Shown one piece after another: positions 1 to 64,000 of a stretch of DNA of 64,000 bases. Origin of the DNA: Balneola sp. (GTDB taxonomy: Bacteria > Bacteroidota > Rhodothermia > Balneolales > Balneolaceae); the NCBI GenBank assembly GCA_002720745.1, contig PBJO01000018.1:62001-126000 (forward strand), read 5' to 3'. Made by a program: the position numbers and the translations under genes. Positions within the stretch are counted from its first letter, which is position 1; each line of letters opens with the position of its first letter. The notes beneath the pieces were generated by a model. That model saw nothing but the letters and a program-made list of their open reading frames with translations. It had not been told where the DNA came from and made no database searches.

Positions 1-1
1 T

Positions 2-1204
2 GACACAGATAGTGCAGAGTATTACTTTTCTAAAGTTTGGTCAGAGCGCCCTCAAAGTAAAGTAGCTCCTGTATCTTTGTACTCTCTGGCGGAAATTGCT
101 TCTACTAAACACCAAATAGATCGCGCAAAAGAATTGGGAGATATAATTATTCAAAACTTCCCAAATACCGTTTATGCAAAACGTTTAGCTGAACGTTTTT
201 CAATTCCGATAGAGCAAGATAACAGCATTCAAACAACGGAATTTGATAGGTTTCAACAATTGTATAACAACTTTGAAATGGGTATCGACGTTGAAATAGA
301 TTCTTTGTTTAGCTGGGGTATATCAGCAGAAAATTCAGTTCTTGGTGAACAGGCCTATCGTATTGGTCTTACTTCCTACATTGAAAACATAACCTTGGAT
401 AGTTTGTATCAACAAGTACTATCTCGATGGCTAAGCGAACAAGATCGCTGGGTCGCCGACCAAGCTAATCTGCTTGCTCTTAAAGACTCCATAAAAGTAA
501 TCTTAGCAGATAGTCTACTTGATCCGTTGAAAGATGAACAATTATCTGCCTTATTAGATTCAACACTTAATGAACCAATTTGGTACGACTTGTTCCCTTA
601 TAGAGGTCCAAACTGGGATTTGGCTAGAAATTATTTGGCAGTTTATGACTCAGTATTCATCAATCCGGTGAAAAATACTAGTATACTCCATTTAAAACGG
701 GAATTAATCCTCCCAGAAAACCCCTACTTCGTTTATGTTGACAGTTCACTGAATGATTCCTCACAGGTTGATACTTTCTCGACTGACTCAGTGTTTACCG
801 ATTCGCTGAGTAATAAGCCTTTTTCAAATCTTTCGCCACCGCAAAATAAAGATTTAACCAGCTCAAAAGAGGAGAATCCTACTATTAATGACTACCAATC
901 CTGCATTGACCTCAATATTTCACCATCTTTTAGAGGGGGCATCCAGGTGCTATTATCAAGTATTTCCTATCCTGAAATGGTTATCATAAGTCCAGTAAAC
1001 TATCGCTTTTTCATTAATGAACGGGGAATTATCGATCGTTTTGAGACCGTGAACTCAGCCTCAAATTCAGTAATTAGTCCAGATTTAGTAGATGCAATCA
1101 ATGACGGCTTAAAATCGGGCGTTTCATTTGAACCAACCATTATTGATGGCCGCTCAGTTCGATTGGTTTGTGAAATAGTTATAGATCTATTCGAGCTAAA
1201 ATGA
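2..1204 (+). CDS. TPR-like protein with TonB-like C-terminus, 5' truncated
   Basis: The reading frame is open from the first bases of the window, so the N-terminus lies upstream; an apparent TTG start at 77 is only an internal leucine codon. The visible N-terminal part (DTDSAEYYFSKVW...) and the following helices resemble tetratricopeptide repeats. A linker rich in Ser, Asp and Asn follows, and the last 100 or so residues (around SYPEMVIISPVNYRFFINE and the closing VRLVCEIVIDLFE) have the shape of a TonB C-terminal domain, which contacts outer-membrane receptors. Role in envelope transport or assembly is inference. It ends 53 bases before the convergent pyrD. The domain calls are by eye and the TonB assignment is moderate. 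Confidence 0.7.
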   Translation, partial: DTDSAEYYFSKVWSERPQSKVAPVSLYSLAEIASTKHQIDRAKELGDIIIQNFPNTVYAKRLAERFSIPIEQDNSIQTTEFDRFQQLYNNFEMGIDVEIDSLFSWGISAENSVLGEQAYRIGLTSYIENITLDSLYQQVLSRWLSEQDRWVADQANLLALKDSIKVILADSLLDPLKDEQLSALLDSTLNEPIWYDLFPYRGPNWDLARNYLAVYDSVFINPVKNTSILHLKRELILPENPYFVYVDSSLNDSSQVDTFSTDSVFTDSLSNKPFSNLSPPQNKDLTSSKEENPTINDYQSCIDLNISPSFRGGIQVLLSSISYPEMVIISPVNYRFFINERGIIDRFETVNSASNSVISPDLVDAINDGLKSGVSFEPTIIDGRSVRLVCEIVIDLFELK

Positions 1205-1256
1205 GTTTACTAGTAATCCTGCGACTATAGGCCACTTAAACTTCGCATAGTCAAGC

Positions 1257-2336
1257 TTAACTGCGACCACAGGCCTTAGCTATATCCGAAACCAAGCCTG
1301 GGCCTTCATAGACGAGCGCTGTGTATAATTGTAGCAATTGAGCACCAGCCTCAAGGCGTTCTAGTGCTGAATTTACCGAATCGATCCCCCCCACGGAAAT
1401 AACCGGTTTGCCTCCCGACAATCCCTCCGAAAGCCAACGTGTCATCTCCAAACTTCTCTTAGCAATAGCTCGTCCGCTCAATCCACCTCTCCCTATCTCA
1501 GAAAGTTCTTTTTTAGAGTGCCCTAACCCTTCTCTATTGTTAGAAGTATTTGTGGCTATATAGCCATCAATTCCATAATCTTCGCAAATTTCTAACAAAT
1601 TCATTAAATCTTCATGCTTGGTATCCACTGAAAACTTTACAGTCGTCGGAATATGCGCAAAGGTAGAAGAGTAGGATATTTTAAGCTTGTCCGATGGAAA
1701 TCCTCCCTGCATTGCTCTTTGCTTTATCCCTGCTAACAACTCACTAAGTGCACCTGGATCTTCAAAGGTTTTACCCTCTCCTGTGTTCGGACAAGATATA
1801 TTAATGGTGATGTAATCGGCCACTTTTTGAGCTAGAAGGTAGGATTCAATATAATCTTCAACAGCTGCATCACCTGCAATAGTTGGGTCATTAGTTTTGG
1901 CAATATTTATTCCCAAAGGAATGTCTAATTGAAGTTTTTTTAACCGCTCCACAACTCTGGCTGCTCCTTGGTTATTCAGACCCATCCGGTTTATCAATGA
2001 ATAATCTTTGGGTAGTCTAAAGGCGCGAGGCTTTGAATTCCCAGTTGACGATTTAGCTGTAATACTCCCTATTTCAATAAAACCAAAGCCTAAAGCTTGC
2101 ATAGCGCGTGGAGTCGTTCCGTTTTTGTCAAATCCAGCTGCTAAACCTAATGGGTTTTTGAAGTGAAGTCCCCATATTTTTTCATTTGACTTCACATCAG
2201 CCACTCCATAAAGTCGGCTAACTATATTTTGTAGAATATCTGAACGGTTAGTTTTGCTGGCAATCCATATTGCCCAATCATGGGCATGTTCGGCGTCCAT
2301 GAGGAAAAGAAGCGGTTTAATAAGTTCTTTATACAT
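1257..2336 (-). CDS. pyrD: Dihydroorotate dehydrogenase, class-2-like, with Cys as catalytic base
   Basis: This enzyme oxidises dihydroorotate to orotate in pyrimidine synthesis. The 359-residue length, the N-terminal helical extension (MYKELIKPLLFLMDAEHAHD) that normally sits on the membrane, GLAAGFDKNG at 64-73, INRMGLNN and the FMN phosphate motif GGIDS mark the quinone-dependent class 2 architecture. The substrate loop reads NISCPNT at 179-185, so residue 182 is Cys where the E. coli class 2 enzyme has its catalytic Ser175; Cys at this place is typical of class 1 enzymes. The usual VKIAPD stretch reads VKFSVD. The gene stands alone and a 13-bp inverted repeat lies 30 bases upstream of the start. 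Orotate formation is secure; the electron acceptor is inferred as quinone. Confidence 0.95.
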   Translation of the reverse strand: MYKELIKPLLFLMDAEHAHDWAIWIASKTNRSDILQNIVSRLYGVADVKSNEKIWGLHFKNPLGLAAGFDKNGTTPRAMQALGFGFIEIGSITAKSSTGNSKPRAFRLPKDYSLINRMGLNNQGAARVVERLKKLQLDIPLGINIAKTNDPTIAGDAAVEDYIESYLLAQKVADYITINISCPNTGEGKTFEDPGALSELLAGIKQRAMQGGFPSDKLKISYSSTFAHIPTTVKFSVDTKHEDLMNLLEICEDYGIDGYIATNTSNNREGLGHSKKELSEIGRGGLSGRAIAKRSLEMTRWLSEGLSGGKPVISVGGIDSVNSALERLEAGAQLLQLYTALVYEGPGLVSDIAKACGRS

Positions 2337-2365
2337 TTATAATGCTTAACTCAAAAATTAGCCTG

Positions 2366-2407
2366 TTTATGTACCTTTCTGTTCTAATTAATATAAAGGT
2401 ACATAAA
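2366..2407. repeat. 13-bp perfect inverted repeat upstream of pyrD
   Basis: TTTATGTACCTTT at 2366-2378 is the exact reverse complement of AAAGGTACATAAA at 2395-2407, with a 16-base spacer. It lies between the divergent pyrD start (2336) and the pabB relic. No T-tract follows on either side, so it does not look like an intrinsic terminator. An operator for pyrD or a leader hairpin is possible; this is inference. The partial motif GGTACATA also occurs upstream of the peroxiredoxin-like gene near 12470 (read on the minus strand). Confidence 0.6.
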
Positions 2408-2500
2408 TGAGGTTCAAAAAAACGCTAAAAGCAGTATTTTTGTGTGATGAATAGTTTTTATCTTTACATAACTCTTAACCTTTTCAGTAGCAATATTTAG

Positions 2501-3575
2501 TTGAGAGGAAATTCGTTTGATTTCCTCACTATATTCATTATTAATTTTTCCATTGATAACAAACTATCTATGCTTCCAAAAATAGGTCCCGTGGTCTTGT
2601 TAAAGTCGCTACTTAATGAACATCGGGAAAGTCAATATCATTGGGTTGCGGGCGTCCCAGTAGGTCAAATTATGGTGTATAAAGAGCGCCTATGGGTGGC
2701 AGGCATCATAGCCTATACCCTGCTTCAAGTCTACCCAAGCTTAGATTGGACGGTCATGCAGAGTAAAAAGCAGAGTATTATATGGAGTAAACTGGATGAT
2801 AAATCTTTGCGGGACGAATCGGGGCAAACATTATCCAGAGAAAAATCTATCTGGTATTCTGTTTTATTGGATAATATTGACTTATGGTCAGACTTAAAGA
2901 TAGCCCAAAAAGATTCTTGGTGGTTTGGATATTTGGGCTATGATTTTAAAAAATCTCTTAGAGAACTTAGAAAGTGAGTATCCCGAATATATGAAGCGGC
3001 CGACTTGTGATATATGGAACCCGGGATTTTAGCGAAGTTACCTACCTCAAACCAAGTTAATGAAATTGAGTGCATTGAAGGTGAATTATTAGATTTCAAG
3101 AACAAGGCTAAACATCGGGTGATTGTAGATTTAGTTCAGAACGACTTACATAGGGTTGGCCAAAAAGGTAGTGTGCCTCTTAAGCCTCTATTTGAGGTGC
3201 AATCCTTTCGGACGGTACACCAGTTAGTGAGTAAAGTACACGCCAAAATAGCTCCAGACTACACTAGTTTTGACGCTATTCGGCATAGTTTTCCAATGGG
3301 TTCGATGACCGGTGCTCCAAAAATTGGGGCTATGCAGGCTATAAAACCGTACGAGTAATACAAAAGGGGTATTTAATCTGGAGCCATTGGATATTTGAGC
3401 CCAACTGATGATTTTGATTTTAATGTGATCATTCGAACTGCCATTATCCAGGGTGATCAGTTGTTCTACCCAGCGGGTGGAGCCATTACTAGTGATTCTG
3501 AACCAGAATAAGAATAGCAAGAAACCCTATTAAAGGCAGCGGCGCTGGAAAGGGTTATTTGCTGAAGTCTGTACT
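2501..3575 (+). pseudogene. pabB: Degraded para-aminobenzoate synthase component I (chorismate-binding)
   Basis: Translated pieces match PabB in order: WWFGYLGYDFK near 2930, then, after a frameshift near 2970, ESEYPEYMKRPTCD; then FKNKAKHRVIVDLVQNDLHRVG near 3100-3160, FPMGSMTGAPKIGAMQ near 3290-3340, SGAIGYLSPTDDFDFNVIIRT near 3377-3440 and PAGGAITSDSEPE near 3475-3510. In-frame stops interrupt it at 3356-3358, 3374-3376 and twice just after 3508. Between the FGYLGYD block and the KNKAKH block roughly 100 or more expected residues are missing, so an internal deletion is present as well. PabB makes aminodeoxychorismate for folate; this copy cannot encode a functional enzyme. The family could also be anthranilate synthase component I, but FGYLGYD fits PabB better. 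Confidence 0.88.
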
Positions 3576-3647
3576 ATTGATTTTTTACGCCTAATAAATG
3601 GCTGGCCTTATAACATCTTAGTACATGGTTAAAATAGCTGAGTTATC

Positions 3648-5897
3648 CTAGGACATTACTTTTGGAATCGCACTTTCATAAATGCTATGAAGATGATCAA
3701 GACTCACCGAGCCAACTCCTTCAAACAACAATGCATCCCCTTGAACGGTCCCAATTTGTACGACTTCTACCCCACCTTGAAGTAAGTGCTTCATCAAGGT
3801 CTCTTTTTGATCGGGTTGGCAAGTTAGAACTATACCTGATTGTGCCTCACTGAACCAGATTTCATGAATAGAACCTGAGAGAACACTCAAGTCGATTTGG
3901 GCTCCTAATGAGCTGAAAATACCCATTTCTGCAATACTAACAGCTAAGCCACCGTCTGAAACATCATGTGCAGCGGTGACTAAACCAGAGGTGATTGCTT
4001 TTAATACAACTTGCTGAACCTTGAGCTCTACATCCAAATCAAGTATAGGAGCATCGCCTGTAGTCAATTTATGTATTACCTTCAGATACTCCGTTCCACC
4101 TAAACCGATTCTCGAAGAACCAACATATAGTATTATATCGCCCTCATTTTTGAATGATGGAGACATTTTATGCTTTTCAACGTCCTCGATCACACCGAGC
4201 ATACCAATAATGGGAGTAGGAAATATGGCACTTTCCGGATTTTCATTATAAAAACTTACATTTCCACCTGTTACAGGAGTGTTTAACTTCCTACATGCAT
4301 CACCCATCCCCGCAAGTGATTCCTTAAATGTCCAATACACTTCTGGTTTGTATGGATTACCATAGTTAAGGCAATTGGTAATAGCCATTGGTTTGGCTCC
4401 TGAGCAAACTACATTACGGGCCGATTCGGCCACCGCAATCTGACCACCTCTACGAGGATTCAGATAAACATATCGCCCGTTACAATCTGTTTTTGCTACT
4501 AAGCCTTTTTTACTGCCTTTAAGCCTAATAACACCCGCATCAGTAGCCCCTGGACCTTGAACCGTATTGGTTCGTACCATCGTATCGTATTGTTCATGAA
4601 CCCATCTTTTGGAAGCTATGTTTGGGCTATGTAATAAGGCTTCCAAACTTTCTATTAGGTTTTCAGGATGGGTTAACCCAGATAGGTCAGCGCTTTGCGT
4701 TTCTTGTAGATAGGCCGGCTTTTTCATTTCTCGTACATATTGAGGAGCACCGCCACCCAAAACCAGATGTTCGGCTGGAATTTGGGCTTTTACCTCACCA
4801 TCCTTCCAGTAAGTCACATGATCACCTTCCACCACTTCACCGATCACAACGGCATGCAAATCCCATTTCTCATAGACATCTATGATGGCTTGTTCTTGCC
4901 CTTTATGAGCCACAATAAGCATGCGTTCCTGACTTTCAGAAAGAAGCATTTCGTAGGCGGTCATTCCCGGCTCACGCGCAGGTACTAAATCCAAATTTAT
5001 GCGCATCCCTTGGCCACCTTTTGCGGTCATTTCACTGGAAGAACAGGCAATTCCAGCCGCTCCCATATCCTGCATTCCAACGACTGCACCTGTTTGAAGT
5101 GCTTCGAGACTGGCTTCAAGTAATAATTTTTCAGTAAATGGATCTCCAACTTGTACGCTTGGCCGTTTAGCTTCACTTTCTTCGGAGATTTCCTCGGAAG
5201 CAAAAGTTGCCCCATGTATCCCATCTCTACCTGTACTTGCGCCAACAATTAGCACCGGATTTCCAATTCCCTTTGCAATGGCAGAAGCTGTTTCTCCAGC
5301 TTTAACGATCCCAATACTCATTGCGTTGACTAGTGGATTACCTTCATAACTTTCATCAAAATAAACTTCACCTGCAATTACTGGTACACCAAAAGAATTT
5401 CCATAATCTCCGATACCACGTACCACACCATCCAAAAGATACCTAACTCTAGGGGTATTTAAAGAACCAAAACGCAGTGAATTCAAGGCAGCAATAGGAC
5501 GGGCACCCATCGTAAAAATATCCCGATGAATTCCTCCAACTCCAGTTGCAGCTCCTTGATATGGTTCCACAGCAGAAGGATGATTATGACTTTCAATTTT
5601 AAACGCACAACACAAACCATCGCCAATATCAACCAACCCGGCATTCTCTTCACCGGCTTCGACCAGTAGATGCTCGCCTTCACGGGGAAGTTTTTTTAGC
5701 TCAATAATGGAATTTTTATACGAACAATGTTCACTCCACATCACCGAATAAACGCCTAATTCCGTAAAACTAGGAGTCCTTCCTAAACAGTCGATAATCA
5801 TTTCATATTCTTCATGAGTTAGACCATGATCTAGGGCTAATTCAAGATTTACGGTAGGTTCCTTTGGTGTAAGTTCAGACATAAATGATGCGTTCAT
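3648..5897 (-). CDS. purL: Phosphoribosylformylglycinamidine synthase subunit PurL
   Basis: PurL uses ATP and glutamine-derived ammonia to convert FGAR to FGAM in purine synthesis. At 749 residues it is the small, Bacillus-type PurL that needs separate PurQ and PurS; neither gene is in the window. Motifs seen include [11 protein letters not shown] near 55, the ATP/metal loop [21 protein letters not shown] near 100-120, [10 protein letters not shown] and, in the second half, [19 protein letters not shown]. An alternative start five codons downstream (MSELTPKEP) is possible. It is preceded by a HAD nucleotidase 41 bases upstream on the same strand, so the two may be cotranscribed. Confidence 0.97.
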
Positions 5898-5937
5898 TTT
5901 AAGATGCGTTAAATGTACGAGCTTTTTTACTCAGCCT

Positions 5938-6636
5938 CTACCCTAGGACATCGATTAATTCCTGAAAATCCTGAAAATTTAAGTGCGGTTTCCTACCCTC
6001 CGGCGAGAGACTTTTCGGATTGTACCAAGCCATATTCCAACCTGCATTCAACGCACCATCTACATCGGAATTAAGAGAATCGCCTACATAGAGAATATGC
6101 TCAGGGGCAAAACCAGCTTGTTTGGTAGCTTCATTAAATATTGCAAGATCTGGCTTCATTAACCCGAATTCTTCTGAGATAATGATAGCAGAGCACGACT
6201 TATCAAACTCAAATTGTCGGATTTTCATCCATTGAGTTTCAGCAAAACCATTCGTAATCACACCCGTTTTATAGTGTTCTTGTAGCTTTGAAAAGGCGTA
6301 CTTAGCTCCCTTTATCCATTCCCAATGTGTGCGATAATATTCCATGTAAATGGACCCAGCATACTCATAGATTTCACCATCAATACATAAGGCTTCAAAA
6401 CTCTCTTGAAACCTTCGTCGATGTAATGTAAAACGATCAATAGTACCCTGCGCATATTCTTTCCATAAACCTCGGTTAATCCGCGCGTATACCTCAAGTA
6501 ATTCGTCCACGGAAACCACCTGGAGCGCCGGTATTTTATCATAAATATCTCTTAGCCCATTTTGTTCGGCTTTTTTATGATTCAATAGTGTATCGTCTAA
6601 ATCAAAATAAATATATCGAATGAGTTCTTTTTGCAT
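5938..6636 (-). CDS. YjjG-type noncanonical pyrimidine nucleotidase (HAD family)
   Basis: The 232-residue protein has all four HAD motifs: YFDLDDTLLNH (nucleophile Asp and acid/base Asp) near residue 10-20, TNGFAE in motif II, LMKPDLAIF carrying the motif III Lys, and YVGDSLNSDVDGA as motif IV. The cap region and the phrase EEFGLMKPDLAIFNEA are typical of YjjG, which dephosphorylates non-canonical and damaged pyrimidine nucleotides. It lies 41 bases upstream of purL on the same strand and divergent from lemA, which fits a nucleotide clean-up role. Substrate is inferred from family similarity only; another HAD phosphatase activity cannot be excluded. Confidence 0.85.
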   Translation of the reverse strand: MQKELIRYIYFDLDDTLLNHKKAEQNGLRDIYDKIPALQVVSVDELLEVYARINRGLWKEYAQGTIDRFTLHRRRFQESFEALCIDGEIYEYAGSIYMEYYRTHWEWIKGAKYAFSKLQEHYKTGVITNGFAETQWMKIRQFEFDKSCSAIIISEEFGLMKPDLAIFNEATKQAGFAPEHILYVGDSLNSDVDGALNAGWNMAWYNPKSLSPEGRKPHLNFQDFQELIDVLG

Positions 6637-6736
6637 GCATTATATATTTTTAGATTCAATGAATCCTCGACCTGGGATTTTCGTATAATATAATCTGATT
6701 CTAAACCAAATATTATAAACGGAAAGACTTGAGACT

Positions 6737-7324
6737 ATGAAAGCAAAAAGTATTATAATTCTTGCCATACTCGCTATACTTGTTATCTATGGAATTGGCG
6801 TAAACAACGGATTTGTGACAGCCGAGGAATCGGTTGAAAGTGCATGGGCACAAGTTGAAAACCAATACCAACGACGGGCCGATTTAATACCGAATTTAGT
6901 AAATACAGTGCAGGGAGCCGCAGGTTTTGAGAAGGAAACATTACAATCGGTAATTGAAGCTCGAAGTCGAGCAACATCGATTACCCTTCAAGCCAATGAC
7001 CTGAACAATCCTGCCAAAATTCAACAATTTCAGGCTGCTCAAGAACAGTTAACTGGTGCACTTTCCAGATTGCTTGTTAGTGTAGAGAGATACCCCGAAC
7101 TCAAGGCAAACGCTAACTTTAGAGATCTTCAAGCTCAGCTAGAAGGAACCGAAAACCGTATTGCAACTGAAAGAAAACGATTCAATGATACTGCACGTCA
7201 GTATAACACAGAGATTCGAAAATTCCCTGGAAGTTTTATAGCTACCATATCAGGTTTTGACCGAAAAGCCTATTTCGAAGCTAATGAAGGAGCTGAACAG
7301 CCCCCACTCGTTGATTTTGAATAA
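6737..7324 (+). CDS. lemA: LemA family membrane protein
   Basis: One N-terminal transmembrane helix (about residues 4-23) is followed by a long helical domain. Diagnostic LemA segments are visible: VESAWAQVENQYQRRADLIP near 35-52, LVNTVQGAAGFEKETL, and the conserved ERKRFNDTARQYNTEIRKFP near 150-170. The length of 195 fits the family. LemA proteins have no settled biochemical role; they are commonly next to TPM-domain proteins, as here, where two TPM genes follow in the same direction after 68 bases. The context suggests an envelope-associated complex, which is inference. Confidence 0.95.
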   Translation: MKAKSIIILAILAILVIYGIGVNNGFVTAEESVESAWAQVENQYQRRADLIPNLVNTVQGAAGFEKETLQSVIEARSRATSITLQANDLNNPAKIQQFQAAQEQLTGALSRLLVSVERYPELKANANFRDLQAQLEGTENRIATERKRFNDTARQYNTEIRKFPGSFIATISGFDRKAYFEANEGAEQPPLVDFE

Positions 7325-7392
7325 TCGGTAGTCTGTTCACCAAAATATCCCCTTACGCCAGTAGAATATTAACCCGGTAGAGCATAAAACCT

Positions 7393-7821
7393 ATGCCTTT
7401 TTTAAGCAGTGACGATGAATTAGCTGTTGTACAAGCTATTCAGGAAGCAGAGAAAAAAACCTCTGGGGAAATCCGTGTACATATTGAAAAAAAATGCCCA
7501 AAGAAAGACCCCATAAAAAGGGCTATCAGCTTATTTCAAAAATTAGGTATGCACAAAACAAATCTGCGAAATGGTGTCATTCTTTACGTGGCTACGGAGG
7601 ATCATTTGCTGGCTATTTGGGGAGATGAGGGTATTCATGCAAAAGTTGGCCAAGAGTTTTGGGAAAATACGTTGATAAGCCTACAAGAAGAATTCAAAGC
7701 CAATCAAATAAAAAATGGGCTTACAAAAGCACTACTAGATATCGGTAAAAAGCTACAAAGACACTTTCCTTACCAGAAAGACGATAAAAATGAGCTTGAT
7801 GATTCTATTAGTTATGGATAA
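7393..7821 (+). CDS. Small TPM-domain protein
   Basis: A 142-residue soluble-looking protein without a signal peptide. The opening FLSSDDELAVVQAIQEAEK and the phrase TSGEIRVHIEKKCP match the start of TPM (TLP18.3/Psb32/MOLO-1) domains, followed by NGVILYVATEDHLLAIWGDEG, the middle strand-turn of the domain. It has only the TPM core and no Gly-rich tail, unlike the next gene. The family includes phosphatases and photosystem repair factors, but no specific activity can be claimed. It sits between lemA and the second TPM gene, overlapping the latter. Confidence 0.85.
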   Translation: MPFLSSDDELAVVQAIQEAEKKTSGEIRVHIEKKCPKKDPIKRAISLFQKLGMHKTNLRNGVILYVATEDHLLAIWGDEGIHAKVGQEFWENTLISLQEEFKANQIKNGLTKALLDIGKKLQRHFPYQKDDKNELDDSISYG

Positions 7822-8713
7822 GCAAAGAATAAAGTACTCTATTCGACCCACGAGGAACATAGCAGCGCGATTCTCTTTAGTCAGCTTTTTATCCATAGCT
7901 TGGATTCTAGGGCTTAATTTTATTTTCCTACCAACATCCATGGGAATATCCCATGCCCATACAAAGACCACAGTGAAGAGTTCGGCGAGTCTCCTATTCG
8001 CTCAACCTACAAATGAGTTACCACAGCGCCCCATTGGTATGGTGAACGATTTTGGAGATCTTCTAACAAACCAAGAAGAAGCAATACTTGAACGGAAACT
8101 TCGGGGCTACAGAGATACCACGTCCAATGTCGTTGCTATTGTTCTACTCAAAAATCTTGCTGGAGTGCCAAGAGAGGAAGCAGCAACCTACCTATTTAAC
8201 ACCTGGCGAATATGGGAAGCCGAACGATATAACGGGGTTCTTATTCTAATATCTGTTCAAGAACGGGAATTACAAATAGAGGTAGGATATGGATTAGAAG
8301 GTGCTATTCCTGATGTAATGACCAATAGAGTTGTACAAAATATTCTTAGACCTGCCCTCCAAAGTGGACAGGTTTACCAAGGTCTTGATCGAGCTACTAG
8401 TGCACTTATGCAATTAGCTTCCGGAGAATACGAAACAGTTGAAAATACACAAACCTCCGATGAAGGGTTCCCAATAAATATCCTCATTTTACTGGGTCTT
8501 ATTATATTCTTTATTATTTCCAAAGGTAGAGGAGGAAGTGGTGGTGGTCGAACCATAGGTGCTATGGATGTTATACTTTGGAGTAGTTTACTCAACAGCC
8601 CTCGTGGTCGTGGTGGCTTTGGTAGCGGTGGATTCGGTGGGGGTGGATTTGGAGGTTTTAGTGGCGGGGGCGGATTTGGTTCTGGTGGTGGTGGTGCTGG
8701 GGGAAGTTGGTAA
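7790..8713 (+). CDS. YgcG-like TPM-domain membrane protein with Gly-rich tail
   Basis: The protein has an N-terminal hydrophobic segment (about residues 28-50, exported or membrane-anchored), a TPM domain opening with VNDFGDLLTNQEEAILERKL near 85-105 and including LILISVQERELQIEVGYGLEG, a second transmembrane segment (INILILLGLIIFFIISKG near 235) and a C-terminal tail made almost only of Gly, Phe and Ser. This layout is that of YgcG-type proteins. The start at 7790 overlaps the previous gene by 32 bases; an ATG at 7814, overlapping by 8 bases, is an alternative. It completes a LemA-TPM-TPM cluster and ends 8 bases before a convergent lyase gene. Confidence 0.9.
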   Translation: MSLMILLVMDKQRIKYSIRPTRNIAARFSLVSFLSIAWILGLNFIFLPTSMGISHAHTKTTVKSSASLLFAQPTNELPQRPIGMVNDFGDLLTNQEEAILERKLRGYRDTTSNVVAIVLLKNLAGVPREEAATYLFNTWRIWEAERYNGVLILISVQERELQIEVGYGLEGAIPDVMTNRVVQNILRPALQSGQVYQGLDRATSALMQLASGEYETVENTQTSDEGFPINILILLGLIIFFIISKGRGGSGGGRTIGAMDVILWSSLLNSPRGRGGFGSGGFGGGGFGGFSGGGGFGSGGGGAGGSW

Positions 8714-8721
8714 GCCCCATA

Positions 8722-9945
8722 CTAGACTACAGAAAGTTTAGTCAATGCCTGATTCAAATCTTTTATGATATCATCTACTTCTTCAATGCCCACTGCAAGA
8801 CGGACTAAGCCATCTAAAATACCTGCTTTTTGGCGCAACTGCGCATCCATTACGGAATGCGTCATCGATGCGGGGTGTTGAATCAAGGTATCTACCGCAC
8901 CTAAACTCACTGCAAGAGAGCACAGTTTAAGCGAATTCATAAGATTAGTTCCTGCCTCAAGTCCTCCTTTTATCTCAAAACTCATCACCGAAGCTGCCCC
9001 CCCCAACAATACATTCTGCGCAATATTAAAATCGGGATGAGACTCTAGCATTGGATACCAAACCCGCTTCACCGATTCATGTGATTCTAGATACTGAGCG
9101 ACTAGCATCGCATTATCAGTTTGCGCCTGTACTCTAAGAGCCATGGTTTTAACCCCGTTGTTTAACAACCATGAGTCCATAGGTCCAGCGATACCACCCA
9201 AATTTTTTCTGTAAGTACCCAAATGATATTCATCTGCTAAATCTTTTGAACAAGTCAACACCCCCCCTAATGAGGTCCCATGTCCTCCAATATATTTGGT
9301 CGATGAATGAATCACGATATCAGCTCCAAAATTAAGTGGCCGACAGAATACCGGTGAAGCAAATGTATTATCTACAATTACTTTTGCACCAGCTTCGTGA
9401 GCAATCTCAACAATACGATCCATCTGAGCTACTCGCATAGTTGGATTGGTAATAGTTTCCATGTAGACTACTTTAAGTTTATTCATGGATTGGACTTTTT
9501 CCTGGAATTTATGTAAATCAGTAAAGTCTATAAAATCAGCATCTATACCCCAATGTGGGGCTTGTTCAAATAATAATTGGCTACTACAACCGTACAATGC
9601 ATCCTGCGCAAGTACCTGTCCCTGTTTAGCCATGGCCATGATAGCCGTACTTATTGCGGCCATACCTGTTCCAAAAACCATCGAGGTGTACCCCTCGCTA
9701 TCCAAATCATAGCATTCAAGAGCGGTGATCGATTGTTCTAAGGTATTGTTATTTGGATTAGATATACGTGTGTAAATATGTGCTCCAGCATGATCAGGGG
9801 ACGAAAAAGCCTGCCCACCATGAGCAACATCATTAAATAGAAAGGTTGATGTTTGATATATAGGGGGTACATGAGCACCCTCAGATTCTTTATGAATTCC
9901 TCTAATACGATCAACACCGTGCACAACTCTTGATTTAAATTTCAT
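8722..9945 (-). CDS. Methionine gamma-lyase-like PLP enzyme (Cys/Met metabolism family)
   Basis: The start chosen is the ATG at 9945, preceded by a good ribosome binding site (AGGAG about 8 bases before it); a longer frame to 10032 would run into the upstream gene. The 407-residue protein is a trans-sulfuration PLP enzyme: ALYGCSSQLL, TITNPTMRVAQMD, VDNTFASPVFCRPL, and the PLP lysine in HSSTKYIGGHGT. The Cys after LYG is the position occupied by the characteristic Cys116 of methionine gamma-lyases, and SLAVSLGAVDTLIQHPASMTHS also fits that subgroup. It probably splits methionine to methanethiol, ammonia and 2-oxobutyrate; cystathionine gamma-lyase or O-acylhomoserine sulfhydrylase are alternatives. 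The Lrp gene 16 bases upstream is its likely regulator. Confidence 0.9.
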   Translation of the reverse strand: MKFKSRVVHGVDRIRGIHKESEGAHVPPIYQTSTFLFNDVAHGGQAFSSPDHAGAHIYTRISNPNNNTLEQSITALECYDLDSEGYTSMVFGTGMAAISTAIMAMAKQGQVLAQDALYGCSSQLLFEQAPHWGIDADFIDFTDLHKFQEKVQSMNKLKVVYMETITNPTMRVAQMDRIVEIAHEAGAKVIVDNTFASPVFCRPLNFGADIVIHSSTKYIGGHGTSLGGVLTCSKDLADEYHLGTYRKNLGGIAGPMDSWLLNNGVKTMALRVQAQTDNAMLVAQYLESHESVKRVWYPMLESHPDFNIAQNVLLGGAASVMSFEIKGGLEAGTNLMNSLKLCSLAVSLGAVDTLIQHPASMTHSVMDAQLRQKAGILDGLVRLAVGIEEVDDIIKDLNQALTKLSVV

Positions 9946-9961
9946 ACTATATACTCCTAAG

Positions 9962-10426
9962 TTAACTGGTTGGTATGTATCCACCTTCTTTAATTGCTCG
10001 TAACACCATAGTGGTCTCAAGGCGTTGCACATCGGGTAAGGTGGTTAGTTCATCCCGTAACAAGCGTTCATAATCGGCTATATCTGTAGCCACTACATGC
10101 AATAAGAAATCAGACTGTCCTGTAGTATGGTAACAGGACAAAATCTCTGGTATACCTCGTACCGCTTCGATAAAATCGTCCAGCAGACTCATTTGGTGAA
10201 CACTTAGGGTAACCTTGACAAAAACAGTCATACCCTTACCCACTTTTTCTTTTTCAAGTACCGCTGTGTAGCCTTTTATAACGCCCTCTCGCTCTAAGCG
10301 CTTTACTCTCTCTACAGTAGGTGTGGCCGTTAATCCTATCCTTTTTGCAATTTCTCTATTGCTAATTCGAGCGTTTTCTTGCAGATGTGCAATAATCTGT
10401 TTGTCAATACCGTCTAGTTCTATCAT
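9962..10426 (-). CDS. Lrp/AsnC family transcription regulator
   Basis: A 154-residue Lrp-type protein. The N-terminal helix-turn-helix is clear (IDKQIIAHLQENARISNREI and RIGLTATPTVERVKRLEREG), followed by the linker GVIKGYTAVLEKEKVG and a RAM/AsnC ligand-binding domain that includes GQSDFLLHVVATDIADYERL. It lies directly upstream of, and is probably cotranscribed with, the methionine gamma-lyase-like gene. This arrangement recalls the mdeR-mdeA pair of Pseudomonas putida, in which an Lrp-like activator controls methionine gamma-lyase. Regulation by an amino acid, perhaps methionine, is inference. Confidence 0.95.
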   Translation of the reverse strand: MIELDGIDKQIIAHLQENARISNREIAKRIGLTATPTVERVKRLEREGVIKGYTAVLEKEKVGKGMTVFVKVTLSVHQMSLLDDFIEAVRGIPEILSCYHTTGQSDFLLHVVATDIADYERLLRDELTTLPDVQRLETTMVLRAIKEGGYIPTS

Positions 10427-10546
10427 TTGGTAGTGTTTAATGCTTCTATATTACACATTAACCCTACATTTAACAAGTAAAATATCTATATAATAGTCTT
10501 TATAACTAAATTAATTTGATTAGGTATTATTGTTAGTTAAGCTAAT

Positions 10547-11194
10547 TTATAGGTATCGAATGGTTCTTCCTTTCTTGACATGTAATCCTTCGTAATAGGT
10601 ATGTATATCTACCAATTCTTCAGGCGCTGAGGGATCCGCATATACGTTGTCTATTTGCCTGAGTATTGTCAAATTGTACAATTCAATTTGCTCAAGTGTA
10701 AATTTAAATAATTCGGAACTATCGGTTTTGAGATGAATGGTGCCATCTGGTATTAGTAACTTTTTATACAGCTTTGAAAAACGGGTCGATGTTAACTTTT
10801 TTCTGTCTTTCTTTAGTTGTGGATCGGGAAAAATAATCCATATCTCCTCCAGACAATGCTCAGGGATATAATGTTCTAAATGTCCTATATTATATGCTCG
10901 CAAAAAAGCGGTGTTTTGCATCTGATGTGTTAAAGAGTAATTAGCCCCAACCCACATTCTATTACCTTTAATATCGACCCCGATAAAATTTCTGTCTGGA
11001 TATCGTAAAGCCAGACCAACGGTATATTCTGCCTTTCCACAGGCCAGTTCTAAGGTAATCCTATCTAAGCCTGAAAAAAACTTTTCAAACCATACTGTCT
11101 TATTAAATCCATACCCATGTTGGTGGTCGGACTACTCAATAACATGGTCAAATTGAGCGATCTCTTTAAATCGTTTGTGCTTGATCTTCGGCAT
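10547..11194 (-). pseudogene. trmB: tRNA (guanine-N7)-methyltransferase interrupted by an in-frame TAG
   Basis: Reading from the ATG at 11194 gives MPKIKHKRFKEIAQFDHVIE, then a TAG at 11134-11132, then, in the same frame, a continuous TrmB sequence: GYGFNKTVWFEKFFSGLDR, LELACGKAEYTVGLALRYP, FIGVDIKGNRMWVGAN, IWIIFPDPQLKKDR and the C-terminal LVDIHTYYEGLHVKKGRTI. TrmB makes m7G46 in tRNA. The only downstream ATG (10957, MWVGAN) lies after the SAM-binding motif and would give an inactive 136-residue protein. Motif I normally reads ELGCGKGE; here both of those glycines are alanine, which hints at relaxed selection. It follows pdxH by 14 bases. Recent nonsense mutation, stop-codon readthrough or a sequencing error are the three explanations. 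Confidence 0.88.
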
Positions 11195-11208
11195 TATATC
11201 CACTCGAT

Positions 11209-11847
11209 TTATGGAGCTAATCGCTGCTTCTGCCACCGATGGTCTATTTGCACATAACTTATTCTATCATGAAGTCTACTTGGGCGACCCTGCCAGAATT
11301 CAATTCTTATGGGGCGTAATTCAAAGCCTCCCCAATGAGTGGGATAAGGCACACCGGTGTCTTCTGGATATCGTTGAATCAACTCTTCTAGTCGCTTCTC
11401 TAATACCGATCTATCTTTAATCACCTGACTTTGATTAGAAACCCACGCTCCTAATTGACTCATATAAGGTCGGGATAAAAAATAGGCCTTTGAGTCTTCT
11501 TCACTTATTTTACTCACCTGCCCCTCAATGCGAACCTGGCGTTCCAATTCTTTCCAAAAAAAAGTCATAGCTACCCATGAATTTTGCTCTATTTCACTCG
11601 CTTTATCTGAATTATAATTAGTAAAAAATTGAAATCCATTCCCAGAGATGCCTTTTAGGAGGACGATACGGTTATGAGGCTTACCTAGTGCATCTACCGT
11701 TGCAAGAGCGCAAGCATTGGCTTCAAGTACTTCGGCCTTTAAAGCCTCTTCAAACCAGCTACTGAATTGCGAGATAGGATCTCGTAATAATGCCGTTTCG
11801 TCTAGTTCTTGCTGTGTATAGTCTTTACGTATGTTTTGTATTTTCAT
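11209..11847 (-). CDS. pdxH: Pyridoxamine/pyridoxine 5'-phosphate oxidase
   Basis: PdxH is an FMN enzyme that oxidises PNP or PMP to pyridoxal 5'-phosphate. The 212 residues match the family length, with the N-terminal IRKDYTQQELDE, the FMN-binding RIVLLKGISGNGFQFFTNYN, the conserved RPYMSQLGAWVSNQS near 150 and the C-terminal substrate motif RIEFWQGRPSRLHDR. It lies between a peroxiredoxin-like gene (3 bases upstream) and trmB (14 bases downstream), all on the minus strand, so the three are likely one operon. PLP supply links it to several PLP enzymes of the window. Confidence 0.97.
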   Translation of the reverse strand: MKIQNIRKDYTQQELDETALLRDPISQFSSWFEEALKAEVLEANACALATVDALGKPHNRIVLLKGISGNGFQFFTNYNSDKASEIEQNSWVAMTFFWKELERQVRIEGQVSKISEEDSKAYFLSRPYMSQLGAWVSNQSQVIKDRSVLEKRLEELIQRYPEDTGVPYPTHWGGFELRPIRIEFWQGRPSRLHDRISYVQIDHRWQKQRLAP

Positions 11848-11850
11848 ATC

Positions 11851-12435
11851 TTATAATAGGAAATAATCAGGTTCATTTCCTGCTTTCCACTTAATAGAAC
11901 AGCCCATACTAGGCACCTGGCTTACAGGGGAGTCTTCCCCTTGTAAATACCCGTCAATAGCCGTTGTTAAATCTATGCCAGTTACCTCTAATTCATTTCC
12001 TGGACGGCTGGCATCGAACTGCCCTCTGTAGTATAAACTTAGCTCCCTATCGAAAAAATAAAAATCAGGTGTACAAGCGGCCCTATAGGCTTTAGCAACC
12101 GATTGGCTTTCGTCATAAAGGTAAGGGAATGGATAGCGATGTTTACGAACCATATCCATCATTTTTTCCGGGGAATCCTCTGGATAACGCATTGCATCAT
12201 TCGAACTAATTGCAATGAATGAAATACTCTTGCGAATATAATAATTGGCCACGGATACAAGTACTTCATTGATGTGGTGTACATAGGGACAGTGATTACA
12301 AATAAATAATATAACGGTGCCTATACCATGGGCATTGTGATTGTATAAATCGATTTTACCACCGGTAACAATGGGTAGTTGAATTGGTGGCGCTTTTGTA
12401 CCAAGCTCTAGCATGGTCGAACGTATTGCTGCCAT
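11851..12435 (-). CDS. Peroxiredoxin/thioredoxin-fold protein with CNHCP motif
   Basis: A 194-residue thioredoxin-fold protein without a signal peptide. It carries FICNHCPYV near residues 48-56, the hallmark of a peroxiredoxin-like subfamily with a CxxCP active site, and the family's closing segment PSMGCSIKWKAGNEPDYF. The middle part AYRAACTPDFYFFDRE fits the cis-Pro region, here TP. A thiol-disulfide or peroxide-reducing role is likely, but the natural substrate is not known. It heads the operon with pdxH and trmB; the minus-strand sequence GGTACATA about 35 bases upstream could belong to its promoter. Confidence 0.88.
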   Translation of the reverse strand: MAAIRSTMLELGTKAPPIQLPIVTGGKIDLYNHNAHGIGTVILFICNHCPYVHHINEVLVSVANYYIRKSISFIAISSNDAMRYPEDSPEKMMDMVRKHRYPFPYLYDESQSVAKAYRAACTPDFYFFDRELSLYYRGQFDASRPGNELEVTGIDLTTAIDGYLQGEDSPVSQVPSMGCSIKWKAGNEPDYFLL

Positions 12436-12693
12436 GATAAATCTCTTTTAGAGGTTAGAGGGTTTATTGAATATGTACCTATCTTAAAGCAAGTTGGGTT
12501 TAAACAAAAAGCTCCAATATCCGAATAATTTAAAAAGAGACTATCTACAATTTAATATAGTATATATAGAGCTTTATAAAATTATACGTTTGAATGACCA
12601 TTTTGTTGCCCATTTATTTTAAAATAACTTTAATTATAACTAATCAATTTTAAGAAACTATAAATATGTTATAAACCAAACAGAATAAAGTAC

Positions 12694-14391
12694 TTACTCT
12701 GAGCTAAAGTCAAAGACTTTCTCCCCCGCTACCCATGTCTGTAATACCTTTGTTTGCCAAAGCATTGAATCAGGCACAATCATTATATCTTGGTCAATGA
12801 TAATAAAATCAGCCCATTTACCCGGCTCCAAACTGCCTAGAACACCTTCTTGAAATCCAGCATAAGCAGCATCTATAGTAAAAGATTTGAGGGTTTGAAC
12901 TCTGTCCATCGCCTCATTTATATACCAACCACTCAAGGGATTTCCTTGAATATCTTTACGTGTAATGGAAGCATAGAAGCCAAGAAAAGGATTCGCAGAT
13001 TCAACCGGAAAATCTGACCCAGAAGCAACTACAGTACCCTGCTTTAAAAAGCTTTGCCATGCATATGCGCCTTTTATTCTCTGAGGACCAACCCGGTCTT
13101 CTGCCATATTCTTATCACTGGTTGCGTGAGTAGGCTGCATACTAGCAATTATATCTAGATCCTTAAATCGTACAATATCTTCTAGAGCTACGACTTGGGC
13201 ATGTTCAATTCTATTACGTTGATCCTTATTAGGATGTAGTTTCTGGGCATATCCAAGTGCATCTAAGACCTGTCTGTTTGCAGCATCTCCAATAGCATGA
13301 ATGTTGGCTTGATATCCCTTAGACACAACTTTTTCAACCATTGAATTCATTTCCTCTTGATCTATAAATAGCAATCCTTTGTTTCCTGGATCATCATGAT
13401 AGTCCTCAATCAGTGCTGCTCCCCTACTACCTAAAGCTCCATCAGAGTATAACTTTACACTACGCAGTGCTAGCCGATCATCATACAAAGATTTTATAGG
13501 ACCTTCGCTAGATAGTTGATCGAATACCCTGCCTGCTCCTGAGATCATACCATAAATTCTTGTTTGTAATTTCCCCTGTATGGCAAAATCCTTATATAAC
13601 TCCCAAGTTCCAACTCCAACCCCAGCATCATGTACACTGGTTACTCCATATGAACTAAGTAAAGAAAAAGCCGCTTCCAATGCTAGAGCCTGTTCTTCTT
13701 TGGTTGATTCGGGAACCACAGTTTGTACATATCCTTCTGCAGCGTCTATAAATACTCCCGTTGGACGACTCCTGGTATCGCGGATAATTCTCCCACCTAA
13801 AGGATCAGGTGTATCAGAACTAATCTGTGCCAATTGCATGGCTTTTGTGTTTGCCCAACCTGCATGACCGTCGACCCGACTCAACCATACAGGTCTATCT
13901 GGAATTACTTGGTCTAAATCAGTTGCAGTTGGAAAGCGATTTTCGTCCCATAACGTCTGATTCCAACCTCGCCCAATTATCCAATCTAGTTCTGGGTTAG
14001 CTTCGGCGTACTCTTTCAAGACTTGAAGAGTTCCTTGAAGACTGGTAATCCCCGCTAAATTGATTTGGAGTTCTTGAAAACCTAGACCCATCACATGCCC
14101 GTGCGCATCTATGATCCCCGGTAATAATGTCTTTCCCTCAAGATCAACAGCTGTAATACTAGGCAGGTCTAGATACTCACTAGCTAGATCATCACCACCC
14201 ACAGCAAACACTCTGCCCCCATCCACTATTAAAGTGCTGAAGGATAGTAAACTATCAGATTCAATCGTGTACCCAATTGCATTAAAATAAACTGTCTTTT
14301 TTGTTGAATCAGCACAACTAAATCCAAAAAAAAGCACTAAAACAAAACTCAGATAGTTTTTGTATTGGCTGAAAAAATTTTTTGAAACCAT
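12694..14391 (-). CDS. YtcJ-like amidohydrolase lipoprotein
   Basis: The 565-residue protein starts with a signal peptide ending in a lipobox-like FGFSC (Cys 26), so it is likely anchored to a membrane facing the periplasm. The amidohydrolase fold is shown by LLPGIIDAHGHVMGLG near 92-107 (metal HxH), DGHAGWANTKAM, VKLYSDGALGSRGAAL, ANIHAIGDAANRQVLDAL and GSDFPVESANPFLGFYASI near 460, followed by LGSLEPGKWADFIIID. These are features of YtcJ/DUF-type exported amidohydrolases. The substrate is not predictable; a small amide or carbamate is possible. It is monocistronic, with about 260 AT-rich non-coding bases downstream. Confidence 0.9.
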   Translation of the reverse strand: MVSKNFFSQYKNYLSFVLVLFFGFSCADSTKKTVYFNAIGYTIESDSLLSFSTLIVDGGRVFAVGGDDLASEYLDLPSITAVDLEGKTLLPGIIDAHGHVMGLGFQELQINLAGITSLQGTLQVLKEYAEANPELDWIIGRGWNQTLWDENRFPTATDLDQVIPDRPVWLSRVDGHAGWANTKAMQLAQISSDTPDPLGGRIIRDTRSRPTGVFIDAAEGYVQTVVPESTKEEQALALEAAFSLLSSYGVTSVHDAGVGVGTWELYKDFAIQGKLQTRIYGMISGAGRVFDQLSSEGPIKSLYDDRLALRSVKLYSDGALGSRGAALIEDYHDDPGNKGLLFIDQEEMNSMVEKVVSKGYQANIHAIGDAANRQVLDALGYAQKLHPNKDQRNRIEHAQVVALEDIVRFKDLDIIASMQPTHATSDKNMAEDRVGPQRIKGAYAWQSFLKQGTVVASGSDFPVESANPFLGFYASITRKDIQGNPLSGWYINEAMDRVQTLKSFTIDAAYAGFQEGVLGSLEPGKWADFIIIDQDIMIVPDSMLWQTKVLQTWVAGEKVFDFSSE

Positions 14392-14506
14392 AGTAAATAG
14401 GCAGTTAAAATGTAAAAATTAGTATTATAATTTTGGTAAATCGAAGCTATAGCACCCTTCAAGGCCTAAACCGGCTTCTCTTTCCCTTATTATGAGGTTA
14501 CTACAA

Positions 14507-14974
14507 TTATACAGAAATCACCGGAAAAACGTGAGTTTCCCAAAATGCATCCTTAAAAAAAACCGGAACAACCTTTTTTTTCTGAAGTTCTTGCCTGCTC
14601 ATAAAGGCTAAATCAAGTAAATAAGCGGAGTTATTTTCTGGATCGCTACCAAGGGTAGGAGTTATGATTGGGGTATTTTTTGGATCATGGACAGAAAAAT
14701 AATATTCAAGTGCATGAAAAGGAGCTTGAATTAGCTCGTTGACCAATAATAATTCCCCTACCTCAATGGTGAGACCAGTTTCTTCGGTGAATTCTCTTTG
14801 CACTGATTCACGAAGTGACTCCCCTACTTTTACTCCTCCACCAGGGAAGGTCCAAATTGGCTGTTTAGTAACCGGTGAATACATATTTAGGCAGAGTAGC
14901 TGATCCACTCTTTTGAGTACTCCACAAGCTCGAATCCTAGTTTTATAATGAAATCTTTGATGTTCAGATTGCAT
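14507..14974 (-). CDS. Nudix hydrolase
   Basis: A 155-residue single-domain protein. The Nudix box is complete, reading GGVKVGESLRESVQREF followed by TEETG (pattern Gx5Ex7REUxEExGU) at about residues 46-67. It is preceded by the typical PIWTFPGGG. Nudix enzymes cleave nucleoside diphosphates linked to another group; which substrate is used here cannot be told. No clear partner gene is adjacent; pyrG lies on its upstream side in opposite order of function but on the same strand 100 or so bases further down. Confidence 0.9.
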   Translation of the reverse strand: MQSEHQRFHYKTRIRACGVLKRVDQLLCLNMYSPVTKQPIWTFPGGGVKVGESLRESVQREFTEETGLTIEVGELLLVNELIQAPFHALEYYFSVHDPKNTPIITPTLGSDPENNSAYLLDLAFMSRQELQKKKVVPVFFKDAFWETHVFPVISV

Positions 14975-15089
14975 ATTTGTAAGAGTATAAATTGACTAGC
15001 TAAAGCTTTTTTAAGTTAAGGTTGTAAGAAATTCGCAATCAAAAAGAGATTCTTTTCAGAGCATACAAGAAATCTGAGAATGAATAATG

Positions 15090-16739
<1,650 letters not shown>

Positions 16740-16790
16740 CTAAAGCACTTGACGGTCAATTTACTGACTAGCTTATTTTGCATTATTTAT

Positions 16791-17684
16791 TCACATGTTT
16801 TCCACAATGTTTATCAATTCTTGAGGAAAATCGGTAAAGATCCCACTTACACCTTTTTCAATAAGCTCCTTCATTAATTCTGGTTCATTCACTGTATACA
16901 CGAAATAGGGAATCTTATGCTTTTGTAAATCATTTATCCATTTTACAGACAACTGCTTATAACTGCAATTAAATATATCTATCTTATATTTTTGTACTAA
17001 TTCAGATGGCAATAGCTCAGCTGACTGTGAGGCTTCATACAACAATGCTTTAGCCATTTTGGGGTCTAAAACGTTCAGTTGCTCCATTACACGGTAATCA
17101 AAACTAGAAAAAATTACCGAAGAACTCATATCCAGGTCTGTTACAATCTGTAACGCTTTATCAACAACTCCACCTTGGGTTTCATCTGAAACAGCTTCTG
17201 TTTTTATTTCAATATTTACAGCGAGTTTGTCCTTCATTAATTCCAAGGAATTCTTGAGAGTGGGGAATTCTTCTCCACGAAATTCTTCCGAAAACCAAGC
17301 CCCTACTTCCATTTTTTTTAAATCTTCTAAGCTAAAACTCTGAACATCTCCCTCAAAGTCTGTTGTGCGATCTACTGTTCTATCATGAACTACTACAGGG
17401 ATTCCGTCTTTTGATATGGAAACATCCAATTCTACCATTTCTGCACGTATATCTATCGCTGCTTGAAATGCACTCAGAGTATTCTCAGGGTAGCTTCCAC
17501 TCACGCCGCGATGGGCAATCACCCAGAATCCATCTCCATTATCAAGCGGGGATTGGGGAAGGGATGTATCATGTGTTTCCTGGTGAACTTCTTTTTGTTT
17601 TACCTTCAATTTCTTTTGTTGACATTGAAAAAGAAAAAATAGTACCACTAAACTGCTAGCGATCAATCTTAATGATGCACACAT
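16791..17684 (-). CDS. Glycerophosphodiester phosphodiesterase lipoprotein
   Basis: A 297-residue GDPD. The N-terminus (SSLVVLFFLFQC) is a lipoprotein signal with Cys 21 as the probable lipid site. The catalytic core is complete: VIAHRGVSGSYPENTLSAF near 53-71, ELDVSISKDGIPVVVHD with the second metal/catalytic His, then NIEIKTE for the metal Glu-Glu pair, and a C-terminal VNEPELMKELIEKGVSGIFT. It hydrolyses glycerophosphodiesters to glycerol-3-phosphate in the periplasm. It follows a small membrane protein gene on the same strand with 45 bases between. Confidence 0.93.
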   Translation of the reverse strand: MCASLRLIASSLVVLFFLFQCQQKKLKVKQKEVHQETHDTSLPQSPLDNGDGFWVIAHRGVSGSYPENTLSAFQAAIDIRAEMVELDVSISKDGIPVVVHDRTVDRTTDFEGDVQSFSLEDLKKMEVGAWFSEEFRGEEFPTLKNSLELMKDKLAVNIEIKTEAVSDETQGGVVDKALQIVTDLDMSSSVIFSSFDYRVMEQLNVLDPKMAKALLYEASQSAELLPSELVQKYKIDIFNCSYKQLSVKWINDLQKHKIPYFVYTVNEPELMKELIEKGVSGIFTDFPQELINIVENM

Positions 17685-17729
17685 AGGATAAAATATTTAC
17701 CGGTGAGGGACTCTTTATGAGTGATTTTT

Positions 17730-18137
17730 TTAATTTTGCTCCTTTACAACTCGTTCAATTGCCTCATCTATAAGCTTTTTGGCTTGATGCTGTTTTGATA
17801 AAGAATAATAAGCCACATACGTACCCAGTAGAATAGAAAAACTTCCTAAAACGGTGATTATCCCAGCTGCCCAAACTGGACGAATGGCCTGAAGCAGTGC
17901 TAAGGCAATAACCAAAGAACCCAGCACAATCTGAAAAAGAGCTGAGACTAAGGCAATACTTCCATGATCTTGAATATTCCCCACCAACCGTGCCAGTAAA
18001 CTTTCTGAATACTTATTATGGGTTTTTTTCTTGTTTTTTTGCTGAGAGGAAGACGCACCAATGCCCCTCAAAATAAAATCGTACTTGTCTTCCTTGGACC
18101 TATCTAGTGAATACCTGTTTGATTGTCCTTTTGCCAT
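17730..18137 (-). CDS. Small two-helix membrane protein, function unknown
   Basis: The 135-residue protein opens with a polar, Lys/Ser-rich stretch of about 55 residues, then has two hydrophobic helices (about residues 59-84, IALVSALFQIVLGSLVIALA, and 88-112, AGIITVLGSFSILLGTYV), and ends with a charged helix (KKLIDEAIERVVKEQN). Both ends are probably cytoplasmic. I do not recognise a family. It lies upstream of the GDPD lipoprotein gene and divergent from rlmB, so it may share a transcript with the former. Confidence 0.75.
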   Translation of the reverse strand: MAKGQSNRYSLDRSKEDKYDFILRGIGASSSQQKNKKKTHNKYSESLLARLVGNIQDHGSIALVSALFQIVLGSLVIALALLQAIRPVWAAGIITVLGSFSILLGTYVAYYSLSKQHQAKKLIDEAIERVVKEQN

Positions 18138-18213
18138 GCGTTATTTTCTTAGCTTTGACCTTATTGATTTGTCTTGGTAATGTATAAAAAGCCTATATTA
18201 TTCCATAATCGAT

Positions 18214-18963
18214 ATGGAAAAATCAGGAAAAAAAAATCTACTAATATTTGGCAAGCACATCATTCGCGAGACTCTAACTCGTGAAACCGGTGAAATATCG
18301 AAAGTATTTGTGCTTAACAGTCTAGCTCCCATTAAATATGAAGATTTAAAAAAAGAATGTGAAGCTCAAAATATCCCTATTAGTTCGGTACCTATTCAAA
18401 AATTGAATCGGCTTAGTAATCAAGGGAATCATCAAGGGTTCATAGCTGAAATTAGTCCAATAGACTACACTAATTTTTTTGATTGGGTTGAACAAACTAT
18501 GGTGAGTCCAACAACAGCGGTTCTACTATTGGATAGTATCGGAGATCCTCACAATTTAGGGGCTATTATTCGTTCAGCTACTGCGGCTGGAATATCGGCC
18601 ATTATCATACCCACACAACAGCAGGTTCCTGTCAATGCTACAGTTTTCAAAGTTTCGGCAGGTACAGCTGGCATTATTCCCGTTATACGAGTGCACAATA
18701 CTGAGCAAGGTCTAAAGAATTTAAAGCTAGCGGGCTTTACACTAATTGGGCTTGATGGCAACGCATCCAATTCACTTTGGACAGCTGAATGGACAGGACC
18801 GTTAGCTTTTGTAGTGGGTAGTGAGGGTGGTGGTATAAGTAAGAAAATAGCCAAACTCTTAGATAGTTGTGTCTCCATTCCAATGGAGCACGCAGTTGAA
18901 TCACTCAATGCCTCCGTTAGTGCTGCACTAATTAGTTATGAGTGGAAAAGACGACAGGCTTAA
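18214..18963 (+). CDS. rlmB: 23S rRNA 2'-O-methyltransferase RlmB (SpoU/TrmH family)
   Basis: The 249-residue protein has the SpoU layout: an N-terminal substrate-binding domain (IFGKHIIRETLTRE; NQGNHQGFIAEI) and the knotted SAM domain with motif 1 LLLDSIGDPHNLGAIIRSA near 110-128, motif 2 FVVGSEGGGISKKI near 198-211 and motif 3 SIPMEHAVESLNASVSAALI near 218-238. It fits RlmB, which methylates G2251 of 23S rRNA; the TrmH/RlmB split is not fully certain by eye. Its stop overlaps by four bases the stop of the convergent DUF1343 gene. Confidence 0.92.
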   Translation: MEKSGKKNLLIFGKHIIRETLTRETGEISKVFVLNSLAPIKYEDLKKECEAQNIPISSVPIQKLNRLSNQGNHQGFIAEISPIDYTNFFDWVEQTMVSPTTAVLLLDSIGDPHNLGAIIRSATAAGISAIIIPTQQQVPVNATVFKVSAGTAGIIPVIRVHNTEQGLKNLKLAGFTLIGLDGNASNSLWTAEWTGPLAFVVGSEGGGISKKIAKLLDSCVSIPMEHAVESLNASVSAALISYEWKRRQA

Positions 18964-20201
18964 TATAATAAGTAGTTACTGCGTTTTTCTTTAAACGACT
19001 CAAGGTTACTGCCCCAGTCAATATCTAGAGAATCAGATTCCAGGTTGATGCGATTGCGGATCAATTCGTCAATTTTATTAGTACCAGCCAACAAGTATAG
19101 ATAGTCTTTATACTCCGCCTCTGGTGAGTGTTCCATAAGCCACTGCATCATGCGTAAACCAATGGTCAATGGATCTGCGTGCTCCAAGGCATTTTCCCAT
19201 AGAATCCCATTTAGCAGTAGCCCTTCTCCTTTTGGGCGTAAGGCTTTTCCGGGTATTGAAACAGGGGTAAATTGAGTAGCTTGCAGGCGCACCCCGTGGT
19301 TATTCCACAGCGAAATATCATCATTTATCTTACTACTCTCTCCCCCCATCATTAAAAATGGATATTCAGTGCCCCTGCCTTCTGATAGAGTTGTACCCTC
19401 AAATAAACAGGTTCCTATGTAAGCATAGGCATGTTCAAAGGTGGGCAAATTAGGCGACGGTGGCACCCATTTTAGTTGAGTATCATTCCACTTCATATTT
19501 CGCTGCCAACCACTCATCGGTATGACTCGCAGATTAACCTTAGCATCGGTATTATACCAATCCTCACCTAATGCCATTTGAGCTAATTCACCCAAGGTTA
19601 ATCCATGAGCTATAGGTATAGGATAGGTCCCCACAAAAGAATTGTGTTCGGGTTCTAAAACCCATCCAGCAATGTAATCTCCACCCAAAGGATTTGGGCG
19701 ATCTAAAACCCAAACCTCAATCCCTTGCTCTGCTGCGGCCTCAATTACGTACTTCATGGTCGAATTATAGGTATAAAACCTTGCCCCAATATCTTGCATA
19801 TCAAACAGTAAAACATCAATTTCATCCAGCATTTGTGCGTTAGGCTTTTTAGTTGGCCCATAAAGGGAAAATACAGGAAGTCCAGTTGCTTCGTCTAGCC
19901 CATCTTGTATAATTTCCCCTGCACCCTGAGTGCCGCGGAATCCATGTTCTGCCGCAAAGAGCGCTTTGACAGGTATCCCCAAAGCCATTAGAGTATCCAG
20001 CAAATGTACGCCATCTACCCGAGCAGTAGGATTCATAACTAGACCTATATTTCGTCTATCTATTTCGTCCAAATGCTCCTGAAGCAACACCTTTGCTCCT
20101 ACTTTAATATCTACCTTCACTCTCTCAGATTGGCAGCTCATAAAAAATAATGCCCCTAAAAAAAGCAGAATTAGAAAAGATATCCTGGTAAGATGAGACA
20201 T
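18960..20201 (-). CDS. namZ: DUF1343 exo-beta-N-acetylmuramidase NamZ-like lipoprotein
   Basis: A 413-residue DUF1343 protein. The signal peptide ends with a lipobox (LFFMSCQS, Cys 23). Family marks are GLVMNPTARVDG, LFAAEHGFRGTQGAGE near 84-99, LFDMQDIGARFYTYNSTM near 130-148, WVLDRPNPLGGDYIAG, WVPPSPNLPTFEHAYAYIGT and EGTTLSEGRGTEYPF. Members such as NamZ remove non-reducing terminal MurNAc from peptidoglycan fragments, so a role in cell-wall recycling is likely. It starts 4 bases after the ndk stop and is probably cotranscribed with it; its 3' end overlaps the convergent rlmB by four bases. Confidence 0.92.
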   Translation of the reverse strand: MSHLTRISFLILLFLGALFFMSCQSERVKVDIKVGAKVLLQEHLDEIDRRNIGLVMNPTARVDGVHLLDTLMALGIPVKALFAAEHGFRGTQGAGEIIQDGLDEATGLPVFSLYGPTKKPNAQMLDEIDVLLFDMQDIGARFYTYNSTMKYVIEAAAEQGIEVWVLDRPNPLGGDYIAGWVLEPEHNSFVGTYPIPIAHGLTLGELAQMALGEDWYNTDAKVNLRVIPMSGWQRNMKWNDTQLKWVPPSPNLPTFEHAYAYIGTCLFEGTTLSEGRGTEYPFLMMGGESSKINDDISLWNNHGVRLQATQFTPVSIPGKALRPKGEGLLLNGILWENALEHADPLTIGLRMMQWLMEHSPEAEYKDYLYLLAGTNKIDELIRNRINLESDSLDIDWGSNLESFKEKRSNYLLY

Positions 20202-20205
20202 TTTT

Positions 20206-20640
20206 TTATGCGCCCTGTACAGCTACTATGTCTGACTCAGCAAAAAAGTAATTGGATTCTAATTGCCCATTTATTAATGAATCCGAGCCATGTATTATGT
20301 TCTCTCTTACACTGTCAGCAAAGTCGGCTCGAATGGTGCCTGATTCGGCTTCGACTGGGTTGGTTGCGCCAATAAAAGCTCTAAAATCGGATACTGCATT
20401 TTCTTTCTCAAGTACCATGGGCACACAAGGGCCACTACTCATGAAATCACATAACTCCCCATAAAATGGTCGTTCTTTATGCACTGCGTAAAACCCACCT
20501 GCGGTAGTTAGGGTTAGGTGTATCATTTTCATAGCAACAATGCGGAAACCAGCTTCTTGAATTCGCTTAGTAACCTCACCAACAAGTCCTTTTTTAACGC
20601 AATCGGGTTTTAAAATGGTAAGTGTTCTTTCAACAGACAT
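20206..20640 (-). CDS. ndk: Nucleoside diphosphate kinase
   Basis: The 144-residue protein is a standard NDK, transferring phosphate from ATP to other NDPs. It starts [19 protein letters not shown] and has the phospho-histidine motif [16 protein letters not shown] near residues 113-128, the nucleotide-binding [19 protein letters not shown] and [17 protein letters not shown]. Length and motifs are all as expected. It heads a two-gene unit with the DUF1343 gene. NDK acts in the cytoplasm and supplies CTP/UTP and dNTPs, linking to pyrG and pyrD in the same window. Confidence 0.98.
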
Positions 20641-20718
20641 AGATGAATTGTTTTATTATTTTTATGTAACCAAAGATAGCCTTTTGAATGTCAAATGGCT
20701 ATACAATGACTCTGAAAT

Positions 20719-22839
20719 ATGCTAAATAGCCTTTTCAAAGAAAAAAGTCCTTATCTGCAACAACACAGTAATAATCCTGTTAACTGGTATGCATGGGAAC
20801 AAGAAGCATTTGATAAGGCTAAGAATGAACATAAACCAATCTTTCTATCCATTGGTTATGCCACCTGCCATTGGTGCCATGTAATGGAGCATGAGAGCTT
20901 CGAAGACCGGGAAATAGCGGCCTATCTAAACGAATATTATGTTTCTATTAAGGTAGATCGTGAAGAACGGCCTGATATTGATCAAATTTATATGCCTGTT
21001 TGCCAGATGTTAACAGGCCAAGGAGGCTGGCCTTTAACCATAATAATGACCCCTGAAAAAGAGCCGTTTTATGCAGCAACATATTTGCCTAAAGATGCGC
21101 AGATGGGGCGACTTGGCTTACGACAAATACTGCGCGGTATACAAGGTATGTGGACCAAAGAACAAGCTAGGGTTCGTAAAGCCATAGAACAAATCACTCT
21201 AGGCTACTCACAATATACATCTTATATCCTAGGATCATTTCCTGATGAGAATGCTTTAAAAAAAGCACAAAGTTATTTTCGTCTCCATGCGGACCCCAAT
21301 TACGGTGGGTTTGGTAAAGCCCCTAAATTTCCCTCTCCTCATCAACTAGTATTTCTCTGCCGGGAATGGTATCAGCACCGTAATTCTGAGCTCTTAGAGA
21401 GCGTTGTACTTAGCCTGAAAAAAATGCGTCAAGGAGGATTGTGGGATCATGTAGGTTATGGGTTTCACCGTTATTCCACTGACGAAAAGTGGCTGCTTCC
21501 CCACTTTGAAAAAATGCTATATGATCAAGCCCTAATGCTTATGGCCTATGCCGAAGCATGGCAGATAACAAAAGAACCTCTTTTCAAGCAAACTTGTTTA
21601 GAGTTATTCGAGTATTTACAACGGGACATGTTGTTACCAAACGGAGGTTTTTCTAGCGCAGAAGATGCTGACTCAGAGGGTGAAGAAGGGAAATTTTATA
21701 CTTGGAGTTATAACGAGCTTAAGACCCTTGAGCTGCAAGGGAGGCTTCCTGAGTATTCATTATCATTTTTAGCTGATTATTTCGGTGTTATAGAAGAAGG
21801 TAACATGCTCGATGAAGCAACCAAAAAACGTACGGGACAAAATATTCTACATCTGACAACAGAGCTAGATGAGTCTGCCTACCTGCAGTGGGAAAGCATC
21901 AGATCAGTTCTATTCGAATGCCGCAAGCAGCGTGTTCGCCCACTGTGTGATGACAAGATTCTTTGCGATTGGAATGCACTCTTAGTGGCTAGTCTGGCAA
22001 ATGCAGCACGTATACTGGATTCGGAAGAGTTAGGAACTCAAGCCATTCTGACCTTGAACTTTTTGGAGAAAACCTTTAGCTATAGCGTTGATAGTAATGC
22101 GGACGCTGACGATTTCGAGAAATCTGTTCGATGGTACCATCGGCATCGTGATGGTGAAACAGCCATCGATTCCTTCGCTGAAGACCAAAGTTTTATAATA
22201 TGGGCGTACGTCGAGTGTTATAGCTATACCACTGATCCTATTTATGTGCAAAAAGCCCTGGATTTGGCCGATAGTACCTTGGCCCTATTTGGAGATGACC
22301 AAGGAGCACTTGTCCAATCTCAAGGTTCAGAAATTCAGGTATTTGGTGCTCCCATGACCATTTATGATGGGGCTATTCCTTCAGCTAACTCCGCCATGGC
22401 CTATTGTCTAATTCGATTGTATAATATTTCTGGTCAAACCAAATGGATTGAGTATTTAGATAAAATGGGCCAAAGATTTTCGGAGGAATGGTCACAATTT
22501 GGCTCAAGTATTGCAGTTGCGATGATGGCCTTACAACAATATCACTATGAACCTATACAATGGGTAGTGGTGAAAGGTAAAAATAGAGGGTCTAGTGTAG
22601 AAGCATTTAAACTAGAAATAGATCAATACTATTTGCCAACATCTACGGTGCATGTATTGAATGATCACAATAAAGAAGCACTCATTAAACGAATTCCAAG
22701 CCTAGCAAACTATCTTACAGGCGAGGCCCCTTCACGAGTATTTTTATGCCAAAATTACCATTGTGAAGCTCCTATCGAAAGCTTGGACGAATTGAGAGTT
22801 CAACTTAAGAATATTAGCCCAGCTTATTTTAGGCGATAA
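20719..22839 (+). CDS. DUF255 thioredoxin-domain protein (YyaL/SSP411 family)
   Basis: A 706-residue protein of the YyaL/SPATA20 family. The N-terminal thioredoxin-like domain begins [20 protein letters not shown] and carries [14 protein letters not shown] (CxxC) near residues 54-67, then [14 protein letters not shown] and [14 protein letters not shown]. The remainder is an alpha/alpha toroid resembling a glycoside hydrolase or epimerase fold, with [30 protein letters not shown] and [12 protein letters not shown]. No signal peptide is seen. The family is widespread but its biochemical role is unresolved. It is divergent from ndk and convergent with the next gene. Confidence 0.93.
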
Positions 22840-22873
22840 AGAGATAACTGAGAGTGATACAGAAAGGATTTGT

Positions 22874-23635
22874 TTAGTACTGCTGCATCATTTGTAACAT
22901 TATCCAATCACTAAACCCAAGTAATTGATAGTTTGATGGTAGCTCAACCATCGCTTTAGCTAACGCACTCTTTTCTGCTCGAATTAACTCATAAAAGGTG
23001 AACCTTCCTTCATCTGAAGTCCAAGTCATTAGCACTGGGACACTTTTGGATTGAAATTCTATAGTTGCGCGATCAGTTGCCTCTCGTAACCAATCAGGGC
23101 TATTCAACCAAGGTTCTTTTAATAATCCCCAATCCATATCTAATTTTGTGGTTGTCCAAATGGTTGCATATCCACTTCCATCTGCATCGGTAATTCTAAT
23201 TTCTTTAGAGGGATAGCCATTTATATTTTCCACTCTTCCTGTGACCACTACACTAGACTTACTTTCGGCTAGCTCCTGCGGGGTTGGCTCTTCTATACCA
23301 AAAACTGTCGAGATCATGGTGAAGAACCCCTCGATTTCTGATTTGGTTAGTTGGAGGGCTTGATTTTTACCCATCATTATAACAAAATCTCTTTGATCTT
23401 GCCTTATTAATAAACCACTGGCTTCGTAGTTCCCACTTTTTATGGACTCTTCTTCAGCGCTCTGCATAAGGATACGTTCAGGTGTTACATACACATGAAT
23501 GTGGGAAGTATCGCTAATTCCTGAATCGTTTTTAAAATACAATTGGATGTCTAATACCCCATTAAATTGAGCCTGCGTTGATGTGCTCAAAACAGAACAA
23601 ATAAAAAGTGTCACTAAAGTAAATGTCCGAATCAT
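22874..23635 (-). CDS. Secreted DUF4412-like protein
   Basis: The 253-residue protein has a cleavable signal peptide (TFTLVTLFICSVLSTSTQAQ, about residues 4-23). The mature part resembles the DUF4412 family: FNGVLDIQLYFKND at its start, YVTPERILMQ, then GLLIRQDQRDFVIMMG and NINGYPSKEIRI, WTTTKLDMDWG. Such proteins are exported beta-rich proteins of unknown function that are common in Bacteroidota. It lies 31 bases downstream of mnmA on the same strand and is likely cotranscribed, without an obvious functional link. Confidence 0.7.
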   Translation of the reverse strand: MIRTFTLVTLFICSVLSTSTQAQFNGVLDIQLYFKNDSGISDTSHIHVYVTPERILMQSAEEESIKSGNYEASGLLIRQDQRDFVIMMGKNQALQLTKSEIEGFFTMISTVFGIEEPTPQELAESKSSVVVTGRVENINGYPSKEIRITDADGSGYATIWTTTKLDMDWGLLKEPWLNSPDWLREATDRATIEFQSKSVPVLMTWTSDEGRFTFYELIRAEKSALAKAMVELPSNYQLLGFSDWIMLQMMQQY

Positions 23636-23666
23636 GATGGTAAAATGAAAGTGAAAATTTTTTATA

Positions 23667-24803
23667 TTAAACGAGAGAATTCATTTCTTGTTGCATAGAT
23701 ACATTTACTTTTTTTATCCAACCACCGGCTACAACATCTTCTCCTTCGTAACAAACAATAGCCTGACCGGGGGTGATTGCCTCTCTACCTGTTGGGAAAT
23801 GTACCTGTATTTCATCATTTCCTAACTGTTTAAGGAATCCAATTGCACCATCATCATTATATCTGATTGCACCGGTAATTTCCATTTCGCCCTTTGGCAC
23901 TGAATTATATTTGATAAAATTTAATTCCTTTGCAGTTAATGTAGTTTCTATCAAATCTTGTTTTTCTCCGATGGTGATAGTGTTGGTGTAAGGATTGATA
24001 TGGGTAACATATACAGGTTTGCCCATTGGCAAATTGAGGCCTTTGCGCTGGCCTATGGTATAAAATGGATAGCCTACATGTGTGCCAAGTACGTTTCCAT
24101 CTTTATCTACGAAGGTCCCCCCTTTAACTTTCTTTTCTAACCCTTCAACACGATCTTTTAAAAATCGGCGGTAATCATCATCCGGTACAAAACATATTTC
24201 GTATGAATCTGGTTTATTCGCCACGTTCAGTAATCCGTGATCTTGGGCAATTTGCCTGATTTCTTTCTTTGAGTACCCTCCTAATGGGAAAATAGTCCTC
24301 GCTAAATGTTCTTGTGCTACTCCCCACAATGCATATGATTGGTCTTTCGACCGATCCAATCCTCTAGAAATAACATAACGAGTATTCTCTTCCCTAATCT
24401 GAGCATAATGTCCTGTCGCAATAAAATCACACCCTAAATTATTAGCCCTTTTCATTAGAGCCGCCCACTTAATATGGGTGTTGCATAAGACACATGGGTT
24501 CGGAGTTCGACCCCCCAAATAATCTTCAACAAAACGGTCTATTACCCAATCACCAAATTCTTCACGAATATCAACAATAAAATGCTTGAAGCCATGATGT
24601 ACCGCGATATGCCTGGCATCATTCATACTCTCTACTGTACAACATCCTGTTTCTTTGCTGGTTTTACCTGCACTACGATGATAATCCCAAGTCTTCATTG
24701 TTATTCCAATGACTTCATAACCTTGTTCTGCTAGCAATACCGCTGCCACAGAAGAATCGACTCCGCCGCTCATAGCTACTAAAACTCGTCCTTTGGAACT
24801 CAT
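23667..24803 (-). CDS. mnmA: tRNA-uridine 2-sulfurtransferase MnmA
   Basis: MnmA thiolates U34 of Glu, Gln and Lys tRNAs. The 378 residues contain the PP-loop VAMSGGVDSSVAAVLL near 9-24, the catalytic Cys in GRTPNPCVLCN near 97-107 and the second Cys in SYEICFVPDDDYRRFL near 200. KDQSYALWG and YTIGQRKGLNLP are also standard. The length fits the family. The protein is cytoplasmic and gets its sulfur from a relay fed by a cysteine desulfurase, not present here. Confidence 0.97.
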   Translation of the reverse strand: MSSKGRVLVAMSGGVDSSVAAVLLAEQGYEVIGITMKTWDYHRSAGKTSKETGCCTVESMNDARHIAVHHGFKHFIVDIREEFGDWVIDRFVEDYLGGRTPNPCVLCNTHIKWAALMKRANNLGCDFIATGHYAQIREENTRYVISRGLDRSKDQSYALWGVAQEHLARTIFPLGGYSKKEIRQIAQDHGLLNVANKPDSYEICFVPDDDYRRFLKDRVEGLEKKVKGGTFVDKDGNVLGTHVGYPFYTIGQRKGLNLPMGKPVYVTHINPYTNTITIGEKQDLIETTLTAKELNFIKYNSVPKGEMEITGAIRYNDDGAIGFLKQLGNDEIQVHFPTGREAITPGQAIVCYEGEDVVAGGWIKKVNVSMQQEMNSLV

Positions 24804-24929
24804 AATAATTGTATCGTATTTTATGATATTAATTTAGTTAATGGACTGAATAATAGTCTATAATATACAAATACTCCTACTCACTTTAGCGTATGAATGC
24901 AATCTTCCTTCCATTTTCTCTTTTCAATC

Positions 24930-25430
24930 TTAGGTCATATATAGATAGGGCTTCCAGGGATCTTGTACATTTCCATTATACTCTCGAAAAAATGTAATGG
25001 GAATAGGACGGTATGGCTTTCTCCTTAGTGGCATTTGAGCTTCTTTAGGGGTTTTGTTACCCTTTTTCACATTGCATTTTTCACAAGCGGTTACCAAGTT
25101 TTCCCACTGATCCTTACCTCCCCTACTTTTTGGTAAAACATGATCTATTGTAAGCTCAGATTTTTTTGCACAGTATTGGCAACTAAACTTATCCCTTCGC
25201 ATGATATTTCTTCTGGAAAGAACCACTTTCGTATAAGGAATTCGTATGTAGTTACGCAGGCGTATAACTGAAGGATATTGGTACGAAGTTCTAGGGGTAT
25301 TTAATTCTTTTTCAGGATCGTCATGGAGTAGCTCTGCCTTTTCCAAAAACAGAAGCTTCATTGATCGTTGCACTGAACAGATGCTTAATGGTTGATAATC
25401 TTGATTGAGTACTAATACGGTTGCGTTCAT
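24930..25430 (-). CDS. HNH endonuclease
   Basis: A 166-residue stand-alone HNH protein. The zinc/HNH core is evident: FSCQYCAKKSELTIDHVLPK then SRGGKDQWENLVTACEKCN, with the CxxC pairs and the DHV...N...K pattern at about residues 82-120. The N-terminal part (VLNQDYQPLSICSVQRSMKL) is characteristic of a chromosomal HNH family conserved in Bacteroidota and Cyanobacteria. No methylase, restriction partner or transposon end is nearby, so a restriction role is not indicated. The function is unknown. Confidence 0.9.
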   Translation of the reverse strand: MNATVLVLNQDYQPLSICSVQRSMKLLFLEKAELLHDDPEKELNTPRTSYQYPSVIRLRNYIRIPYTKVVLSRRNIMRRDKFSCQYCAKKSELTIDHVLPKSRGGKDQWENLVTACEKCNVKKGNKTPKEAQMPLRRKPYRPIPITFFREYNGNVQDPWKPYLYMT

Positions 25431-25568
25431 TTTAGCATTCTTTTGGTTATAGGTTATTTCATGGAGAATGCAAAAACAGAACTAAATCTCTCATCTATTT
25501 GTAATATCTTAATATATGGAAATCAAAGATAATTGGGTAATACTCATTATATATTATGAGAATATTAA

Positions 25569-25976
25569 ATGCCGGATAAAAAGTCGATAAAAAACACCTT
25601 TATTTTTCAGTCTAACTTTACAGAATTAGAAAAACTAGACGAGTGTTTGAACTCCATCGAAGGCTATCTGGAGTTAAGCGAAGATAAGCAGTATGAGATT
25701 ATGCTCGTACTCAGTGAAGCAGTAGCTAATGCAATAGAACATGCTAATGAACTTAATTCAAGTAAAAAGGTAAAGATTGTTATTGCTTTATCAACCGAAG
25801 GTATAATAGCAGAGATCTATGATGAAGGTCCTGGCTTTGATCCTGCGAAGCTAGTGAACCCACTAGAAAAAAAAGCAATACTCAGAGATCATGGCAGAGG
25901 CTGGTACTTAATGCAACATTACTCTTCATCAATTGAGTGGGACAACGAACTAAAGTGTTTAAGAGTACGTTTTTAA
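25569..25976 (+). CDS. RsbW-like ATP-binding protein (anti-sigma/serine kinase type)
   Basis: The 135-residue protein is a compact GHKL/HATPase_c_2 domain. The N-box is LSEAVANAIEHANE near 48-61, G1 is EIYDEGPGFDPAKL near 77-90 and the G2-like lid is RDHGRGWYLMQHY near 105-117. This is the layout of RsbW/SpoIIAB-type anti-sigma factors and of ATPase domains in phosphorelay switches. No anti-anti-sigma or sigma gene is adjacent, so the partner lies elsewhere. A regulatory role is inference. Confidence 0.88.
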   Translation: MPDKKSIKNTFIFQSNFTELEKLDECLNSIEGYLELSEDKQYEIMLVLSEAVANAIEHANELNSSKKVKIVIALSTEGIIAEIYDEGPGFDPAKLVNPLEKKAILRDHGRGWYLMQHYSSSIEWDNELKCLRVRF

Positions 25977-26048
25977 TTTAATTAGAAATACAGCACATTG
26001 CCAAGAAATACTATTAATCAAAATTGCACAATACAATTAATCTATTCT

Positions 26049-26372
26049 TTAAACGTGAGCATCTAATTGATTAGTTAGATGAGTTTTAGGTACAGCACCG
26101 ACAATTTGGTCCACAACCTCACCATTTTTAAATATAAGTAATGCTGGAATACTTCGAATACCATATTTAACCGAAACCTTGGGGTTTACATCAACATTTA
26201 CTTTTCCAATTTTAGCCTTGCCTTCGTACTCTCCTGCCATTTCCTCTACAACCGGACCAATCATCCTACAAGGACCACACCACTCTGCCCAAAAATCGAT
26301 CAGCACGGGTATATCAGATTTAAGTACTTCTTGATCAAAGTTTGCGTCGGTTATCTCTACTGGTTTTGACAT
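26049..26372 (-). CDS. trxA: Thioredoxin
   Basis: A 107-residue cytoplasmic thioredoxin with the classical active site [14 protein letters not shown] near residues 27-40 and the cis-Pro in [15 protein letters not shown] near 70-84. There is no signal peptide. It is the general disulfide reductase, using thioredoxin reductase (not present here). It lies 125 bases downstream of dnaE on the same strand and probably has its own promoter. Confidence 0.98.
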
Positions 26373-26497
26373 TATAATAGTGGTCTTTTTTGATATTGTT
26401 ACATACTAAATTCTATAGAAAGTCAATACATAAAGCGAATGAAATTCGTTTCCTTTACTTTTAAAATTCTCTTTAGATTGTGGTTTAGAAATTAACA

Positions 26498-29400
26498 CTA
26501 TCTAGTCCCATTTTGAAGAGCTAATTTCACATTTTCTTTACCTAGCAATGTACGTAATTCATACATGAGTGTGGGTGACGGGTCAACCACATATTTGCGG
26601 ATGTTCATGGCAACTGGCCGTTCCATCTGTTCACTCTCAATTTCAGCTTTGACATAAGTAAGACCTTGATGTAAACTGAATAATTGAGCCAAACGGTCAA
26701 TAGAACTGCTTTGAAGATTATGGGTATGCAATCGAATGGATAGACGTAATTTGTCTTGATACTTTTCTCGTAGGTTTTCCACCCTTTCCACAGCTTGTAC
26801 AATCATGGAATTTCCGCGATCACGTTTACTATAACGCCCTTTAATCCAAAGTACATTATCCACTTCAAGAAGAGCCGCAAATTGATCAAATTGTTTGCTG
26901 AAGACCGCAAGTTCCATGGAAGAATGTAGATCTTCGACCATTAAAAAAGCGATTGGACGTCCCTTCTTATCGGTTATGACTCGTTTTGAGGTTACGATTC
27001 CAATAATGTTCAACTCAGAATCGTGATTGAGTTGGTCTATGCTGTCCGATGATAGTGAATGGGTTGAAAAAAGATGAATATCCTCTTTGTAGCGTTCTAG
27101 AGGGTGGCCACTCAAATAAAAGCCAATAAATTCACGCTCTCTATTTAGCCGCTCCATAGAAGTCCATTTTGGAATGGTTGGAAGCTTTGGCTCTTGTAAT
27201 GCAGTATGTATACCAGCACCACTAAATAAATTAGCCTGATTCAATCTTTTTTCTTCTTGCATTCTATTAGCATAAGATAAAATGTCCTCTACACCTTGTA
27301 GGAGTTGTGCTCTATTATCATAAAGACTATCAAAAGCACCTGCCTGAATAAGACTTTCAAGAGTACGACGGTTACATATACGTACATCTACACGAGAGGC
27401 AAACTCAAAAATTGATTTAAAATCACCTTCGGCAATTCGTTGTTCTATGATGTGTTGAATTACATTTTCTCCCACACCTTTTATAGCAGACATTCCATAT
27501 TTCACCCTACCCTCTTTGGCCACAAACCTGACCATTGAGGTATTTATATTGGGTGGATCTACTGGTATAGCAAGTTTTTTGCACTCTTCTATGAAGGAAG
27601 CGATTTTCTTTATATCACTCATATTGTGACTTAATACAGCCGCCATATACTCTGAAGTATAATTAGCTTTGAAATACATTGTATGATACGCTACAACTGA
27701 ATAGGCTGCCGAATGGGACTTGTTGAATCCATAACCTGCAAACAGAGCCATTTTAGCAAATACATTTTTGGCTACTTTTTCGTCGTATCCTCGCTCTACA
27801 GATTGCCGGACAAATTTCTCTTCTTCTGGTGGAAGTAAATCAGCTTTTTTCTTACCCATTATTCTTCGTAAAACATCGGCTTCACTTAAACTATATCCTC
27901 CCATTTGTTGAGCTACTTTCATGATCTGTTCCTGATATATCATGATGCCAAAAGTGGGCCTTAGTAAGGGGACTAAATCTTCATGGTCATATTCAACTTG
28001 TTCACGCCCATGCTTTCGATCAATATAATTGGGGATAAATTGCATGGGCCCTGGTCGATATAAAGCATTCATAGCAATAAGATCGTCTATAGTAGTAGGC
28101 TTAAGGTCTTTCAGGTACTTTCTCATTCCGTCACTCTCGAACTGAAAAGTACCTAGGGTTGCGCCTGTTTGGTATAGCTCAAAAGTCTGTGCATCATCTA
28201 AGGGGATGTCGTCAAGAGTGTAGCTCTTTTGATGATTCTCATACACAAACTTAATAGCTGTTTTTAAGATGGATAATGTTTTTAGCCCCAAGAAATCCAT
28301 CTTCAACATCCCCGCAGACTCTATAACGCCCCCATCAAACTGAGTCACTTGCAAATCAGCATCTTTAGCTGTACTAACAGGAACATACTCGGTTAATTGG
28401 TCAGGGGCAATAATAATACCTGCTGCATGTAGACCTGTGTTTCGAACCGATCCTTCTAAAATTTGCGCCATTCGCAGTGTTTCTGCTTCCAAGCCTTCGC
28501 TATCTCGAATTTCCCTCAACTCTTTTACCTCAGAGAATGCATCATCCAGAGTGGTTCCAGGACGTTCTGGGATTAGTTTAGCGATCCTATCAGCATCGGA
28601 AAGAGGTAAATCTAGCACTCTAGCTACATCCCTGACCGAAGAACGTGCAGCCATTGAACCAAAAGTAATGATATGTGCAACCTGATCCGCACCGTACTTA
28701 TCCACCACATATTCAATAACTTTCTGACGCCCTTCATCATCGAAGTCAATATCAATATCGGGCATACTAACCCGCTCCGGGTTTAAGAATCTTTCAAAAA
28801 GTAAATCATATTCAAAGGGGTCTATATTGGTGATCCCTGTTACATAAGCTACCACCGAACCGGCAGCGGATCCCCTTCCTGGTCCTACATACACTCCAAT
28901 TTTTTTTGCGGCTGCGATGAAGTCTTGAACAATTAGAAAATAGCCAGGAAAGCCCATATTCTTTATAATCCCAAGTTCCAAATCAATACGGTCTTTGAGT
29001 TCAGAGCTTATTTCACCATATTTCTCAGCAGCTCCCTCTGAGGTAAGATGGCGTAGATAATCGTCTTCATTTTCAAAGGCTACTGGAATGTCGAATTTGG
29101 GTAGAATAACCTCACGCTCTAAAACGATGGGTTCTATTTTTTGAACAATCTCATTGGTTCCATATATAGCCTCTGGCGTCTCAGAGAATAAACCGATCAT
29201 TTCCTCAGCAGACTTAAAATAGAACTCGTGATTGGGAAATCCATATCTAAAATCCCGGCCTTTACCAATTGGTGTACTTTTAAGAGTGCCATCGCCAATA
29301 CAAATCAGGGCATCATGGGCATCGGCATCTGCTTTTTCCATATAATAGCAGTTATTACAAGCAACCAAAGGAACGCCATACTTTTTAGAGAAATCACGAA

Positions 29401-30805
29401 ATACTTCATTTACCCGCTGCTCTTCTGGTAACCCGTGATCAATTAGCTCTAAGTAGAAGTCATCTCCAAAACAATCAATCCACCAACTAATCTCTACTTC
29501 TGCAGCTTCTATTCCTTTATTAAGAATGAGTTCTCCCAAAATACCGTTGGTTCCACCGCTTAACGCAATAATATCTTTAGAATACTCAGCTATAATCTGT
29601 TTATCTACCCTTGGGTATTTATAATAATATCCTTGGGTGTATCCAAGAGAACAGATTTTTGATAGGTTTTTGAAGCCCTGCTGATTCTTTGCTAGTAAGG
29701 GTATTTGCCAACGTAAATCACGATGTTCGCGGGTAAATTTTTTCTTCGAGTGATCTTCAACCAAATACAGTTCACACCCCACTATGGGCTTGACGCCCTG
29801 TTTATGCGCTTCGGCAACAAACGCAAAGGCACCAAACATATTACCTAAGTCAGTTAGACCCACTGCAGGCATTTTCCACTGTGCTGCTTTCGTAATCAAA
29901 TCTTTAACCCCTGCTGTGGATCGTAATACAGAGTGTTTAGAATGAGTGTGCAAGTGAGAGAAAATCAGTGGCTCGCCTTGGGTCCATTTTTCAAGTTTTT
30001 TTTTGGTGATTTCTTTTTGTTCTTTGAAGGCTAAAGAGCTGTCCTGTTCAGCTATTGGATCGCCATCCGTTTTCGCTCTGGCCGATTTATTCTGTGATAA
30101 TACCAAGTGCTCCAGCTGCTTTTCGGTAGTTTTAGAGGTTTTTAACCTATCTGGAGATACAAGATCAATGTAATATTCTCTTTTTAGGTAACTCTGTGGG
30201 GATTCATACAATTTGGCGTCTATCGGAAAGCTGAACTTCGCTTCACCAAGCAGCACTAACTCTAAAAAACAACGGGCCGTAGCCTCTACATCGGCAGCAG
30301 CATCGTGGGCATCGTCAAACCCCCTGTTGAACAAGGCATGGTGAAGTTCTCCAAGGGAAGGCCACTTAAAACCTCTTGGTCCAGGAATGGCACAAAATTG
30401 TGTTCCCTCATCCTTTGTATCTATTTTGGCCCTGTCCATTATGGCCGATGGGATTTTATTTCGCAGATATTCTGCACCCATTACACGTTCATCAAAAGAT
30501 ACATTATGCCCAACCAAAAAATGAGCTCGGTCAATATCGTTTCTAAAAATTACCAGTACTTCTTTGAGATCTACTCCTTCTCTTAAAGCTCTTTCGGTAG
30601 AAATGCCATGAATTTGTTCAGAATTAAAGGGTATAGTAAAGTCTTCCGGTCGGATGATATAGTTTCCACTCGACTGAAGTGCTCCCGTATGGTCATGCAG
30701 CTGCCAGGCTAGTTGAACGAGTCTTGGCCAATTATCCAACTGCGTAATTGGCGCGCTATAATCTCGGGGTAATCCGGTGGTTTCGGTGTCAAATATTAGA
30801 TACAT
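26498..30805 (-). CDS. dnaE: DNA polymerase III alpha subunit with fused N-terminal proofreading exonuclease
   Basis: At 1435 residues this is longer than a usual DnaE. Residues 1-185 form a DnaQ-type DEDDh exonuclease: FDTETTGL (D6, E8), GHNVSFDERV (D105) and DAHDAAADVEAT (H167, D172). A charged linker leads to the PHP domain starting at 283 (HLHTHSKHS), where later ligand motifs are altered (TDLGN for TDHGN at 318-322, and CNNCYY). The polymerase core is intact: GPGRGSAAGSVVAYVTGI, PDIDIDFDDEGRQ, GLHAAGIIIAP and RPGPMQFIPNYIDRKHG. A C-terminal OB domain (LNIIGIVTSKRVITDKKGRP) follows. The fused exonuclease probably supplies proofreading in cis. An 8-bp hairpin lies just upstream of the start. 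Confidence 0.96.
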   Translation of the reverse strand: MYLIFDTETTGLPRDYSAPITQLDNWPRLVQLAWQLHDHTGALQSSGNYIIRPEDFTIPFNSEQIHGISTERALREGVDLKEVLVIFRNDIDRAHFLVGHNVSFDERVMGAEYLRNKIPSAIMDRAKIDTKDEGTQFCAIPGPRGFKWPSLGELHHALFNRGFDDAHDAAADVEATARCFLELVLLGEAKFSFPIDAKLYESPQSYLKREYYIDLVSPDRLKTSKTTEKQLEHLVLSQNKSARAKTDGDPIAEQDSSLAFKEQKEITKKKLEKWTQGEPLIFSHLHTHSKHSVLRSTAGVKDLITKAAQWKMPAVGLTDLGNMFGAFAFVAEAHKQGVKPIVGCELYLVEDHSKKKFTREHRDLRWQIPLLAKNQQGFKNLSKICSLGYTQGYYYKYPRVDKQIIAEYSKDIIALSGGTNGILGELILNKGIEAAEVEISWWIDCFGDDFYLELIDHGLPEEQRVNEVFRDFSKKYGVPLVACNNCYYMEKADADAHDALICIGDGTLKSTPIGKGRDFRYGFPNHEFYFKSAEEMIGLFSETPEAIYGTNEIVQKIEPIVLEREVILPKFDIPVAFENEDDYLRHLTSEGAAEKYGEISSELKDRIDLELGIIKNMGFPGYFLIVQDFIAAAKKIGVYVGPGRGSAAGSVVAYVTGITNIDPFEYDLLFERFLNPERVSMPDIDIDFDDEGRQKVIEYVVDKYGADQVAHIITFGSMAARSSVRDVARVLDLPLSDADRIAKLIPERPGTTLDDAFSEVKELREIRDSEGLEAETLRMAQILEGSVRNTGLHAAGIIIAPDQLTEYVPVSTAKDADLQVTQFDGGVIESAGMLKMDFLGLKTLSILKTAIKFVYENHQKSYTLDDIPLDDAQTFELYQTGATLGTFQFESDGMRKYLKDLKPTTIDDLIAMNALYRPGPMQFIPNYIDRKHGREQVEYDHEDLVPLLRPTFGIMIYQEQIMKVAQQMGGYSLSEADVLRRIMGKKKADLLPPEEEKFVRQSVERGYDEKVAKNVFAKMALFAGYGFNKSHSAAYSVVAYHTMYFKANYTSEYMAAVLSHNMSDIKKIASFIEECKKLAIPVDPPNINTSMVRFVAKEGRVKYGMSAIKGVGENVIQHIIEQRIAEGDFKSIFEFASRVDVRICNRRTLESLIQAGAFDSLYDNRAQLLQGVEDILSYANRMQEEKRLNQANLFSGAGIHTALQEPKLPTIPKWTSMERLNREREFIGFYLSGHPLERYKEDIHLFSTHSLSSDSIDQLNHDSELNIIGIVTSKRVITDKKGRPIAFLMVEDLHSSMELAVFSKQFDQFAALLEVDNVLWIKGRYSKRDRGNSMIVQAVERVENLREKYQDKLRLSIRLHTHNLQSSSIDRLAQLFSLHQGLTYVKAEIESEQMERPVAMNIRKYVVDPSPTLMYELRTLLGKENVKLALQNGTR

Positions 30806-30815
30806 AGATAGGTAT

Positions 30816-30837
30816 TTACCCTAGTAATATAGGGTAA
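30816..30837. promoter_or_regulatory. 8-bp inverted repeat in the dnaE leader
   Basis: TTACCCTA at 30816-30823 and TAGGGTAA at 30830-30837 are perfect reverse complements around a six-base loop. In the dnaE transcript this hairpin would end about ten bases before the start codon and could hide or shape the ribosome-binding region. It could equally be a protein operator. No experimental support; inference from position. Confidence 0.4.
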
Positions 30838-30899
30838 CCCACAAAGACTATGTACACAAGTTTTCCACAAATTATGCAAATCAAACCCTATATTTAAGT

Positions 30900-31826
30900 A
30901 TGGCAATAGCACTCATCTCTACCAATAAAAATTTTCTTAAACTTAAAGAACATATCCAAGGTCTTGACCCTAATATTCAGGTGGATATATGGCCTCAGAT
31001 TACTTCAAAAAAGGCAGTGAGAATGTGCGTTTGCTGGAATATACCTCAACATACGTTAACTTCGTATCCAAACCTTCAGCTTATCCAGTCCTACGGAGCT
31101 GGTGTTTCTAAGCTGCTCGAAGATTCCAGTATTCCTCCACATATTCCCATTGCACGAATGAGTCTGAAATCCTTGGCCACCGACATGCTCGCATATGTAG
31201 AATGGGTGCTTATGGATATACGGCATAATGGATTACACTATCGAGCTAACCAATTTGAAGGACACTGGGAAAGCAAGGAAACGGTACGTCTCGAGGCACT
31301 CAAGGTTGGAATCATGGGGCTGGGTAGTATAGGACAGTATGTGAGTGTATCATTAGCAAACCAAGGTTATACCGTACTAGGATGGTCCCGTACTAAAAAA
31401 GAACTAGAAAATGTGCGTTGTTACGAACAACAGGAACTCCACACTTTTGCTCGGCAGTGTAATATAGTGGTTTGCCTACTACCAACTACAACAGAAACTC
31501 AAGGCCTGTTGGAACTTGAGCTTTTCAAAAGTATGCCGAAGCCCAGTTTTATTATTAATGCAGGACGAGGAGCTCAACTCATCGATGAAGACTTGATATA
31601 CGCCCTAGACACTCAGCAAGTTCAGGGAGCGTACCTAGACGTATTCACTCAGGAACCTCTCGATCGTGATCATCATTTTTGGTCTCGAAAGGAAATAATG
31701 ATTAGCCCACATATAGCTGCTCAAACTAGGGTAAGCGATGCCGCAGCTTTGATTGTGGACAATTATCATAGAATTTCTTCCGGCATGCCTGCACAATTTC
31801 TTATAGATCGAGCAAAAGGTTATTGA
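30900..31826 (+). CDS. D-2-hydroxyacid dehydrogenase (GhrA-like)
   Basis: The 308-residue protein is a NAD(P)-dependent D-isomer specific 2-hydroxyacid dehydrogenase. The Rossmann motif is GIMGLGSIGQYVSVSLANQG near 136-156, followed by VLGWSRTKKE whose Arg after the second strand suggests NADPH preference. The conserved INAGRGAQLIDEDLI near 217-231, LDVFTQEPLDRDHHFW near 243-258 and the catalytic His in SPHIAAQT near 264-271 are all present. Glyoxylate or hydroxypyruvate reduction is likely. It is divergent from dnaE and convergent with crcB. Confidence 0.9.
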   Translation: MAIALISTNKNFLKLKEHIQGLDPNIQVDIWPQITSKKAVRMCVCWNIPQHTLTSYPNLQLIQSYGAGVSKLLEDSSIPPHIPIARMSLKSLATDMLAYVEWVLMDIRHNGLHYRANQFEGHWESKETVRLEALKVGIMGLGSIGQYVSVSLANQGYTVLGWSRTKKELENVRCYEQQELHTFARQCNIVVCLLPTTTETQGLLELELFKSMPKPSFIINAGRGAQLIDEDLIYALDTQQVQGAYLDVFTQEPLDRDHHFWSRKEIMISPHIAAQTRVSDAAALIVDNYHRISSGMPAQFLIDRAKGY

Positions 31827-31842
31827 TCTTCCTACTACTACT

Positions 31843-32280
31843 TTAACCTGAGATTTTTATTCCATAAATTAAATACCAACCCGCCATAGATAGAGCTAGC
31901 CCGAGTATAACTTGCAGTCCCATATTCAGAAAAGCACCCATAAATTGATCAGATTTAAGTAGCAAAAAAGTGTCAATGGTATAGGTGGAAAAAGTAGTAA
32001 AGCTACCTAAAAATCCGACAAACAATAAGATGCGAGGCCAGCCGCTTCCCCAATTTTTTAGCTCAAAAAGTGCTGCTAAAAGACCAACTAAGAAACATCC
32101 TATAAGATTCACAATCATAGTTCCAATCGGTAAAAATTCTGGCCTTAACCATCGGTGGACTCCTAAACCTAGTAAATAACGACTCAAAGCGCCAAGACTT
32201 CCACCGAGCATAACCGCTATTAGGGTACTTAACTGCACAGGTCTATTGGGTATAAATACTAACAGGATGAGTCCAATCAA
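31843..32280 (-). CDS. crcB: Fluoride efflux channel CrcB/Fluc
   Basis: A 145-residue Fluc protein with four hydrophobic helices. Family motifs are LGGSLGALSRYLLG, GTMIVNLIGCFLVGLL (the conserved Asn) and GFLGSFTTFSTYTIDTF, whose Phe residues and TTFST line the fluoride pore. The start used is a TTG at 32280, because GAGGA sits about seven bases before it; it lies inside the ilvE end, a 38-base overlap. A GTG at 32238 or ATG at 32211 are alternatives. Cotranscription with ilvE is likely but functionally unrelated. No fluoride riboswitch is seen. Confidence 0.92.
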   Translation of the reverse strand: MIGLILLVFIPNRPVQLSTLIAVMLGGSLGALSRYLLGLGVHRWLRPEFLPIGTMIVNLIGCFLVGLLAALFELKNWGSGWPRILLFVGFLGSFTTFSTYTIDTFLLLKSDQFMGAFLNMGLQVILGLALSMAGWYLIYGIKISG

Positions 32281-33325
32281 AATGGTCCTCTAACTGGCCA
32301 TATTGAATGCCTGTAATGGTGTTGTGAAATCTTTCAGCAAGCTGGCCAATTTTACCATCACCGATGGTAATTTCCTGTCCTTTATGCGCAATTCGACCTA
32401 CAGGACTAATAACGGCCGCTGTACCACTACCAAACACCTCTTTTAGATGACCATCAGCAAAGGCTTGCATAACTTCATCGATTGATATCTTTCTCTCTTG
32501 CACCTCATATCCCCATTCTTTCGCCAACTGAATAACGGAATCTCTAGTAATCCCAGACAAAACTGAGCCAGTTAAGGAAGGAGTAACTAGGATGTCACCA
32601 ATTAGGAAATGAATATTCATAGTGCCAACCTCTTCAATATATTTATGTTCAATGGCATCCAGCCAGAGTACCTGAGTAAAACCATCTTGTTGCGCCTGTT
32701 GGGCGGGTAAGAAACTGGCTGCATAATTACCCGCAGTTTTTGCCTCCCCAGTTCCACCTGGTACTGCGCGAACAAAGTCAGGAGAGGTGGTTAAAGAAAC
32801 CGGGTTAAATCCTTCGCCATAATAAGCTCCCACAGGAGACATAATTATGTGGTAAGCATAGGTCGCGGATACTCTCGCGGCAAGGTAATTTTCATTAGCA
32901 AAGATAAAAGGCCTAATATACAGTGCAGTTCCTCGCTTTTTGGGCACCCAAGCGGCATCTAACCGGATAAGTATTTCAAGAGCTTCAATAAATACTTCAT
33001 AAGAAGTCTCGGGTATACACATTCTCCGGCAAGATCGATTAAATCGAGCATGATGCACATCTGGCCGAAATAAATTGATTTGTTTTTCGTCCACATAAAA
33101 CGCTTTCATTCCTTCAAATACCGCCTGCCCATAATGAAGTACATTTAATGATGGATTAATTTCGATGGGACCGAATGGTTTAATCTGGCCAGTTTCCCAC
33201 GTATTGTGCGCGTACTGCATCTCAAACATATGATCGGTAAAACATCGACCAAAATCTAAATTATTCATATCTACTTCCTGAATCCTGGAAGAAGTCACCT
33301 TATCTACCTGTAATATTGAAGTCAT
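32243..33325 (-). CDS. ilvE: Branched-chain amino acid aminotransferase
   Basis: This 360-residue fold-type IV PLP enzyme carries out the last step of Leu, Ile and Val synthesis and the first of their breakdown. It has the eukaryote/large-type BCAT signature: FGPIEINPSLNVLHYGQAVF, FRPDVHHARFNRSCRRMCIP, the PLP lysine in GTGEAKTAGNYAASF, VLWLDAIEHKYIEEVGTMN and LTGSVLSGITRDSVIQLA near 260. The length suits this subgroup. It overlaps crcB downstream and is preceded by ppc on the same strand, with 84 bases between. Confidence 0.95.
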   Translation of the reverse strand: MTSILQVDKVTSSRIQEVDMNNLDFGRCFTDHMFEMQYAHNTWETGQIKPFGPIEINPSLNVLHYGQAVFEGMKAFYVDEKQINLFRPDVHHARFNRSCRRMCIPETSYEVFIEALEILIRLDAAWVPKKRGTALYIRPFIFANENYLAARVSATYAYHIIMSPVGAYYGEGFNPVSLTTSPDFVRAVPGGTGEAKTAGNYAASFLPAQQAQQDGFTQVLWLDAIEHKYIEEVGTMNIHFLIGDILVTPSLTGSVLSGITRDSVIQLAKEWGYEVQERKISIDEVMQAFADGHLKEVFGSGTAAVISPVGRIAHKGQEITIGDGKIGQLAERFHNTITGIQYGQLEDHFDWTHPVSIYTQ

Positions 33326-33409
33326 GATTTTCCGTGTTGAATCTTTTGCGAAATATAGTAAGGATGGATATGAATATTTAGAATTTTACAGCTATTTGAA
33401 TGAAAAAAA

Positions 33410-36235
33410 TTATCCTGTACTCTGCATGGCTGCAGCTATACTGTTGATGTTTAAAAACAATAATTCAGTAAGAATTTCTTCTTGATTTTGGTCGGTTATA
33501 TCCCTTTTTACCCATCGTTGAATTAACTCAGTTTGAATAACATTGAGCGGATAGGTAAAGGGATTTCGAAATTGTATGGAGCGCTGAATAACGGGGTTAT
33601 GATCTAAAATTTTCTCCATTCCAGCAATACCTGTGATATACTCGGTAGCCCATTGGTAATCCAGCAGTATCATTTGATGAAAAGTATCCTCTTCAGGATG
33701 ATCCAAGTATAACTCTGAGGTGGCAATATGGGTTCGAGCTAACTCACGCTGGGAATTATTAAGAACGGTATGAAAAAAGGTCCATTCTCTAAACCATCGC
33801 TTTACAATATCTTGAGCATCAGGATTGTTGCCAATAAGCTTTTTTAAACCAGATCCAATTCCGTACCAGCCTGGTACATTATAACGGACTTGGGTCCAAG
33901 CAAAGACCCATGGTATAGCTCTAAGGCCTTCGAATGTAAGCCCACCGCTAGCACCTCTGGAAACAGGTCGGGAGGCAATAGGAAGTTTTCCAATATGCTC
34001 GATAGGTGTTTTTTGCATATACCATTCCCAGAAACCAGGCGCATCAATTAAGCCTCTGTAGGCTTCCATCGTATATTTAGAAAGTTCTTGCATGAGATCC
34101 CATTCACGATCTTTTCCATAGAGATATCCGGGCGCATTCTTTTGAGCATTGATCACCTGAGCCATCGCATGGACAAGCTGTTCTAAGTGACGATGAGCAA
34201 TGGTTTCTAGGGAGTAGCGAAAAGAAATCACCTCGCCTTGTTCGGTAAATCTAATGCGCCCATTATTACTTACCGGAGGCATTGCTAAAATAGCCTTGTT
34301 GGACTGTCCACCACCTCTACCTATAGTACCACCTCGTCCATGAAAAAGCCTAAAATCAATATCATACTCCCGGCAAACAATTCCTAAATCATACTGAGCT
34401 TTGTTAAGTGTCCAATTTGCAGTCCAATAACCACCGTCTTTATTACTATCGGAGTAACCCAACATGATTTCTTGGAAATTGTTTCTCGCTGCAATCTGCT
34501 GTTTGAATAAAGGGTCTTCAAACATCTGAGCCATAATATCTCGGGAGTTTTCTAAATCTTCTATGGTTTCAAATAGAGGAACCACATCCAATAGAGTAGT
34601 TACCTCGCCATCTAGTATACTCCATAAACCCATTTCTTTAGCTATCAGAAGAACTTCCAACATGTCGCTAACTCCATGAGTCATAGAGATTATGTAACTG
34701 CCAAAAATATTAGAGTCGAGCTCTAACATATCTCGAATCTCTTCAAATACCCCCAATACTCTTTGTGTAGTCTCACTTCGCTGAAATCCTATTGAACATA
34801 GTGGCCTTGGATTTTTAAGTTCTTTGTCCAAAAGGCTAATCTTTTCACCTTCTGAAAGATTAGTATAATCACATTCAGCACCGGCAAAGCTCAACATTTC
34901 TGTAACTGTTTCCTCATGAAGTCTAGAGTGTTGTCGTATATCCAATGCAGTTAAATGAAACCCAAAGGTTTTAGCACAGATAATAAGGTCATGAAGTCTC
35001 CCTTGTTCAGTCATCCCACCAAATCCTTGTTGTAGTAAAGATTCACTAATTAGCTCCAAATCCTCAATAAATACCTCAGGAGTATACTCCTTAGCTTTAT
35101 CTAGGATATGACCCTTTGACTGTTCAATTGCATGCAATTGAACAGTCAAGCGCTGCATAATGTGAGTAATTTTTCTTCGGTAAGGCTCTCTTTGATACCT
35201 TCTTTCGTATAAATCACTCAAAGGGTTATCACTTTCCTCCTTTCGTAAAGACACCCTCAATGCATCCGATATAGTAGCTTCTTTATATGAAATACTCAGA
35301 TACCTTCGAAGGTGATCCAATTTTTTCAAGTACAGCTGCAAAACGGTTTTACGCTGTTCTATGAGCGTTTTCCAAGTAACCGAAGAAGTGACATTTGGAT
35401 TTCCATCTCTGTCGCTCCCTATCCAAGAACGATATCGTAATACGATTGGTAAAGCGCGACTATGATTGGGATAAGCTTCTGGATAATAGGTTTCCAAAGC
35501 CAACCTTATGTCCTTATATAGCCGTGGGATAGCATCCCATATGGTATGGGTAAAGAAGTATAATCCATTTTCTACTTCATCTTCCACCGACATTCGTTCG
35601 GCTCGCACTTCATCGGTAAGTAGTAAGAGTTTAAGCTGATTAAGAATTTCTTTTCTTAAATGGCGTTCCTCGTCAGATGTTTGTTCTTCGGTACCCAACT
35701 TACTCACCATCTCACTTATTTCATGTTGCTTGGTTAGGATGCTACGTCGCCGAGCTTCAGTAGGGTGTGCGGTTATAGTAGGTTGGATATCCATTTGATC
35801 AAATACATCCATCACTTCTGCATAGGAATACCCTTGTTTTTTCATGGTGTATACAGCCTCCAAAATACTCTCATTTCGAGGAGTATCGGGTGTTTCTGCA
35901 AACTCTCGTTTACGATTGATCCGGCTTATCTCGTGCTGTTCTAAAGAGTTTACCAAATGAAAATATGTGGTATATAATCTCAGAAATTCCTTTATCTCCC
36001 CGTTAGATAGGTTTTGAAGCCCATTTAAAAAAGCCTCTAGTTTGCTAACTTGACCATTTTCTAATGCATTCTTTATTTGTATAGGAGCATTTCCCAGCAA
36101 AGCTAAAAAATCAGGCTTACTTCGATCTAGGCTAAGCTGTTCTAAAATTTCAGAAAGAACAATTACATGCTTAGATAGAGATTCACTAACCTTACTTTCA
36201 GAGGCTAGTTGACGGATGGTAGATTCTAACTCCAT
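33410..36235 (-). CDS. ppc: Phosphoenolpyruvate carboxylase
   Basis: Ppc carboxylates PEP to oxaloacetate, refilling the TCA cycle. The 941 residues include the catalytic His in ITAHPTEARRRSIL near 155-168, SWIGSDRDGNPNVT near 273-286, GYSDSNKDGGYWTANW near 595-610, and the flexible FHGRGGTIGRGGGQSNKA near 635-652. Its C-terminus QRSIQFRNPFTYPLNVIQ replaces the usual end with a shorter form but keeps the conserved RNP...NxxQ pattern; the very last residues (IAAAMQSTG) replace the usual AAGMRNTG. A perfect 34-bp palindrome lies within the coding sequence. Confidence 0.97.
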   Translation of the reverse strand: MELESTIRQLASESKVSESLSKHVIVLSEILEQLSLDRSKPDFLALLGNAPIQIKNALENGQVSKLEAFLNGLQNLSNGEIKEFLRLYTTYFHLVNSLEQHEISRINRKREFAETPDTPRNESILEAVYTMKKQGYSYAEVMDVFDQMDIQPTITAHPTEARRRSILTKQHEISEMVSKLGTEEQTSDEERHLRKEILNQLKLLLLTDEVRAERMSVEDEVENGLYFFTHTIWDAIPRLYKDIRLALETYYPEAYPNHSRALPIVLRYRSWIGSDRDGNPNVTSSVTWKTLIEQRKTVLQLYLKKLDHLRRYLSISYKEATISDALRVSLRKEESDNPLSDLYERRYQREPYRRKITHIMQRLTVQLHAIEQSKGHILDKAKEYTPEVFIEDLELISESLLQQGFGGMTEQGRLHDLIICAKTFGFHLTALDIRQHSRLHEETVTEMLSFAGAECDYTNLSEGEKISLLDKELKNPRPLCSIGFQRSETTQRVLGVFEEIRDMLELDSNIFGSYIISMTHGVSDMLEVLLIAKEMGLWSILDGEVTTLLDVVPLFETIEDLENSRDIMAQMFEDPLFKQQIAARNNFQEIMLGYSDSNKDGGYWTANWTLNKAQYDLGIVCREYDIDFRLFHGRGGTIGRGGGQSNKAILAMPPVSNNGRIRFTEQGEVISFRYSLETIAHRHLEQLVHAMAQVINAQKNAPGYLYGKDREWDLMQELSKYTMEAYRGLIDAPGFWEWYMQKTPIEHIGKLPIASRPVSRGASGGLTFEGLRAIPWVFAWTQVRYNVPGWYGIGSGLKKLIGNNPDAQDIVKRWFREWTFFHTVLNNSQRELARTHIATSELYLDHPEEDTFHQMILLDYQWATEYITGIAGMEKILDHNPVIQRSIQFRNPFTYPLNVIQTELIQRWVKRDITDQNQEEILTELLFLNINSIAAAMQSTG
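35116..35149. repeat. Perfect 34-bp palindrome inside ppc
   Basis: Two 17-base arms meet without a spacer: TTGACTGTTCAATTGCA at 35116-35132 and TGCAATTGAACAGTCAA at 35133-35149. In the ppc frame it encodes part of the segment TVQLHAIEQSKG. Such a perfect arm length is not expected by chance in 64 kb. It could form a cruciform or a very stable mRNA hairpin or be a binding site; no function is known to me. Confidence 0.85.
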
Positions 36236-36496
36236 ATATACTACGATTTTGAGATTGTGAGTACTTGAATTTAGTAAATTCTACAACCCGATATAGTATA
36301 AAGCTAGATTAGATTAGTTTATTTAAGTCGTCCAGTTAGAATTTTTTGGGAAAGGCAGTGTCATCCTCAAACGATATTAGCATATACAGTTATTCCCATG
36401 ATGATTAGAGTAAACCAAAGCCTCTTTTTTAAATTTTATTGGGGACTAAACTGACTTGACATTCGTCGTATAAAACTCCCCTCTATTCCAATAGGC

Positions 36497-37909
36497 TTAA
36501 ATAAAGTTGCGCTGCTGTAGGTATGGCTCAACCTTGTCGGCTACCAACACTACCTCATAACCATATTTCTGTAACAATGCAGAGGTATAAGCAGCTCTTC
36601 CACCAACTTTGCAATGAACCAAAAGAGGTTTATCAGTAGGTATTTTGTCAAGGTTTTTAACTATACGGGTATGAGCGAAGTTAAGTGCTCCCGGTATCGC
36701 GCCGATTACATGTTCGGATTCTTTGCGAGCATCTAACACACGATACTTACCTGATTCATTATAACTATCAAATTCTTCAAAAGTAATAGTTTCAGTTGTA
36801 ATCATTTTTAGATCTTGCTTAGCATATAGTTCCGATGGTGTTATATATCCGTTAATGTGATCTAAGCCAATGCGAAATAAATCAAGTATTGCTTCATGTA
36901 ATTTCTCTTCTTCCACCACCAAATATATGTGTTCATCCTCCATTACAAAAGATCCTACGGTAGTGTTAAAGGCTTTGTTAACCGGAGCAAATAAGGCACC
37001 CTTAAGATGATTGGCCATAAATTCATGCCGTCCTCGCGTATCAATGACTACAGCAAATTCATCTGAATTAATCGCAGCGACAAACTCATCTGCTGTCATT
37101 TTCTGAGGTATCGATACCTTTCCAAGCACCCTCGGACCCATTTTATTGTCACGCTTCATGCGAGCAAAATACAAAGGTGGTTCGGGTTGCCCATCTAGAA
37201 TATAATCCACAAAGTCCTGTTCAGTTATGGCTGCTCGTATTGAATTGTTAAACCGCATTTCATAGCCTACTGTAGAATCTGGTACTGCTCCTAAGGCTTT
37301 CCCACAAGCACTTCCGGCTCCATGACCAGGCCAAACTTGTACATAAGATGCTAAATCTTTGAATTTATCTAAGGATTTGTACAATGTTCTTGCCGATTCC
37401 TCCATCATTCCTTCCATACCAGCAGCCAACTCTAACAAATCGGGACGGCCTACATCGCCCACAAATATAAAATCACCAGAACAAATACCCATGGGCTCCT
37501 CCGTAGTGGCTCCATCTGACACCAAATAACTGATATGTTCGGGGGTATGACCGGGGCTATGAACTGCTTTAAAAATGATATTTCCTATTTTGAAGATATC
37601 ATTGTCCGTCAGAAATTCGTAGTTATAATCACTATTTTTAAGCCATTCATATTTCCAATTTACACCGCCTTCATCGGAGGCATAAACTTTTATCCCTCGG
37701 GCAGCAAATTCTCTTAGCCCTGAAATGTAATCTGCATGAATATGCGTATCGGCCGCAGCAACAATAGTTAATCCGTGCTTGTTAACTAGTTTATTGTATC
37801 GCTCTATGTCTCTCATAGGATCGATAACTATTGCTTCTCCTGATTTCTGGCAGCCAATTACATATGAGTACTGTGCTAGCTTTTCCTCAAAAATTTGCTC
37901 AAAAAACAT
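36497..37909 (-). CDS. CstB-like persulfide dioxygenase with two rhodanese domains
   Basis: The 470-residue protein has an N-terminal ETHE1-type metallo-beta-lactamase domain (DTHIHADYISGLREFA near 54-69, SPGHTPEHISYLV near 119-131, FVGDVGRPDL and WPGHGAGSACGKALGA), then a first rhodanese domain (VIDTRGRHEFMANHLKGALF) in which the active-site loop has no Cys (YLVVEEEKL), and a second with an intact loop (LLVHCKVGGRAAYTS). This order, with a dead middle rhodanese, is that of Staphylococcus CstB, which oxidises persulfides and yields thiosulfate. Sulfide or persulfide detoxification in the cytoplasm is inferred. No CstR-type sensor is adjacent. About 260 non-coding bases lie downstream. Confidence 0.9.
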   Translation of the reverse strand: MFFEQIFEEKLAQYSYVIGCQKSGEAIVIDPMRDIERYNKLVNKHGLTIVAAADTHIHADYISGLREFAARGIKVYASDEGGVNWKYEWLKNSDYNYEFLTDNDIFKIGNIIFKAVHSPGHTPEHISYLVSDGATTEEPMGICSGDFIFVGDVGRPDLLELAAGMEGMMEESARTLYKSLDKFKDLASYVQVWPGHGAGSACGKALGAVPDSTVGYEMRFNNSIRAAITEQDFVDYILDGQPEPPLYFARMKRDNKMGPRVLGKVSIPQKMTADEFVAAINSDEFAVVIDTRGRHEFMANHLKGALFAPVNKAFNTTVGSFVMEDEHIYLVVEEEKLHEAILDLFRIGLDHINGYITPSELYAKQDLKMITTETITFEEFDSYNESGKYRVLDARKESEHVIGAIPGALNFAHTRIVKNLDKIPTDKPLLVHCKVGGRAAYTSALLQKYGYEVVLVADKVEPYLQQRNFI

Positions 37910-37935
37910 GGTGACTTTACATTAGTTGTGTTTGG

Positions 37936-40815
37936 TTAACTAGTATAAGCTTCTATTGGCAGGCAGGAACACACTAAATTTCTGTCTCCATAGGCATCAT
38001 CGACCCTAGAAACGGAAGGCCAGAATTTATTCCATCGTAATTCGACAATCGGAAATACTGCTTGTTCACGGCTATATGTCTTTTCCCATTTTTCTTGGGT
38101 TAGTACCCGCATGGTATGTGGGGCATTTTTCAAAGGGTTATCTTCGACGGGCCACTCTCCTTGTTCAACGGACTTAATTTCTGCCCGGATGGCAATCATA
38201 GCTTCGCAGAAACGATCAAGTTCAGCCAAACTTTCGCTTTCTGTAGGTTCAATCATGAGTGTACCTGGCACCGGAAAACTCATCGTCGGAGCATGGTATC
38301 CATAATCCATTAACCTCTTTGCTAAATCGGTTGCTTCAATTCCTGCACTTTGTCTAAATGGTCGTAAATCGATAATAAATTCATGAGCAGAACGACCACT
38401 AAGACCAGTATATAGTATTGAGTAATGAGGCGCTAGACGTTCTTTAATATAATTGGCATTTAAAATAGCCCGACGGGTTGCTTCGGTTAACCCATCACCT
38501 CCCATCATACGAATATATGCGTATGATATAGTCAAAATACTTGCGCTGCCATAAGGTGCTGCAGATACTGGAGAAGTCCCAAAAGTTCCTCCTGTAAGAA
38601 TCTGAGAGTGAGTAGAAAGAAAAGGAGTTAAATGCTTAGCTACCCCAATTGGTCCCATACCAGGTCCTCCGCCTCCGTGAGGAATACAAAATGTTTTATG
38701 AAGATTTAAATGGCATACATCAGCTCCAATGAGCCCTGGACTCGTTAAACCTACCTGAGCATTCATATTTGCTCCGTCCATATAGACCTGTCCACCATGC
38801 TGATGAATTAGGGTACAAAAATCTTTGATCTTATGCTCAAAAACCCCATGAGTAGACGGGTAGGTGACCATCAACGCGGCTAGCCGGTCAGAGTATTTCT
38901 CAACTTTTGCTTCCAAATCGTCAAAGGAAATATTCCCGTGCTTGTCTGTTTCTACCACAATAACTTCCATACCAGCCATAACGGCACTGGCTGGGTTGGT
39001 TCCATGAGCAGAAGCTGGGATTAAAGCCACATTACGATGAGAATCTCCTCTGTGTTCATGATAAGCTCTTATGGTCATTAGTCCAGCATATTCTCCTTGT
39101 GCGCCAGAATTAGGTTGAAACGAAATCGCATCAAATCCAGTAATATCTGCAAGCCATGCCTCTAATTCTTTAAACATCTGAGCATAGCCCTGGGCTTGCT
39201 CGAGTGGTGCAAATGGATGGATGTGTGCAAACTCTGGCCAACTTAGGGGAATCATTTCACTGGTAGCATTTAGCTTCATCGTGCAGGAACCTAGGGAAAT
39301 CATGGAGTGAACCAAAGAAAGATCCTTTGATTCTAAACGCTTCATATAACGAAGCATTTCATGTTCTGTTCGGTATGCATGAAATACCTCATGACTCATA
39401 AACTCTGAATCCCTAAGAATGCTTGAAGGCAAATGCATCTCGATTTTATCCATTTCCTCAGAGAAGTCTAGATCGGACTGCTTTCCTGTCACCTCTTCGA
39501 AAATTTGCTGAAGAAGCTCGAGATCATCAAGGTCTTTCGCTTCATCCCAGCTTAAACTAGCGGTATCATCGGTAGCATAATAGAAATTTGTTTCTAGCTT
39601 TGTAGCAACAGGTTCTAAAAGGCTACGTTTCATTCGGAAGGTTAAGGTGTCAAAATACTCGGTTGTTTGAACTTCTACACCTAAGGATTCGAGTAGCTTT
39701 TTAGTTAGAGAAGTATACCCATGAATACGTGATGCAATATGTTTAAGCCCTTCTGGACCATGATATACCCCATACATTCCCGCAATAACGGCTAGTAATA
39801 CTTGTGCCGTACATATATTCGAGGTCGCTTTTTCACGGCGAATATGCTGTTCTCTGGTCTGAAGGGCCATACGATAAGCTGGTCGGCCTTCTTTATCTTG
39901 TGTTACACCAATGATTCGACCTGGTATTTGCCGTTTAAAAGCTTCTTTCGTTGCAAAATACGCCGCATGTGGTCCGCCATAGCCCATCGGAATACCAAAA
40001 CGCTGCGTAGTCCCAACTACTACGTCGGCCCCCATCTCACCAGGCGGAGTTAAAAGGGTTAAACTGAGCAAGTCTGCGGCGGCTACCACAAATACTTTAT
40101 GCTCGTTGCAAGCTTGAATTAGTGCCTCATAACTAACTACCTGTCCGTCGACTTCTGGATATTGAAATAAGATTCCAAATACATCTTCCCGAGTAACATC
40201 GAGTTGCGCCAATTCTCCCACTTCTATCCGTATACCTAATGGAACTGATCTGGTGTACAATAAATCAAGGGTCTGTGGAAACACTTTGTCACTCACAAAA
40301 AAAGTATCAGCTGTTTTTTTCTTACTTCCTTTTCTTTGTCCATAGAGCATAGTCATGGCTTCTGCTGCTGCAGTAGCTTCATCGAGTAACGAGGCATTAG
40401 CTAACTCCATACCAGTAAGATCACTGACCATAGTTTGAAAGTTGATAAGCGCTTCCATCCGGCCTTGTGCAATTTCTGCCTGATATGGAGTATAAGCGGT
40501 ATACCAAGCCGGATTTTCTAAAATATTCCTTTGAATAACCGTCGGTAAAAAGGTATCGTAGTATCCCTGGCCGATATATGAGGTATATACCTTATTCATA
40601 CATGCAATTTTACGGAATTCGACTAAAAACTCTTCCTCTGTAAGTGCAGCAGGTATATTTAAATCACATTTTAATCGAATACCTTTAGGAATTGTTTCCT
40701 CGATCAACTGTTCCATATCTTTAGCATTAATCATCTCAAGCATATGTTGATGATCAGCAATGCTCATTCCATGATGTCGACTGGTAAATGGTAATTTTTG
40801 AAAAGATATACTCAT
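37936..40815 (-). CDS. gcvP: Glycine dehydrogenase (decarboxylating), P-protein
   Basis: The 959-residue single-chain P-protein of the glycine cleavage system decarboxylates glycine and passes the aminomethyl group to GcvH. It starts with [20 protein letters not shown], has [20 protein letters not shown] near 128-147 and [18 protein letters not shown] near 507, and the PLP lysine in [20 protein letters not shown] near 703. The two halves found as separate GcvPA and GcvPB in some bacteria are fused here. GcvT and GcvH are not in the window. It lies 26 bases upstream of the CstB-like gene. Confidence 0.98.
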
Positions 40816-41052
40816 TATTGGTTTCTTAAATAATATATTTATAGAAGAAATATGCTACTCAAATAAAAACGCAAAAGATGCATTCGTCTGCTAGATGAAT
40901 GAATTAGAATTTCAGACCTTTAAATGTATTTTAAATTACGGATTTCTTTATTTTTTTTTCTGATAAATAGCTACCCTTTTTATATTGCTTACTCAAGTGA
41001 TAGTGTCCATCTATCCTTTTATCTGAAAATCACTTAGACGATTAAGAACTAC

Positions 41053-43089
41053 ATGGAAAATATCTCATTTGGAAAAATATTTCTTTCACACGCTAAAATT
41101 TTGCGAATTATGAATGTTAAAGTACTTTCTTTTTTCTGTTTCTTCGTTATTATAACTCCATATTTTTTACAAGCTCAGGAGTCTCAAATTCGCCTATTAA
41201 ATCAACCCTTAGAACTGAGGGTAAATGAACGAGTCCAACTAGAAGCAGAAGTGCTAAGCGCGGATGGTGTTGTTTTGGCCGATACCGTGGTCTTTTTTTC
41301 TAGAGCGCGTCGCTCGTTAGTGGTCAGCCGTGATGGAGAGCTACTAGCGATAAAACCAGGTGTTCATATAATATCTGCTATGACACTAGGTCCTGACAGG
41401 ATTCGACAGGATTTCGAGGTTAACGTTCTTTTTCCACCAATCACCTATGTAGAGTGGGAGCAAGCTGAACATACCTTCTATTCAGGAACATTGTTAGATT
41501 TAATGTTTGAAATTAGGGATTCATTAGATGTGGTTCGAAGCGTCGATGAGCTCTTCATTTCAAGCAGTGATGAATCCATTCTTAGTGTAAATGATTTCAA
41601 TCAATTGAGTCTTAATGATGTTGGTTCTGCTAATTTAACAGTAATTGCAGGTACTGAGAAATTTAGTTGGCCGGTGAAAGTGTTAGAAAATAAAGCTACC
41701 GCACTAACTATGAAGCTCACAAATCCAAGTTCTGAGCCCATAAAAACAGGGGATGTAGTTCATTTTAGTACCCATGTGGAAGATAGAAAAAGAAATATTC
41801 TAGCTTATATGCCAGTTCAATACAGTTTTATCGCCTACCCTAACGATAAATTAGGTCAAGGTAACTCTGCACAAATTGCTCAAGATGGACGTTTTGTCGC
41901 TAGTCATGCTGGAAAATATTCCATCATTGCCCGTTCTGGTGCTATTCAAACAATAATGAATATCACAGTTCAACCTAGAAATATTCGTCGTAGCTTAGAA
42001 GTGGTAGGTAAAGGCATAGTACCCGATGTAAAGACTTCAGATCTATGGGTTTGGGAAGGTGTTGATGGTAGTGATTATGCCATCACAGGGACTTGGGGAG
42101 CACGAGGAGAAGCGTTCCTTTGGGATGTTACTGATCCTAGTAATATACACACTATAGATACCGTAAAAGTAGATGCACGTACCGTTAATGATGTAAAGGT
42201 GTCTGAAGACGGTAGGATCGCCGTTATAACACGCGAAGGAGCTTCTAGCCGTAAAAATGGAATTATCATACTAGACGTCACAAACCCTTCAGAAACCACC
42301 ATACTCTCTGAGTATACCGATGGACTCACTGGGGGAGTTCACAACACATTTATTTACGAAAACCATGTTTATGCGGTAAATAATGGACGCAAATATGATA
42401 TCATAAATATTGAAGATCCCCGCAATCCTTATACTGTTGGAGTTTTTGAACTCGATACTCCTGGACATTCTATTCATGATGTTTGGATAGAAGATGGGAT
42501 TGCTTATTCATCAAATTGGGGCGATGGAGTTGTCGCGGTAGATGTAGGATTGAATCACTCATCAGATATGCCAGGTGCAAATGGTAGTCCAGCAAACCCT
42601 ACACCACTTGGTAGTTATACCTACCCTAGTGGTTGGAACCATGCAGCTTTTCCGTTTAAATCCGAATCTACCGGCAAATTTTATGTAGCAGCAGGTGATG
42701 AAGCTTTTCCCTATGGCCTAGATACCCAAGGACCAAATCGAGCAGCAGGTTGGGTACACTTTATCGAATTTGATGGATGGGATAATCCAAAAGAAGTCGC
42801 ACGTTATCAAGTTCCAGGAGCAGGTTCACATAACTATTGGATTGAAAATGATATCATGTATGCTGCCTTCTATAATGGTGGTTTACGAGTGGTTGATGTA
42901 TCAGGTGATTTGATGGGAGATTTATATGAACAGGGACGTGAAATTGCGTTATTTTTACCTACAGATCCTAACGCTGCAATTCCTAACTCTACCTTTACAT
43001 GGGGTCCGCAACCCTATAAAGGTCTCATCTTCTTATCAGATTGGAATTCCGGTATTTGGGCAGTCAAGCTAGGAGCACTCCAGAACTAA
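41053..43089 (+). CDS. Secreted LVIVD-type beta-propeller protein with Ig-like N-terminus
   Basis: The signal peptide is best seen from a second Met at 41110 (VLSFFCFFVIITPYFLQAQ), which makes 41110 a plausible true start. Residues about 45-325 look like two or three bacterial Ig-like domains (RVQLEAEVLSADGVVL; AGKYSIIARSGA). The rest is a propeller with LVIVD-like blades: LWVWEGVDGSDYAITG, AFLWDVTDPSNIHTIDTV, GIIILDVTNPSETTIL, YDIINIEDPRNPYTVGVF, then GGLRVVDVSGDL. Such proteins are exported and bind partners or ligands unknown. It is 37 bases upstream of a YVTN propeller gene, with a ZIP transporter beyond, so a shared role is likely. Confidence 0.85.
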   Translation: MENISFGKIFLSHAKILRIMNVKVLSFFCFFVIITPYFLQAQESQIRLLNQPLELRVNERVQLEAEVLSADGVVLADTVVFFSRARRSLVVSRDGELLAIKPGVHIISAMTLGPDRIRQDFEVNVLFPPITYVEWEQAEHTFYSGTLLDLMFEIRDSLDVVRSVDELFISSSDESILSVNDFNQLSLNDVGSANLTVIAGTEKFSWPVKVLENKATALTMKLTNPSSEPIKTGDVVHFSTHVEDRKRNILAYMPVQYSFIAYPNDKLGQGNSAQIAQDGRFVASHAGKYSIIARSGAIQTIMNITVQPRNIRRSLEVVGKGIVPDVKTSDLWVWEGVDGSDYAITGTWGARGEAFLWDVTDPSNIHTIDTVKVDARTVNDVKVSEDGRIAVITREGASSRKNGIIILDVTNPSETTILSEYTDGLTGGVHNTFIYENHVYAVNNGRKYDIINIEDPRNPYTVGVFELDTPGHSIHDVWIEDGIAYSSNWGDGVVAVDVGLNHSSDMPGANGSPANPTPLGSYTYPSGWNHAAFPFKSESTGKFYVAAGDEAFPYGLDTQGPNRAAGWVHFIEFDGWDNPKEVARYQVPGAGSHNYWIENDIMYAAFYNGGLRVVDVSGDLMGDLYEQGREIALFLPTDPNAAIPNSTFTWGPQPYKGLIFLSDWNSGIWAVKLGALQN

Positions 43090-43126
43090 ATGATTAATAA
43101 CTTTAAAAATTGAGTTAATAAAAATA

Positions 43127-44371
43127 ATGGCAATACTTCAACCAAATAAGCAATACTCAATAACCAAAAGCTTCTTCTTGTACTTCATCCTGCTTTTACT
43201 TTTATCTACCATAGATATTAATGCACAAATCTATCAAGTCTACGTAACAGCAGAGTCAGATGATCTAGTTCAACTAGTGAGCTTTGATGCTGCATCAAAC
43301 AAAGGCTGGGTTGATATAACAATTCCAGTTGGAAAACTTCCAACGGAAACTGATGGCCCACATGGGCTCACTATTTCCCCCAATAAAAAGCATTGGTTTG
43401 TTACTATTGCGCATGGCAACCCTTACGGTTATTTGGCAAAATACAGCACCGAAAATAATGAATTAATGGGTACAGTTAATCTTGGTTTATTTCCTGCAAG
43501 TATGGAAATTTCCAACTATACAGGACTTTTATATGTAGTGAATTTCAATTTGCACGGGGTAATGGAACCTAGTAGTATGATGGTTGTCGATCCCGAGACC
43601 ATGGACTTAATAGCCGAATTACCAACTGGAATTATGCCGCACGGGACTAGAATGAACTCTAAAGGCACCAAAGCCTATCATGTCTCCATGATGAATGATG
43701 AATTAATTGAAGTGGATACCTATGGGTTAGACATCACTAGAACTTTATCACTAAAAGTATCCATGATTGATGACTCTGCTCATGAGAAACATAATACTGA
43801 GACCACCCAAGATTTAGTAGCTGAGCTAAAAGCCATGGATGGTTCAGGCGGACGGATGAGTTGGATGAAAGAAATGAATGCTTCTAAACCAGCAAATGAA
43901 GAAAAACATAGCTCAATGACATATCATCGCCCTCTAGTTAAACCTACTTGGGTAGACACTCATCCTAACGACCAATGGGTATATGTTGCAGGAAATGGAT
44001 CCGACGAAATTATTGAAATAGATGTTGAAAACTGGAGTATAAGCCGCAGAATGCCAACTGGGAAATTGCCCTATAATTTAGAAGTGAGTCCAAATGGTAA
44101 ATATTTGGTTAGTTCCCTTAAAGGCGCCGGAGCAACAAGTATAATAGACTTAGAACATGGGGTAGAACTTGCACGAATACCCAACTCTCGTAGAGTTTCA
44201 CATGGCGTTACCATAAGCCCTGATAGTAAATATGCCTTTATTTCAGTTGAAGGAGTTGGTGGTGAGCCTGGATCTGTTGACATCATTTGTATTGAGACTC
44301 AAGAGCTAATAACCTTTGTTGAAACAGGAAAACAGGCAGGGGGAATAAGCTTTTTTACCACCTTGAAATGA
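43127..44371 (+). CDS. Secreted YVTN/YncE-like beta-propeller protein with His/Met-rich insert
   Basis: The 414-residue protein has a signal peptide ending near DINAQ (residue 33). Propeller blades are visible as HGLTISPNKKHWFVTIAHG, YTGLLYVVNFN, DPETMDLIAELPTGIMPHGT, DQWVYVAGNGSDEIIEIDVE, YNLEVSPNGKYLVSSL and VTISPDSKYAFISVEG. Between blades, about residues 219-270, an insert unusually rich in His and Met (AHEKHNTETT, GGRMSWMKEMN, EEKHSSMTYHRP) breaks the pattern and could bind metal. It sits 37 bases after the LVIVD gene and before a ZIP transporter. A role in periplasmic metal or redox cofactor handling is inference. Confidence 0.85.
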   Translation: MAILQPNKQYSITKSFFLYFILLLLLSTIDINAQIYQVYVTAESDDLVQLVSFDAASNKGWVDITIPVGKLPTETDGPHGLTISPNKKHWFVTIAHGNPYGYLAKYSTENNELMGTVNLGLFPASMEISNYTGLLYVVNFNLHGVMEPSSMMVVDPETMDLIAELPTGIMPHGTRMNSKGTKAYHVSMMNDELIEVDTYGLDITRTLSLKVSMIDDSAHEKHNTETTQDLVAELKAMDGSGGRMSWMKEMNASKPANEEKHSSMTYHRPLVKPTWVDTHPNDQWVYVAGNGSDEIIEIDVENWSISRRMPTGKLPYNLEVSPNGKYLVSSLKGAGATSIIDLEHGVELARIPNSRRVSHGVTISPDSKYAFISVEGVGGEPGSVDIICIETQELITFVETGKQAGGISFFTTLK

Positions 44372-44499
44372 TTTATTGTTTGACTTGAAGAGAACTTTAG
44401 GACTGCTACCTCTTAGACCGATATCACTATAAGACTAAATATTTAATAGCCTGAATTGTAGACTTTTTTTGTATAGCTTCTTTGTTATTCCGCCCTTAT

Positions 44500-44539
44500 A
44501 TTTAGCTATGGCTAAATTTTTAATTAGCCAAATTTTTTT
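44500..44539 (+). terminator. Two overlapping terminator-like hairpins before the ZIP gene
   Basis: ATTTAGC (44500-44506) and GCTAAAT (44511-44517) form a 7-bp stem with a TATG loop and a following T-tract. GGCTAA (44510-44515) can instead pair with TTAGCC (44524-44529), followed by AAA and seven Ts ending at 44539. The two stems share bases and exclude each other. This may be just the end of the propeller operon or an attenuator in the ZIP leader; the sequence alone does not decide. Confidence 0.5.
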
Positions 44540-44581
44540 GCCTTAGATTTTAAGGATTACACTAAATCAAAAGCTTTCAAA

Positions 44582-45409
44582 ATGATACTACCCGAATGGT
44601 TTCTTGCTTTACATCCCATGGCCCAAGCTTTTATGGCTGGTTTATTCACATGGGGTATGACCGCTTTAGGCGCCTCACTAGTTTTTTTTACCAAACAAGT
44701 AAGTTTTAAGTTACTAGATAGTATGATGGGATTTGCAGCGGGTGTCATGATCGCTGCGAGTATATGGTCGCTCATCCTACCTGCCATAGATATGGCTGAA
44801 GCGCAAGGCCATATTGGATGGATTCCTGCTGTTATCGGATTTTTATTAGGCGGGTTAATATTGCGGGTATGCGATCATTATCTACCCCACTTGCATATGG
44901 GACTTCCTAGGGATAAAGCTGAGGGACTTCCGACAAGTTGGAGGCGTTCTACTCTTTTGATGCTTGCTATGACTCTTCATAACATTCCGGAAGGGTTGGC
45001 CATTGGGGTCTTATTTGGTGCAGCCATTCAATCTGTTGACCTTGCGATGTCTGCTGCATTAGCTCCTGCTGTCGCACTAGCCATAGGAATAGGTATTCAA
45101 AATTTCCCTGAAGGAGTAGCCGTTGCGCTACCTCTTAGAAGAGATGGAATGAAAACCGGGAAAAGTTTTTGGTATGGGCAATTATCAGGTGCAGTTGAAC
45201 CTGTATCAGCAGTTATAGGCGCTGCAGCAGTTATACTTGTCCAACCAGTATTACCCTATGCACTTGCTTTTGCTGCTGGTGCTATGATTTATGTAGTGGT
45301 GGAAGAGCTCATCCCAGAGAGTCAAATGCACGGAAATACTGATATAGCGACCCTTGGTACAATGATTGGTTTTAGCGTTATGATGGTATTAGATGTAGCC
45401 TTAGGCTAG
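44582..45409 (+). CDS. ZIP family metal transporter (ZupT/GufA-like)
   Basis: The 275-residue protein has about eight transmembrane helices. The metal-binding helix signatures are present: [17 protein letters not shown] near 132-148 and [16 protein letters not shown] near 174-189, the paired HNxPEG and NxPEG motifs of ZIP transporters, plus [10 protein letters not shown] near 240. It imports divalent metals such as zinc, iron or manganese into the cytoplasm. It follows two secreted propeller proteins, with a 210-base leader that contains two overlapping hairpins. It converges on the PH-domain gene. Confidence 0.93.
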
Positions 45410-45420
45410 GAAGGAGACGG

Positions 45421-47025
45421 TCAACAGTGTAAACTCTTCATAATTGAGTTCATTGCATCTGAACTGAAATCCTTAACTCGAACACGTAATTCTTGAGAAC
45501 CAGATACTACACTAAAAATTAGGTGATACAGTCTTTTACTTTTCTGAAAGATGTGTTGGGTATTACCACTCGATTGTAAGCGTATTTTTGGAATCCAAAT
45601 ATGCTTTCGCGCCAATGCTCTGTATCTTATATATAGATGTCCTGAAGATAGCCCTAGTTCGGTATCTTTATAGGCAATCCAACCATAGAGTGTAGCGGGA
45701 ATACTTAGCAAAGCTAACCAGACTAACCAAGGCAACCAATAAACACCCAATAAGGTTGGAAAAAACCACATATAATTAGGTCTTCGTAGATAACGGAAAA
45801 AAGCATTTTTTGGTGCAATAGCATACAATTGGAGTTGCTTGTTATCGCTGGGTTCCAAATTAGTCTGTGTTGGTATAAAAACATCATCTAGACAAAAATA
45901 TGAGTCCTGAGATGTTTCCTGTAATTGATGTCTTTGCTGCTGACTAATCCCCTTGGCTAATTCCCAATCACCAAAAAATTGTTGGAAGAAGGCCTCCCGC
46001 TCATCACTAAGTATTAAAGGAGCTGCAATCAAGGATTTTTGCTGCTGGCCTTGTTGATGCCCTGCGCTAATAATTGAAATCGATTCTAATCCAAAAGGCT
46101 GACGTAATAACCCTTCCGTAGATTTTAATGCTTGAATGCGATTATATGGAACGGTGGTTTGAATACGCTCTAGTAAACCTCTAGTAATGTGTAGTTCTTT
46201 GCCTATTTTGCGAATAGTGAAGCCATGATAGCGCACAAAACTTGACAAAATGGATAATAGATATGAGACAAAAATAACTGTCGCCACACTAAAGAGTATG
46301 AAGTAAATGCCGGGCTGTTGGATTACAGGAATACGATCAATTATCCACTGAATATTTTCATCGGTAATAAACTCCGAAAGTTGCCCAAGTATGGTTCCCA
46401 AAATGGTAGCAATTATCCCAAATTCACCAGACGTTAATGCCAAATAGAGTAAGCGCTTATTAGACAAGGACCACTCAGGATTTTGGCCATGGTACAAATC
46501 AAGGCTATTTTGCGAATCAAGACCTTTGTTTGTTTTTACATATGAAAGATGTTTATCCTGACTTAAGGTAAATTCTAACCCACCATGCTCAATACCTTTT
46601 GGATTTAATACCTCAACTATGCTATTAGCAGTTTGAGTATCAAGTGCCGATAGGACTGCTCGCTCAGACCCTCCCCCTGCTGTTTGGATGGTCAGCGATA
46701 CTAAGCCAAATAACCTTTGTATAATTCCGGCAGATATTTCAGTTACTTGAACCCTGTTCTTGTGTATATAAAGTTTTTTTTGAACAAAAATGCCTTTACA
46801 TATGTGTATTTCATCCACTAGCAACTTATACTTAAACCGAAACCAGCTCATAATACCTAGCCCAAACGCAGAAATGAGACCTAATCCAATAAACCAAGCG
46901 AGATAAGGTGATTCGTTTCGTGATCCCACAATAAGCAAAATGATGACGGTAAGTACATTTTGCTTGATCACTTCCAATACCCCGGTAATTGACGCAACCC
47001 AATGTAATCGCTGAAACTCAAACAT
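45421..47025 (-). CDS. Bacterial PH-domain membrane protein (YdbT-like)
   Basis: A 534-residue protein with three groups of transmembrane helices, each followed by a soluble bacterial PH (bPH2) domain. The repeated domain shows as LLVDEIHICKGIFVQKKLYI, FTIRKIGKELHITRGLLERI and LGLSSGHLYIRYRALARK, each with the pattern of a short strand, RG(L/I) and V/I-P-x-x-R-I-Q (VPYNRIQALKSTEGLLRQPFG). This is the YdbT layout. It overlaps the small partner gene upstream by 8 bases. YdbS/YdbT pairs are membrane proteins of unknown function. Confidence 0.88.
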   Translation of the reverse strand: MFEFQRLHWVASITGVLEVIKQNVLTVIILLIVGSRNESPYLAWFIGLGLISAFGLGIMSWFRFKYKLLVDEIHICKGIFVQKKLYIHKNRVQVTEISAGIIQRLFGLVSLTIQTAGGGSERAVLSALDTQTANSIVEVLNPKGIEHGGLEFTLSQDKHLSYVKTNKGLDSQNSLDLYHGQNPEWSLSNKRLLYLALTSGEFGIIATILGTILGQLSEFITDENIQWIIDRIPVIQQPGIYFILFSVATVIFVSYLLSILSSFVRYHGFTIRKIGKELHITRGLLERIQTTVPYNRIQALKSTEGLLRQPFGLESISIISAGHQQGQQQKSLIAAPLILSDEREAFFQQFFGDWELAKGISQQQRHQLQETSQDSYFCLDDVFIPTQTNLEPSDNKQLQLYAIAPKNAFFRYLRRPNYMWFFPTLLGVYWLPWLVWLALLSIPATLYGWIAYKDTELGLSSGHLYIRYRALARKHIWIPKIRLQSSGNTQHIFQKSKRLYHLIFSVVSGSQELRVRVKDFSSDAMNSIMKSLHC

Positions 47026-47488
47026 CTTCTTTTACTAACCTCACCATTTCGGTGATTTTATCCTTTAGTCCATGTGCAAGCTTTTCCTCTAAGGCAGGAA
47101 TTTCATGAGAGGTAGCTGCATTTGAAAAGCGAATAACCGAGAGGCCATATGATCGATAAATAGGACCTTGACTAGTATCTACATGTTGTATTCGGTTAAT
47201 GGGTACCTCCGTATACTTTATCCATATAATCCCACGACGCATCTGAATACCTTTATCATCGATTTGGTAGCTCCAACGTGACCAGCTAAGCTGAGGAAGA
47301 AAGGCTACGATTAGTATATAAAATACCAATGCAAGAATAGCAGTACCAATACTCCATTCAAGAGCTATTACTTCCCTTGTATGCAAGAAATAGAGAAAAG
47401 CAGAGGGAACAAAAAGCAAAAGTCCGCTTAGTGCATATTGCAAACGCCAAGCAGGAATAGCATTTGGATGGATTCGTTCTTCTAGCAT
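47018..47488 (-). CDS. Bacterial PH-domain membrane protein (YdbS-like)
   Basis: The 156-residue protein has two transmembrane helices (about residues 15-35 and 40-62) and one bPH2 domain, with YQIDDKGIQMRRGIIWIKY, VPINRIQHVDTSQGPIYRS and YGLSVIRFSNAA. It is the usual small partner of the YdbT-type gene, whose start it overlaps by 8 bases, so the two are translated together and probably form a complex. No function is established. Confidence 0.9.
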   Translation of the reverse strand: MLEERIHPNAIPAWRLQYALSGLLLFVPSAFLYFLHTREVIALEWSIGTAILALVFYILIVAFLPQLSWSRWSYQIDDKGIQMRRGIIWIKYTEVPINRIQHVDTSQGPIYRSYGLSVIRFSNAATSHEIPALEEKLAHGLKDKITEMVRLVKEDV

Positions 47489-47532
47489 GATAGTTTCTTT
47501 TTAGGGGCTATAATATTTTCGAATTTTTGAGC

Positions 47533-48828
47533 TTAGTTAGTTTGTTGAATTTTATCAGGTTCCTGTACCCGTAACATGAGTAAAAAACCAAAAGCAAGTA
47601 GTGCTAAGACAACCGACATTCCTATCCTTTGGCTGGCAAATAGTACAGTCACCCAACCCAATAATTTAGGGCCAATAAATGCAGTGGCTTTTCCTGAAAA
47701 GGCAAACAAACCAAACATTTCGGTTCGTTTGTCTTCTGGTGCCAAGCGGCCCATTAAGGTTCTAGATGCTGCCTGTACAGGGCCAAAAAAGACCCCCAGC
47801 ATTAGCCCCCAGATCCAAAACCAAAATATATCCTCAACAAAAAGTATCGCTGTAACTGGAATAATTAAGCCCAAGAGTGAAAGCAATATCGTTTTTTTAC
47901 TGCCTGAACGGTCATCCATCCAAGAGAAGCCAACCGCACCGAGTGCAGCAGTAACATTTAGCCCAATCCCAAATATGATAATCTGAGATTCATCCATTGC
48001 AAAGGTTCCTGCGGCATATATTCCACCGAAGGCATAAATTAAAATAATCGCATCATTATAAATCATTCTTGCAAGAAGAAAGCGGTAAATATTGGCATAC
48101 TTTCGGGCTTGCTTAATGGAATTTTTTAGTTGCTGTAAACCCTCCCGAATAACCTGTCCTACAGGCGTATCATTTTTAGGAATGTCTGGGGTACGAAGAA
48201 ACATGGGAATGGAAAAAACCAAATACCATAATGCTGTAAATATAAAGGTAGCTCGTATGTGTTCTAGTGTTTCGGTATCCAAACCAAGCCAAGCACCTTC
48301 ACTTTCTATAAATAGATATAGTGCCCCCAAAAGACATGCAATTCCACCTGCAAAACCCATAGCCCACGACCATCCAGACCATCGTCCCAAATAAGATGGA
48401 GGCACTAAATCGGGAAGCATAGCATTGTAAAAAATGAAGGCGTATTCGGCCCCTACCGTTGCAATAAAGGTGACTATTAAGGCGTACATTAAAAATTCAG
48501 TCCTAGGCTCGGCAAACCAGAGTAAAAAACTAGCCACAATTGACACTAGTGAGAATGCCGCAATCCATGGTTTCCTTCGTCCGGATCGGTCGGCTATGGC
48601 ACCTAAAATGGGGGCAGTAAATGCAATTAATAGCCCTGCAACTGAGACCATATTACCCCACTGTTCGGTACCACTGATTGAGTCAGCTGCGATGGAACGC
48701 TGAAAATAAGCGGCAAAAACAAAAGTCTGAATAATGACAAAAAATGCGCTATTTGCCCAATCAAATAAGGCCCATGACCACATTCCCTTTGACACCTCTT
48801 TGGGAGTCGAATATTTCATAGAATTCAT
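47533..48828 (-). CDS. MFS transporter, UMF1 family
   Basis: A 431-residue protein with about twelve transmembrane helices. The N-terminus WSWALFDWANSAFFVIIQTF and the stretch LLIAFTAPILGAIADRSGRRKPW are typical of the UMF1/Atg22-like subgroup of the major facilitator superfamily, as are FIFYNAMLPDLV and GPVQAASRTLMGRLAPEDK. In yeast Atg22 exports amino acids from the vacuole; in bacteria the substrate is unknown. It lies 44 bases upstream of the PH-domain pair on the same strand. Confidence 0.92.
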   Translation of the reverse strand: MNSMKYSTPKEVSKGMWSWALFDWANSAFFVIIQTFVFAAYFQRSIAADSISGTEQWGNMVSVAGLLIAFTAPILGAIADRSGRRKPWIAAFSLVSIVASFLLWFAEPRTEFLMYALIVTFIATVGAEYAFIFYNAMLPDLVPPSYLGRWSGWSWAMGFAGGIACLLGALYLFIESEGAWLGLDTETLEHIRATFIFTALWYLVFSIPMFLRTPDIPKNDTPVGQVIREGLQQLKNSIKQARKYANIYRFLLARMIYNDAIILIYAFGGIYAAGTFAMDESQIIIFGIGLNVTAALGAVGFSWMDDRSGSKKTILLSLLGLIIPVTAILFVEDIFWFWIWGLMLGVFFGPVQAASRTLMGRLAPEDKRTEMFGLFAFSGKATAFIGPKLLGWVTVLFASQRIGMSVVLALLAFGFLLMLRVQEPDKIQQTN

Positions 48829-48880
48829 ACTATAAATATTTGTTTGGCTAAAGGTAAGGATTGCAAACCTTAATACGAAT

Positions 48881-50551
48881 CTAACGCATTAATTTCTTGT
48901 AGTGTATTCGAGTGGGTTGATCTTCAGTTATCCCCAAACGCAGTCGGCGGTTTTCTTCGTATTCGGCGTAATTCCCCTCAAACCAGTATGCTTCGCTGTT
49001 TCCTTCAAAGGCTAAAATGTGAGTAGTGACGCGATCCAAGAACCACCTATCATGAGAAATGACCACCGCACAGCCAGCAAATTCAAGAAGTGCTTCCTCT
49101 AATGCTCGCAGAGTATTCACATCCAAGTCATTGGTTGGCTCATCGAGCAATAAAACATTAGCCCCTTCTTTGAGCATCTTGGCTAGGTGCACACGATTTC
49201 GCTCTCCACCTGAGAGTTGAGAAGTCTTTTTTTGTTGATCACTACCACTAAAGTTAAATCGAGCTACATAAGCGCGTGAATTGACTTCCCTGTTTCCCAG
49301 CACCAATAAATCTTGCCCTGCTGAGATTTCTTCCCAAATAGTTTTATCAGGATCTAGGGGTCTTTTTTGATCAACATATCCGAGTTGTACCGTTTCGCCA
49401 AGCATCAGAGTACCTGCATTAGGTTGCTCCTGTCCCATAATCATTTTAAATAAGGTGGTCTTACCTGCTCCATTCGGCCCAATAATACCCACAATTCCTC
49501 CAGGAGGTAGAGAAAAATTCATATCATCGAAGAGTAACTTTTCATCATATGCTTTTTGCAAATGCTCAGCTACAATAACCTTATCACCCAATCGTGATCC
49601 TGCTGGAATAAAGATCTCCATGTCGTCGCGCCGTTTTTCTTGTTGCTTTTCTAAAAGCTTGTCATAGGCATTGATCCTAGCCTTACTTTTAGCACGCCGA
49701 CCTTTTGGATTTTGTCGAATCCATTCCAATTCTTGTTGTAGTGTTTTTTGGCGCATGGATTCTTCCTTTTCTTCTTGGAGAAGTCGCTTCGCTTTTTGCT
49801 CTAACCAAGAACTATAGTTCCCCTCAAATGGTATTCCTTCCCCACGATCTAGTTCTAGAATCCAGCCTGCCACATTGTCCAAGAAATACCGGTCGTGTGT
49901 TACAGCAATCACAGTCCCCTCATATCTAGCTAAATGCTGCTCTAACCAACCCACCGATTCGGCATCTAAGTGGTTAGTGGGTTCATCCAATAACAATACA
50001 TCTGGCTTTTTTAATAATAAACGAGTCAGGGCTACCCGGCGAGCTTCCCCTCCTGATAAAACACTCACCAAGGTATTTCCATCAGGGCAACGCAGTGCAT
50101 CCATAGCCTGATTAAGCTTAGAGTCTAAATCCCAAGCATCAATCCGGTCAATTTGTTCTTGTAATTGAGCTTGCTTGGCAATCAGTGCATCAAAATCGGC
50201 ATCTGGTACAGCAAATTGTGCATTTATCGCTTCGTATTCTGCTAGTAAGTCTACGGTCTCTTGAACCCCTTCCTGGACAATTTCTTTTACTGTTTTTTTG
50301 GGATCCAACTCAGGTTCTTGAGGCAAATATCCAAAGGTTACTCCCTTTTGTATACTTATATCACCTAAATAGTCTTGGTCTTCACCTGCAATAATTCGGA
50401 GTAGAGTTGATTTACCCGCTCCATTCAATCCAAGAACACCAATTTTGGCGCCAAAAAAAAATGAGAGATAAATATCCTTGAGGACTACTTTATTGGGTTT
50501 GTGAACTTTACTGACGCCCACCATGGAGAATATTATTTTTTGATCACTCAC
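48881..50551 (-). CDS. ettA: Energy-dependent translational throttle protein EttA (ABC-F)
   Basis: The 556-residue ABC-F protein has two nucleotide-binding domains and no membrane part. NBD1 has LGLNGAGKSTLLRIIAG near 38-54 and LSGGEARRVALTRLLLKKP followed by LLLDEPTNHLD; NBD2 has IGPNGAGKTTLFKMIMG and LSGGERNRVHLAKMLKEG with LLLDEPTNDLD. The linker between the domains and the arm fit EttA, and the opening MVGVSKVHKPNKVVLKDIYL is characteristic. EttA binds the ribosomal E site and slows translation when ADP is high. It starts a long AT-rich gap on its upstream side. Confidence 0.96.
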   Translation of the reverse strand: MSDQKIIFSMVGVSKVHKPNKVVLKDIYLSFFFGAKIGVLGLNGAGKSTLLRIIAGEDQDYLGDISIQKGVTFGYLPQEPELDPKKTVKEIVQEGVQETVDLLAEYEAINAQFAVPDADFDALIAKQAQLQEQIDRIDAWDLDSKLNQAMDALRCPDGNTLVSVLSGGEARRVALTRLLLKKPDVLLLDEPTNHLDAESVGWLEQHLARYEGTVIAVTHDRYFLDNVAGWILELDRGEGIPFEGNYSSWLEQKAKRLLQEEKEESMRQKTLQQELEWIRQNPKGRRAKSKARINAYDKLLEKQQEKRRDDMEIFIPAGSRLGDKVIVAEHLQKAYDEKLLFDDMNFSLPPGGIVGIIGPNGAGKTTLFKMIMGQEQPNAGTLMLGETVQLGYVDQKRPLDPDKTIWEEISAGQDLLVLGNREVNSRAYVARFNFSGSDQQKKTSQLSGGERNRVHLAKMLKEGANVLLLDEPTNDLDVNTLRALEEALLEFAGCAVVISHDRWFLDRVTTHILAFEGNSEAYWFEGNYAEYEENRRLRLGITEDQPTRIHYKKLMR

Positions 50552-50769
50552 TAGACTATATTATTTATTAAATTTTATACGATAATAAAGTAACATAAAT
50601 ATTTAGATTGAGTACAAAAGGTAAATTATTATTAAATCAATCAATTCTCTTACTGGTTTTATGCATAAGCATATTCAGTGATAATTTGAATGCCTAAATA
50701 ATAAATAAAAATATTGTGTTTAATTTAACGTCAAATCAGGAATTCTGGCGACATTTAATTTGATTACAA

Positions 50770-51738
50770 TATTACGAAACCTCAATATCAACTACCTTTG
50801 ATTTAATAAACGAAAAGAAATTAAAGATTGATGGCTCTACATTTTGGGTAAATGGGCAAAGTGTTGCAAACAATATTCAAGGAATATCAAATATTGAAGC
50901 ATATAGAGGATTTGAAATATTAGAAAGTTGGATTGAATATGAATCTAATTCAACATTTTCAGTAAAATTTGGAATAGTAAATCTCAATGCACAATTTGAT
51001 CATGTTGATACTGCAGATTTTTTATTAATCCATCCCAAGGAATTGGTCCAGATTTGTCAAATACTGGGCTTTATAGGTCTTCTATTTTCCCTTACATAAG
51101 TCTAGGAATAGAAGTTAATTTTGCAAAGAAAAATTGGGAATTTACATCTGGCATTTATGACTCAAATCGTAGAATAACTAGAAAATTATATCCTGAACCA
51201 AATTATAAACTGAGTTTGGACGAAGGAGTTTTATTGATAAGTGAATACACCAACAAGCAAGAAAATGTTGGATTAACGTTCGGGAGTTGGCTTTCCACAC
51301 ATTTAAATACTAGTAAATATCCAATTGGTTCAACACCCATAGCTTTTGGAATAGGCTTAAATAAAATTAGTGCTGGTTTCTATACTCATCTATATTCCAA
51401 TCATGAAAATATTGAATGGTAAATAAGAATAGGATCTTTAAACTCAAATACTGAATTAATTTCAAAGTATATTGGTGGAGCAATAATATATAAATTAGAA
51501 GATACCTCAAGTTTTGGAGCATCTTTTGATGGTGCCGGTTTCTCGAATTTATATAAATCAATTTTTGATTACAGAGTTCAAAATTCTAAACACCCTTTTG
51601 AGCATGTAATCAAATTATCTTTTAAAACTATAGAAAGTAAATTTAGAACTCAACCAAATCTACAATATCATTAATACAAAAATATACAGGAATAGAAATC
51701 TTCTATTCTACGGTATAAGAGTCACAATAGAGATTTAG
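50770..51738 (+). pseudogene. Broken OprB-type carbohydrate porin
   Basis: Translation in shifting frames gives a continuous porin: FDLINEKKLKIDGSTFWVNG, GISNIEAYRGFEILESWIEY and FGIVNLNAQFDHVDTADF in one frame, then, after a one-base loss in the T-tract at 51018-51023, GIGPDLSNTGLYRSSIFPYI and FTSGIYDSNRRI in another. A TAA at 51420-51422 interrupts after NHENIEW, and near 51670 a further shift is needed to read LQYI and the closing FYGIRVTIEI. These match OprB porins, which carry sugars across the outer membrane. The N-terminus and signal peptide are missing or unreadable. Its end touches the convergent receptor gene. Confidence 0.85.
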
Positions 51739-54464
51739 AATTGCAGGTTAACCCCTAGACTGGGGATAAATGGATACATAAAAATTGGCTCTCTCTTTAA
51801 TTCAACCCAAGAGCTTCGTCTTAAAAAATATGGCACACCTACTGGATTAGGATCGACAGGGTAGATTACATATTTATAACTTTGTACATTTTGAAAGTTT
51901 AATACATTAATAATATCCACATATAGATCATATCTAATACTTCCATTTTTGTCACTATATTGCGCTCTTAAGTCAATTCTGTTGTAAGCTGGATAACGTT
52001 TTTGATTAACGTTTTCAAGCTCCCCAAAATCAGGATTTAATTGAATATTACCTGTTTCAGGATCCGAAATAAAAAATGAATCACCTTGCCATGTGAAGTT
52101 CATAGGATCCAGTCCTATAGGTTCTGTATATGGAAGGCCCGTCCCAAATCTCCATGTCAAATTAAAACTCCAAGCATCAGAGGATCTGAAATTTGAAATT
52201 AAATTCATTGTATGTCTTCTATCATAATCAAATGGATAACTAAATTTAACACCCTCTACTTCCTCTTTTCGCTCAGATTTTGCCCATATATAAGAAAACC
52301 AACCTGAGAATTTATTGTTATATGAAGGATATTTTTGAATAAGTAATTCTATTCCTTCTGATCTACCAGTACCATTATTAACGGGGGTATTAGTTAACCT
52401 CCATTCGCGTTGCAGTTCGAAATAATAATTCTGAGGATTTAACATTGTGTTACCTTTATTAGTAACCGGATTAAAAACATCCTCAATTACTAGTAAATTT
52501 TGATAGCTTCGTGTTATTAATTTTTGATATTCTTTGATGTAACCCTCTATTTCAATTTGCCAGCTTGTTCCTATTTTTTTTGTTAAGCCTAATACAACTT
52601 GTTGCGACTGTTCAGATTGCAAAGTATTGACTGTATTAAATTTTGACACATTAAAAATATTATCTGGCTCTATCAATTTTTCAAATCCAGGACTCTGAAC
52701 ATATGTTCCGCCTCCAAAACGTATGGTCCATCCTTTAGCTGGTAATAAAGATATTCCAAAACGTGGTAGCAAATATGCCTCATTATTTATTCCATATTGG
52801 ATATAACGTATTCCAGGCTGAATAAAGAATCGATTTTTCAAAAGTTCTAATCGATAATTTGCATATGCATAGATGCGATCCGTTTTAGATCGGGAATCTA
52901 GTGTATCACCAAATGCCTCAAGCATACTTGATGCATATTCAAAAGTTCTAAACATAATTTGACCTAGATCATTAAGACCCAAATCAATATCTAAATTATT
53001 GGTTAATTGATCATACCCACCTCCTATCTCTAATTCATGCCGCGGTAATGTGAAAAATAAACGAGTACCGGCTGTATATTTTTCAAATGTATATAGTTGA
53101 TCATAATCAATTACAATACTATCTGTATCACTTACTGGAGATTCCCATAGAAATCCGGTACCGGGTATAACACCAGGCCTAAAGTCGCCAGCAATTCCAT
53201 TATCACCGGTATTCTTGTAATAATTCGAGTACAAATGAGACTGAAAGAAAGGTGCTGGACTGTATGTCCATCGCACACCTAAGGCTCGATTAGTAGATGA
53301 TTGAGCACCAGAAAAATTTTCCCTATCAGACTCCAATTCGCCAAATTGATCCTCCCTTGCAATCCAATCAATCACATCATCACTTAGTAGACTTGTTATT
53401 GAAATACTATGTCCAGTTCCTGGCCTTAATTCAAGTTTTGCGGTTAGATCTGTAAAGTCAGGGAATGCGATATCATTCTGGGTAACTACTCGCTGGGCAA
53501 AAGTATTGGCAAAGGAGTCAAAATACGTTTTTCGACTACTCACGATCCACGATGATTCCCAAAAAGGGATCCCTCCCTTCATTGTCAATGCAGCTAGTGT
53601 TGCATCCACTTCGAGTTGAGTTTCAAATACTTTAGTAGGATTTCCAGTGGTCGTATTAATTACCAAAACAGAAGACAATCGATCACCAAAACTTGCTGGA
53701 AAAGCGCCTGCATAAAAGTCCATGTCTCGTATAATATTTGGATTAAACAAACTACCTACACCATTGGCCTGGTATGGACTATAAATTTCAATATCATCAA
53801 GCACAAATAGATTCTGGTTAGCCTCACCACCTCGCACTATCAATTGGGACGAATAATCACTGGTTGATGTAACACTTGGCACCACTTTAAGCAAATTAAA
53901 CACATTACTCTGACCACCAGCAAGGCTTTGAACTTGGGTTGAGCTAATTCTTTGAACTGAGGTCAATGTTGAAGTTGAATCTTGAAAACTACTAGCTTGT
54001 ACTTGAATCTCCCCAAATTTGACTACGTCAGCATCTAAAAAAAGTCGCAGGCGATTTGGTAATTCTTCAGGAATCCTTAAAGGCATGCTTAACTCTTTGA
54101 ATCCGATGTATCGTACAACTAATAGATAGGTTCCAGATGGTATACCTTCTATAGTAAAACGCCCATTAGTATCGGTTGATGTTCCTTTAATCCGCCGATT
54201 CTGTGTAATTTCTAGTGATTCTTGACTAGATGTTTGTTGTTTTTGGTTATCTATTAATGATTTGAAATCAGATTCATTTATCTGAAGTAATTCTAAGGTT
54301 ACGCCTATTAAAGCACTATTATCCTCATTAGATTGGACAGTCCCTTCAAGATCAAAATTTTGAACTGATTGTGCACTGAGAAGTTGATAATTGGTAATAT
54401 ATTGTAATAATAAACCAATTATCAAAGCTAGTTGAAGTGTATTGAGGTTAATTCTTGAAATCAT
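51735..54464 (-). CDS. TonB-dependent receptor with carboxypeptidase-like N-terminal domain
   Basis: The 909-residue outer-membrane protein has a signal peptide (IIGLLLQYITNYQLLSAQ), a carboxypeptidase-regulatory-like domain (FDLEGTVQSNEDNSALIGVT to YLLVVRYIGFKELSMPL) carrying an unusual Gln/Ser-rich insert near residues 70-92, a plug (VFNLLKVVPSVTSTSDYSSQ; LIVRGGEANQNLFVLDDIEI) and a large beta-barrel ending in GVNLQF, with the aromatic last residue expected for outer-membrane insertion. Substrate is unknown; no SusD-like partner is adjacent, so it is not a standard SusCD pair. It is convergent with the broken porin. Confidence 0.93.
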   Translation of the reverse strand: MISRINLNTLQLALIIGLLLQYITNYQLLSAQSVQNFDLEGTVQSNEDNSALIGVTLELLQINESDFKSLIDNQKQQTSSQESLEITQNRRIKGTSTDTNGRFTIEGIPSGTYLLVVRYIGFKELSMPLRIPEELPNRLRLFLDADVVKFGEIQVQASSFQDSTSTLTSVQRISSTQVQSLAGGQSNVFNLLKVVPSVTSTSDYSSQLIVRGGEANQNLFVLDDIEIYSPYQANGVGSLFNPNIIRDMDFYAGAFPASFGDRLSSVLVINTTTGNPTKVFETQLEVDATLAALTMKGGIPFWESSWIVSSRKTYFDSFANTFAQRVVTQNDIAFPDFTDLTAKLELRPGTGHSISITSLLSDDVIDWIAREDQFGELESDRENFSGAQSSTNRALGVRWTYSPAPFFQSHLYSNYYKNTGDNGIAGDFRPGVIPGTGFLWESPVSDTDSIVIDYDQLYTFEKYTAGTRLFFTLPRHELEIGGGYDQLTNNLDIDLGLNDLGQIMFRTFEYASSMLEAFGDTLDSRSKTDRIYAYANYRLELLKNRFFIQPGIRYIQYGINNEAYLLPRFGISLLPAKGWTIRFGGGTYVQSPGFEKLIEPDNIFNVSKFNTVNTLQSEQSQQVVLGLTKKIGTSWQIEIEGYIKEYQKLITRSYQNLLVIEDVFNPVTNKGNTMLNPQNYYFELQREWRLTNTPVNNGTGRSEGIELLIQKYPSYNNKFSGWFSYIWAKSERKEEVEGVKFSYPFDYDRRHTMNLISNFRSSDAWSFNLTWRFGTGLPYTEPIGLDPMNFTWQGDSFFISDPETGNIQLNPDFGELENVNQKRYPAYNRIDLRAQYSDKNGSIRYDLYVDIINVLNFQNVQSYKYVIYPVDPNPVGVPYFLRRSSWVELKREPIFMYPFIPSLGVNLQF

Positions 54465-54541
54465 GAAGATGGGTAAATAAACAAATGTGATAGATGCGTA
54501 AAGTAGTAAAAGGAAACTATTTATCCACTAGCTTAATACTT

Positions 54542-54793
54542 TTATCCTTTATGATTTGGAGATTTGAAACGTATAGATTTTGAGCTGAAATCATGCTTAG
54601 TTTTACGACCTGATACCCGCTCTCGCCACATAGCAAATGAGCTTTTTTTCATTTCTGAGCGCATTATTTTTCGCACTTGAGGCTCTTTTATTCCAAATTG
54701 ATATTCAATGGCTTCAAATGGCGTACGATCTTCCCAGGCCATTTCTACAATACGATCTATTTGGGATTGAGTAAACTTATTTTGAGGCTTCAT
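54542..54793 (-). CDS. TIGR03643 family small protein
   Basis: The start used is the ATG at 54793 (MKPQNKFTQSQIDRIV); a longer frame begins with GTG at 54832. The 83-residue protein reads QIDRIVEMAWEDRTPFEAIE, FGIKEPQVRKIMRSEMKKSS and FAMWRERVSGRKTKH, the signature of the TIGR03643/DUF2805 family. It has a helix-turn-helix look (FGIKEPQVRKIM) that may bind nucleic acid, but no function is known. It stands alone between the receptor gene and a gap of about 400 bases. Confidence 0.85.
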   Translation of the reverse strand: MKPQNKFTQSQIDRIVEMAWEDRTPFEAIEYQFGIKEPQVRKIMRSEMKKSSFAMWRERVSGRKTKHDFSSKSIRFKSPNHKG

Positions 54794-55207
54794 ATAAAAT
54801 ATATTTACATATTTGAATGTTTTATTAGGCACTAAAGCGTCAATAAATACAAGTTTTACAAAGAATGAATAAGTAGCAATTTATAAAAGCTATAGTAGCT
54901 AGCAATTATGTGTTATAACTCCTATAAGTTATAAACGATTCCATCAACTGAATACCAATTCTACACTCAACATCTATCGAGTAACCAAAAAAATCCTAGA
55001 AACAAGTAAGTAGTTTTATTAAACCATTTACCACCAAATTACTTTTTATAAAATATCACGTATACTCTAGAGCTACAGTTTTCTATTCAGAATATTTAAT
55101 CGGAAACTATGTAGCTCACAAATCAAATACACAAATCAATTTTTATTTATAAGGATAAAAAAATACGAATAAGTTTATATCCTGATAGACGCAAAGCTTC
55201 AATATTC
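54794..55207. other. Non-coding AT-rich gap
   Basis: About 410 bases with no credible open frame or RNA fold that I can recognise. It separates the divergent TIGR03643 and ACT-domain genes and should hold both promoters. Confidence 0.5.
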
Positions 55208-55615
55208 ATGGTTGATGGTGAAAATAATCTCAAAAAATTAGTAAAAGATTTGAATCCTAAGCTAAATGACGGTGAATATGTTTTTACAACTGTAAATGAC
55301 ATAGAGTCGTTAGATATCAAAGAAGTAATATGCACTTTTAGAGAAATAGAAGGAGTAACTCTCATATTAAAAAAAAGCAAGGCAGACCAACTAGGCCTTA
55401 AATATTATTTTATTGCAAGCTGGATAACATTAAAAATACATTCATCACTCAATGCAGTTGGACTTACTTCAATTTTTTCAACTGAACTTGCCAAAAATAA
55501 AATCAGCTGTAATATAATAGCAGGCTACTATCATGATCATATCTTTGTACCAACCAAAGATTCTTTGAAAGCAATGAATATTCTAAGAAATATATCGAAT
55601 CAATTTAAATTGTAG
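55208..55615 (+). CDS. ACT-domain protein (unknown regulatory role)
   Basis: The 135-residue protein starts NNLKKLVKDLNPKLNDGEYV and has FREIEGVTLILKKSKADQLG, FIASWITLKIHSSLNAVGLT and IAGYYHDHIFVPTKDSLKAM, features of a family with two ACT-like modules that is encoded as a free-standing protein in many bacteria. ACT domains bind amino acids or small effectors. No enzyme partner is adjacent, so its target is unknown. The ATG at 55208 fits the usual family start. Confidence 0.85.
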   Translation: MVDGENNLKKLVKDLNPKLNDGEYVFTTVNDIESLDIKEVICTFREIEGVTLILKKSKADQLGLKYYFIASWITLKIHSSLNAVGLTSIFSTELAKNKISCNIIAGYYHDHIFVPTKDSLKAMNILRNISNQFKL

Positions 55616-55713
55616 GATCCATCCTTATAAATAAAATATTATAATCCATCCTAATTTCTGCTAATGTTTTATACTCTTTCAACTTAATTGATTCAATGTA
55701 GTTTTGATAGAGT

Positions 55714-55821
55714 TTAATTATCCCTTTTTTCGAAATTCTCTTGTTGCGATTTATTTACGCGATTAATTATCGCTATAATTAATAAAACAAAAAGACTACC
55801 ATAAAATATAATTTGCCACAT
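55714..55821 (-). CDS. Putative 35-residue single-helix membrane protein
   Basis: A short frame starts with ATG at 55821 and ends with TAA at 55714-55716. The product has a hydrophobic helix (IIFYGSLFVLLIIAIIN, about residues 4-20) and a polar tail (RVNKSQQENFEKRDN), a design common in real small membrane proteins. It lies 11 bases downstream of the YbjQ gene on the same strand, so it could be translated from the same message. No family is recognised and the frame could be chance in AT-rich DNA. Confidence 0.45.
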   Translation of the reverse strand: MWQIIFYGSLFVLLIIAIINRVNKSQQENFEKRDN

Positions 55822-55832
55822 CTTTAACTATT

Positions 55833-56147
55833 TTATTTAATTTTGACTGCCGTACCATATGCCAATACTTCGGCTGCTCCTTGAGTTATTACCGAAGTCA
55901 TAAATCTCACATTTACAATTGCATCTGCATCAAGGCCATTTGCATCCTCAATCATTCTTGATATAGCCTGTTCTCTAGAAGTTGCTTGAAGTTTAGTATA
56001 CTCTTCAATTTCACCACCTATTAGGTTTTTGATACCTGCAAATATATCACGACCAACATTTCTAGCTCTTACTGTGGAACCTCTAGCTATTCCAAGGATT
56101 TCAGTTACCTCTTTACCAGGAACTGTTTCTGTTGTACTTATAATCAT
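55833..56147 (-). CDS. YbjQ/UPF0145 family heavy-metal-binding-domain protein
   Basis: The 104-residue protein shows the family pattern: STTETVPGKEVTEILGIARG near 4-23, VRARNVGRDIFAGIKNLIGG near 26-46, EEYTKLQATSREQAISRMIE and the Asn/Asp-rich loop DANGLDADAIVNVRFMTS. YbjQ proteins form pentamers; the name heavy-metal-binding domain is inherited and not well proven. No metal gene is adjacent. The length is typical. Confidence 0.93.
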   Translation of the reverse strand: MIISTTETVPGKEVTEILGIARGSTVRARNVGRDIFAGIKNLIGGEIEEYTKLQATSREQAISRMIEDANGLDADAIVNVRFMTSVITQGAAEVLAYGTAVKIK

Positions 56148-56546
56148 AATAGTTAATTAAGTGATTGAGCAAATATAAATGATAGTCTAGAATAATGTAA
56201 GACTTATTTATATAAAAAATATTGAATGTAAATGAAAATAGGCTAGTAATAATCCCAGAAAAGCTGCTCGGATTGGCTGGCTAAAAGGGTTAATTCACGA
56301 ATTAAATGTTGCTCATTACATTTTTAATAAAATAATTCGCAATGTATGAGGAAATTTATTTGATACTTTATCCTATTTGCCGGTTTGATACTATCAACTT
56401 CATTCATCAATGAGGAAAATTTGGGTTTTCAAATTGAATAGGATATAAAATAGCAGATGTTATATATTTGTTAACTACTTATTGAGTACTTTATTCCAAG
56501 AGTTAAATAGTGGCTTTTATTATAATGAAGAAGAAAATTAAAAAAT
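56148..56546. other. Non-coding gap with a signal-peptide-like relic
   Basis: About 400 AT-rich bases between the YbjQ gene and the Kazal lipoprotein gene. On the plus strand at 56346-56441 a frame reads MRKFI, a TGA stop, then YFILFAGLILSTSF and a short polar end before TAG. This looks like a signal peptide broken by one stop, perhaps a remnant of a secreted protein, but it is too short to assign. Nothing else is visible. Confidence 0.3.
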
Positions 56547-56786
56547 TTAATCTTCTTTGGAACTACATTCTCCTTGAGAATAACTATTTATTCCACTGGC
56601 TTTAGCTAAACAAGCGTTTGGATAGTTATTCCCATCACAACCACAAACTGGCACATACTGCTTAGTACATACTTTATTCAAATCTGGCTCTGAAAGACAA
56701 GTAGTATTTGATTCTTGTTTTTCGTTGCAGTTCATAAACAATGAAAAGAGAAATAGAGATACTATACCTAACTTGATTCTATACAT
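56547..56786 (-). CDS. Kazal-domain lipoprotein
   Basis: A 79-residue lipoprotein. The signal FLFSLFMNC gives a lipobox Cys at residue 20. The mature part holds one Kazal-type domain: CLSEPDLNKVCTKQYVPVCG followed by CDGNNYPNACLAKASGINSY and SQGEC, with six Cys in the expected spacing and the conserved YVPVCGCDG core. Kazal domains inhibit serine proteases, but short bacterial versions are not well tested. It lies 112 bases from the BspA-type repeat lipoprotein, upstream of neither's coding region, both on the minus strand. Confidence 0.9.
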   Translation of the reverse strand: MYRIKLGIVSLFLFSLFMNCNEKQESNTTCLSEPDLNKVCTKQYVPVCGCDGNNYPNACLAKASGINSYSQGECSSKED

Positions 56787-56898
56787 ATTATATCGGCTAA
56801 CCTATTGACTTAGATAATATGCCATTAATTATCTTTGATTTACTCAAACAATAATTACAATAAATTAAATGTAAATTACAAATAGAATCTAATGGGCC

Positions 56899-59115
56899 TC
56901 AATTATTTGGACAAGTTCCCCACAAAGGCTTGTTCTCATCTCTCAAGGCTGAGTCAAATGAAAAAAGTTCTGGTTCAATAATAATTATTGGTACACACCA
57001 GTCTACCAATTCTTGATTAAATGATTTGGCTCCATTAAACATACCTGACATATCAATAACTGCACCTACATTCCAATTTCCAATATCTTGATTAAATAGT
57101 TTTGAACCACTAAACATGAATTTCATGTTCACAACATTGGCAACTTGCCAATTACTTATATTTTGATTGAATTCCGAAGCATTGAAAAATGTACTATCCA
57201 TCATTTCAACTTTAGAAACATCCCAAGAAGATAAATCTTGGTCAAAAGAAATTGCATTTTTAAACGTTGATGACAAGTTTGTGACCTTTGATACATTCCA
57301 AGTATCAATCGTTTGATTGAAATTGGTAGCCCCAGCAAAAATTCGACTCATATCTGTAACCTTTGATACATCCCAATTAAAAATATTTTGATTGAAGGAT
57401 ACAGCATCTTCGAACAAACCTGAAATTTCTATTACATTGCTCGTATTCCAACTACCTATATTTTGATTGAATAGTGTGGATTTAAACATATTTTTTATGT
57501 TAGTAACATTGCTGATATTCCAGTTGTTGATTGGCTGATTAAATGATGAGTTTTCAAACATACCCTCCATATCAATTACATTGGAAACATCCCAGGTACT
57601 AACCGACTGATTAAACTCTGAATTTTTAAACATGTTTTTCATGTTTGTAACATTTGATACTCGCCATGAACTAATTGTTTTGTTAAAAACAGAATTAGCA
57701 AACATACTGACCATATTCTTAACATTGATGACTTGCCATGTACTTAAATCTTGATTGAACAAGGAGGAATCAAACATACTTTCCATATTAGTAACAGATT
57801 GAACATTCCAACTTTTAATATTTTGATTAAAGTCAGCACCTCTAAACATGTTACTCATATCTATAACATTAGATACATCCCAATTGGAGATATCTTTATT
57901 AAAATTTGAACCTCCAAACATACTTTTCATCAAAACAACATTGGATACATCCCAATTAGAAATATCTTGATTAAATTGTGAATTCTCAAAAGTACCTGAC
58001 ATATCTGTTACACTTGTTAATATCCATTCGCTCAAATCCATATTAAATTTAGTGTTTGCAAAAATACCTGACATATTTGTCATGTTAGATACATCCCATA
58101 GACTTATGTCGGTATTGAATTCTAAAGCCCCCGCAAACATATTTTTCATATTTGCTACAGATGATACATCCCAATGAGATATATCACCATTAAAAGACAG
58201 TTCATCTTGAAATAATCCTGACATGTCTGTTATACCACTAGTACAAGATCGAGAGGCGTTCTCTATAGTAATTTGGGATACTGATCTCTTTGTATACTCG
58301 ATACCTCTGATTATACCTTTATCTCCAAGAGAGGCATTACCACAATAAATGGTTGTGCCGTTTTCTATCAACCAAAATTGCTGAAATGTTGCGATTACTT
58401 CTAACGGTTCATTAACAGTGATTACAAGTGATGATGTAGTATCTGAAATATCTCCCGACCATCCTAAAAAAATCCAATTTTCATTTGCTTCAGCAGATAA
58501 GGAGACTTTTGTACCATGATCAAAGTCTTTAGACTTATCAATGACAATTGAATCAACAACAACTCCACTGCCAATTATAGTAAGGTTTAAAGGATAAGAT
58601 TTTAACTCAAAGATAGCCGTTACATTTATATCCTTCGTGACCTCTAAAGTCAATACAGAGTCTGTGCTAATTATATCCCCTCTCCACTCTTTAAATTCCC
58701 ATCCCAATTCAGCATTAGGCCTTAGTTCAATAAGTGTATTGTGCTCATATTCTGTTGATTTACTAGGTAAAATTCGCTCATATACTTGACCCTGACCAAC
58801 AATTGTCACTGTCAATGGATATGATTTTAATCTAAATTCAGCCACTAAATTAATATCCTCAGTCACTAGAATGTTCAAAGGATTTTTACTTAGAGTTGAG
58901 TCGTTTGTCCAATCAAAGAAAACATATCCTGTATCAGGAACTGCCGTGATTGAAATCTCATCGCCAGTAGCAAAAGCTTTCTCATCAGGAAAAATTGCAA
59001 TGCTACCTCCATCTGTAGGAATTACAAGAGTATTGACAGAAAAAGATTGATTAGTTTCAGTACCACATTGGATCAAAACTAAACAAATAGCTAAAAAGTA
59101 AATTAACCTGTTCAT
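56899..59115 (-). CDS. BspA/DUF285 repeat surface lipoprotein with three InlB-type repeats
   Basis: The start is taken at ATG 59115 (MNRLIYFLAICLVLIQC, lipobox Cys at about 17); a GTG at 59154 is an alternative. After the signal come three divergent InlB B-type repeats with the pattern AVPDTGYVFFDWTND, LGWEFKEWRGD and NENWIFLGWSGD, each ending in a strand such as NLVAEF or NVTAIF. Then about seventeen tandem 24-25-residue units follow the pattern FNQDISNWDVSNVTNM(K/S) plus MF and a small linker, the DUF285/BspA-like type. The tail GAKSFNQELVDWCVPIII is non-repeat. Surface adhesion or binding of host or environmental partners is inferred. Confidence 0.93.
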   Translation of the reverse strand: MNRLIYFLAICLVLIQCGTETNQSFSVNTLVIPTDGGSIAIFPDEKAFATGDEISITAVPDTGYVFFDWTNDSTLSKNPLNILVTEDINLVAEFRLKSYPLTVTIVGQGQVYERILPSKSTEYEHNTLIELRPNAELGWEFKEWRGDIISTDSVLTLEVTKDINVTAIFELKSYPLNLTIIGSGVVVDSIVIDKSKDFDHGTKVSLSAEANENWIFLGWSGDISDTTSSLVITVNEPLEVIATFQQFWLIENGTTIYCGNASLGDKGIIRGIEYTKRSVSQITIENASRSCTSGITDMSGLFQDELSFNGDISHWDVSSVANMKNMFAGALEFNTDISLWDVSNMTNMSGIFANTKFNMDLSEWILTSVTDMSGTFENSQFNQDISNWDVSNVVLMKSMFGGSNFNKDISNWDVSNVIDMSNMFRGADFNQNIKSWNVQSVTNMESMFDSSLFNQDLSTWQVINVKNMVSMFANSVFNKTISSWRVSNVTNMKNMFKNSEFNQSVSTWDVSNVIDMEGMFENSSFNQPINNWNISNVTNIKNMFKSTLFNQNIGSWNTSNVIEISGLFEDAVSFNQNIFNWDVSKVTDMSRIFAGATNFNQTIDTWNVSKVTNLSSTFKNAISFDQDLSSWDVSKVEMMDSTFFNASEFNQNISNWQVANVVNMKFMFSGSKLFNQDIGNWNVGAVIDMSGMFNGAKSFNQELVDWCVPIIIIEPELFSFDSALRDENKPLWGTCPNN

Positions 59116-59444
59116 CCGGATATAATGTTGTATTAATTTTTTAGTTATCGGCACAATTATGTCTTACATAAGAAATAAATTAGAACTATGTGATATAGTT
59201 AAAATGTACAGAATAGATACATCATACTTTGGTTTATCTACTTCAATCTTTATTGATTACTCTTACCCATAATTTTAGTCAGATGTACAGAGAATATTTT
59301 TTCCTCCACATCTGGACTATTTCTAATCTCCCAAAAATATAAAGTATAATAAAAATGAGGTAACCAAGTTTCACACTAAGTGCTAGGGAAGAAGAAAATA
59401 AAACCGTAACTTTAAAACATTCAGTTAGTTAGGGTAAAATAATG
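59116..59444. other. Non-coding gap
   Basis: About 330 AT-rich bases between the repeat lipoprotein start and the tRNA. I see no gene, conserved RNA or terminator with confidence. The promoter of the repeat lipoprotein should be here. Confidence 0.5.
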
Positions 59445-59518
59445 TGGGCCCAGAGGGACTTGAACCCCCGACCAATCGATTATGAGTCGACTGCTCTAAC
59501 CAACTGAGCTATGGGCCC
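59445..59518 (-). tRNA. tRNA with anticodon CAT, most like tRNA-Ile2 (lysidine type)
   Basis: The minus strand folds as a tRNA: acceptor GGGCCCA pairs with TGGGCCC with discriminator A; D-arm AGCTCAGTTGGTTAGAGC; anticodon arm TCGA-CTCATAA-TCGA with anticodon CAT; T-arm GGGGGTTCAAGTCCCTC. No CCA is encoded. The anticodon region GTCGACTCATAATCGATTGG resembles E. coli tRNA-Ile2, in which C34 is changed to lysidine by TilS, more than elongator tRNA-Met. This choice needs tool support; tRNA-Met is the alternative. It is flanked by AT-rich non-coding DNA. Confidence 0.93.
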
Positions 59519-59743
59519 AAAGTTAATAAATAATAATAATACGAAGCTAAAGCACTAGAAAAAAATATTTCTTAATGGAAATCTAAGCACTAGTGAATCC
59601 ATGGGATTACTTTAATTATAAACAAAGGATAAAATCTAAGGCTACACAAAGAAATTACCTTGGATTATGATGCTGTTATGATTTCGCTGTATCAATACAT
59701 AAAGGTTAACTAAACCACATTTTGCTGACTCAAATTTAACGTT

Positions 59744-60317
59744 TTGCTTACAAAACGAATCTTTCCCTGCCTTGACACTAAAGACATACGAAACATAAAA
59801 GGTGTCAATCTTCTAGGGTTGATGGATGCCGGGGACCCGGTTGAACTTGCACAGCGATACAGTAATAAAGGTGCTGATGAACTTGTTTTTTAATATCTCA
59901 GCTACTCAAGAGAAAAGAAAAATCTTGGTTGAATTGGTTCAAGGGATAGCGGCGGTAATCACTATCCCTTTTACGGTAGGCGGTGGAATGAAGAGCGTTG
60001 AAGAAATTGACAACTTGCTTGAAGTGGGAGCTGATAAAGAGTTTCTTGGTGCTGGAGAATTATTGTTTACCAGTATAGATAGGGATGGAACGAAATCTGA
60101 TTTTGATTATAAACTTCTATCAGTCATACACCGGTGCACTAATATTCCTCTCATTGCCAGTGGATTTGCCGGCAGGATTTCACATTGTATAGACGCAATT
60201 AAAAAAGGAAAAGCGGACGCCGTTTTAGCTGCAAGTACTTTCTACTTTAGAGAGGTTAAATTATCCAAATTTAAGCTTCAAATGCATGAGGCAGGGATAC
60301 TCTGCCGAATTATTTAA
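59744..60317 (+). pseudogene. hisF: Degraded imidazole glycerol phosphate synthase subunit HisF
   Basis: Reading from about 59744 gives [31 protein letters not shown] and [10 protein letters not shown], the first half of HisF, in one frame. A shift in the T-tract at 59886-59891 moves the rest into another frame: NISATQEKRKIL, ITIPFTVGGGMKSVEEIDNL and LEVGADK. It then jumps directly to LGAGELLFTSIDRDGTK, losing roughly 70 residues that include the second catalytic Asp. The end IPLIASGFAGRISHCIDAIK and KADAVLAASTFYF is normal. HisF makes IGP and AICAR in histidine synthesis; this copy is dead. No other his gene is adjacent. Confidence 0.9.
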
Positions 60318-60773
60318 TGAAAATAGTCCAAAAAAAATACTTTTTATTTAGTCAATTTATCAAAGTAACTTAATTATTTTTGGAAGCGATTCCGTGTAAA
60401 AGCGCTTTTTTTTATGTTTTTGAAATTAATTTAGTTAGTACGTAAAAAGGCATTCATTCAAAGTGCTAAATCACCTAATATTCTTAGTTTTTGTTTTTCT
60501 GATTATGGAGGGCTTAAGTTTGACAAACTTATTTTTTTTACGATTTTTTGGATCTATTGTGTAGTTATTAAAGTTATAGATTATAATTATTAAATTATGC
60601 CAAAAGAATCACCTAAAGTCGAATTGTTTACCCGACTATTGTGACTGTCTAGGTAAAAATCTGATTTAATGTTTGGGTTGTATAAAATAACTATTGATGA
60701 TTTGTTTATATATGTAAGGTAAACGGAATCAACTAGCATGTTATCCTAGCTGCTCAAAAAAAATCAATATTAT
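60318..60773. other. Gap before gltB
   Basis: About 455 bases between the hisF relic and gltB. It contains a possible terminator at 60385-60414 and, near 60596, a 15-codon frame (MPKESPKVELFTRLL) too short to call. No known riboswitch pattern is visible. Confidence 0.45.
60385..60414 (+). terminator. Possible intrinsic terminator
   Basis: AAGCG (60385-60389) can pair with CGCTT (60404-60408) across a 14-base loop, and eight Ts run from 60407 to 60414. The AAAAGCGCTTTT palindrome at 60399-60410 lies in the same place. The stem is short, so the call is weak. It would end transcripts from the hisF relic side. Confidence 0.35.
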
Positions 60774-63700
60774 ATGGAAAAGTCTGTAAAACATATCCAA
60801 AAAAAGAAACCGTCCGTATTTAGTTATACCGGCGAAGGACATAGTGCATGTGGGGTTGGTTTTATCGTCAGTAGAAGACAACAATATTCACACGATCACT
60901 TAAAACAAGGCTTACACGCTTTGTGTTGTATGGAGCATCGTGGTGCTTGCGCAGCCGACGGCTTAACGGGTGACGGGGCTGGCATTATGACCGATATACC
61001 CTTTGACATGTTGGGGTACGAAAAAGATACTGTGGCAGTAGCATTTCTCTTTTTAACCAGGACGAGGACTCGAAGACTTAAAGCCCTTAAAACTTTTGAA
61101 CAAACTTTTGGATCCATTGGATTAGATGTCCTTGAATATCGAGATGTACCATTTAACCCAGACAATTTAGGGGAAAGTGCTAGTCGAAGTGTACCAATTA
61201 TGGTACAAGCTTTCATCAAACGCCCCGAAAGAGCAAAAACGATGCTCTCGTTTGACAAACGCCTTTATTCTGCCAAACAACTCACAAAAAACAAACTCTT
61301 CGAGTCTGAACTCGAGGACGCCCTTTTCTTCACATCACTCTCCGCTAAAACAATCGTATACAAAGCACTCACTAAATCACGTGCTCTGGATGACTTTTAC
61401 TTAGATCTCCAGAATCCTGCATTTGAAACCCGTTTTTGTTTGTTTCATCGTCGTTTCAGTACTAATACCACAACCTCTTGGGACAAGGCTCAACCTTTCC
61501 GACTCATTGGTCACAATGGTGAGATTAATACGATTGCAGGTAATAGATCATGGGCAAAATCCAGAGAAAAAATGATTGGTGCCGAACGCAATGAAATTCT
61601 AACACGTGATGGGATTAGTGACTCCGGCAGTTTAAATGAAATGGTAGAGGCCTTGCGCTACCGGAGCAGTATTCCAAATGTGGAGGATATTCTTGCTATC
61701 TGTATGCCTCCTGCTAATCATGATAACAACTTTTACAAGTTTTGGAGCCGAGCGATGGAACCGTGGGACGGACCGGCTCTCATTACCTACGCTAACGGTT
61801 ATAGCATTGGGGCCCGACTGGATCGGAATGGTTTTAGACCATGCCGGTGGGCTAGAACCCCAGACCATTTCTATCTATCCTCCGAAGCAGGAACCTTTGA
61901 TATTGATCCAAAAAGCATAAATGCAAAAGGGACCTTGTACGCAGGACGTGGAGTTACCGTTGACTTAGCCAATGGTCAAGTAATGTTCCGAGATCCTTCA
62001 TATTCTAGAGACAACTACGATGCCCCTTTTGACCCAAGAGTTGAAAAACTTCCTGATACTGTGAATGACATAGATAAGCGATTTAGAGATAAAAAAGCGG
62101 TGTTTAGTTATACCGATGATGAGCTTAAAAAGATCATTTATCCAATGGCAGAGAAAGGAAAAGAGCCCATTGGATCCATGGGTGATACTGCTAGATTAGC
62201 CGTTTTATCGACAGAAACACGGTCTTTCTTTGATTTTTTCTATCAACACTTCTCGCAGGTAACAAATCCGCCATTAGATTATATTCGCGAGCAAATAGTC
62301 ACCGATCTTAAAGTTTATTTGGGGAAAAAACCGAACATATTTGAACCCAAAGAACTTATACCTCCCGCCCCCGCATATGAGCTTAAGAGTCCTTTTTTAA
62401 GCCTTGCACAAATGGACTTCCTGTATGAATGTATCGGAAAGGCCACCGAGTTAGATCGCGTTATTCCATACGTCATTGATACCACCTTTGACATTAATCA
62501 TGGCACGGTTGGATTCAAGTCGAAGCTTACAAAAATTGGTGAAGAAGCCATAAAAGCGGTCTCTGAAGAGCATACCATCTTAATACTTTCAGACCGGCAG
62601 GCAAGCACGAACAGAACACCACTGCCTAGCTTACTAGCACTCCGCAGAGTTGTCAATGCTCTTAATGACGAGGGATTAAAACTAAACGCTGCTGTTGTTG
62701 TTGATACGGGTGAAGCCAAAAGCACCCATCATGCTTCTTGCCTTATAGGATTTGGTGCGCAAGCAGTATGCCCATACCTTGCACTAGATACCGTACGTAA
62801 CGATGAGGAACGAAGCTTAAAGAATTTAGATGCAAATACCAAAGAACGTAACTACCTCAAAGCCCTCGATAGTGGCCTATTAAAAATAATGGCAAAATCA
62901 GGTATTTCTGTTGTTCGCTCCTATCAGAGTGCTAAATTATATTCTGCCCTTGGTTTGGGTAAAGAAATTATTCAAGAATATTTTCCTGGTATACAGAGTC
63001 CTATTGGAGGTTTGGAGATCGAACAAATCGCAAAACAAACTCTGAATAGAGCTGAATTTGTTCAATCTGAAGAGGGACCATATAAACCCATCAAAAATTT
63101 CCAGTACAAAGAACATGCTCGGGGATCCATAGGTGAAAAACATTCTATGACCAATACCCGGTCAAAAATGATTCATGAATTGGTTCAAAATCATGAACTA
63201 AATCTTACAAATATGACTCTTTGGGATGAATATCTTAAGCTAGGTCTAGAAGATGAACCCGTTGCAATAAGACATCTTTTTAATCCAAAAAAAGCTGATA
63301 CTCCCATTGCATTAGATAAAGTAAAAGGAGTTGATCATATATTACCTACTTTTGGTTCCGGTGCCATGTCATTCGGTGCAATTAGCGCAGAATCTCAGAG
63401 GGATATTTTTCTCGCCATGAGAGAAATTGGCGGACGGTGTAATAGCGGTGAAGGTGGAGAAAATCCATTTTACTTTGAAGAGGGTATTGGTGCCACCATC
63501 AAACAAATCGCTTCTGGGCGTTTTGGAGTTAACGCTGAGTACCTAGTCTCAGGTGAAGAAATTCAGATCAAAGTTTGTCAGGGTGCTAAACCTGGTGAGG
63601 GCGGACAGTTGATGGGTATAAAAGTAGACACTGATATTGCCAAAGCGCGCTATGCCAAACCAGGGTTTGACCTCATTTCTCCCCCACCTCTTCATGATAT

Positions 63701-64000
63701 TTACAGTATTGAAGATTTAAAACAGCTTATCAATGACCTTAAACAAATACATCCTAAAGGTAAAGTAAGCGTTAAACTAGTTTCTGGAGTTAATATTGGT
63801 ACAATCGCGGTAGGTGTTGCAAAAGCAGGTGCCGACTCTATTCAAGTTTCAGGGGGAGAAGGCGGGACTGGTGCTGCTTCACTATCCTCTATGAAGCATG
63901 CGGGTTTACCTTGGGAAATTGGACTTCTAGAAGTACATCAAGCACTGGTAGAAAACAATCTTAGAGATCGAATAATTTTACGTACTGACGGAGGATTATC
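60774..64000 (+). CDS. gltB: Glutamate synthase large subunit, 3' end outside the window
   Basis: The frame opens with ATG at 60774 and stays open to the window end (1075 codons; full GltB is about 1500). A propeptide of about 24 residues precedes the glutaminase nucleophile Cys in GHSACGVGFIV. Other marks: HALCCMEHRGACAADGLTGD, RRFSTNTTTSWDKAQPFRLI, GHNGEINTIAGN, and in the FMN/synthase domain FGSGAMSFGAISAESQRDIF, GRCNSGEGGENPFYF and IQVSGGEGGTGAASLSS. Near 61050-61080 the protein reads TRTRTRRL, whereas the next frame over there reads NQDEDSKT, so two compensating indels are possible. It makes glutamate from glutamine and 2-oxoglutarate. GltD is not visible. Confidence 0.96.
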   Translation, partial: MEKSVKHIQKKKPSVFSYTGEGHSACGVGFIVSRRQQYSHDHLKQGLHALCCMEHRGACAADGLTGDGAGIMTDIPFDMLGYEKDTVAVAFLFLTRTRTRRLKALKTFEQTFGSIGLDVLEYRDVPFNPDNLGESASRSVPIMVQAFIKRPERAKTMLSFDKRLYSAKQLTKNKLFESELEDALFFTSLSAKTIVYKALTKSRALDDFYLDLQNPAFETRFCLFHRRFSTNTTTSWDKAQPFRLIGHNGEINTIAGNRSWAKSREKMIGAERNEILTRDGISDSGSLNEMVEALRYRSSIPNVEDILAICMPPANHDNNFYKFWSRAMEPWDGPALITYANGYSIGARLDRNGFRPCRWARTPDHFYLSSEAGTFDIDPKSINAKGTLYAGRGVTVDLANGQVMFRDPSYSRDNYDAPFDPRVEKLPDTVNDIDKRFRDKKAVFSYTDDELKKIIYPMAEKGKEPIGSMGDTARLAVLSTETRSFFDFFYQHFSQVTNPPLDYIREQIVTDLKVYLGKKPNIFEPKELIPPAPAYELKSPFLSLAQMDFLYECIGKATELDRVIPYVIDTTFDINHGTVGFKSKLTKIGEEAIKAVSEEHTILILSDRQASTNRTPLPSLLALRRVVNALNDEGLKLNAAVVVDTGEAKSTHHASCLIGFGAQAVCPYLALDTVRNDEERSLKNLDANTKERNYLKALDSGLLKIMAKSGISVVRSYQSAKLYSALGLGKEIIQEYFPGIQSPIGGLEIEQIAKQTLNRAEFVQSEEGPYKPIKNFQYKEHARGSIGEKHSMTNTRSKMIHELVQNHELNLTNMTLWDEYLKLGLEDEPVAIRHLFNPKKADTPIALDKVKGVDHILPTFGSGAMSFGAISAESQRDIFLAMREIGGRCNSGEGGENPFYFEEGIGATIKQIASGRFGVNAEYLVSGEEIQIKVCQGAKPGEGGQLMGIKVDTDIAKARYAKPGFDLISPPPLHDIYSIEDLKQLINDLKQIHPKGKVSVKLVSGVNIGTIAVGVAKAGADSIQVSGGEGGTGAASLSSMKHAGLPWEIGLLEVHQALVENNLRDRIILRTDGGL

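Follow-up and report, generated by a model that had tools for sequence, protein, structure and literature searches.

Probable recent loss of the tRNA methyltransferase gene trmB in a marine Balneolaceae lineage

The trmB gene of a marine Balneolaceae genome is very probably a recent unitary pseudogene. The genome is a draft assembly of 2.17 Mb (25 contigs, 98.6% complete, 0.44% contaminated), and the locus lies in the window, i.e., the whole 64,000-nucleotide stretch of contig PBJO01000018.1 that was analyzed. A TGG-to-TAG change would end translation of TrmB, the tRNA (guanosine(46)-N7)-methyltransferase, at codon 21, ahead of the SAM-binding motif, and a CAA-to-TAA change would take off the C-terminal end of the protein. 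These changes, one inserted codon, and a near-neutral share of nonsynonymous changes on the lineage suggest that the cell makes no active TrmB, in which case its tRNAs would be predicted to lack m7G46.

The gene was compared with trmB in six same-genus genomes that carry an intact copy (G006, G008, G003, G005, G004, and G001). The closest named relatives were UBA2956 (G006/L033), with 95% DNA identity across the 2-kb locus, and AG-896-M03 (taken as G008/L034), with 93% identity. The 2-kb segment containing trmB and its two neighbors was alignable at 80 to 95% in all six genomes, indicating that the neighborhood was conserved. G002 and G007 had no match to the entire 2-kb locus; both were incomplete assemblies, so the absence of trmB there was uninformative. 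The features of the locus were as follows.

10520 to 11194, minus strand: probable trmB pseudogene, whole ancestral extent, from the ATG at 11194 to 11192 to the ancestral stop at 10522 to 10520, based on alignment to the six relatives
11132 to 11134, minus strand (CTA on the plus strand): nonsense mutation 1, TAG at codon 21; Trp in 6/6 same-genus homologues
11024 to 11050, minus strand: motif I, ELACGKAEY (SAM binding), 3' of the TAG; same as in intact relatives
10889 to 10891, minus strand: in-frame one-codon insertion, AAT at codon 102; no residue at this place in 66 aligned homologues
10775 to 10777, minus strand: Leu-to-Ser change at codon 140; the 66 homologues have L, I, M, or V here
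10547 to 10957, minus strand: longest leftover ORF that has a start (ATG; 136 aa), lacking the N terminus and motif I
10547 to 10549, minus strand: nonsense mutation 2, TAA at codon 216; Gln in 6/6 same-genus homologues
11209 to 11847, minus strand: upstream neighbor, which we take to be pdxH-like; intact, with no interior stop; 6 nonsynonymous and 9 synonymous changes
9962 to 10426, minus strand: downstream neighbor, presumably Lrp/AsnC-like; intact

The minus-strand frame from 11194 to 10547 was translated as MPKIKHKRFKEIAQFDHVIE, a stop, SDHQ...RTIRYL, and a second stop. The first-pass annotation had described one continuous TrmB frame on both sides of an in-frame TAG at 11132 to 11134, and this description held: the frame contained a single TAG and no frameshift, and the part after the TAG scored 180 bits against NF001080, the equivalog model for TrmB (overall range, 180 to 193 bits; cut-off, 132), and also matched Pfam PF02390. 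The NF001080 match spanned one TAG and one TAA. The same annotation had placed the end of the gene at the TAA at 10549 to 10547, and this placement was not supported, as the stop was premature relative to the Gln codon of every same-genus homologue. Codon 216 was CAA in G006 and G008, the TrmB proteins of the relatives had 7 to 9 residues from this position on, and the window frame was still open past the TAA until the stop at 10522 to 10520. At codon 21, the sister genomes had TGG (Trp). The uninterrupted frame of a functional TrmB was thus broken twice, by the TAG at codon 21 and the TAA at codon 216. A downstream restart that would rescue TrmB was rejected because no ATG, GTG, or TTG was found between the TAG and motif I, and the first start codon, at 10957, falls beyond the motif.

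Judging from the sequence, the frame is a TrmB orthologue by descent, since its score exceeded the model cut-off and its neighborhood was conserved. It showed full-length homology to intact Balneolaceae TrmB, retained motif I and the FPDPQLKKDR stretch, and was 93% identical to TrmB of UBA2956 over the post-TAG part. It differed from intact TrmB in its two premature stops, its one extra codon, and its raised nonsynonymous share. A check for a second trmB, which had been proposed in the first-pass annotation, found none in the assembly (of which approximately 1.4% may be missing), as the NF001080 search returned a single match. The sole other PF02390 match in the genome scored 23.8 bits and was partial, covering model positions 3-53. 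It was not reported with NF001080, and we rejected it as a second copy.

To infer selection on the lineage, we counted changes at sites where G006 and G008 agreed and the window differed; the gene-by-gene comparison covered one 140-kb contig versus these two sisters. The trmB gene had 14 nonsynonymous and 7 synonymous changes, compared with 980 nonsynonymous and 1858 synonymous changes along this lineage in the 70 other contig genes (p = 0.004, Fisher test), an excess that rests on 21 substitutions and therefore on small counts. When the nonsense changes were left out, the ratio for trmB was 12:7 (p = 0.014). On the sister branches of trmB, 12 nonsynonymous and 25 synonymous changes were found (p = 0.015). 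The neutral expectation for trmB was 71 to 79% nonsynonymous, and the 14 of 21 changes observed were compatible with it (binomial p = 0.31 against 76%). Of the genes with 12 or more changes (n = 65), one reached the top nonsynonymous share of 0.667, and trmB equaled it. The 70 other contig genes contained no interior stops in 26,474 codons. The pattern of changes in trmB appears as relaxed selection would make it, as after loss of the gene.

The first-pass annotation had also taken the alanines of motif I (ELACGKAEY) as a sign of relaxed selection. This argument did not survive comparison with relatives: the intact same-genus homologues had ELACGKAEY or ELACGRAEY, other Balneolaceae had ELACGKGEY, and Ala residues in motif I are, by this alignment, normal for the genus. 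The proposed loss of TrmB was instead strengthened by the two nonsense mutations, the codon insertion, and the nonsynonymous excess. The window trmB kept all 32 of the positions at which at least 97% of homologues agree, and the decay of the gene would therefore be young.

All 67 of the other genomes of the order that were at least 95% complete had a trmB match above the cut-off, so loss of the gene is unusual for the order. Interior trmB stops flagged in six of these genomes, G089, G029, G075, G077, G078, and G079 were rejected because all of them were the natural terminal stop. Four fragmented genomes that were 88 to 92% complete (G009, G022, G041, and G044) had no full-length PF02390 match, probably due to assembly gaps.

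Several other loci were noticed. A seeming second pseudogene (contig C18:14596-16145) was judged to be a spurious ORF, as it had stops in all three forward frames and adjoined a tRNA cluster. Ahead of the window on contig C18, at about 11.2 to 9.6 kb from its first base, an ORF of this genome showed single-base gaps in alignment with G008 and, at 19:12, a high share of nonsynonymous changes; a frameshift or a misplaced start is possible. At 18960-20252 of the window, the orthologue of a 430-residue G008 protein is interrupted by an in-frame gap of 51 bases when aligned with the G008 gene. For the 744-residue gene at 3648-5882 of the window, the G006 copy had 268 nonsynonymous and 65 synonymous lineage-specific changes, and few were found in G000 and G008; the excess in G006 may reflect misalignment or an unusual G006 allele.

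It is very unlikely that the stops arose by assembly or sequencing error and are absent from the organism. The assembly is a draft in 25 contigs, which leaves room for such an error, but a single 224-codon gene contained an in-frame codon insertion as well as two separate stops of the substitution type, and the 26,474 codons of the other genes on the same contig had no interior stop. In addition, the nonsynonymous excess was gene wide, which is not expected from errors at the stops alone, and the completeness and low contamination of the genome (98.6% and 0.44%) also argued against error. Random assembly error would not be expected to combine two stops and an inserted codon with a surplus of amino acid changes.

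It is very unlikely that leaky readthrough of the TAG by a near-cognate tRNA supplies a little TrmB without its C-terminal end, which the TAA would remove. The open frame from codon 22 to codon 215 and the retention of 32 of 32 strongly conserved positions speak for such readthrough, but the signal of relaxed selection, the second stop, the presence of RF1, and the failure to find a suppressor tRNA among 31 tRNAs all point the other way. The corresponding phenotype, in which amber readthrough at codon 21 would give low-level TrmB and leaky termination would set m7G46 at a reduced level, is likewise very unlikely.

Recoding of TAG as an amino acid, which had been put forward together with readthrough as the alternative to loss, is almost certainly wrong: the only in-frame TAG in its favor was that of trmB itself, whereas RF1 was present in the genome (517.6 bits; cut-off, 423), none of the 31 tRNAs found had a CUA anticodon, TAG served as the terminator of 17 of 63 orthologues, at the place where the sister gene stops, and of 72 of 301 long ORFs (420 kb examined), no in-frame TAG was found in the 70 other contig genes, and recoding of TAG would leave the second lesion, the TAA at codon 216, unexplained. 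The other in-frame TAGs and the amber suppressor tRNA that the first-pass annotation had suggested looking for were thus not found in these genes and tRNAs.

The reading of trmB as a recent unitary pseudogene was supported by the lack of an intact second copy in the assembly and by relaxed selection (14:7 versus 980:1858, small counts). A G46 in a five-base variable loop is the usual target of TrmB, and at least 18 of the 31 tRNAs had a variable loop of five bases whose third base was G. The retained G46 substrates are as expected for a recent, tolerated loss. General decay of tRNA modification was rejected, as truB and trmD had open frames in this genome. Disruption of trmB in E. coli caused no phenotypic defect (PMC6320965), so loss of trmB would be tolerable in principle and, apart from its rarity in the order, unsurprising.

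Unitary pseudogenes of dispensable tRNA modification genes, in which a single-copy gene is disabled by point mutations while its neighbors and gene order stay intact, are a close known parallel. The trmB case does not differ from them in kind, and the lineage alone is new; a literature search turned up no description of a Balneolaceae trmB pseudogene. The loss is a modest, ordinary finding, and it leaves the picture of the genetic code unchanged. It would be an example from nature of how a marine lineage recently lost a tRNA modification that is widespread yet dispensable. The sister genomes serve as controls, and tolerance of m7G46 loss is thereby open to testing outside the laboratory.
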